Origin: an uncultured Pelagibacteraceae bacterium
GTDB lineage: Bacteria; Pseudomonadota; Alphaproteobacteria; Pelagibacterales; Pelagibacteraceae
Direction of reading: 5' to 3'
Assembly: GCA_902526115.1 (NCBI GenBank)
Contig: CABZJV010000007.1
Coordinates: 1-45,844 of the forward strand
Length of the DNA stretch: 45,844 bases
In this document: in pieces, positions 1 to 45,844 of the stretch
How the letters are laid out: every line of letters begins with the position of its first letter
Position numbering within the stretch: the first letter of the stretch is position 1
Translations under genes and position numbers: made by a program
The notes under the pieces: generated by a model
The model's database searches: none
Told to the model about the DNA's origin: nothing
The model's input: only the letters and a program-made list of their open reading frames with translations

Positions 1-103
1 AATAAAGTGAATCGGTCAATCCTTGTGACAAAAGAGCAAAAAATTTAATGCTTTTTGATATTTTGTCACTTGTTTAATTGATAATAATTATTATTTTAGT
101 GCT

Positions 104-1993
104 ATGAATTTAAAAAATCTCGCGATGTGGGGAATAATAGTTTTTTTGACTATTGGTCTTTATAACATGTTCAAAAGCCCACAATCAAATGTCAGGGGTG
201 GTAATCAAATAATTTTTTCAGATTTTTTAACAGCTGTAGATAATGGGGAGGTTTTAAAAGTTGAAATACAGGGAAAAAATATAAAAGGTGTTTATTCCAA
301 CGGAAATTCTTTTTCAACATATTCACCAAATGATCCTAATTTAATTGAAAGACTATCTGATAAAGGGGTAAGTATTTCAGCCGCACCATTAGAAGAAAAA
401 ATGCCTTCATTATTTGGTGTATTACTTTCTTGGTTTCCAATGCTTTTACTTATAGCAGTGTGGATTTTCTTTATGAGGCAAATGCAAGGTGGAAGGGGCG
501 GCGCCATGGGTTTTGGAAAATCGAAAGCAAAAATGATGAATGAGCTAAAAGGCAAAGTTACATTTAATGATGTTGCTGGAGTAGAAGAAGCTAAAGAGGA
601 AGTAGAGGAGATAGTAGAATTTTTAAAAGATCCAAAAAAATTTAGTAGACTGGGTGGAAAAATACCTCGTGGAGCGTTATTAGTTGGTCCCCCAGGTACT
701 GGTAAAACACTTTTAGCTAGAGCAATTGCTGGAGAAGCAGGTGTTCCTTTTTTTACAATTTCAGGTTCAGACTTTGTTGAAATGTTTGTTGGAGTTGGCG
801 CATCAAGAGTGAGAGATATGTTTGAGCAAGGTAAAAAAAATTCTCCATGTATAATATTTATAGATGAAATTGACGCTGTAGGTAGAAGCCGAGGAGCAGG
901 ACTTGGAGGTGGTAATGATGAAAGAGAACAAACATTAAACCAATTGTTAGTTGAAATGGATGGATTTGATACTAACGAAGGGGTGATAATTATTGCAGCA
1001 ACAAACAGACCCGATGTACTTGACCCCGCTTTATTAAGACCAGGTCGATTTGATAGACAAGTTGTTGTTTCGAACCCAGATATAATCGGAAGAGAAAAAA
1101 TTCTTAAAGTTCATTCTAAAAAAATTAAAATGGCACCAGATGTAAATTTAAGGACTGTAGCAAGAGGTACTCCAGGGTTTTCTGGAGCAGATCTTGCAAA
1201 TCTTGTTAATGAGGCAGCATTGTTGGCAGCTAGACAAAATAAAAGAATAGTTACCTTAAAAGAATTTGAAGATGCTAAAGATAAAGTCATGATGGGGTCA
1301 GAGAGAAGGTCAATGGTGATGACAGAAGAAGAAAAAACATTGACAGCATATCATGAGGCTGGTCATGCAATTGTGACAATAAATGAAAGTGCAGCATATC
1401 CTATTCACAAAGCAACTATAATTCCAAGAGGAAGAGCCCTTGGTATGGTAATGCAATTACCAGAGAGAGATGAATTATCTCAAACTCGAGAACAATTACA
1501 CGCCCAATTAGCTATTGCAATGGGTGGGAGAGTAGCTGAAGAAATAATTTTTGGAGACGATAAAGTTACAACGGGTGCATCAAGTGATATAGAACAAGCA
1601 ACTAAACGGGCAAGAGCTATGGTAATGAAGGCAGGATTGAGTAAAGAGCTAGGACCAGTAGCTTATGGAGAAAATGAGGAAGAAGTTTTTCTTGGAAGAT
1701 CAGTCGCTAGACAACAAAATATGTCAGAAGAGACAGCTCAGAAAGTAGATTCAGAAATAAGAAAAATAGTTGATAAAGGTTATGAAAGAGCCAGAAAGGT
1801 TCTTACAGAAAAAATAGACGACCTTCATAAACTCGCAAAAGCTCTTTTAACTTATGAAACACTATCAGGTGAAGAAATTGAAAACTTGATCAATAAAAAT
1901 ATTTATCCCAAAGATAAAGAAGATATAAAAGTTGAAGATGATGCAGGTTCTGCGCTAAGCTCACTAGGACTTAAACCAAAAATAGTTCACTAA
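104..1993 (+). CDS. ftsH: ATP-dependent zinc metalloprotease FtsH
   Basis: N-terminal TM segments, AAA Walker [12 protein letters not shown] region, HEAGH zinc protease motif. Confidence 0.98.
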
Positions 1994-2001
1994 GATTATT
2001 A

Positions 2002-3054
2002 ATGCTTAGATATTACACTAGAGCGTGTAATTTCTACTACGGTAAAAAGTCGAAAGATCTTCTTAGAAAAAAAAAATCACTCCCTTTAAATGGAAATAAA
2101 GAAATTTCTTTTGATCAAATTGAAATATTAACAAGAAGATCAAAACAAAAAATATTTATTAATCAAATTAAAAATTTGCCTAAACCACTAAAACAAAAAA
2201 TTAAATTTGATCTAGGTAAAATAATTTCAAAAAAGAAAAATTTCTCAAATTTAAAATTAAATAAAATTCCAAATATATTAGGTATATTAAATTTGACTCC
2301 TGACAGTTTCTCTGATGGTGGAAATTTTAATACAAAAAGTAAAAGTATAAAACATGCAATTAATTTATACAAAGAGGGTGCAAATCTTGTTGATATTGGA
2401 GGAGAGTCCACAAGACCAGGATCAAATCCTGTAAATGAAAAAATAGAATGGAATAGGATATTTAAAACTATAAAATTTCTCTCAAATAAAATACCAATAT
2501 CGATAGATACTAGAAAATCAAAAATAATGGAAAAGGGTATTAAATTGGGTGTTAAATTAATAAACGATGTATCTGGTTTAAAATATGATCCTAATACTAT
2601 AAATGTATTAAAAAAAAGTAAAATACCTTTTGTCTTACAGCATTCCCAGGGTGACCCAAAAAACATGCAAAATAAACCTAGATATAAGTATGAACTTTTA
2701 GATATTTATGATTTTTTTGAAGATAGAATAAATTATTTAAGATCAAATGGAATTAATCATAATAATATTATTATCGACCCCGGAATAGGTTTTGGAAAAA
2801 ATTTGAAACATAATATGACATTAATAAACAATATTTCTATTTTTCATTCACTTGGTTTTCCTGTACTTGTTGGTAACTCAAGAAAAAGATTTATTAAAGA
2901 TATATCTAAAAAAAACGATAGTAAAAAAAGGATTGGAGGATCTATTGCATCATCTATTTATTTAATGATGCAAGGAGTTCAAATTTTGAGAATACATGAT
3001 GTTAATGAAATTATACAAGGCATTAAAGTTTACAAAGAAATAATTAAAAACTAA
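2002..3054 (+). CDS. folP: Dihydropteroate synthase
   Basis: GILNLTPDSFSDGG, DIGGESTRPGS, IDPGIGFGK motifs; N-terminal ~90 aa extension is poorly conserved. Confidence 0.93.
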   Translation: MLRYYTRACNFYYGKKSKDLLRKKKSLPLNGNKEISFDQIEILTRRSKQKIFINQIKNLPKPLKQKIKFDLGKIISKKKNFSNLKLNKIPNILGILNLTPDSFSDGGNFNTKSKSIKHAINLYKEGANLVDIGGESTRPGSNPVNEKIEWNRIFKTIKFLSNKIPISIDTRKSKIMEKGIKLGVKLINDVSGLKYDPNTINVLKKSKIPFVLQHSQGDPKNMQNKPRYKYELLDIYDFFEDRINYLRSNGINHNNIIIDPGIGFGKNLKHNMTLINNISIFHSLGFPVLVGNSRKRFIKDISKKNDSKKRIGGSIASSIYLMMQGVQILRIHDVNEIIQGIKVYKEIIKN

Positions 3055-4385
3055 TGTCAAAAAAATATTTTGGTACTGATGGAATAAGAGGCGCAATAAA
3101 TAGTAAAAATATTAATGGAGATATGTTTTTTAAATTTGGCCTTGCATCAGGAACCTTTTTTAAATCACAACAAAAAAAAAAACAAATTGCTATTATTGCA
3201 AAAGACACAAGACTATCAGGATATATGCTTGAACCAGCTCTAGTGTCTGGATTAACTAGTGCTGGTATGCATGTTTATACTTTAGGTCCATTACCAACAA
3301 ATGGTTTAGCAATGCTTACGAAAAGTATGAAAGCTAATATGGGAATAATGATTACCGCATCACACAATCCTCATTTTGATAATGGATTAAAGTTATTTGG
3401 ACCAGATGGGATGAAATTGTCTGATAAAATTGAAAAAAAAATTGAAAAACTTATAGACAAAAATATTTTAAGCAATTTATCAAAACCTGAAAATCTAGGA
3501 AGGGTAAAGAGATTAGAAACAGGTACAAAAGAATATATTAAAATTTTAAAGAAAAACTTTACAAAAGATTTTAATTTAAGAGGTCTTAGAATTGTAATAG
3601 ATTGTGCAAATGGGGCAGGATATAAAGCTGGTCCAGAATTATTGAAGTCTCTAGGTGCAAAAGTAATTGCTATCGGCATAAATCCAAATGGCCTAAATAT
3701 TAACGAAAATTGTGGATCAACATTTCCTAGTAAAATAAAAACTGCAGTAAAAAAATACAAAGCACATATAGGTATTTCATTAGATGGTGATGCTGATAGA
3801 ATTATTATGTGTGATGAACAAGGCAATATAATTGATGGTGATCAAATTATTGCTGCTCTGGCATCAAGATGGGCAGATAAAAATATGTTGAGAGGTGGCG
3901 TAGTAGGAACTTTAATGTCGAACTATGGTTTGGAAAATTACTTTAAACAAAAAGGTATTAAATTTATAAGAGCAAAAGTAGGTGATAGGTACGTGAAAGA
4001 AATGATGCAAAAAAATAAATTTAATTTAGGAGGTGAGCAGTCAGGACACATTATTCTGGGAAAATTTGCAACTACTGGTGATGGTTTATTAGTTGCCTTA
4101 GAAGCTTTATTTGCTTTAAGAAAAGGCAAAAAGGCAAGTGATTTTTTCTCGAATTTTAAAAAAGTACCTCAGATATTAACAAATATAGAAGTTAAAGATA
4201 AAAATATAATTAATAAAATTAAAGTAAAAAAATCTATAAATTTTTCAGAGAATTTAATTAAAGGAAAAGGAAGGATATTAGTTAGAAAGTCAGGAACCGA
4301 GTCAAAAATAAGAGTAATGGGTGAAAGTGAAAATAGGAATCTATTAATACGTTGTATAAATATTATTACAAAAAAAATTAAATAA
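3054..4385 (+). CDS. glmM: Phosphoglucosamine mutase
   Basis: FGTDGIRG start, TASHNP catalytic loop, DGDADR metal site, RKSGTES. Confidence 0.97.
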   Translation: MSKKYFGTDGIRGAINSKNINGDMFFKFGLASGTFFKSQQKKKQIAIIAKDTRLSGYMLEPALVSGLTSAGMHVYTLGPLPTNGLAMLTKSMKANMGIMITASHNPHFDNGLKLFGPDGMKLSDKIEKKIEKLIDKNILSNLSKPENLGRVKRLETGTKEYIKILKKNFTKDFNLRGLRIVIDCANGAGYKAGPELLKSLGAKVIAIGINPNGLNINENCGSTFPSKIKTAVKKYKAHIGISLDGDADRIIMCDEQGNIIDGDQIIAALASRWADKNMLRGGVVGTLMSNYGLENYFKQKGIKFIRAKVGDRYVKEMMQKNKFNLGGEQSGHIILGKFATTGDGLLVALEALFALRKGKKASDFFSNFKKVPQILTNIEVKDKNIINKIKVKKSINFSENLIKGKGRILVRKSGTESKIRVMGESENRNLLIRCINIITKKIK

Positions 4386-4386
4386 C

Positions 4387-5199
4387 TTGAAACCAAAATC
4401 AAAAGTATTGATTATAGCAGGATCAGACTCTTCTGGCGGCGCAGGAGTTCAAGCAGATATTAAAACTGTGACATCTTTGGGGTCGTATGCAATGACTGCT
4501 GTAACAGCTATTACAATTCAGAACACTACTGGTGTTAAATCAATTATTTCAATTAATCCTGAGGAAATTTATAATCAAATTATTTTTACGTCTAAAGATA
4601 TAAGACCTAATGCTATTAAAATAGGAATGTTACACTCTGTTAATGTAATAAAGTCTGTATCGAGAGCTTTAAATCAAATTAAAGTTAAAAATATTATTTT
4701 AGATCCTGTAATGGTTGCAAAGGGTGGAGCAAAATTAATAGATGTAAAAGCAGTAGGTCTACTAAAATCTAAGCTTATCAAGAAAGCATTACTTGTTACT
4801 CCAAATATTCCTGAGATGGAAATTTTAACCCACACTCAGATAAAGACAAAAGAAGATATGATACTTGCAGCTAAAAAGTTAATAGAATATGGAGCTAAAA
4901 ATGTAATGATCAAAGGTGGACATTTGAAGACCAAGTTTGTCAATGATATTTTTGTAAATAGAAAAAATATAAAAATTTTTAAGAGCAAAAGATATGAAAC
5001 TCAAAATACTCACGGCACCGGATGCACATTATCTAGCGCTATTGCAACGTTTTTATCATGTGGAAAACCAATAAAGAAATCTTGTGAGCTTGGAATTAAG
5101 TATGTTAATTTAGCTATAAAATCTAATCCTAATTACGGCAAAGGGCATGGTCCAATTAATCACTTAAACTCAGTTATAATAAATAAAAAATTTAAATAA
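4387..5199 (+). CDS. thiD: Hydroxymethylpyrimidine/phosphomethylpyrimidine kinase (TTG start)
   Basis: [30 protein letters not shown] motifs of the ThiD family. Confidence 0.94.
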
Positions 5200-6491
5200 T
5201 GAAAAATATTGTAGTTGTTGGTTCTCAATGGGGAGATGAGGGAAAAGGAAAGATAGTCGATTGGCTTTCTGAACAAGCAGATGTTGTTATAAGATTTCAA
5301 GGAGGACATAATGCCGGGCATACACTTGTAATTGATGGTGTGACATATAAATTAAGATTACTTCCGTCTGGTATAGTTAGGAAAAATAAGATTTCAATAA
5401 TTGGCAATGGGGTTGTAGTCGACCCATGGGCATTAATCGAAGAAATAGAGGAAATAAAATCAAAAGGAGTAGATGTAAATATAAAAAACTTTATTATATC
5501 GGAGTCTGCAAATTTAATTTTACCATTTCATAGAGAAATGGATCAAATTAGAGAGGATGCGGCTGGAAAAGGAAAAATTGGCACCACACGAAGAGGCATT
5601 GGACCTGCTTATGAGGATAAAGTTGGTAGAAGATCAATTAGAGTAATGGATTTAATATCTGAAGAAAATTTAGATCAAAGACTAGAATCAGTTTTAATAC
5701 ATCATAATGCAATAAGAAAAGGATTAGGAAAAAAAATTTTTGAAAAAGATAAATTAAAAGAAGATTTATTAAAGATTGCTCCGAAGATTTTGCAATTTTC
5801 ACAACCAGTGTGGCTTAAAATTGATCAATTTAAAAAACAAAAAAAAAAGATATTATTTGAAGGGGCTCAAGGAATTTTATTAGATGTAGATCATGGTACT
5901 TATCCTTATGTAACTTCCTCTAATACAGTAGCTTCAAGCGCAGCAACAGGAACAGGATGTGGAACAAATTCAATACATTATGTTTTAGGAATAACAAAAG
6001 CATATACCACTCGTGTTGGGGAAGGACCTTTTCCAACAGAGTTAAAGGATGATATTGGAGAATTATTGGGTAATAGAGGAAAAGAATTTGGAACTGTTAC
6101 CAGTAGGAAAAGAAGATGTGGTTGGTTTGACGGTGTTTTAGTGAGGCAAACTATTAAAATTTCCGGTATTGATGGAATTGCACTTACTAAATTAGATGTA
6201 TTAGATGAACTAGATGAAATTAAAATGTGTATCCAATATGAGTTAGATGGAAAAAAAATTGATTATTTGCCAGCAGCTGTTGAAGACCAATTAAAAATAA
6301 AACCAATTTTCAAAACTTTTCCAGGATGGAAAGTTTCAACAAATGGAATAAAAAATATGAATGCTTTACCTGAAAATGCAAAAAAATATATTTTTGCTGT
6401 CGAGGATTTCATAGGAGCAAAAATTTCAAGTATATCCACTAGTCCAGAGAGAGAAGACACAATATTAGTTGAAAACCCTTTTGATATTTAA
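5199..6491 (+). CDS. purA: Adenylosuccinate synthetase
   Basis: [40 protein letters not shown] motifs. Confidence 0.98.
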
Positions 6492-7378
6492 TTTGCTGGC
6501 AATAAGTTTTTTGATTTAGCCAAAAGCAACATATGTTTTTGAAGTTTTTCAAAAGCTTTATTTTCAATTTGTCTTACTCTTTCCCTGCTAATTTTATATT
6601 TTTGACTTAAATCTTCTAATGTTGTTGGATTATCATTCAATTTTCTTGAGTATAAAATTTCTTTTTCTCTGTCATTAAGGACATTGATAGAATCTCTCAA
6701 CAAATCTTTTCTTTGCTCCATTTCCTCATGATGAGCATACTTTAAGTCGTGATCCAGTTCTTTATCAACTAACCAGTCTTGCCACTCGTCTCCATCTTCG
6801 CCAACTTGAGCATTCAAAGAAAATTCTTTTCCTGACAATCTTCTATTCATTGAAACAACTTCCTCTTTGCTAACATCCAATTTATCTGCAATATGTTTTA
6901 CATGCTCATCTCTTAAGTCTCCTTCAGCTTGTGGAGCAATTTGATTTTTAATTTTTTTTAAATTAAAAAATAGTTTTTTCTGAGCAGTTGTAGTTCCAAT
7001 TTTTACCAAGCTCCAAGATCTTAAAATATATTCTTGAATAGAAGCTTTTATCCACCACATAGCATATGTTGCTAATCTGAAACCTTTTTCTGGTTCAAAT
7101 TTTTTAACAGCCTGCATTAATCCAATGTTTCCCTCAGAAATCATCTCATTCACTGGCAACCCATAACCTTTGTATCCCATTGCAATTTTAGCAACTAATC
7201 TAAGATGACTTGTAACTAATTTTTCAGCAGCTTTAACATTACCAGTTGTTTTCCAATTTTTTGCTAACATGTATTCTTCTTCAGCAGCTAACATTGGAAA
7301 CTTTTTAATTTGCTCAAGGTATGCGGACAATCCACCTTCATTTGAAAGAGTTGGCATATTATTTATTGTTGAGTTCAT
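6488..7378 (-). CDS. rpoH: RNA polymerase heat-shock sigma factor (sigma-32 family)
   Basis: Region 2 [64 protein letters not shown], region 4 HTH. Confidence 0.95.
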
Positions 7379-7419
7379 TGCAGGATTTATTTAATTAATT
7401 TTATTTAATTTTCAACGTT

Positions 7420-8400
7420 TTATTTATTAGTATTTCTAAGCATTTTTATAATATTATTTAGCACTTGTGGCAAATTTGAGGAAAAAATCATTTGTTTATT
7501 ACTTTTTGGATGGACAAAGCCTAAAGTTTTAGCATGCAAAAATTGTCTTGATAAATTAGATATTGAATTATGAACTTCTAAATCGATATTTGAGAGTTTT
7601 TTATATTTTTTTTTATATTTATCATCACCCACTATGCTATTTCCTTTATAATTCATATGCACTCTTATCTGATGAGTACGTCCTGTTTCTAATTTACATT
7701 CCACCAAACTTAAAGTTGGAATTTTTTCATTTTGAAAAATTTCAATAGTTTTATAATTTGTTATTGCTTTTTTCCCTTTGGAAACACTTACTTCCATTAA
7801 CTGTCTATTTTTTGAACTTCGGGTAATAAAAGTTTCAATTCTTCCAATAGATGGTCTTAGTTTTCCCCATATTAAAAGTTGGTATTCTCGTACAATGGTA
7901 TGTTCAGTAAATTGCTTAGATAGATTTTCGTGTGAATGGTTATTTTTAGCAATAACAACTAATCCTGAGGTATTTTTATCTATTCTATGAACAATCCCTG
8001 GTCTTAATTCGTCACCGATATTAGATAAGGAATTTTTATCATAATTTATTAAGGCATTAACAATTGTTTTATTGTAATTTCCAGCTCCTGGGTGCATAAT
8101 TATTCCAGCAGGTTTATTTATTACAAGTAAATCTTCATCTTCGTACTCAATTTCTAATTTATAATTATATGGTTTTAATGAAGCTGCTTCTGGTTTTGGG
8201 ATTTTGAGAATTATCTGGTCTCCAGTATTAACTTTTTTAGACGGATTATTTATGATGATATTATTTAAGGTGAGTTTATCTTTTAATATTAAATTTTTGA
8301 TTCTGGTTCTGCTGATTAATTTATCTCTTTGATTGATCAAAATATCAATTCTTGAATTATTTTCTTCCTTTTGAACAATAAAATTAATGTTTTTTTCCAT
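7420..8400 (-). CDS. rluD: Ribosomal large subunit pseudouridine synthase, RluA/RluD family
   Basis: HRIDKNTSGLVVIAK catalytic motif, S4-like N-terminus, GRTHQIRVH. Confidence 0.9.
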   Translation of the reverse strand: MEKNINFIVQKEENNSRIDILINQRDKLISRTRIKNLILKDKLTLNNIIINNPSKKVNTGDQIILKIPKPEAASLKPYNYKLEIEYEDEDLLVINKPAGIIMHPGAGNYNKTIVNALINYDKNSLSNIGDELRPGIVHRIDKNTSGLVVIAKNNHSHENLSKQFTEHTIVREYQLLIWGKLRPSIGRIETFITRSSKNRQLMEVSVSKGKKAITNYKTIEIFQNEKIPTLSLVECKLETGRTHQIRVHMNYKGNSIVGDDKYKKKYKKLSNIDLEVHNSISNLSRQFLHAKTLGFVHPKSNKQMIFSSNLPQVLNNIIKMLRNTNK

Positions 8401-8423
8401 AAAATATAATATTAATACTATAT

Positions 8424-8500
8424 GCGCTTGTAGCTCAACTGGATAGAGCGCCTGACTTCGGATCAGGAGGTTCTGGGTTCGACTCCTAGCAGGCGCGCCA
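8424..8500 (+). tRNA. tRNA-Arg (anticodon TCG), CCA encoded
   Basis: GCGCTTG/CAGGCGC acceptor stem, CCTGA-CTTCGGA-TCAGG anticodon arm, CTGGG-TTCGACT-CCTAG T arm, terminal GCCA. Confidence 0.95.
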
Positions 8501-8501
8501 A

Positions 8502-9293
8502 TTATTCTCCTATATTTATTAAAGTTCCTTTATCTCGAGCTTTATTAAAAGAGTAATAAAAAATCGATATTGCAATAATTAGATAAAAAATATTAAAATA
8601 AATGGCATTAAAAATATTTTTGTATTCTACCTGACCGTTTACTAAAATATTTCTTGTTTCTTCAAATATATAAACCAGAGGTAGAGCATAAGCGATAGAT
8701 TGAAAGATGTCTGGTAAAATTTCAACAGGGTAATAAATACAACCAAATGGAGCTAACAAAAACATAGTAGACCATGCAATGTTTTCAAATGAAGGGCCGA
8801 ATCTTAGTAACCCCGCAGATACAAATATGCCTAAAGTAATACCAAAAATATATAAACTTAAAAAAAGAAAAGCCAAAGGAAATCCTAATTCCAGTAAGGA
8901 TATACCAAACAGAGGAGAGGTAAGCAATATAGCTGGGACCAGCCCTATCAAGGCTCTAATTAAAGCAGTAATGACTAAAGAAATAATAATTTCACTAATT
9001 TTCATTGGAGCGATGAACAGGTTGGTAAAATTTCTACTCCATATTTCCTCTAAAAATAGCATGTTGAATCCTATACTTGTTCTAAATAAAAAATCGTAGA
9101 GAATTGCACAAGATAGAATTACACCTATAGTGCCACTATAGTAAGTACTATGTTCTGCAAAAAAATTTGAAATAAATCCCCATAAAGTTATTTGGATTGT
9201 AGGCCAATATATTAAATCAAGTATTCTGGGAAAAGATCTGGAAATTAAGTAAAAATGTCTTAAAAAAAGTCCATAAATTCTAGTAAAATTCAT
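8502..9293 (-). CDS. ABC-2 type transporter permease
   Basis: Six hydrophobic segments, ABC-2 membrane signature; overlaps the downstream ATPase gene. Confidence 0.88.
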   Translation of the reverse strand: MNFTRIYGLFLRHFYLISRSFPRILDLIYWPTIQITLWGFISNFFAEHSTYYSGTIGVILSCAILYDFLFRTSIGFNMLFLEEIWSRNFTNLFIAPMKISEIIISLVITALIRALIGLVPAILLTSPLFGISLLELGFPLAFLFLSLYIFGITLGIFVSAGLLRFGPSFENIAWSTMFLLAPFGCIYYPVEILPDIFQSIAYALPLVYIFEETRNILVNGQVEYKNIFNAIYFNIFYLIIAISIFYYSFNKARDKGTLINIGE

Positions 9294-10018
9294 TTTGTAT
9301 TTCTCGCTATTTCTAAAAAAACTTCTTCTAGATTTCTTCTACCATGTTTTAATATTAAATCATTAGGCGTTCCTCTATCTACGATAATTCCATCTTTCAT
9401 CATTAAAACAAAATCACACAATCTTTTAACCTCATCCATATTATGTGAAGCAAGTAATACTGAAATTTTTTTTTCTTTTTTATAATTTTCTAAAAATGTT
9501 CTAATAAAATCGCCCGTTTCTGGATCTAAGGAAGCTGTTGGTTCATCTAGTAGCAGAACTCTAGGATCATTTATTAAAGCTTTTGCAAGACTAACTCTAT
9601 TTTTTTGTCCAGAGGAAAGTTCACCTGTTATTTTATCTAAAAGATCAGATAGTCTAAGTTTATCTGAAAGATAATCTATTCTACTTTCTAATTGGTCAAC
9701 ATTATATAATTTACCATAAACAATTAAATTTTGTTTTACCTTTAATTTTTTAGGAAGTTCAATGTAGGGAGATATAAAATTCATTTTATGTAGAAGAGAT
9801 ATTTTGTTAGACTCTATATTTTTTCCATTAATTAAAACTTCACCTTTAGAGGGTTTTAATAATCCTAATATCATTCCGATAGTTGTTGTCTTTCCACAAC
9901 CATTAGGGCCTAATAAGCCAACAATTTCATTTTCATCAATTTTGAAATTTATATTAGTTACAGCACTCTTTGATTTATATTTTTTAGAGAGATTTCTTAC
10001 CTCAATTGAATTTGTCAT
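9290..10018 (-). CDS. ABC transporter ATP-binding protein
   Basis: Walker A GPNGCGKTT, signature LSSGQKNR, Walker B VLLLDEPTASLDP. Confidence 0.95.
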   Translation of the reverse strand: MTNSIEVRNLSKKYKSKSAVTNINFKIDENEIVGLLGPNGCGKTTTIGMILGLLKPSKGEVLINGKNIESNKISLLHKMNFISPYIELPKKLKVKQNLIVYGKLYNVDQLESRIDYLSDKLRLSDLLDKITGELSSGQKNRVSLAKALINDPRVLLLDEPTASLDPETGDFIRTFLENYKKEKKISVLLASHNMDEVKRLCDFVLMMKDGIIVDRGTPNDLILKHGRRNLEEVFLEIARNTK

Positions 10019-10951
10019 TTAGTATTTTGATGCCCTCTTTAATCGATCATTAATTGTTTGTCCTATCCCAATATTAGGTATTTTCTCAACAGCAATTTTT
10101 TTATACCCTCTATTTTTAATCTTTCGCATTAGAGGATATAAATTTTTTGCTGCTTTAATCAGGTTGTTATTTTTGCTAAGAAAGAAATAGTCTTTTGAAT
10201 TTATTTTTCTTTTTTTTATTAATATAAAGGCTTCGCCTTTGTTTATTTTTTTTGCATTCATTCTTAATGGTATACCTGGAGAGTAATGAAGAGAAAACAA
10301 TCCAGGCGAAAGTTTTTCTTTAGATTTATTTTTAATTAATAATTTTTTTTTAAGTATCTTATTTATTTTTGATACATTTAATCCTCCAAGCCTTAATATT
10401 GATATCTTATTTGTTAGATTAATAATTGTTGACTCTACTCCAATAGAACTTCTTCCACCTTTAAGTAAATATTTCAATTTTTTTCCGAATTCCTCTTTTA
10501 CATCTGCGGGACTAACAGAACTTAGTTTTGATGAAATATTTGCACTTGGAGCAGCTAAGGGATAATTTAAAACTTTAAGCAATTTTCTAATAAGCGGATG
10601 CTTTGGAAATCTAATTGCAACAGTATTTTTATTGTTGGTTACAAATTTTGATATTTTAGTATTTTTCTTTAATTTTAAAACATATGTAATCGGACCAGGT
10701 GAGAACTTCTTGTAAAGTTTTTTAAATTCTTTATTTATTATGCAATCTTCATTGAGACCATTAAGATTATAGTAGTGAACAATCAAAGGGTTATTAGTTG
10801 GTCTTTTCTTTAATTTGAATATTTTTTTAACCGAGATATCAGAATAAGCATTTCCAGCTAATCCATAAACTGTTTCTGTTGGTACTGCTATACATTCATT
10901 ATTATCCAAATATTTTTTTGCTTTTTTGATATTTGAATGATTAGATTTCAT
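10019..10951 (-). CDS. tsaC: L-threonylcarbamoyladenylate synthase (Sua5/YciO/YrdC)
   Basis: IAVPTETVYGLAGNAY, KKRPTNNPLIVH, APSAN motif; start placed at MKSNHSN rather than the ORF-track start at 10990, which would overlap xseB. Confidence 0.9.
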   Translation of the reverse strand: MKSNHSNIKKAKKYLDNNECIAVPTETVYGLAGNAYSDISVKKIFKLKKRPTNNPLIVHYYNLNGLNEDCIINKEFKKLYKKFSPGPITYVLKLKKNTKISKFVTNNKNTVAIRFPKHPLIRKLLKVLNYPLAAPSANISSKLSSVSPADVKEEFGKKLKYLLKGGRSSIGVESTIINLTNKISILRLGGLNVSKINKILKKKLLIKNKSKEKLSPGLFSLHYSPGIPLRMNAKKINKGEAFILIKKRKINSKDYFFLSKNNNLIKAAKNLYPLMRKIKNRGYKKIAVEKIPNIGIGQTINDRLKRASKY

Positions 10952-10968
10952 GTAATAATTATTAATAT

Positions 10969-11211
10969 ATGAAAGAAAAAAATTTACCACTTGATTATCA
11001 AAACAGCTCTTTGGAGGAGCTCACTGAAAAAGCAAATAGTATAATTGTGTCATTAGAGAATGAAAATAATTTAAATAATTCTATTGATAGTTATCAAGAG
11101 TTATTGAAGTTAAATAGTATCATAGAAAAAAAATTTCAAAAAAATCTTAAATTTATTAATGAAAAAACAAATAATAAAATTAGGGAAATAGTTAAAAAAA
11201 ATGAAAAATGA
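10969..11211 (+). CDS. xseB: Exodeoxyribonuclease VII small subunit
   Basis: ~80 aa, SLEELTEKANSIIVSLENENNLNNSIDSYQE pattern; precedes ispA and dxs as in many proteobacteria. Confidence 0.8.
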   Translation: MKEKNLPLDYQNSSLEELTEKANSIIVSLENENNLNNSIDSYQELLKLNSIIEKKFQKNLKFINEKTNNKIREIVKKNEK

Positions 11212-12073
11212 AATTAATAAAATTGCTAAAGATACCAATTATTTTTTAAAAAAATTTATTAATAATCAGAATAGCTCTAATCTTATCAGCGCAATGAAAT
11301 ATGGTTTATTTCCAGGAGGAAAGAAAATTAGATCAAAGATACTTATAGACTTTGGTTCTTTATTTTCAATTAGTTATAATACCTTAATACAGATTGGTGC
11401 AGCTGTTGAATGCATACACGCTTACTCACTTATTCATGATGATTTGCCTTGTATGGATGATGATAAAATTAGACGTGGAAAACCATCTACACATATAAAA
11501 TATGGAGAGTCAACTGCAGTGCTAGCTGGCAATTCTTTGCTTACGATGGCATTTGAAATTTTATCAAACAAAAATCTAGATTTACCTGAAAAAATTAAAA
11601 TTAACTTAATAAAAAAATTATCTGAATGTTCAGGTCATCTGGGTATAGCTGGTGGACAATATTTAGATTTGCATTACGAAAAAAAAAAAATATCAAAAAG
11701 TAAAATAATTGAAATGGAAATTAAAAAAACAGGAATGTTATTTAGTTTTTGTTGTGTAGCTCCAGCAATAATAAAGAAGAAAAAAAATTCAGAGCTTAGA
11801 TTTTTTGGAACTATTGGATCTGACATAGGCTTATTGTTTCAAATTTCTGACGACCTAATAGACAATAAAGGAAATTCAAAAATAGCTGGTAAAAAAACAG
11901 GAAAAGATGAAAAAAAAGGTAAAGCAACACTTATTAGTTTGATTGGTTACGATAATGCAGTTAAATATTGTGACAATTTAATTATAAATATTAATAAAAA
12001 AATAAAAAAATATGGTCCTAATACAAAAAAAATAAAAAAGACTTTAGAACATATTTTAAAAAGAGATAGATGA
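11201..12073 (+). CDS. ispA: Polyprenyl (geranyl/farnesyl) diphosphate synthase
   Basis: [13 protein letters not shown] and SARM-type DDLID motifs; next to dxs. Confidence 0.92.
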
Positions 12074-13986
12074 TAAACAAAAGTTCATTTTTAAATGATA
12101 TTAATTTTCCATCTGATTTAAGGAAAGTTTCTGAAAAGGATTTACCAAAAGTTGCTACTGAAGTTAGAGATGAAATGATAGATGCTGTATCTCAAACAGG
12201 AGGTCACTTAGGTGCGGGGTTAGGTGTTGTGGAACTAACTGTAGCACTTCATTACGTATTTGATACACCAAATGATAAACTAATTTGGGATGTAGGACAT
12301 CAATCCTATCCACACAAAATTTTAACTGGAAGAAAAGATAAGATTAGAACATTAAGACAAGGTAATGGGTTATCAGGTTTTACGAAAAGATCTGAAAGTG
12401 AATATGATCCATTTGGTGCTGCGCACAGCTCAACATCAATCTCCTCTGCATTAGGTATAGCTGAGGCAAATAAATTAGAAAATAAATCATCAAATGTTAT
12501 TGCAGTGATAGGCGATGGTGCGATGAGTGCTGGCATGGCTTATGAAGCAATGAATAATGCTGGAGCTTCCAAAACAAAGATGATTGTTATTTTAAACGAT
12601 AACGATATGTCAATAGCAAAACCTGTTGGAGCAATGCGAACATATCTAGCAAAGTTATTGACAGGAAAAATTTATTTTAGTTTCAGAGAAACTGTTAAGT
12701 TAATTACTTCAGCATTTTCAAAGAGATTTAGTGCAAAGGCAGGTAAAGCAGAGGATTTCTTAAGATCTGCATTCACAGGGGGTACTATGTTTAATTCATT
12801 AGGTTTTTATTATGTAGGACCAATTGACGGACACGATTTATCTACTCTTATCCCTATTTTAAAAAATGCAAGAGACTCAAATCATGAAGGTCCAATTATG
12901 ATTCATATTAAAACTCAAAAAGGTAAAGGGTATAGTTATGCAGAACAAGCTAAAGATCATTATCATGGAGTTTCAAAATTTAATGTAGACACTGGTGAGC
13001 AGAATAAAAGTGGATCTAATTTACCTTCATATACAAAAGTATTTGCCAATACTCTCGTGAAGCACGCAAAAAAAGATAGCAAAATTGTTGGAATAACAGC
13101 AGCGATGCCTAGTGGAACGGGAATGGATATATTTGGCAAAGAATTCCCAAAAAGAATGTTTGATGTTGGTATAGCTGAGCAACATGCTGTAACATTTGCC
13201 GCAGGGATGGCAACGGAGGGATACAAGCCCTATGCTGCAATTTACTCAACATTTCTACAAAGAGCTTACGATCAAGTTGTTCATGATGTAGCTATTCAAA
13301 GCTTACCAGTAAGATTTGCAATTGATAGAGCTGGATTAGTAGGAGCTGATGGATCAACACACGCTGGTTCATTTGATATTACTTATTTATCAACTTTACC
13401 AAATTTTATTGTAATGGCTGCAAGTGATGAATCTGAACTAGTTAAAATGATAAATACTTCAGTAGATATTAATGATAGACCAAGTGCAATTAGATACCCA
13501 AGAGGTGTAGGTGTTGGAGCTGAACTACCATCTATAGAAGATAAAATTGAAATTGGAAAAGGAAGAATAATCCAAAATGGTAATCAAGTATGTCTTTTAA
13601 GCTTAGGAACAAGACTTGAGGAATGTAAATTAGCAGCAGAAAATTTAAAACAAAAAGGAGTTTCAACTACTATTATTGATGCTAGATTCGCCAAACCCTT
13701 AGACGAAGAGTTAATTATTAAATGTGCTAGAGACCATGAAATTTTATTCTCTATAGAAGAAGGATCTATTGGTGGATTTGGTTCGCACGTAAAAAACTTA
13801 CTTGCTGAGAAAGGGATATTTGATAAAGGTTTAAAGTTTAGATCTATGAATTTACCAGATAAATTTATTGAACAAGATACCCCTAACAAAATGTATGAAA
13901 TTGCTGGATTAAATGCCTCTCAAATTTCCAAGAAAATTTTAGATATTTTATTTAACAAAAATTCTATCAAAGTTGTAAAAAATTAA
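12070..13986 (+). CDS. dxs: 1-deoxy-D-xylulose-5-phosphate synthase
   Basis: [41 protein letters not shown], transketolase architecture. Confidence 0.97.
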
Positions 13987-13991
13987 TTGTT

Positions 13992-15074
13992 CTACTGACA
14001 CTGAGCTTTATTCATTAGATAGTGATCTAATAAAACACAATTCATCATCGCTTCACCAACAGGTACAGCTCTTATACCAACACATGGATCATGTCTTCCC
14101 GTAACAGATATTGTTGTATTTTTTCCAAATTTATCGACAGTATTTCTTTTTGTTAAGATTGAAGATGTTGGTTTTACAGCAAATGAAGCAACAATTTCCT
14201 GTCCAGTTGAAATACCACCCAATATTCCACCGGCATTATTTGAATTAAACTTTAATTTTTTACCTTTTTGTGAAATTTCATCTGAGTTTTGTTCACCACT
14301 TAGTTGTGCAGAGTTCATTCCAGCACCAATATTTACTCCTTTAACAGCATTAATACTCATGAAACTAGATGCTATATCAGAGTCTAGTTTTGAGTAAATA
14401 GGTGCGCCCAATCCTAACGGAATTCCTCTTGCTCTTATTTCAATCACTGCACCACATGATGATCCAGATTTTCTTACTCCTAACAAATATTTTTCCCAAA
14501 GTTTAATCATTGATTTATCAGGACAAAAAAATGGATTTTTTGAAATTATTTTGTCATTCCATTTGCTAGTATCGCACCCCAAAATACCTAATTGCGTGAC
14601 TGCACCAACAACTTTAAATTTTTTACCTAATTTATTTTGTAAGACCAACTTAGCTATTGCACCAGCTGCAACTCTTGATGCAGTTTCTCTTGCAGATGAT
14701 CTTCCGCCACCTCTATAGTCTCTAATTCCGTATTTTTTGAAGTAAGTAAAGTCAGCATGTCCAGGTCTAAATTTATCCTTAATTTTTCCATAATCCTTAG
14801 ATCTCATATCTTTATTATAAATAATTAAGGAGATTGGTGTACCCGTAGTTCTACCTTCAAAAATTCCAGATAACATTTGAACTTTATCGTCCTCTTTTCT
14901 TTGTGTCGTAAATTTTGATTGTCCTGGTTTTCTCTTATCCAGTTCTTTTTGTATATCTTTTTCACTTAATTTAATATTTGGTGGGCATCCATCAACGATA
15001 CAGCCAATAGCAGGACCGTGAGATTCACCCCAAGTAGAGAAACGAAATAGCTTTCCAAATGTATTAAATGACAT
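13992..15074 (-). CDS. aroC: Chorismate synthase
   Basis: [46 protein letters not shown] motifs. Confidence 0.97.
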
Positions 15075-15107
15075 TATTTATATTATATAGATTATTTTGT
15101 TTAAATT

Positions 15108-15734
15108 ATGAATCAAAAAAACTCACTTGGGCTTAATAGTTGTTTTATGGATGTAGATGATCCAATTCATTTATTTGAAAATTGGATGGAAGAGGCAAAA
15201 AAAACTGAGCCAAACGACCCAAACGCGGTAGCGTTAGCAACATCGAATAAAAATAATGTCCCTTCAGTAAGAATGGTCTTATTAAAAGACTTTAATCAAA
15301 ATGGATTTGTATTTTACACAAATTTAGATAGTCAAAAAGGATACGAATTAAAACATAATCCAAATGTAGCAATGTGCTTTCATTGGAAAAGTTTATTAAG
15401 ACAAATTAGAGTTAATGGCACAGTTTCATTGGTACCAAATGAGGTTGCAGATGATTACTATAATTCAAGAAGTTATGAAAGCAGAATTGGAGCATGGGCA
15501 TCTAAACAGAGCAATGAACTTAAAGATCGAGAACAGTTAGATAATTCTATCGAAGAATACAAAAAAAAGTATGCAGATAAGAATAATGTTCCACGACCGA
15601 ATTATTGGTCAGGATGGAACTTATCTCCCTCAAGTATTGAATTTTGGCTTGATGGAGATAATAGAATTCATGAAAGATTAAAATATACAAAAAATTCTAA
15701 AGGAGAATGGATCAGATCTCTTTTGAGTCCCTAA
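15108..15734 (+). CDS. pdxH: Pyridoxamine 5'-phosphate oxidase
   Basis: RMVLLKDFNQNGFVFYTNLDSQKG, IGAWASKQS, PNYWSGWNLSPSSIEFW. Confidence 0.95.
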   Translation: MNQKNSLGLNSCFMDVDDPIHLFENWMEEAKKTEPNDPNAVALATSNKNNVPSVRMVLLKDFNQNGFVFYTNLDSQKGYELKHNPNVAMCFHWKSLLRQIRVNGTVSLVPNEVADDYYNSRSYESRIGAWASKQSNELKDREQLDNSIEEYKKKYADKNNVPRPNYWSGWNLSPSSIEFWLDGDNRIHERLKYTKNSKGEWIRSLLSP

Positions 15735-16744
15735 AAACTTCTGGATAAACTAAATGTTGTTAGATTTTTTAAAATTTCTTTTTCTTTAGTATCTTCAAAA
15801 ACACTTAATGAATTTGAAGCAAGATTAATATAATGTTGAGCTTTCTGGTAGCACTCATTTATAATTTTGTGTTTATTAATTAAAGCAATTATTTTATCTA
15901 AATCATCTTTATCTCTTGTATCTTTGCTGAAAATATTAATTAAGTTATTTTTTTCTTTGATCTCCAGCTTTTGATAAAGTAAAATTATTGGAAGTGTAAT
16001 TTTTCCTTCAAAAAAATCTTGTCCTATTTTCTTTCCAAATGATTTAAGTTCAGCGTTGTAATCAAGTGTATCGTCAGCAATTTGGAAAGTAAGTCCAAGA
16101 TTTCTACCATAAAATTCAAGTGCATCTTTTTCTTTTTTATTACTATCAGATAAAATTGCACCGACTTTTGTAGCTGCTGCAAACAATTCAGCAGTTTTTG
16201 CAGAAATAATTTTTAGATAAGTCTCTTCCAACATATCGACTTCACCTTTATGCTGAAGCTGTAAAACTTCTCCTTGAGCTATTTTTGATGAAGTAGATGA
16301 TAATAATTTCAGAACTTCTATGTTACCATCTTCAACCATCATCTCAAAGCATCTACTTAGCAAATAGTCACCTACTAAAACTGATGAATGATTATTCCAA
16401 ACTTTATTTAAAGTTTCTTTTCCTCTCCTAACTTCACCCTCATCTATAACGTCATCATGCATTAAAGTTGCACTATGTATTAATTCAACACATGCTGCTA
16501 AATTCACATCTCTTGAACCTTTTGTATAACCACATAATTTTGCAGATCCTAAAGTTAGTAGAGCTCTCAGCCTTTTGCCACCAGTTTTCATATGATATTC
16601 AGTCATTTTTTGAACTAGTTCTACATCACTAATTAATTTAGTTTTAATTTTTTCCTCAGTTAAAACCAGCTTGTCCTCAAGAGAATCCTTTAACTGAAAA
16701 TATGAATTATTTATCTGATTTTTAAGCTGAACGACTGATCCCAT
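15731..16744 (-). CDS. ispB: Octaprenyl/long-chain polyprenyl diphosphate synthase
   Basis: GGKRLRALLTL, LMHDDVIDEGEVRRG, FQIADDTLDY. Confidence 0.92.
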   Translation of the reverse strand: MGSVVQLKNQINNSYFQLKDSLEDKLVLTEEKIKTKLISDVELVQKMTEYHMKTGGKRLRALLTLGSAKLCGYTKGSRDVNLAACVELIHSATLMHDDVIDEGEVRRGKETLNKVWNNHSSVLVGDYLLSRCFEMMVEDGNIEVLKLLSSTSSKIAQGEVLQLQHKGEVDMLEETYLKIISAKTAELFAAATKVGAILSDSNKKEKDALEFYGRNLGLTFQIADDTLDYNAELKSFGKKIGQDFFEGKITLPIILLYQKLEIKEKNNLINIFSKDTRDKDDLDKIIALINKHKIINECYQKAQHYINLASNSLSVFEDTKEKEILKNLTTFSLSRSF

Positions 16745-16858
16745 ATAAAATTTAAACTAGTATAATTAACTTTTATTTATTACTTATCAATTGACGCACC
16801 TTATTCTTCAATTATAAGTAGTCTTTATATTCAACTAATAATTCTATAAGAAATATTT

Positions 16859-17662
16859 ATGTTCTCTTTTTTTAAAAAGAAAAAAATAGTAGCTCATTTA
16901 AAGCTTAGTGGTGTGATAGGAAATGCAGGAAAATTTAAACAAGGTATAGATTTTGCTGGCCAAGAAGAGATAATTAAAAAAGCTTTTTCATTGAAAAAAG
17001 CCAAATGTGTTGCAATTACTATAAATTCACCAGGTGGATCTCCTGTTCAATCCCATCTAATTTATAGCTTTATAAGACAGCAAGCAAAAAAAAATAAGAA
17101 ACAAGTAATTGTATTTGCAGAGGATGTAGCCGCCTCTGGAGGCTATCTTATTGCATGTGCTGGGGATGAAATTTATGCAAATTCAAGTTCTATTATAGGA
17201 TCAATTGGAGTTATTTATTCGTCGTTTGGTTTTACAGAATTAATAAAAAAAATTGGTGTCGAGAGAAGAGTTCATACAGCTGGTAAAAATAAAAGTACTC
17301 TTGATCCTTTTCTTGAAGAAAAAAATGAAGATATAGAGAGACTTAAAAATATTCAGTTAGACTTACATAAAGATTTTATTGATGTTGTTGAAAAAAGTAG
17401 AGGTACTAAATTAAAAAAATCTGAAGTTGAACTTTTCTCGGGTGAATTTTGGTCAGGTAGTAAATCAAAAACATTGGGATTAGTAGATGGAATAGGAAAC
17501 ACTCATGAAATCTTGAAAGAAAAATTTGGAGATGATGTAATAATTAAAAAATTTGAAAAGACCAAAGGATGGTTAAGTCAAAAACTTTCATCTTCTAATC
17601 AAATAGATCAATTTGCAAATATTTTAGATGAGAGGTCAATCTGGCAAAGATATGGTTTCTAA
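16859..17662 (+). CDS. S49-family (SppA-like) serine peptidase
   Basis: [49 protein letters not shown]. Confidence 0.9.
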
Positions 17663-18536
17663 AAATAATAAAAAACAAAAACCAAAATTTCAAACTTTTC
17701 AAGAAACTATTCTAAATCTTCAAAAATTTTGGAGTAAACAAGGGTGTATTATTCTTCAGCCGTACGACATGGAAGTTGGAGCTGGTACGTTCCATCCTGC
17801 TACAACTCTTAGATCGTTGGGTACCCAACCTTGGAAAGCCGCTTATGTTCAACCATCAAGAAGACCAACAGACGGCAGATATGGTGAAAATCCTAATAGA
17901 CTTCAACATTATTATCAGTTTCAAGTTTTGATTAAACCTTCTCCTGAAAATATAAAAAAAATATATCTAAATAGTCTTACTACAATTGGAATTCATCACA
18001 ATGATCATGATATAAGATTCGTTGAAGATGACTGGGAAAGTCCTACATTAGGTGCAGCCGGTTTAGGTTGGGAAGTTTGGTGTGATGGAATGGAAATTAC
18101 TCAATTCACTTACTTTCAACAGATGGCTGGATATGAATGTAAACCAGTTTCAGTAGAAATTACTTATGGTTTAGAGAGGATCTGTATGTTTACCCAACAA
18201 CAAAAAAATGTTTATGATTTGTTATGGAATGATGAGGATATAAAATACAGAGAAGTTTTTCACCAAGCTGAAAAAGAGTTTTCTGCATATAATTTTGAGC
18301 ATGCCAATGTCGAACAATTATTCAAAATGTTTGATATGCATGAGTCAGAAGCAAAATCATTAGTTGAAAAAAAGGTTTCACTACCTGCGTATGATCAATG
18401 TTTAAAAGCAAGCCACGTATTTAACATTTTAGATGCTAGGGGAGCAATAAGTGTTGCACAAAGAGCAGGTTATATTGGAAGAATTCGTGACATCACTAAG
18501 TCTGCTGCTGGGATTTGGATAGATAGTCAAAATTGA
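17652..18536 (+). CDS. glyQ: Glycyl-tRNA synthetase alpha subunit
   Basis: [35 protein letters not shown] at 17652 preferred over the ORF-track start 17628. Confidence 0.96.
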
Positions 18537-18539
18537 AAA

Positions 18540-20609
18540 ATGTCTGAGTTTTTTTTAGAGCTATTTAGCGAGGAAATACCCGCAGGTCTTCAAAAAAATT
18601 TAAGAGAAAACTTATTGAAATCTTTTAATGATTTCTTTGAAGAGAAATCTATTCCATTTAAAAGAAGTTCTTCCTATTCAACCCCAAATAGATTGGTAAT
18701 ATTATTTGAAGGGATTCAAAAACAAACAATTCTGAAGTCTGAGGAAATAAGAGGTCCGAGTACAAAAGCCCCAGATCTTGCTATAGAGGGCTTTATACGA
18801 TCAAATCAAACTCTAAAACAAAATCTTTATGAAAAAGAAACAGAAAAAGGTAACTTTTTCTTCTTTAAAACGAAATCAAAAAAACTTTATACCCACGAGT
18901 TATTAGAAGAATTTGTTCCAAAAATATTAGATAAAATTCAATGGAAAAAATCAATGCGTTGGGGGGATTTTAGTTTAAATTGGGGTAGACCGCTCAAGTC
19001 AATTTTGGCAATCTTTAACAAAAAAACACTAATATTTAAATTTCATCATATTCAGTCATCTAATTTTACTTTCGTAGATAAAGATTTTGAAGAAAAGAAA
19101 ATGAAATTTTTTAATTTTAAAAAATATAAAAATTTCTTTAAAAAGAAACAAATAATAATTGACCCTGTTGAAAGAAAAAAAATTATTGAAAAAAAATTTC
19201 ATTTACTTTTAAAAAAGAAAAATATTGTTATAGAGCAAAATCCAAAGCTGTTGGAAGAAGTTGTTGATTTAATAGATCAACCCAATGTTCTTGTTTGTCA
19301 GTTTGATAAAGAGTTTTTAAAAATTCCAAAAGAGATTCTAATAATCACAATGCAATACCATCAAAAAAATTTTCCTACTTTTGATAATAAGGGAGGTATT
19401 ACGAACGAATTTTTAGTTGTTTCAAACAAAAAAGATCTAAAAGGGTTAATAAAGCTAGGTAACGAGAGAGTAGTAGAAGCAAGACTTACCGATGCAAAAT
19501 TCTTTTGGCAAAAAGACAAATCTCAAAATTTAGTAAAACAAGTCTCAAATTTAAAATCTATGAATTATTTTAAGGGTTTGGGAAGTTATTTCGATAAAGT
19601 TCAAAGAATGAGAAAGCTTGGAGGAATGCTTTCAGATGAACTGTTAATAAGTAAAGAAAAAGTGGAATTATCAGCATCAATCTCTAAAGTCGATTTATTA
19701 TCTAGACTAGTGGGTGAGTTTCCTGAGCTTCAAGGAATTATGGGTGGTTATTTTTCTGAGGCACAAGGTTTTGACAAGGATGTAGCACTATCAATAAGTG
19801 AACAATATTTACCCTCAGGTTCTGGGTCAATGGTTCCTAAAAAACCTTTTAGTATAGCACTAGCTCTATCAGACAAAATAGATACCCTTGTAGGTTTTTT
19901 TGGAATTAACCAAAAACCAACAAGCTCTAAAGATCCATTTGCCCTTAGAAGATTAACTTTAGGAATAATTAGAATAATTGTAGAAAATAAAACTCATATT
20001 AAAATAAGAGATTTGATTAACTATTCAGCGTCACTTTATATGGATCAAGGCTTCACATTTGAAAATAAATTACTTCAAAAAGAACTTTCTGAATTTCTAA
20101 TGGACCGACTAAAATTCTATATGAAGGAAGAAAATATTCGAAATGATATTATTCAAGCATCTATCAATTCACATAATTTAGATCAACTTGTAATAATTTT
20201 TGAAAAGGCTAAATATTTAGACAAAATAATTTCTAAATCAAACGGACAAGAGATAATATCAAGCTATAAAAGAGCCTCAAACATCTTGGAAAGTGAGTTG
20301 AAAGGACAGAATTTTGATCTTTCAAATACAAGCGATCCTAGTCTTTTTAAGACAGATTTTGAAAAAAATTTGTTTAAAAAGATAAATGAATTAAGGAAAT
20401 ATTTTTCTTCAATTAATAAAGATGAAGTTTATTTTGAAACTCTAGATAACTTACTAGATGCCAAAAAAGTAATTAACGAATTTTTTGACAATGTTATAGT
20501 TAATGACGTTGATCCAGGTATTCGTAAAAATAGACTAGAACTTATTCAAATCTTATGTAAAACCTTCAACAACTATGTTAATTTTTCTTTAGTAGACTCC
20601 CAAAAATGA
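18540..20609 (+). CDS. glyS: Glycyl-tRNA synthetase beta subunit
   Basis: LFSEEIPAGLQKNLRENL, MRWGDFSLNWGRPLKSI, DPFALRRLTLGIIRI; adjacent to glyQ. Confidence 0.95.
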   Translation: MSEFFLELFSEEIPAGLQKNLRENLLKSFNDFFEEKSIPFKRSSSYSTPNRLVILFEGIQKQTILKSEEIRGPSTKAPDLAIEGFIRSNQTLKQNLYEKETEKGNFFFFKTKSKKLYTHELLEEFVPKILDKIQWKKSMRWGDFSLNWGRPLKSILAIFNKKTLIFKFHHIQSSNFTFVDKDFEEKKMKFFNFKKYKNFFKKKQIIIDPVERKKIIEKKFHLLLKKKNIVIEQNPKLLEEVVDLIDQPNVLVCQFDKEFLKIPKEILIITMQYHQKNFPTFDNKGGITNEFLVVSNKKDLKGLIKLGNERVVEARLTDAKFFWQKDKSQNLVKQVSNLKSMNYFKGLGSYFDKVQRMRKLGGMLSDELLISKEKVELSASISKVDLLSRLVGEFPELQGIMGGYFSEAQGFDKDVALSISEQYLPSGSGSMVPKKPFSIALALSDKIDTLVGFFGINQKPTSSKDPFALRRLTLGIIRIIVENKTHIKIRDLINYSASLYMDQGFTFENKLLQKELSEFLMDRLKFYMKEENIRNDIIQASINSHNLDQLVIIFEKAKYLDKIISKSNGQEIISSYKRASNILESELKGQNFDLSNTSDPSLFKTDFEKNLFKKINELRKYFSSINKDEVYFETLDNLLDAKKVINEFFDNVIVNDVDPGIRKNRLELIQILCKTFNNYVNFSLVDSQK

Positions 20610-23263
20610 AAAAACTAATTTTAAATTTTAAATCTCAAGATAGCAAAAAAATTAAAATCCCAAGAAATTTTTTAGGTGGAAAAGGAGCCAACCTTTCAGA
20701 AATGGGTCGAATGGGATTACCAGTTCCACCTGGTTTTACTATTTCTACAAAAGTATGTGATTTTTTTTATAAAGATAAAAAAAAACTTAATAAAAGTATA
20801 ATCAAATCAATCAAAAAAGAATTAAATGCTGTTGAAAAAGAAGTTTCAAAAAAATTTGGTGATTTAAAAAATCCATTATTACTTTCAGTTAGATCTGGAG
20901 CGAGAGTTTCTATGCCTGGTATGATGGATACAATTTTAAATTTAGGATTAAACGATAAAACTGTCAAAGCCTTAGCATTAAAAACTTCTAATGGACGATT
21001 TGCCAAAGATAGCTACAGAAGGTTTATTCAAATGTATGGTAATGTAGTAATGGGCGTTGAAGGGTATCATTTTGAAGAATTAATTGAGAATTACAAACTT
21101 ACAAAGGGTGTTTTGTTGGACACTGATTTAGATGAAAATGACTGGGATGGGCTTATTGAAGATTTTAAAAGAACAGTTAGGGAAAAAGCAAATAGAGATT
21201 TTCCACAAGATGTTCATGAACAGTTGTTAGGAGCAATCAGTGCAGTATTTTTGTCTTGGGATAGTAAGAGAGCAAAAATCTATAGAAAATTAAATCATAT
21301 ACCTGCAGAGTGGGGAACGGCAGTCAATATTCAATCAATGGTTTTTGGAAACATGGGAGACGACTGTGCAACTGGTGTTGTTTTTACAAGAAATCCATCA
21401 GACGGTGAAAACGAAATTTATGGAGAATATTTAATTAATGCACAAGGAGAGGATGTTGTTGCTGGAACAAGGACTCCGCAATATATAACTAAAAAAGCTC
21501 GACAAAATGCTAAAGTTAAAGCTCCGTCAATGGAAGAGTCTATGCCTAAAGTTTATAGACAACTTTATAACATCTTAAAAAAATTAGAAAAACACTACAA
21601 AGATATGCAGGATGTAGAGTTTACAGTTGAAAATAAAAAGCTGTGGATGCTTCAAACACGTTCTGGAAAAAGAACTGCAAAATCTGCAGTTAAAATTGCA
21701 GTTGATATGGTTAAAGAAAAATTAATTTCAAAAAAAGAGGCTGTGTTAAGAATTGATCCACACTCACTTGACACACTTCTTCATCCAACTCTTGATGAAA
21801 AAAACACAATAAATGTAATTGCAAATGGATTGCCCGCATCACCAGGTGCTGCGAGTGGTAAAGTGGTATTTACATCTGAGGAAGCAGAAAGACTAACATC
21901 AATGATGCAAGACACAATATTAGTTAGAGTAGAAACTTCTCCTGAAGATATACAAGGAATGCATGCAGCCAAAGGAATCTTAACTGCAAGAGGTGGAATG
22001 ACAAGCCATGCAGCAGTTGTAGCAAGAGGAATGGGAAGGCCTTGTGTTTCAGGGTCGAGTGAAATTGATATCAATTATGAAAATAAGTCATTTAAAACTT
22101 CATCTATGGAAATTAAAGAGGGACAAATAATAACAATAGACGGCTCAACAGGAAGAATAATCGAAGGTAGTGTTTCTACCATAAAGCCTGAAATATCTGG
22201 TGACTTTTCAAAATTAATGTCGTGGGCTGATAGTTATAGAAAATTGAAAATAAGAACAAATTCTGAAACCTTAAAAGATACTAAAACTGCAAAAGATTTT
22301 GGTGCTGAAGGCATTGGACTTTGCAGAACTGAGCACATGTTTTTTGATGAAGAGAGAATTCTATCTGTAAGAGAAATGATTCTTTCTAAAACTAAAGAAG
22401 ACAGAGCTAAAGCTTTAGATAAACTTTTACCGTATCAAAAAAAAGACTTCACTGAAATTTTTAAGATTATGAATGGTTTGCCAGTGACAGTAAGATTGTT
22501 AGATCCTCCTTTACATGAATTTTTACCAAGAACAAATAAAGAAATTAGCGAATTAGCAGAAATTGTTAATCTCTCGGTAAAAGAGGTTGAAACAAGGATA
22601 GAGGAACTTCATGAACAAAATCCAATGCTAGGTCACAGAGGTTGCAGATTAGCTATATCATTTCCTGAAATATATGAGATGCAATGCAGAGCAATTTTTG
22701 AAGCTTTATGTGAACTAAAAAAAAATAAAATTAAATCGGCGTTTCCCGAGATTATGATTCCACTAGTTTCTACTGAGGCTGAAATTAAAATAATGAAAGA
22801 TTTAGTTAAAAGAATAGCAAGTATGGTTCAAAAAGAAAATAAATTAAAATTAGACTTCATGGTTGGAACGATGATTGAGCTCCCAAGAGCAGCTATTAAA
22901 GCAAAAGAAATAGCAAAATACGCAGAATTTTTTAGTTTTGGTACAAATGATTTAACACAAACTACTTTTGGAATTAGTAGAGATGATAGTGGAAAATTTT
23001 TAAATGATTACTTGGAAAATAAAATATTTTCTATTGATCCTTTTGTATCAATTGACGAAGGAGTTTCAGATTTGGTTGAGATTGCTGTTGAAAAAGGAAA
23101 GAGCCAAAATAAAAAAATAAAACTAGGGATCTGCGGAGAACATGGTGGAGATCCTAAAAGTATTTATTTTTGCGCTAAAGCCGGTCTTCATTATGTATCT
23201 TGTTCCCCTTATAGAGTTCCAGTTGCTAGATTAGCAGCAGCTCAGGCAGAATTAAAAAAATAA
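20606..23263 (+). CDS. ppdK: Pyruvate, phosphate dikinase
   Basis: GGKGANLSEMGRMGLPVPPGFTIST, GGMTSHAAVVARGMG phospho-His site, GICGEHGGDP. Confidence 0.97.
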   Translation: MKKLILNFKSQDSKKIKIPRNFLGGKGANLSEMGRMGLPVPPGFTISTKVCDFFYKDKKKLNKSIIKSIKKELNAVEKEVSKKFGDLKNPLLLSVRSGARVSMPGMMDTILNLGLNDKTVKALALKTSNGRFAKDSYRRFIQMYGNVVMGVEGYHFEELIENYKLTKGVLLDTDLDENDWDGLIEDFKRTVREKANRDFPQDVHEQLLGAISAVFLSWDSKRAKIYRKLNHIPAEWGTAVNIQSMVFGNMGDDCATGVVFTRNPSDGENEIYGEYLINAQGEDVVAGTRTPQYITKKARQNAKVKAPSMEESMPKVYRQLYNILKKLEKHYKDMQDVEFTVENKKLWMLQTRSGKRTAKSAVKIAVDMVKEKLISKKEAVLRIDPHSLDTLLHPTLDEKNTINVIANGLPASPGAASGKVVFTSEEAERLTSMMQDTILVRVETSPEDIQGMHAAKGILTARGGMTSHAAVVARGMGRPCVSGSSEIDINYENKSFKTSSMEIKEGQIITIDGSTGRIIEGSVSTIKPEISGDFSKLMSWADSYRKLKIRTNSETLKDTKTAKDFGAEGIGLCRTEHMFFDEERILSVREMILSKTKEDRAKALDKLLPYQKKDFTEIFKIMNGLPVTVRLLDPPLHEFLPRTNKEISELAEIVNLSVKEVETRIEELHEQNPMLGHRGCRLAISFPEIYEMQCRAIFEALCELKKNKIKSAFPEIMIPLVSTEAEIKIMKDLVKRIASMVQKENKLKLDFMVGTMIELPRAAIKAKEIAKYAEFFSFGTNDLTQTTFGISRDDSGKFLNDYLENKIFSIDPFVSIDEGVSDLVEIAVEKGKSQNKKIKLGICGEHGGDPKSIYFCAKAGLHYVSCSPYRVPVARLAAAQAELKK

Positions 23264-23276
23264 TAATTTTAATTAA

Positions 23277-23301
23277 GGGGCGTTCTGTTGCCAGGTGCCC
23301 C
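23277..23301 (+). repeat. Direct repeat copy 1 (ggggcgttctgttgccaggtgcccc), att-like; same sequence as tmRNA coding-piece terminal hairpin
   Basis: Exact 25-nt match to 25404-25428; 13 nt after the ppdK stop. Confidence 0.95.
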
Positions 23302-23383
23302 GAACTTTGTAACAAAATCCCCATATTTTAACAACTAGCAATCGTAAAATTAGACTAATCATACAATAATTACGTATGGATTA

Positions 23384-23401
23384 CGTATGAAATTTCATAC
23401 G
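23384..23401. repeat. Perfect 18-bp palindrome CGTATGAAATTTCATACG with adjacent ACGTATG direct copies (23372, 23383)
   Basis: Read directly; the left half is the reverse complement of the right half. Confidence 0.95.
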
Positions 23402-23452
23402 ACATGAACCTATATTTTGGACTCATGGTTCAGGATTTGTTAATCTTGGATA

Positions 23453-23869
23453 GTGGATATAGTAAGTAAAAAAATTGATCAAATTAAAAAAAAAAGGGCT
23501 TTTGAAGAAAGAGAAAAAAGAAGGGAAAAATTATTACGAATTTATTTTAACAAAATTTTTAATAAACCTTATTTAAATCAAGTTATAAAATTATTAGATT
23601 TTTTAAACGAAGATATTAAAAGAAAAAATAATCAAATTATTTTAAAACAATCTAAAGGCTCTTTTATGGTAACTTGTAAAAGTAATGGGTATTATTTTAG
23701 AACTTGGTTATTTTTAATTTCAAAAAATGAGGCTTTCGTAAGCTCTTCAGGATTAGATAATGATGGCATTTTGTTTAGAGATGGTTTTGATTTACCTAAA
23801 GATAAAGACAAAGCATTTAAAAAATTTATTGATGATATAGAATTAATAGATCAAAAAAGACCAAAATGA
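23453..23869 (+). CDS. Hypothetical protein (138 aa, GTG start), cassette A
   Basis: Open ORF between repeat copies 1 and 2; no family recognised. Confidence 0.6.
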   Translation: MDIVSKKIDQIKKKRAFEEREKRREKLLRIYFNKIFNKPYLNQVIKLLDFLNEDIKRKNNQIILKQSKGSFMVTCKSNGYYFRTWLFLISKNEAFVSSSGLDNDGILFRDGFDLPKDKDKAFKKFIDDIELIDQKRPK

Positions 23870-24039
23870 AAACCTTCCAAAAATATTTCAAAGAAAACAC
23901 ACCAGAAACAACTATAGATAAATATATCAAGTTAGTTTTGAAAACTGTTGATCCAGATGATGAAGTAGAAATTTATTATGACTTCGAAGAAGGAATGCAG
24001 AAAGTAAATATTAAAGTTTTAGATCGGATTTTACATTAA
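23866..24039 (+). CDS. Hypothetical small protein (57 aa; MKTFQKYFKENTPETTIDKYIKLVLKTVDPDDEVEIYYDFEEGMQKVNIKVLDRILH), overlapping the upstream stop by ATGA
   Basis: ATG at 23866, TAA at 24037-24039; not in supplied ORF track because of length. Confidence 0.55.
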   Translation: MKTFQKYFKENTPETTIDKYIKLVLKTVDPDDEVEIYYDFEEGMQKVNIKVLDRILH

Positions 24040-24157
24040 TGAAAAAAAAGATATCTAGAATTATTTAAAGCAAAATATTAATTAAAATCCCGTACAGAGC
24101 ACGTATGAATTTGCTTAATTAATAAAAAAAGATTGCTAATGCTTATGAATAAAGAAT

Positions 24158-24187
24158 TGAGAAGGGGCGTTCTGTTGCCAGGTGCCC
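24158..24187 (+). repeat. Direct repeat copy 2 (tgagaaggggcgttctgttgccaggtgccc), att-like
   Basis: 30-nt exact match to 25398-25427. Confidence 0.95.
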
Positions 24188-24257
24188 TTAACTTTGTTTG
24201 ATTATACATAAGTATTTTACCAAAAATACATAAATTTTAAGTACTAGGCCGAATAGA

Positions 24258-24280
24258 GGCCGAACAAAATCGACTCGGCC
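24258..24280. other. Hairpin GGCCGA...TCGGCC followed by a T-run, upstream of the endonuclease-like ORF; possible terminator or structured element
   Basis: 6-bp inverted repeat with 11-nt loop, then aatcctatttttttt. Confidence 0.5.
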
Positions 24281-24311
24281 AATCCTATTTTTTTTGATAA
24301 ATTTTTATTTA

Positions 24312-25352
24312 ATGAGAGGAAAAAACTTTAATAAAGTTAAACCATACGTTTATTGGTTAAAAAATTTGACTACAGGTCAAAAATACTTTGGTGTTAGATG
24401 GAAAAATGCGACGAAGTTAAAAAAAACCCCTATAGATGATTTTGGGAAGATTTATTTTACGAGCTCAAAAAACCTTAAGAAAGAATTTAAAAATAACCCT
24501 GAAAATTTTAGATACAAACTTATTTATACCTTTGATACCCCAGAGGAAGCTAGAGATTATGAAACAAAATTTACCAAGAAAATAGTTAAAGACAAAAGGT
24601 GGATCAATAGAAGTAGTTGGCCAGTCGTAATAAAAAGTCCAGAAGAGCAAAAAAAACATGGAGCTTATATTTCTAAAATCATGAAGGGAAGAATATTCAC
24701 TTCTGACTGGAAAAGAAAAATATCAGATTCAAAAAAAGGATCAAAGAATCCAGCTTTTGGAAAACCAAGTCCAATGTTTGGTAAAAAACGTTCAGATCAA
24801 TTTAAATTAAAAAGTTCTGAAGGCCATAAAGGGCAAAAAGCTTGGAATAAAGGAATTCAATATTCCTTAGTTTCTAGATCTAAAAATTTAAGTTATGAAA
24901 AAAAAAAGCAACTAATAGACAAGCTTAATGGAATTAAAAAGAAACGTATAGTATCTGCTGAAACAAGAAAAAAATTATCTTTGGCATTTAAAGGAATTAA
25001 GTTGTCAAAAGAAAGAAGAGAGAGACTGAAAGGATGGAAGCAGACTGATCAAGCAAAAAATAAAATTTCATTGGCTATTAAATCAAGAATGAAAAACCCT
25101 GAAGTTAGAAAAAAAACTATACAGCATCTTAGAACTGGAGCAAAAAAACGTATTTATAAACCTTTGTCTGAAGAACTTAAAAAAAAATTATCTATTGCAT
25201 TAAAAGGAAAAAAAAGGCCCCCTGAAATAGGTTTAAAAGTTTCAAAGAAACTCAAGGGACGAAAAAGATCAACAGAAACAAAATTAAAAATTGCAAAAAC
25301 CTTAAGAGAACGAAAAAAAAAAATTCTGGCCGAACGTAGGCCGAGTCATTAG
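24312..25352 (+). CDS. GIY-YIG-type homing endonuclease-like protein with C-terminal NUMOD3-like repeats, cassette B
   Basis: N-terminal YVYWLKNLTTGQKYFGVRW...IYFTSSKNLKKEFKNNPENFRYKLIYTFDTPEEARDYETKF resembles the GIY-YIG fold; repeated SKKGSKNPAFGKPSPMFGKKRS / SAETRKKLSLAFKGIKLSKERRERLKG resembles NUMOD3. Confidence 0.75.
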   Translation: MRGKNFNKVKPYVYWLKNLTTGQKYFGVRWKNATKLKKTPIDDFGKIYFTSSKNLKKEFKNNPENFRYKLIYTFDTPEEARDYETKFTKKIVKDKRWINRSSWPVVIKSPEEQKKHGAYISKIMKGRIFTSDWKRKISDSKKGSKNPAFGKPSPMFGKKRSDQFKLKSSEGHKGQKAWNKGIQYSLVSRSKNLSYEKKKQLIDKLNGIKKKRIVSAETRKKLSLAFKGIKLSKERRERLKGWKQTDQAKNKISLAIKSRMKNPEVRKKTIQHLRTGAKKRIYKPLSEELKKKLSIALKGKKRPPEIGLKVSKKLKGRKRSTETKLKIAKTLRERKKKILAERRPSH

Positions 25353-25397
25353 GTTGCATTTCTAAATTTACGTTGATACTACAAACTAATAAACAAA

Positions 25398-25428
25398 TGA
25401 GAAGGGGCGTTCTGTTGCCAGGTGCCCC
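25398..25428. repeat. Direct repeat copy 3; lies in ssrA and is its coding-piece terminal hairpin (minus strand GGGGCACCTGGCAACAGAACGCCCC)
   Basis: Matches copies 1 and 2. Confidence 0.93.
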
Positions 25429-25661
25429 AGACCCCGTTTGCTTAATTAACTAAGTTAATTAGGCAGCAAGTGCGTAACTTTCGTTAGCAATTATAAATTA
25501 GCCCGTCACGGTGGAACAATCCCGAACGAAAGAATAGCCTTTAGACATTCGTCGAATCTAGTTCACCCCCATAAGTTGTAATGGTGGAGGTGGTGGGTAC
25601 TGCCCCCACGTCCGCAATGGTTATTACGAAATTCGTTTATCGTCATAGTTGGAAAACCAAC
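25400..25661 (-). ncRNA. ssrA: Circularly permuted two-piece tmRNA: acceptor piece ~25661-25582, spacer 25581-25571, coding piece 25570-~25400
   Basis: Minus strand: 5' GGGGGTGAACTAGATTCGACG; 3' CACCTCC-A-CCA pairs with GGGGGTG; T-arm GTGGG-GGCAGTA-CCCAC; tag GCT AAC GAA AGT TAC GCA CTT GCT GCC TAA = ANESYALAA* at 25488-25459; outer boundaries approximate. Confidence 0.92.
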
Positions 25662-25667
25662 ATTATT

Positions 25668-25695
25668 AATATAAAAGGAATTACAGCAGATTCAA
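25668..25695 (-). promoter_or_regulatory. Candidate ssrA promoter: TTGAAT - 16 nt - TATATT
   Basis: -35 at 25695-25690, -10 at 25673-25668 on the minus strand, just upstream of the acceptor piece. Confidence 0.5.
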
Positions 25696-25703
25696 TAACA
25701 ATC

Positions 25704-26651
25704 ATGAAACTTACTAAAGAACAAGAAGAAGAAATTAGAAATCAACAATCTCAAAGCAATCTAACTAAAAGAGTTACTGCACCAGAGCTTGAAAGTATTC
25801 TTTACGAGGCAATTCCTGCTTTAGATCATGGTTTTGTCAGGGTTGTTGATTACATGGGAGACGATACATCTATTGTTCAATCTGCAAGAGTTTCTTATGG
25901 AAAAGGTACTAAACAAGTTTCAACTGATAAAGGTTTAATTAAATACTTGATGAGGCATTGGCATAGCACCCCATTTGAGATGTGTGAAATAAAATACCAT
26001 ATAAAATTACCAATATTTATTGCTCGACAATGGATTAGACATAGAACTGCTAATGTTAACGAATATTCAGCAAGATATTCTATTCTAGATAAAGAATTTT
26101 ATTTACCTACTCAAGAAAACTTAGCAGCTCAATCTACTAGTAATAGACAAGGAAGAGGAGATGTATTGAAAGGTAAACAAGCTAAGGAAGTTTTAGAACT
26201 TTTAAAAAGTGATGCTGAGAGAACTTATGACAATTATGAAACAATGCTTAACGAAAGGTTTGATGGCTCAACTATAGACGAAAATAAAAAAGGTCTAGCA
26301 AGAGAACTTGCAAGAATGAATTTGACTTTAAACACTTATACCCAATGGTACTGGAAGACTGATCTTTTAAATTTAATGAATTTTTTAAGATTAAGGGCTG
26401 ATAGCCACGCACAGTATGAAATAAGAGTTTTCGCAGATATAATGTTAGATACAGTTAAAAAATGGGTTCCCATAACTTATGAAGCTTTTATGGATTATAG
26501 AGTTGGAGGTACAGAAGTTTCTGCAAAAGGAAAACTAATTATTCAAAAACTTATGAAAGGTGAAAATGTTGATATCGACAGCTCAGGTTTATCAAAAAGA
26601 GAATGGAATGAGTTAATGATTGCTTTTGATCTTAAAGATAAGTTGATTTAA
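25704..26651 (+). CDS. thyX: FAD-dependent thymidylate synthase ThyX
   Basis: [20 protein letters not shown] ThyX motif; start moved to 25704 because 25581-25703 overlaps ssrA and its promoter. Confidence 0.94.
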
Positions 26652-27456
26652 TTTTATCAGCAAAATCTAAATATATTTTTGAAATTTCATGATTTGGGTT
26701 TATTTCTACTAATGGCTTTCCATCATCTGAAGTTTTGCCTATTTCTGGATTAATTGGTATCTCACCTAAAAATTCTTTTTGAAATTCCTCTGCAGTTCTT
26801 TTTACACCTCCCTCACCGAAAATTTTGTATTTTTTTCCATCATCTCCAATAAAAAAACTCATATTATCTACTAATCCTAAAATTTTTACTCCAAGTTTAT
26901 CAAACATTTTAATTCCTCTTTTTACGTCTAAAAGAGCAACTTCTTGTGGAGTGGAAACAATTATTGCGCCATCCATTTTTATTTCTTGAGAAAAAGTAAG
27001 TTGCGTATCTCCAGTCCCTGGAGGCATATCAACAATTATAAAATCTAAATCTTTCCAATTAACTTTCTGAGTAAAAGTTTTAATTGCACTTGTGACCATT
27101 GGGCCACGCCAAATCATAGGCGTTTGTTGGTCAGCCAAGAAACCAATTGACATACATTGAATATCATATTTAACGATCGGATCTAATTTTTGACCATCAC
27201 TTCTAGGCTTCTCATTAATATTAAACATTTTTGGAATTGAAGGGCCATAAATATCTGCATCTAACAACCCAACTTTGCAACCAACTTTTTTTAAGGCTAA
27301 AGCAAGATTCGAAGCAAATGTTGATTTTCCAACTCCACCCTTTGCGCTAGAAATGGCTATTGTAAATTTTGTTCCTAAAATAGGATTTTTGGTGAATTTC
27401 TTTGGTTCAAGCTTCCTTTTCATTGCGTCACTAAGTTCTGGCTTTTTATATGTCAT
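26632..27456 (-). CDS. mrp: Mrp/ApbC (NBP35-type) Fe-S carrier P-loop ATPase
   Basis: [44 protein letters not shown]; start at MTYKKPE (27456) or MPKYIV (27507), not 27633. Confidence 0.92.
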
Positions 27457-27507
27457 CAATTCATCATTACTTGTTTTTTGCAATAAAGACACTATATACT
27501 TTGGCAT

Positions 27508-28611
27508 ATGTCGGATGATTTCAGAGGTAGGGGTGGAAGCCCATGGGGATCTCCTCCTGGAGGAGGAAGCAACAATGGATCTGGAAGAGGTCCAAAACCA
27601 CCAAACATTGATGAAATTATAAAAGAAATTCAAGATAAAATTAAAAAATTTTTACCTGGGGGCAAATCATCAGGTGGTAAATCAATTGGTTTGATATTGT
27701 TAGTTTTAGCTTTTGTTTGGTTGGCAAGCGGACTTTACAGAGTTTTACCTGACGAACAGGGTGTTGTGTTAAGATTTGGTAAGTTTATTAAAACTACTCA
27801 ACCAGGATTAAATTATCATATACCCTTTCCTGTAGAAAACGTGCTTACACCTAAAGTTACAAAAGTTAATAGAATAGATATTGGTTTTAGATCTGAGAGA
27901 GATAGTGGTTTTTCAACTGGTGGCGGTGTTGCAGATGTTCCTCAAGAGAGTTTAATGTTAACAGGGGATGAAAACATTGTGAACATAGATTTTTCTGTAT
28001 TTTGGGTAATTAAAGATGCAGGAAATTTTTTATTTAAAATCCAAGACCCTGAGGGAACCGTTAAAGCTGCAGCAGAAACAGCTATGAGAGAGGTTATTGC
28101 AAAAAGTAATATTCAACCAATCTTAACTGAGGGTAGATCTAAAATTGAGGTTGAAACCCAAGAAATTATACAGACTATTTTAGATGATTATGAAAGTGGA
28201 ATTCAAATTACACAGGTACAAACCCAAAAAGCAGATCCCCCAGATCAAGTTATTGATGCATTCAGAGATGTACAGGCTGCTCGAGCAGATATGGAAAGAT
28301 CTAAAAATGAAGCTGAAGCTTATGCTAATGATGTGATCCCAAGAGCTCGAGGGGAAGGCCAAAAAATCTTACAAGCTGCTGAAGCATATAAAAAAGAAGT
28401 TGTAGCAAAAGCAGAGGGTGAAGCTAGTAGATTTTTAGCGATTTATAATGAATACAGAAATGCAAAAGTAGTTACTCAGGAAAGAATGTACTTAGAGACT
28501 ATGGAAAAAGTTTTAGCAGATATCGATAAAGTAATTATTGAAAAAAACGCAGGATCAGGTGTAGTACCTTACTTACCACTTCCTGAATTAAAAAAGAAAG
28601 CGACTAATTAA
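27508..28611 (+). CDS. hflK: FtsH protease activity modulator HflK
   Basis: Gly-rich N-terminus, single TM, SPFH/band 7 domain; paired with hflC. Confidence 0.95.
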   Translation: MSDDFRGRGGSPWGSPPGGGSNNGSGRGPKPPNIDEIIKEIQDKIKKFLPGGKSSGGKSIGLILLVLAFVWLASGLYRVLPDEQGVVLRFGKFIKTTQPGLNYHIPFPVENVLTPKVTKVNRIDIGFRSERDSGFSTGGGVADVPQESLMLTGDENIVNIDFSVFWVIKDAGNFLFKIQDPEGTVKAAAETAMREVIAKSNIQPILTEGRSKIEVETQEIIQTILDDYESGIQITQVQTQKADPPDQVIDAFRDVQAARADMERSKNEAEAYANDVIPRARGEGQKILQAAEAYKKEVVAKAEGEASRFLAIYNEYRNAKVVTQERMYLETMEKVLADIDKVIIEKNAGSGVVPYLPLPELKKKATN

Positions 28612-29484
28612 ATGAAAGCTGGAAAATTTATTGGTGGAATAATTGTTGCAATAGGAGTTCTGGCTTTCTTATCAGTGATAATCGTTAAGGAAGTTAATCA
28701 GGCCATCATTCTTCAATTTGGTGATCCAAAAAGAATAATTACCAAACCTGGTTTGAATTTCAAAATTCCATTTATTCAAAACGTAGTTTACCTTGATAAG
28801 AGAATATTAAACTTGGATACACCTCCAGAGGAGGTTATTGCCTCTGATCAAAAACGTTTAATAGTAGATGCTTTTGCCAGATTTAAGATCGTTGACCCAT
28901 TAAAATTTTATATTTCGGTTGGAGATGAAAGAGTTGCAAGATCAAGATTGTCTACCATTATAAATTCAAGAATAAGAAATGTTTTAGGTCAGGAAGAATT
29001 GCAAACTTTACTTTCTCAAGATAGATCAAAACAAATGGCATTGATAAAAGAAGGTGTAAACAATGAAGCACAAAATTTTGGAATAACGATTGTTGATGTA
29101 AGAATTAAAAGAGCTGACCTTCCACAGGCTAACAGTGATGCAATTTATCGAAGAATGCAGACAGAACGGGAAAGAGAAGCAAAAGAATTTAGAGCAAAAG
29201 GAGCAGAGATGGCAGTTACCATTACTTCAACTGCAGACAAAGAGGTTACAGTTATTTTAGCAGAGTCGCAAAAACAGTCAGAGATTATGAAAGGGGAAGG
29301 TGATGGTTTGAGAAATAAAATCTTTGCTGATGCCTTTGGTCAAGATCCAGAATTTTTTGCATTTTATAGAGCAATGCAGGCTTATGAAAAAGCGTTAATT
29401 GGGGGAGAAACTTCTTTGATTTTATCTCCTGATAGTGAATTCTTCAAATTTTTTGGAAATATAAAACCTGAAATTCAACAATAA
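28612..29484 (+). CDS. hflC: Protease modulator HflC
   Basis: SPFH domain, EVNQAIILQFGDPKRIITKPGLNFKIPFIQNV. Confidence 0.94.
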   Translation: MKAGKFIGGIIVAIGVLAFLSVIIVKEVNQAIILQFGDPKRIITKPGLNFKIPFIQNVVYLDKRILNLDTPPEEVIASDQKRLIVDAFARFKIVDPLKFYISVGDERVARSRLSTIINSRIRNVLGQEELQTLLSQDRSKQMALIKEGVNNEAQNFGITIVDVRIKRADLPQANSDAIYRRMQTEREREAKEFRAKGAEMAVTITSTADKEVTVILAESQKQSEIMKGEGDGLRNKIFADAFGQDPEFFAFYRAMQAYEKALIGGETSLILSPDSEFFKFFGNIKPEIQQ

Positions 29485-29491
29485 TCTTTAA

Positions 29492-29677
29492 ATGAATGAG
29501 CTAGTCATAGCTTTTGGTTTATTCTTATTCATTGAGGGAATTTTGTATGCCATATTTCCATCAAAAATGAAAAATATGTTAAAAAAATTAGAACTTGTAA
29601 AAGATAGTCAGTTGAGATCAGGAGGGCTTATCTCTGCAATTATCGGATTTATAATTATTTATTATATAAAAAGTTAA
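29492..29677 (+). CDS. Small YjeT/DUF2065-like membrane protein
   Basis: 61 aa, two TM segments, EGILYAIFPSKMKNMLKKL; typical hflC neighbour. Confidence 0.75.
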   Translation: MNELVIAFGLFLFIEGILYAIFPSKMKNMLKKLELVKDSQLRSGGLISAIIGFIIIYYIKS

Positions 29678-29678
29678 A

Positions 29679-31088
29679 ATGGAAAAATTCAAAATTATCT
29701 TTATAACTTTAATTTTATCATTGAGTTCTTTAACTCAATCTTATTCCAAACCCGTTCCAGAGTCGTTTGCAGATCTTGCTGAAAAATTGATGCCATCCGT
29801 TGTAAATATTTCGACCTCAACAACAGTTGTTACTAAATCTAATCCACTTCCATTTCAATTTCCTCCAGGATCACCGTTTGGAGATATGTTTAAAGAGTTT
29901 GGTGACCCTCAAGAAAGAAAATCATCCGCATTAGGTTCAGGGTTTATAATTGATGAAAAAGGAATTGTTATAACCAACAATCACGTAATTCAAGATGCGG
30001 ACGACATAATCGTAAGAGTAAATGGCGATCAAGAGTTTAAGGCAAAAGTTTTAGGAGCAGATCCATTAATGGATATAGCTGTTTTGCAACTAGAAACTAA
30101 TGAAAAGTTTATACCAGTTGCTTTTGGTGATTCTGATAAAGCTAGAATTGGCGATTGGGTGATTGCTATTGGAAATCCATTTGGCTTAGGAGGAACCGTC
30201 ACAGCAGGGATAATCTCAGCAAGAAATAGATCAATTGGATTGTCTAGGTATGAAGATTTTATTCAAACAGATGCCTCTATTAATTCTGGAAATTCTGGTG
30301 GACCTTTATTTGATATGGAGGGAAATGTTATCGGAATTAATACTGCTATTTTAGGTCGAAATGGTTCAATTGGTATTGGATTTTCAATTCCATCAAACAG
30401 TGCACAAATTGTAATTGATCAATTAATCGAATTTGGAGAAACAAAAAGAGGATGGCTTGGAGTAAGAATACAAGATGTGACTAAAGAAATTGCAGAAGTT
30501 GAAAAATTAGATAAACCAAGAGGCGCTCTAGTTGCAAGTGTTGCAGAAAATAGTCCTTCAGAAAAAGCAGGAATAAAAGCTGGGGATATTATTTTAGAAT
30601 TTAATGGTCAAAGAATTAATCAAATGAAAGAACTGCCAGCAATTGTTGCCAGAACACAAGTTGGCAAAAATGTAGAAGTAAAAATTTGGAGAGAAAAAAA
30701 AGAAATCATTAAAAATGTTCTTTTAGGAAGACTGGAGACATCAGAAGACTTTAAAGTAAGCGAAAAACAAAAACCAAAAGATAGAATAAATCAGATTGAG
30801 GATTTAAAAATAACTGTAAGAACTTTAAATAAACAGGATATCAAAAATCGTAAATTACCAAATCAAACCTCTGGGCTTGTCATAACTGGAATTCAAAATA
30901 ATAGTCCTTTAGCTGGTTCAGTTCAGGTGAATAGTATTATTGTTGAAGCTCAAAAAGAAAGAATTAAAACTGTTGATGATTTAAAAAAAATAACGAAGCA
31001 AGTTTTAAATTCAAATCAAAAAACAATATTGCTCGCAATTTATAATAATCAAAATCAGAGAAGATATATTGGAATTAAGTTAGATTAA
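29679..31088 (+). CDS. Periplasmic Do/DegP-family serine protease with PDZ domains
   Basis: Signal peptide, TNNHVI, DIAVLQ, NSGNSGGPLF catalytic motif, PDZ. Confidence 0.95.
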   Translation: MEKFKIIFITLILSLSSLTQSYSKPVPESFADLAEKLMPSVVNISTSTTVVTKSNPLPFQFPPGSPFGDMFKEFGDPQERKSSALGSGFIIDEKGIVITNNHVIQDADDIIVRVNGDQEFKAKVLGADPLMDIAVLQLETNEKFIPVAFGDSDKARIGDWVIAIGNPFGLGGTVTAGIISARNRSIGLSRYEDFIQTDASINSGNSGGPLFDMEGNVIGINTAILGRNGSIGIGFSIPSNSAQIVIDQLIEFGETKRGWLGVRIQDVTKEIAEVEKLDKPRGALVASVAENSPSEKAGIKAGDIILEFNGQRINQMKELPAIVARTQVGKNVEVKIWREKKEIIKNVLLGRLETSEDFKVSEKQKPKDRINQIEDLKITVRTLNKQDIKNRKLPNQTSGLVITGIQNNSPLAGSVQVNSIIVEAQKERIKTVDDLKKITKQVLNSNQKTILLAIYNNQNQRRYIGIKLD

Positions 31089-31090
31089 TC

Positions 31091-31999
31091 ATGGATTTTA
31101 AATCCAAGATTATATTAATTTCAGGACCAACTGCTTCAGGAAAATCAAGTTTTGCTATTAAACTAGCAAAAAAAATTAATGGAGAAATTATAAATGCTGA
31201 CAGCATGCAAGTTTACAAGCAATTAAAAATTCTTTCTGCAAGACCAGATCCAAAAAAATACAAAAAAATAAGACATCATTTATATGGCTTTCAGGATGTA
31301 ACGAAAAATTTTTCAACTGGAAATTGGTTGAAATTAGTATTTAAAAAAATTGAAGAAATTAAAAAAAGAAAAAAAACTCCAATCCTTGTAGGAGGAACTG
31401 GATTATATTTTAAGGCATTAACTGATGGACTTGTAAAAATTCCAAATATACCGATAAAGATAAGAAATCAAATAAGAGCTCAACAATTAAAGATCGGTCA
31501 AAATAGGTTCTTTAAAAAACTTTTAAAAATCGATCCAGTCTCTAAAAATAAAATTAATCCAACAGATACCCATAGGTCTATAAGAGCCTATGAAGTAAAA
31601 ACATATACTCAAAAATCAATTCATGAGTGGTATAAAAATACAAAATCAAATTTTAAACAAAGTGATTTTTTTAAAATTTACATTGATTTCCCTCGTACAG
31701 AGTTAATTGAGAAGATTAATGTTAGATCCAAGGAAATTGTTGAAAATGGGGCTATCAAAGAAGTAAAAAATTTTTTAAAATTAAAGGTGCGAAAAGACAA
31801 AAGTGTTAATAAAGCGATTGGCATCAATGAAATTAGACAATACTTAAATAATAAAAAGGAATTGGAAGAAATTATTGAAAATATATCAATAAAAACTAGA
31901 CAATACGCTAAAAGGCAAAGTACTTGGGCAAGAGGCAATATGAATTCTTGGTTCAAATTGAAACCGGGTGAGTTAAATAATTTTTTAAAAAAAATTTAA
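31091..31999 (+). CDS. miaA: tRNA dimethylallyltransferase
   Basis: SGPTASGKSSFAIKLA, NADSMQVYK, VGGTGLYFKAL. Confidence 0.95.
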   Translation: MDFKSKIILISGPTASGKSSFAIKLAKKINGEIINADSMQVYKQLKILSARPDPKKYKKIRHHLYGFQDVTKNFSTGNWLKLVFKKIEEIKKRKKTPILVGGTGLYFKALTDGLVKIPNIPIKIRNQIRAQQLKIGQNRFFKKLLKIDPVSKNKINPTDTHRSIRAYEVKTYTQKSIHEWYKNTKSNFKQSDFFKIYIDFPRTELIEKINVRSKEIVENGAIKEVKNFLKLKVRKDKSVNKAIGINEIRQYLNNKKELEEIIENISIKTRQYAKRQSTWARGNMNSWFKLKPGELNNFLKKI

Positions 32000-32015
32000 A
32001 TATCTTAATCAAAAC

Positions 32016-32045
32016 TTGACCAATCAGCACAACTTCAGCTAGATT
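32016..32045 (+). promoter_or_regulatory. Candidate promoter for ilvBHC: TTGACC - 18 nt - TAGATT
   Basis: Only sigma70-like pair in the 51-bp miaA-ilvB gap. Confidence 0.35.
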
Positions 32046-32050
32046 GCGAA

Positions 32051-33817
32051 ATGTCAAAATTATATACAGGAGCAGAAATTGTATTTAAATGCCTCGAGGA
32101 TCAAAAGGTAGAGCATATTTTTGGATATCCTGGAGGAGCAGTTTTACCAATTTATGATGAGCTTAAAAATCATTCCTTAATAAAACATATATTAGTAAGA
32201 CATGAACAAGGTGCAGGTCATGCAGCAGAAGGTTATGCAAGGTCTTCTGGTAAACCAGGCGTAGTTTTAGTTACATCTGGACCTGGAGCAACAAATGTTG
32301 TCACAGCATTGACTGATGCATACATGGACTCCGTTCCTTTAGTTTGTATTTCTGGCCAAGTTCCAACACATTTAATTGGAACTGATGCGTTTCAAGAATG
32401 TGACACGACAGGTATTACAAGACCTTGCACAAAACATAATTGGTTAGTTAAAGATATTGATGATCTTTCAAATATAATGCATGAAGCGTTTAAAGTTGCA
32501 ACAACTGGAAGACCAGGTCCTGTTTTAGTTGATATTCCAAAAGATATTCAATTTGCAAAAACTAAATATAAAAAACCAAAAAAAGAAAAAAAATCAAATG
32601 GAAAACCTATTAATAAATTTTCTCAAAAACAAATTGATCAATTAGTTGATCTATTTAACAATGCAAAAAAACCAGTTATTTATAGTGGTGGTGGAGTAAT
32701 CAACTCAGGTCCAAAGGCAAGTGATGCATTAAGAGAATTAGTAGAATTAACAGGATTTCCAATAACTTCAACTCTACAAGGTTTAGGTGCTTATCCTGGT
32801 GATGACAATCAATTCTTAGGTATGTTAGGTATGCATGGAACTTACGAGGCAAATAATGCTATGCACGATTGTGATCTTTTAATAAATATTGGGGCAAGAT
32901 TTGATGATCGAATAACTGGAAAAATAGATGAATTTTCTCCAAATTCAAAAAAAGTTCATATTGATATAGATCCTTCATCTATAAATAAAATTATTAAAGT
33001 TGATCTTGCTATTGTTGGAGACGTGGCAAAAGTAATTGCTAAGGTTAATAAAACAATATTGAAGAAAAAAAATGGATACAGTAAATCAAATAAGTCAAAT
33101 ATTGCTAAATGGTGGGAACAAATACAAAAGTGGAGAAGTAAAGATTCTCTTAACTTTATTAATAGCAATGAAAGTATTAAACCTCAGCATGCTGTTCAGA
33201 GATTGTACGAGTTGACAAAACATAAAGATACTTATGTAACAACTGAAGTAGGCCAACATCAAATGTGGGCAGCACAACATTATAAATTTAATAAACCAAA
33301 TAGATGGATGACATCAGGTGGCTTAGGCACTATGGGTTATGGTCTGCCGGCTGCAGTAGGAGTACAAATTGCGCATCCTGATAAGCTAGTAGTTGATATT
33401 GCTGGAGAAGCCTCCGTATTGATGACAATGCAAGAAATGTCTACTGCAGTTCAATACAATTTACCAATCAAAATTTTTATTTTGAACAATCAGTACATGG
33501 GCATGGTTAGGCAATGGCAAGAACTTTTGCATGAAAAGAATTACTCAGAGAGTTATTCTGAAGCACTTCCTGATTTTTTAAAAATGGCCGAAGCTTATGG
33601 CTGTAAAGGAATTAAAGCAGAAAATCCATCAGAATTAGACGACAAAATACAAGAAATGATTGATTATAATGGTCCAGTAATTTTTGACTGTCATGTTGAT
33701 CCAAATGAAAATTGCTTTCCGATGATACCTTCAGGTAAACCACACAATCAAATGATCTTAGGACCTAATGATCAAGAAGATAATAAAATCAAGGGAAAAG
33801 GCAAAGCCTTAGTCTAA
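32051..33817 (+). CDS. ilvB: Acetolactate synthase large subunit
   Basis: [48 protein letters not shown]. Confidence 0.96.
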
Positions 33818-33822
33818 TTATA

Positions 33823-35413
<1,591 letters not shown>

Positions 35414-35518
35414 ATTTTAATATAGACCCAAAGAGATCATTTTATTATAAGAAATAAATGACATTTGTTTTGCAATCTCACTTATAGATTGTATTATAAA
35501 TTTTCGATAAATTTAGTT

Positions 35519-38124
<2,606 letters not shown>

Positions 38125-38129
38125 TTGAG

Positions 38130-38978
38130 ATGGCAGGAGGCAGAGACGATTTCGTAATTGCCTTTAGATCTGCCTTTTTAAAAAAAAAAGATAAACAAAA
38201 ATTTTCTTTATTTAGTTTGATTTTATTATCTTTGGTTGTAATTATCTTAAGTAATCTAAATTTTAAACCAATACAACTTGTTAAAATTAGCATTAAAGAA
38301 ATTATATACAGGACATCTTTTTTAATATCCAAACCTGAAAACTATCTTCAAAATCTAAATTCAAAATTCAATGAACATATGAACTTATTAGAAAAATTTA
38401 AAAATACAAAATCTGAATTAGAAATTTTAAAAGAAGAAAAAATTATTAATAATTTTTTAAAATTAGAAAATGAAAAATTAAGAAGTTTAATCGATGAAAA
38501 TATTAACTCTAACGAAATATTAGCCAAAGTAATGATTGATAGAGAAAGTCCCTTTTTAAGAACCATCATTTTAAATAAAGGCACTAAGGATAACATAAAA
38601 TTAGGTATGGCTATAATTGATGGTGTTTATCTTGTTGGGCAAATAATTGAGGTTAATTATTCAAACTCCAGAGCTTTATTGCTGTCTGATTTAAACAGTA
38701 AAATACCGTCTGTCCTAGCTCCTCAAAATATGCAAGTTGTAATTTCAGGCACTGGAAAGAATTATGGAATTATCGAGCATACAAAAGATGATTTTACTGA
38801 AAATCTTATAAATACGGAAACTATAATTTATACTTCAGGTCTAGGAGGTCTTTTTAAACCTGGTATCCCAATTGGTAAAATTTCTAAAGATAAAAAAAAC
38901 AAAGTAAATTTTTTTTCAGATTTTTCTCAACTGGATTATGTAAAAATAATTTCCTTTAATTATGGAGATAAAAGATAA
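38130..38978 (+). CDS. mreC: Rod shape-determining protein MreC
   Basis: N-terminal TM, coiled coil, MreC beta domain; position between mreB and mreD. Confidence 0.92.
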   Translation: MAGGRDDFVIAFRSAFLKKKDKQKFSLFSLILLSLVVIILSNLNFKPIQLVKISIKEIIYRTSFLISKPENYLQNLNSKFNEHMNLLEKFKNTKSELEILKEEKIINNFLKLENEKLRSLIDENINSNEILAKVMIDRESPFLRTIILNKGTKDNIKLGMAIIDGVYLVGQIIEVNYSNSRALLLSDLNSKIPSVLAPQNMQVVISGTGKNYGIIEHTKDDFTENLINTETIIYTSGLGGLFKPGIPIGKISKDKKNKVNFFSDFSQLDYVKIISFNYGDKR

Positions 38979-39496
38979 TGTCATCTCTAAACAAAAGTTC
39001 ATTTCTAAAAGTATTCTTATCTTATTTACCTCTAATTTTTTTGTTTGCATCAGTATTTAATGAATTTGATTTTAATTACTTAGAAATTGAAAATTTTTCA
39101 TTTAATTTTGTTCATATTTTAATTTTTTATTGGACATTAAAAAATTTAGATCGATTTGGATATTTATCAATTTTTCTAGCTGGAGTTATAAACGATGTTG
39201 TCGTTGGAATTCCTATTGGAGTAAGTAGTTTTTGTTATTTGATACTTTGTTCCGTTACTGCATATATAAGAAATATTACATTAAGACCTAATTTTGTTAA
39301 AGATTGGTTTTCATTTTTATTTACAATTATACTAATTAACTCAATACAAGTGATTATCTTAGATTTAATTTTTCTTATAGAAATTAGTTATATTAGTTAT
39401 TTAACTAATTCTGGTATCACATTTCTTTTTTACCCAATTTTTTTTATACTATTTAATTTTTTAAACCAAAGTCTGTCCAACAAAAAAAATGATTAA
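38978..39496 (+). CDS. mreD: Rod shape-determining protein MreD
   Basis: ~5 TM helices, position in the mre cluster. Confidence 0.85.
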   Translation: MSSLNKSSFLKVFLSYLPLIFLFASVFNEFDFNYLEIENFSFNFVHILIFYWTLKNLDRFGYLSIFLAGVINDVVVGIPIGVSSFCYLILCSVTAYIRNITLRPNFVKDWFSFLFTIILINSIQVIILDLIFLIEISYISYLTNSGITFLFYPIFFILFNFLNQSLSNKKND

Positions 39497-41393
39497 CGAA
39501 AACTCAGGAATTAGAAAAACAGATATAATAAATAGACGAATGTTTATTATAGGTGCCGCCAAAATAGTAGTCCTTGCTGGAATAGTAGCACGTCTTTTTT
39601 CACTTCAGATTAATGAGAATAAAAAATATTTAACTCTTTCAGATAAAAATAGAATTCGAGAGTGGAAACTGCCACCTACAAGAGGAAACATCGTAGACTA
39701 TTTTGGTAATATAATAGCAGGGAATTTAAAAGTTTATCAATTGCATATTATACCTGAACAAGTAGAAAATTTTAATTATTTATTGTTAAGATTAAAAACA
39801 ATTTTAAATTTGAGTGAAAAAAAAATTCAAAGGATAATTAAATTAAAAAATAAATTAAAACCTTGGGACAGCATTATTGTATCTGAAAATTTAAGTTGGA
39901 GCCAATTCTTAAAGATTAATAATTTTTTATACGATCTTGTTGGAGTTAAACCTGTAATGACAATATCAAGAAATTATCCATTCAGTGATACGTACACTCA
40001 TGTTCTTGGCTACGTAAGTCAACCTACTGAACAAGAAATTATAGAAAATGAAATAGTCAAAGAAAGATTTGTACCAGGTATGAAAATAGGTAAGATAGGA
40101 CTAGAAAAAACTCTTGAGAAACATTTAATTGGCACCAATGCTATACAAAGATATGAGGTTAATGCTTATGGTAAAAGAATTAATCAGCTTGAATATCAAA
40201 AAGGATTACAAGGAAGAAAAATTAGATTAACTTTAGATACTGAAGTTCAAAAGCTTTCGGCTAAATTACTTAAAAACAAAGCAGGTTCAATAAGCGTAAT
40301 GGATATATACACAGGTGATATTATTGCCATGTACTCATCTCCATCATATGATCCAAATTTATTTTTATTTGGTATAGGCCATGATGAGTGGGAATTAATT
40401 AGAAATAATCCATTAAAACCTCTAATAAACAAGACTTTATCTGGTTTATATTCACCTGGTTCAACTATCAAACCAATCGTAGCTCTCTCTGCTTTAGAGA
40501 ATAATATTATTAATCCCAGTTTCAAAGTTAAATGTACTGGTAAAACTGAATTATACGGACAAACTTTTCATTGCTGGAAAGAAAAGGGCCATGGTTTTGT
40601 TAATTTGAAAAATGCAATGAAGCAGTCATGTGATACTTATTTTTATGAGATAGCAAGATTGTTAGGTGTTGATCGATTGAACATAACAGCAAAAAAATTT
40701 GGTCTTGGAAAAAAAGTTTTAGGAGATTATTTTGACAATGAGAAACAAGGGTTATTTCCTAACACAATTTGGAAAAGAAACAAACTTGAAAAAGGTTGGG
40801 TGCTTGGTGAAACATTAATTACAGGTATTGGTCAAGGTTATACCCAAACAACCCCTTTACAATTATGCTTAATGACCGCTCAAATTGCAAATGGTGGATA
40901 TAAAATTAAACCAAAAATTATTGTAAATAACAATCCATTGACAGTAGAAGAAACTAGAAAAGCAATGGAGCTTCAGTCTTTGAAAGCCCCTAATACAAAA
41001 TTGTTTGATGATAAAAAAAATATTAAAATAGTTCAAGAAGCAATGTTTAGCTCAACAAATGAGAGATTCGGCACTTCATATAGATCAAGAATCGATGACC
41101 CAAAGTACCAATTTGCAGGTAAAACTGGGACTGCTCAAGTTAAAAGAATAAGTAAAAGAGAAAGAGAATTAGATCTTAAATTAGAGGATATTCCTTATAA
41201 TGATAGAGATCATGCTTTATATGTAGCGTACGGCCCCTATAAAAAACCAAGATATGCGTTAAGTATAATCGTTGAGCACGGTGGCTCTGGAAGTAAAGCA
41301 GCAGCTCCAATGGCGAAGGAGTTATTTAAATTAATAATTGATCGAAATGAAATGAGAAATAAACAATCTAACTTTGAGGAAGTAGATATTTAA
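39489..41393 (+). CDS. mrdA: Penicillin-binding protein 2
   Basis: SPGSTIKP active-site serine motif, KTGTAQ, mre/rod cluster. Confidence 0.96.
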   Translation: MINENSGIRKTDIINRRMFIIGAAKIVVLAGIVARLFSLQINENKKYLTLSDKNRIREWKLPPTRGNIVDYFGNIIAGNLKVYQLHIIPEQVENFNYLLLRLKTILNLSEKKIQRIIKLKNKLKPWDSIIVSENLSWSQFLKINNFLYDLVGVKPVMTISRNYPFSDTYTHVLGYVSQPTEQEIIENEIVKERFVPGMKIGKIGLEKTLEKHLIGTNAIQRYEVNAYGKRINQLEYQKGLQGRKIRLTLDTEVQKLSAKLLKNKAGSISVMDIYTGDIIAMYSSPSYDPNLFLFGIGHDEWELIRNNPLKPLINKTLSGLYSPGSTIKPIVALSALENNIINPSFKVKCTGKTELYGQTFHCWKEKGHGFVNLKNAMKQSCDTYFYEIARLLGVDRLNITAKKFGLGKKVLGDYFDNEKQGLFPNTIWKRNKLEKGWVLGETLITGIGQGYTQTTPLQLCLMTAQIANGGYKIKPKIIVNNNPLTVEETRKAMELQSLKAPNTKLFDDKKNIKIVQEAMFSSTNERFGTSYRSRIDDPKYQFAGKTGTAQVKRISKRERELDLKLEDIPYNDRDHALYVAYGPYKKPRYALSIIVEHGGSGSKAAAPMAKELFKLIIDRNEMRNKQSNFEEVDI

Positions 41394-42518
41394 ATGATTC
41401 AACGTCATAGCTTAAATTCTGATCTTTCTTTTATTCAAAAAGTAAAAGAATTAGATTATATTTTATTGATAAGCATTTTAATTTTATCATTTGTAAGCTT
41501 ATCAGTAATGTACTCAACTGATGGTGGAGAAATTCTCTATCATACCAAAAGTCATTTCAGTAAAATAGCAATTTTTTTTCCATTGATGATTATTATTGCA
41601 TTCTTTAATATTAAATATTGGCATACTTTTGCTTACTTCTTTTATTTAATAATAATTTTGCTTTTAATCTGGGTATCTTTTTTTGGTCTTAAAGCCTCTG
41701 GGTCTCAGAGATGGATGGATTTATATCTATTTGTGTTACAGCCCTCGGAATTAATGAAAATTTCAATTATTTTATGTCTTGCAAAATATTATCACAGAAT
41801 AAAAATTGAAAACGTAAACTCTTTTACAGGTATTATTTTTGTTTTAACCATTATATTGATTCCAACTATTTTTGTTGTATCTCAACCAGACCTTGGAACT
41901 TCTGTTCTAATTGCTCTGAGCGGCTTGATAGTTTTATGGTTAGGAGGTGTTAGAGTTAAATATTTTATATTTTCTTTAATAACCTTTCTTATTTCTTTGC
42001 CTTTTATAATTTCTTTTTTAAAACCTTATCAAAAATTAAGAATTTTGAGCTTTTTAAACCCAGACAGAGATCCTCTTGGGGCAGGATATCAAATTATTCA
42101 GTCGAAAATTGCAATTGGATCAGGAGGTTTAGATGGAAAAGGTTTCTTGAAAGGTACGCAAAGTTATTTAGATTTTTTACCCGAAAAACATACAGATTTT
42201 ATTTTCACTTTGTTTTCAGAAGAATTTGGTTTTATAGGATCAATTGGCCTTCTTATATTATATACAATTATCATAATTAGGATTATTCGTATCGGAGCAA
42301 TTTCTAGAAGTAATTTTTCTAAATTATTCTGTTTTGGTTTTGCTTTCTCAATTTTTATTTATATTGTGGTTAATCTATCTATGGTCTTAGGTTTATTGCC
42401 AATTGTAGGTTCACCTTTACCTATAATGTCATATGGGGGATCCTCAATGTTAGCTACTATGATTGGTTTTGGCATTGTTTTAAGTGCTAAAGTAAATCAT
42501 AAACAGACAATAGCTTGA
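41394..42518 (+). CDS. rodA: Rod shape-determining protein RodA (SEDS family)
   Basis: Polytopic; QPSELMKI, PEKHTDFIFTLFSEEFGFIGS, PIMSYGGSSML. Confidence 0.96.
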   Translation: MIQRHSLNSDLSFIQKVKELDYILLISILILSFVSLSVMYSTDGGEILYHTKSHFSKIAIFFPLMIIIAFFNIKYWHTFAYFFYLIIILLLIWVSFFGLKASGSQRWMDLYLFVLQPSELMKISIILCLAKYYHRIKIENVNSFTGIIFVLTIILIPTIFVVSQPDLGTSVLIALSGLIVLWLGGVRVKYFIFSLITFLISLPFIISFLKPYQKLRILSFLNPDRDPLGAGYQIIQSKIAIGSGGLDGKGFLKGTQSYLDFLPEKHTDFIFTLFSEEFGFIGSIGLLILYTIIIIRIIRIGAISRSNFSKLFCFGFAFSIFIYIVVNLSMVLGLLPIVGSPLPIMSYGGSSMLATMIGFGIVLSAKVNHKQTIA

Positions 42519-42581
42519 TTCATTTATTTTTATAAAAAAGCATAATTTGTCACTCTAAAAAAATAATTTTTGATTGTATAA

Positions 42582-43829
42582 GTGGATGTGAACAATAATA
42601 TTAAAATAGGAATTGTAGGAGCAGGAATTCAAGGAATTTCTAATGCATTATTTTTGCAAAAAAAAGGTTTTAGTGTAACTATTTTTGACAGAGACAATCC
42701 AGGAGCTCAAGCAGCGTCTTATGGTAATGCAGGACATTTTTCACCTTACGCTTCAGTGCCAATCAACAGACCTGATGTATTAACAGATGTTCCAGCAATG
42801 CTTTTAAGTTCTAGCGGCCCTTTAGCTTTGAAATGGAATTATGTTCCTAAAATGCTTCCATGGTTTTTTAAATTTATTCTTAATTCTTCAAAAAATAAAA
42901 TGATGCATACCGCAAAATATATGCATCAGATTTTAGATTTAGCATTACCAGCATATGATGAATTATTTGATGAAATAAATATTGATGGTTTGGTTGAAAA
43001 TAAAGGAATTCTGTACATCTGGAACAAAAAAAATTTAAAAAGTAGAGAGTTAGAAATTAATGTTAGAGATGAATTAGGTGTTAAACAACAATTAGTCAGT
43101 AAATCAGATATCCACGATTTAGAGCCACATATAAAACCAATATATCACGCTGGAGTATACTATCCTTATGCAAGACATGCGCGTAATCCAAAAAAAATTC
43201 TATTGAAATTGTTTGAATTGTTTTTAAAAAAAGGAGGAAAATTTCATAAAGTAAACATTAAAAATGTTTATTTTGATGAAGAAAGACCTGTTTTTAAAAC
43301 AGATACTCAAAATTATATTTTTGATAAAACAATAATTGCATGTGGTGCTTTTTCAAAAAAATTGACTGATAATCTTAAAGAAAAAATACCCTTAGATACT
43401 GAAAGAGGATATCATGTGCATTTTAAAAACTGTGACCATCTTTTAAGTAGACCTGTTATATTTTCAAATCGTGGATTTGGGATCACGCCAATGGAACAAG
43501 GATTGCGAGTAGTTGGTACAGTTGAGTTTGGTGGGTTAAATAATCCATTATCAAAATCTAGAGTCAAAAATTTAATTAATAATGCAAAATACATGTTAGG
43601 TGATTTACCAGAGCATGAAGATGAGTGGCTTGGTTTTAGACCAACATTACCCGACTTTTTGCCAGTTATTGGTCCATCAAAAAATTACAAAAATGTTTAT
43701 TATTGCTTTGGACATCACCATTTGGGATGGACATTAGGGCCAATATCTGGGAAAATTATCTCTGGGATGATTGCAAAAGAGAATACTAATTTAAACCTAC
43801 AACCATATAGCTCTTTAAGATTTAGCTAA
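42582..43829 (+). CDS. FAD-dependent oxidoreductase, D-amino acid dehydrogenase (DadA)-like
   Basis: IGIVGAGIQGISNALFLQKKGFSVTIFDRD Rossmann motif, DAO-family C-terminus GFRPTLPDFLPVIG; GTG start. Confidence 0.85.
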   Translation: MDVNNNIKIGIVGAGIQGISNALFLQKKGFSVTIFDRDNPGAQAASYGNAGHFSPYASVPINRPDVLTDVPAMLLSSSGPLALKWNYVPKMLPWFFKFILNSSKNKMMHTAKYMHQILDLALPAYDELFDEINIDGLVENKGILYIWNKKNLKSRELEINVRDELGVKQQLVSKSDIHDLEPHIKPIYHAGVYYPYARHARNPKKILLKLFELFLKKGGKFHKVNIKNVYFDEERPVFKTDTQNYIFDKTIIACGAFSKKLTDNLKEKIPLDTERGYHVHFKNCDHLLSRPVIFSNRGFGITPMEQGLRVVGTVEFGGLNNPLSKSRVKNLINNAKYMLGDLPEHEDEWLGFRPTLPDFLPVIGPSKNYKNVYYCFGHHHLGWTLGPISGKIISGMIAKENTNLNLQPYSSLRFS

Positions 43830-44726
43830 GTGAGCCAAAATATTAAAGCTTACTTTATGGTGGTTTGTGCCACTTTATTTTGGGCTGGAAATTTTAATAT
43901 TGGTAAGTTTGCATCTATAGAAAATATATCTCCATTTACTCTTGCATTTTTAAGATGGCTTTTGGTTTGGATTATATTAATGCCTTTTACATATAAAGAA
44001 ATTTTTAGTTTAAAAATAACAATATTTAAAAATTTTAAATTTTTATTTATATTAGGGCTCTGTAGTGTTTTTTTATATAGTGCACTCACGTACAAGGCAT
44101 TGAACCATACCCAAGTGATAAATGCATCACTTTTTAACACAGCAGCACCAGCTGCAATTATTTTAGTTTGCTTGTTATTAAAAATAGAAAAAACAAATTT
44201 TTTTCAGTTATCAGGTTTATTAATTTCAACTTTGGGAATTTTAGCAATTATTACTAAACTTGATTTAAATATTTTTCTATCTTTAGACTTTAATAAAGGA
44301 GATTTATATATGATTATAGCAATAATATCCTGGGGTGTTTATTCTGCATTTTTAAAAAAAAGAAATTTTGAAATATCTTTATTAGGTCTTGTTCAAATCA
44401 TTTGCACATTTGGACTATTTTTACTTGCACCTGCATTTTTCATTGAATTAAATCAAGGCAACTCAATAAATATAAACTTTAACTTAGTTTACATTTTAAT
44501 TTATGTTGCGATTTTTCCAAGTATTGGTTCTTACTATTGTTGGGCTGGTGCAGTATCAATTATAGGGGCCAACAGAGCAGGTATATTTTTATCATTAATC
44601 CCATTGTTTAGTTCAATATTTGCAATTATTCTTTATGAAGAAAAATTTTTAATTTTTCATTTAATTGGGACTATTTTAATTATATTAGGTTTAATTCTAT
44701 CAAATAAAAAAATTACAAATGCTTAA
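43830..44726 (+). CDS. DMT-superfamily EamA-type transporter
   Basis: ~10 TM, CATLFWAGNFNIGKFA...; GTG start directly after the upstream stop. Confidence 0.85.
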   Translation: MSQNIKAYFMVVCATLFWAGNFNIGKFASIENISPFTLAFLRWLLVWIILMPFTYKEIFSLKITIFKNFKFLFILGLCSVFLYSALTYKALNHTQVINASLFNTAAPAAIILVCLLLKIEKTNFFQLSGLLISTLGILAIITKLDLNIFLSLDFNKGDLYMIIAIISWGVYSAFLKKRNFEISLLGLVQIICTFGLFLLAPAFFIELNQGNSININFNLVYILIYVAIFPSIGSYYCWAGAVSIIGANRAGIFLSLIPLFSSIFAIILYEEKFLIFHLIGTILIILGLILSNKKITNA

Positions 44727-45669
44727 AGTTGCTATTTTAGACGATTATCAAAACGTTGCTCAACAGTTTGTAAATTTAGAAAAACTATCTGGAAAGTATG
44801 AATTTAAAGTTTTTAGTGAGCCTTTTCTTGATGAAGCTGAGGCCATAGATCTATTATCAGATTTTGAGGCATTGTTGATAATGAGAGAAAGAACACCAAT
44901 CACTAAAAATTTAATTGATAATTTGAATAATTTAAAGTTCGTTATTACTAGTGGATTAAGAAATAAATCTATTGATTTAGAGGCTGCAAAAAAAAGGAAA
45001 GTTATTGTTTGTGGCACGGAGATTAATAAAAATCCAACACCAGAACTTACATGGGCACTAATTTTAGGTTTAGCTAGAAACCTTAAAGAAGAATTTGATA
45101 ATATGTATCAAGGATATTGGCAAACAACATTAGGTGTTGAATTAAAAGGGAAAATTTTAGGTTTAATTGGTCTTGGTCGTGTTGGATCTCAGGTTGCAAA
45201 AATTGGAAAAGCATTTGGAATGCAAGTTATGGCATGGAGTGAAAACTTAAATTTAGACAAATGTAAGGAATTAGATGTATTGCCGTGTAGCAAAGATGAT
45301 ATAATAAAAAATTCTGATTTTTTATCCTTACATGTTCACGGAGGAGAACGTTATAAAGATTGTATTACAATTAAAGAATTTGATAATATGAAAAAGACGT
45401 CATATATAATTAATACCTCGAGAGGTGAAATTATAAATGAAGATGATTTAATAATTGCTTTATCTACTAACGTAATTGCTGGTGCAGGAATAGATGTATA
45501 TGAAAAGGAACCTTTACCAGAAAATAATAAATTAAGATTTTTACCCAATGCGCTATTAACTCCACATATTGGTTATGTTACCGCAGAAAATTATAATATT
45601 TTTTATAATCAAATGATTGAAGGTTTAGAAGCTTGTGTCAATGGAAAGCCTATTCGAGTTTTAGAGTAA
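44719..45669 (+). CDS. D-isomer-specific 2-hydroxyacid dehydrogenase
   Basis: GKILGLIGLGRVGSQVAKIGKAFGMQV, INTSRGEIINEDDL, LTPHIGYVT. Confidence 0.92.
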   Translation: MLKVAILDDYQNVAQQFVNLEKLSGKYEFKVFSEPFLDEAEAIDLLSDFEALLIMRERTPITKNLIDNLNNLKFVITSGLRNKSIDLEAAKKRKVIVCGTEINKNPTPELTWALILGLARNLKEEFDNMYQGYWQTTLGVELKGKILGLIGLGRVGSQVAKIGKAFGMQVMAWSENLNLDKCKELDVLPCSKDDIIKNSDFLSLHVHGGERYKDCITIKEFDNMKKTSYIINTSRGEIINEDDLIIALSTNVIAGAGIDVYEKEPLPENNKLRFLPNALLTPHIGYVTAENYNIFYNQMIEGLEACVNGKPIRVLE

Positions 45670-45670
45670 T

Positions 45671-45844
45671 ATGGAACTACCAGTTGTCAATCATGAAGAT
45701 TATTTTGCCAAAATTGGTGATGATCATAAATTCCCAATTAATAAATTTGGTGAATTAGCAAAATATTTAATTAAAAATAAAATAGTAGAAAAGTTCTATA
45801 AGCCTTATGCCTGCTCTGTTGAGACTCTAAATTATGCACATTCA
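45671..45844 (+). CDS. Partial: histone deacetylase/acetylpolyamine amidohydrolase superfamily N-terminus
   Basis: MELPVVNHEDYFAKIGDDHKFPINKFGELAKYLIKNKIVEKFYKPYACSVETLNYAHS resembles the HDAC-family start; runs off window. Confidence 0.65.
   Translation, partial: MELPVVNHEDYFAKIGDDHKFPINKFGELAKYLIKNKIVEKFYKPYACSVETLNYAHS

Follow-up and report, generated by a model that had tools for sequence, protein, structure and literature searches.

A hairpin repeat array between ppdK and ssrA

The window, by which we mean the whole 45,844-nucleotide stretch of DNA that was analyzed, comes from an uncultured Pelagibacteraceae bacterium and contains a circularly permuted alphaproteobacterial tmRNA gene, ssrA, flanked by ppdK and thyX (Table 1). 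The first-pass annotation had noticed that the hairpin within ssrA recurs twice more in the same orientation, and our analysis upheld this observation. The 24-mer GGGGCGTTCTGTTGCCAGGTGCCC is exact at all three places, with spacings of 887 and 1240 bp, and the number of chance matches expected with up to three mismatches was 0.00 (100 shuffles). The 30 nt reported as common to copies 2 and 3 consist of TGAGAA followed by the 24-mer, and copy 1 stands as close behind ppdK as had been described. In the permuted, minus-strand gene, the third copy forms the 3' end of the coding piece, which bears out the proposal that this end is the target. Folded in the ssrA sense, the 25-mer gives a hairpin with symmetric arms and an energy of -11.8 kcal/mol. 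No further copies were found in the genome from which the window comes (59% complete). The locus has three features by which ssrA genomic islands are recognized, namely an intact ssrA 3' end, a direct repeat at the far boundary, and, as described below, relatives in which the site is empty between the same flanks.

The three copies delimit two cassettes. Over its first 169 bp, cassette 1 shares 78% identity with the left end of a cassette at L269, a locus from the same genus. Cassette 2 encodes a GIY-YIG/NUMOD3 homing-endonuclease-like protein (NUMOD3, 8e-15; phrog_314, 5e-23; SegE_GIY-YIG, 5e-5, just short of the cut-off), for which no homologue was found at E<=1e-8 among 150 relatives. The earlier statement that neither cassette encodes an integrase was confirmed by Pfam and PHROGs searches, and the window's own genome, at 59% completeness, gave no PF00589 match at E<=1e-6. 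Each cassette carries a pair of short words near either end, although the right-hand pair of cassette 1 is imperfect. These pairs, which the first-pass annotation had not noted, are the strongest evidence within the window. With them and the hairpin cores, both cassettes have the makeup of CIMEs, in which attL and attR are kept and integrase and transfer genes are absent.

Table 1. Features of the ppdK-ssrA-thyX locus in the window
Feature	Position	Strand	Remarks
ppdK	20606..23263	+	TIGR01828, 1369 bits; outer flank of the presumed ancestral junction
Hairpin copy 1	23277..23301	+	Distal array end; exact 24-mer (23277-23300) + C; 13 nt past ppdK stop
Cassette 1	23277..24163	+	887 bp; between hairpin copies 1 and 2
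Candidate left arm pair, cassette 1	23372..23389	+	ACGTATG x2, 11-bp spacing (23372/23383)
Cargo ORF, 138 aa	23453..23869	+	GTG start; no family (no significant Pfam/PHROGs match)
Cargo ORF, 57 aa	23866..24039	+	No family (Pfam/PHROGs search)
Candidate right arm pair, cassette 1	24090..24107	+	Imperfect; CCGTACA / ACGTATG (24090/24101); CGTA core, 11-bp spacing; read from the sequence
Hairpin copy 2	24164..24187	+	Middle boundary; exact 24-mer
Cassette 2	24164..25403	+	1240 bp; between hairpin copies 2 and 3
Candidate left arm pair, cassette 2	24247..24263	+	GGCCGA x2, 11-bp spacing (24247/24258)
GIY-YIG/NUMOD3 homing-endonuclease-like ORF	24294..25352	+	Likely start ATG 24312
Candidate right arm pair, cassette 2	25328..25344	+	GGCCGA x2, 11-bp spacing (25328/25339)
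Hairpin copy 3	25404..25428	+	3' end of ssrA coding piece; exact 24-mer (25404-25427); candidate attachment core
ssrA	25400..25699	-	Circularly permuted tmRNA; RF01849, 226 bits; ARAGORN tag ANESYALAA
thyX	25704..26651	+	TIGR02170, 205 bits; inner flank

Empty sites, shared cassettes, and integrases in related genomes

The hairpin motif was found in 345 of 397 Pelagibacteraceae/SAR11 genomes, with 0 to 8 copies per genome; many of these relatives are incomplete single-cell assemblies, and reversed-pattern controls were empty. In a named collection, the copies came almost entirely from Pelagibacteraceae/Pelagibacterales, which points to a SAR11-type host. Among own-genus genomes of at least 90% completeness (n=113), zero to five copies occurred in 2, 54, 31, 21, 3, and 2 genomes, respectively, which amounts to a single copy in 54 and at least two in 57, in a tally that takes in secondary copies too. 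Near ssrA, the copies all share one orientation, and in the fetched loci that include ssrA, its copy is the innermost of the array. The first-pass annotation had supposed that the ppdK-ssrA junction was invaded twice in tandem and had named empty one-copy sites and variable cassettes among relatives as the signs to look for. Both are present. At L035 and L066, ppdK is followed after 13-14 nt by the hairpin and ssrA, with the same neighbors as in the window, and across relatives copy number, spacing, and the cargo between copies all vary. These empty sites and this cargo turnover, together with the integrases that adjoin ssrA in two of the relatives (see below), support the proposed double invasion. 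Strain-variable cassettes bounded by RNA-gene fragments are likewise what characterizes additive flexible genomic islands.

The contrary expectation, that the repeat would be dispersed independently of ssrA, held in part: secondary copies and arrays, which we read as secondary sites, do lie behind other genes, notably rnhA, but only in some genomes. At L061, L270, L275, L281, and L277, hairpins are found directly behind rnhA and far from ssrA, mostly in arrays of two to five that hold cassettes and arm words of the kind described below. At L071, L072, L272, L278, L038, and L070, mostly single hairpins sit between other conserved genes, the neighbors, named by eye, being pnp-like and fabI-like, superoxide-dismutase-like, and small monooxygenase-like genes. 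The same hairpin also occurs in IMG/VR phage contigs (L074-L081) as part of complete permuted tmRNAs with the tag ADENLALAA or a longer form with that ending, with no integrase in view. Hairpin scans of IMG/VR for a phage attP returned only complete permuted tmRNAs and chance GC-rich matches, and a protein scan of IMG/VR with the G225 integrase, introduced below, gave no matches. A tmRNA repeat may be present in Prochlorococcus MED4.

Movement of cassettes between genomes is indicated by a 274-bp single-ORF cassette that is 100% identical at L054:9063-9337, L269:3765-4039, and L194:5597-5871, in flanks that are unrelated. L269 belongs to the window's genus and L054 to another genus. The identity begins at the first GGGG and stops after GGGGCGTTCTGTTGCC in the second hairpin, inside the 16-bp core. 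When similar cassettes from different contexts were compared in nine pairs, identity was 0.34 outside the left end and 0.93-1.0 in the core. Because the shared core is so short, these data favor site-specific over homologous recombination.

Intact 343-aa tyrosine integrases (PF00589; phrog_1) adjoin ssrA in two relatives, G225 and G527. A decayed integrase N-terminus beside a hairpin in G120 (L022) was the query that led to G225, where the integrase ORF starts 18 nt past the end of the tmRNA gene as delimited by ARAGORN. The second case, from the genus search, is 52% identical to the first and belongs to a 6,173-bp element that is bounded by exact hairpins and occupies the ppdK-ssrA-thyX interval, the same locus as in the window. 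This G527 element consists of the integrase (phrog_1), a primase (phrog_1156), and small ORFs, with no capsid genes recognized. It thus combines the tyrosine integrase and replication gene by which satellites and tycheposons are defined, and which the window cassettes lack; the integrase that marks an ssrA island is likewise missing from the window cassettes and present in G225 and G527. At L181, the left end of the cassette is the same as that of G225 as far as the start of int, but int is absent and other genes take its place, which is direct evidence that int-less cassettes and int-bearing elements have att ends in common.

Such enzymes are rare. Two intact ssrA-type integrases and one remnant were all that was found in several hundred genomes, the intact ones being drawn from partly overlapping sets of 397 and 399. 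An integrase profile built from three sequences caught the remnant only and missed the G225-type enzyme, which was then sought by tblastn with the G225 protein. In the genus search, homologues with 34% identity or less lay away from the hairpin, several of them adjoining tRNA-Met or tRNA-Arg. A relative of the ssrA-type integrase with 45% identity adjoins a tRNA-like end elsewhere in G218 (L249:9020-12560), with a primase-like ORF downstream. In most relatives and array carriers, the only PF00589 protein encoded is Xer-like in size, and mobilization would therefore come from outside or be rare.

Arm-type words and two classes of cassette

Many cassette ends share an architecture in which the words themselves vary. 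GC-rich 6-mers that recur at a spacing of exactly 11 bp, some 60-70 bp away from the hairpin, were found at 69 of 192 cassette ends and in none of 102 internal control segments, while any other spacing occurred at no more than 20 ends. Within a cassette, the left word agrees with the right word far more often than under shuffled pairing (z=6.9, 2000 permutations), and the inverted comparison gave a slight excess over chance only; these statistics include related, non-independent cassettes, among which about 15 unrelated words are represented. Plain local alignment of the ends yielded a modest signal, and it was word sharing together with spacing that proved decisive. Words differ between cassettes within a common scaffold. 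The left arm of cassette 1 has the att scaffold seen at L269 and L093 with a different word, the right-arm scaffold of cassette 2 recurs with other words at L269, L093, and L143, and the word at L269 and L093 is ATTCCGAA. Tandem words are also found just upstream of the int start codon in SAR11 phage-type integrases, at 11 bp in 15 of 25 and at 12 bp in 5 more, and G225 carries the 11-bp tandem word TGGCGTCATGGTGGCGTCA in this position. From their position, their pairing, and known integrase biology, we infer that the 11-bp words are candidate arm-type integrase-binding sites. Since both window cassettes have arm pairs, we read them as putative integrase-less attL-cargo-attR units moved in trans.

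The 110 distinct cassettes have a median length of 837 bp and fall into two classes. Arm words were detected at one end or more in 57 of the 110, by a test that gave false positives in 4 of 198 internal segments, and this class, to which both window cassettes belong, has a median length of 1.35 kb and several ORFs per cassette. Most short cassettes (220-470 bp) are without arm words and hold a single ORF that fills the inter-hairpin space. Cargo ORFs in mid-sized cassettes mostly run toward ssrA and thus against the direction of its transcription; this holds for 127 of the 148 that are at least 70 aa long, in 90 sequence clusters. Family matches are scattered over methyltransferases, DpnI-like and Mrr-like nucleases, a polysaccharide lyase, an MFS transporter, and DUFs. 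Chimeric and composite cassettes are present at L057 and L056. Some recurrent cargo proteins (L270:3059-4726, L128:4859-6373, and L062:3174-3848) contain an NLQPLWxxENL motif; they have no Pfam match and are HNH-like by this motif alone. Beside ssrA, L056:1234-11286 and L058:4455-18108 are larger inter-hairpin blocks, 10 and 13.7 kb long, that contain sugar-nucleotide/polysaccharide-type genes.

A model for the array, its alternatives, and known systems

Our current hypothesis, in which we have considerable confidence, is that tyrosine-integrase insertions at the ssrA tail have stacked as a hairpin-bounded cassette array and that the window holds two integrase-less units mobilized in trans or by accretion. 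Tyrosine-integrase elements would use the hairpin at the 3' end of the ssrA coding piece as their attachment core, with strand exchange probably taking place inside GGGGCGTTCTGTTGCC. Each insertion would restore the tmRNA end and displace the earlier end outward, and as a result successive insertions would stack as an array of hairpins in one orientation. The window would then represent two insertions at the old ppdK-ssrA junction, whose cassettes kept attL and attR with cassette-specific arm words and either lost int or never carried it. They may have been mobilized, in trans or by accretion, by the integrase of a full satellite-like element of the sort that is intact in two relatives. Transfer may be driven by satellites or phages, and the window cassettes could still be mobile at present. 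Several findings count against this hypothesis: nearly all array carriers lack the mobilizing enzyme, about half of the cassettes have no detectable arm words, no excision circles were seen, and the IMG/VR scans gave no attP of this type. A broader version, which we put forward tentatively, is that the locus is a Pelagibacteraceae-wide platform without a resident integrase, where one hairpin core is combined with interchangeable arm words in a conserved att scaffold. Cassettes would answer only to matching satellite-borne integrases, and the smallest single-gene cassettes might move by the hairpin alone.

The arm-less class bears most directly on an integron-like alternative, which we regard as unlikely. 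Here the hairpin, perhaps as a folded single strand, would itself be the recombination site, and arm-free single-gene cassettes would be moved by Xer or by an integrase acting in trans. This explanation would account for the symmetric hairpin arms, for the arm-less one-ORF cassettes of mostly 220-470 bp, and for the fact that one of them is 100% identical across genera. The integron feature of one ORF and one hairpin per cassette is seen in that small class, but the window cassettes lack it and bear arm sites. No IntI-like gene was found, whether paired with attI where the array starts or elsewhere; the PF00589 proteins of relatives are mostly Xer-sized, and the 59% complete genome of the window had no PF00589 match. 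In addition, genes are usually tightly packed in SAR11 genomes, and so an ORF that fills the inter-hairpin space proves little.

The rarity of ssrA-type integrases and the chimeric or composite cassettes at L057 and L056 could also mean that the insertions were once genuine and are now fixed relics, with current variation produced by deletion between hairpins. We consider this improbable, since recent gain is favored by the strain-specific cargo and by the 274-bp cassette that two genera carry in identical form. Still less probable is an origin of the hairpin as a terminator or RNA 3'-end module that was copied to several gene ends, with arrays arising by duplication or homologous recombination. 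Single hairpins behind rnhA, near pnp, and at other genes would fit such a module, but shared cassettes have unrelated flanks outside a 16-bp core that is too short for homologous recombination, the arm words are cassette-specific and paired, and int adjoins ssrA. Mobilization by HUH (IS200/IS605 or REP-type) or serine recombinases has the lowest probability of all: a hairpin does stand at each unit boundary and the ssrA islands of Dehalococcoides rely on serine recombinases (PMC3146451), yet among 109 family genomes Y1 transposases were found in one and resolvases in five, all five from two other genera, and it is tyrosine integrases that occupy the site.

The locus offers a defined, countable site for the site-specific gain of single genes and small operons in SAR11. 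Few cell types in the ocean are as abundant as these bacteria, whose genomes are very small and supposedly IS-poor. Gain at ssrA concerns about half of the near-complete genomes and nearly all genera sampled. The arm words lead to testable predictions of which integrase pairs with which cassette, and primers placed in the ssrA flank would allow cargo to be surveyed in sea water directly. We found no published account of the SAR11 ssrA array in the literature searched, which covered few subscription papers. Within that literature, the SAR11 system, the dominance of integrase-less units, and the variable arm words appear new, while the general kind is known from Dehalococcoides ssrA islands, CIMEs, and additive islands.

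Integron arrays resemble the SAR11 arrays in their ordered, short, same-orientation cassettes with a hairpin-forming site per unit; in SAR11, however, neither IntI nor an attC consensus is established, and most longer cassettes have arm-type sites. Prochlorococcus tycheposons and phage satellites share with the 6.2-kb G527 element a tyrosine recombinase and a replication gene at an RNA-gene site, whereas the SAR11 cassettes have neither gene. CIMEs and ICE/IME accretion involve integrase-less attL-cargo-attR units in tandem at one site, as in SAR11, where by contrast no conjugative or mobilization genes were seen, the full elements found look like int-plus-primase satellites, and arm words vary by unit. 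The ssrA islands of Dehalococcoides are tandem and present in many copies in a strain, their boundaries are each marked by a 19-20 bp direct repeat of ssrA, their cargo is strain-specific, and 15 that lack the integration module were proposed to be CIMEs (PMC2764846, PMC3146451). They are thus like the SAR11 arrays in their tandem, repeat-bounded structure at ssrA and in their integrase-less members. They differ in having a serine recombinase module, mostly rdh cargo, and a far larger size, whereas SAR11 has a tyrosine integrase, units of mostly 0.2-2 kb, and a permuted ssrA whose coding-piece tail is the core. Additive tRNA-gene islands of streamlined marine bacteria, described in Actinomarinales (PMC7771536) and Methylophilaceae (PMC10872708), and also P-SS2/MIT9313 (PMC2784084), likewise hold cassettes that lie between repeated RNA-gene 3' fragments and are exchanged between strains and genera. 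In SAR11, the target is instead a permuted tmRNA gene, and the integrase, the candidate arm sites, and the crossover core are defined.
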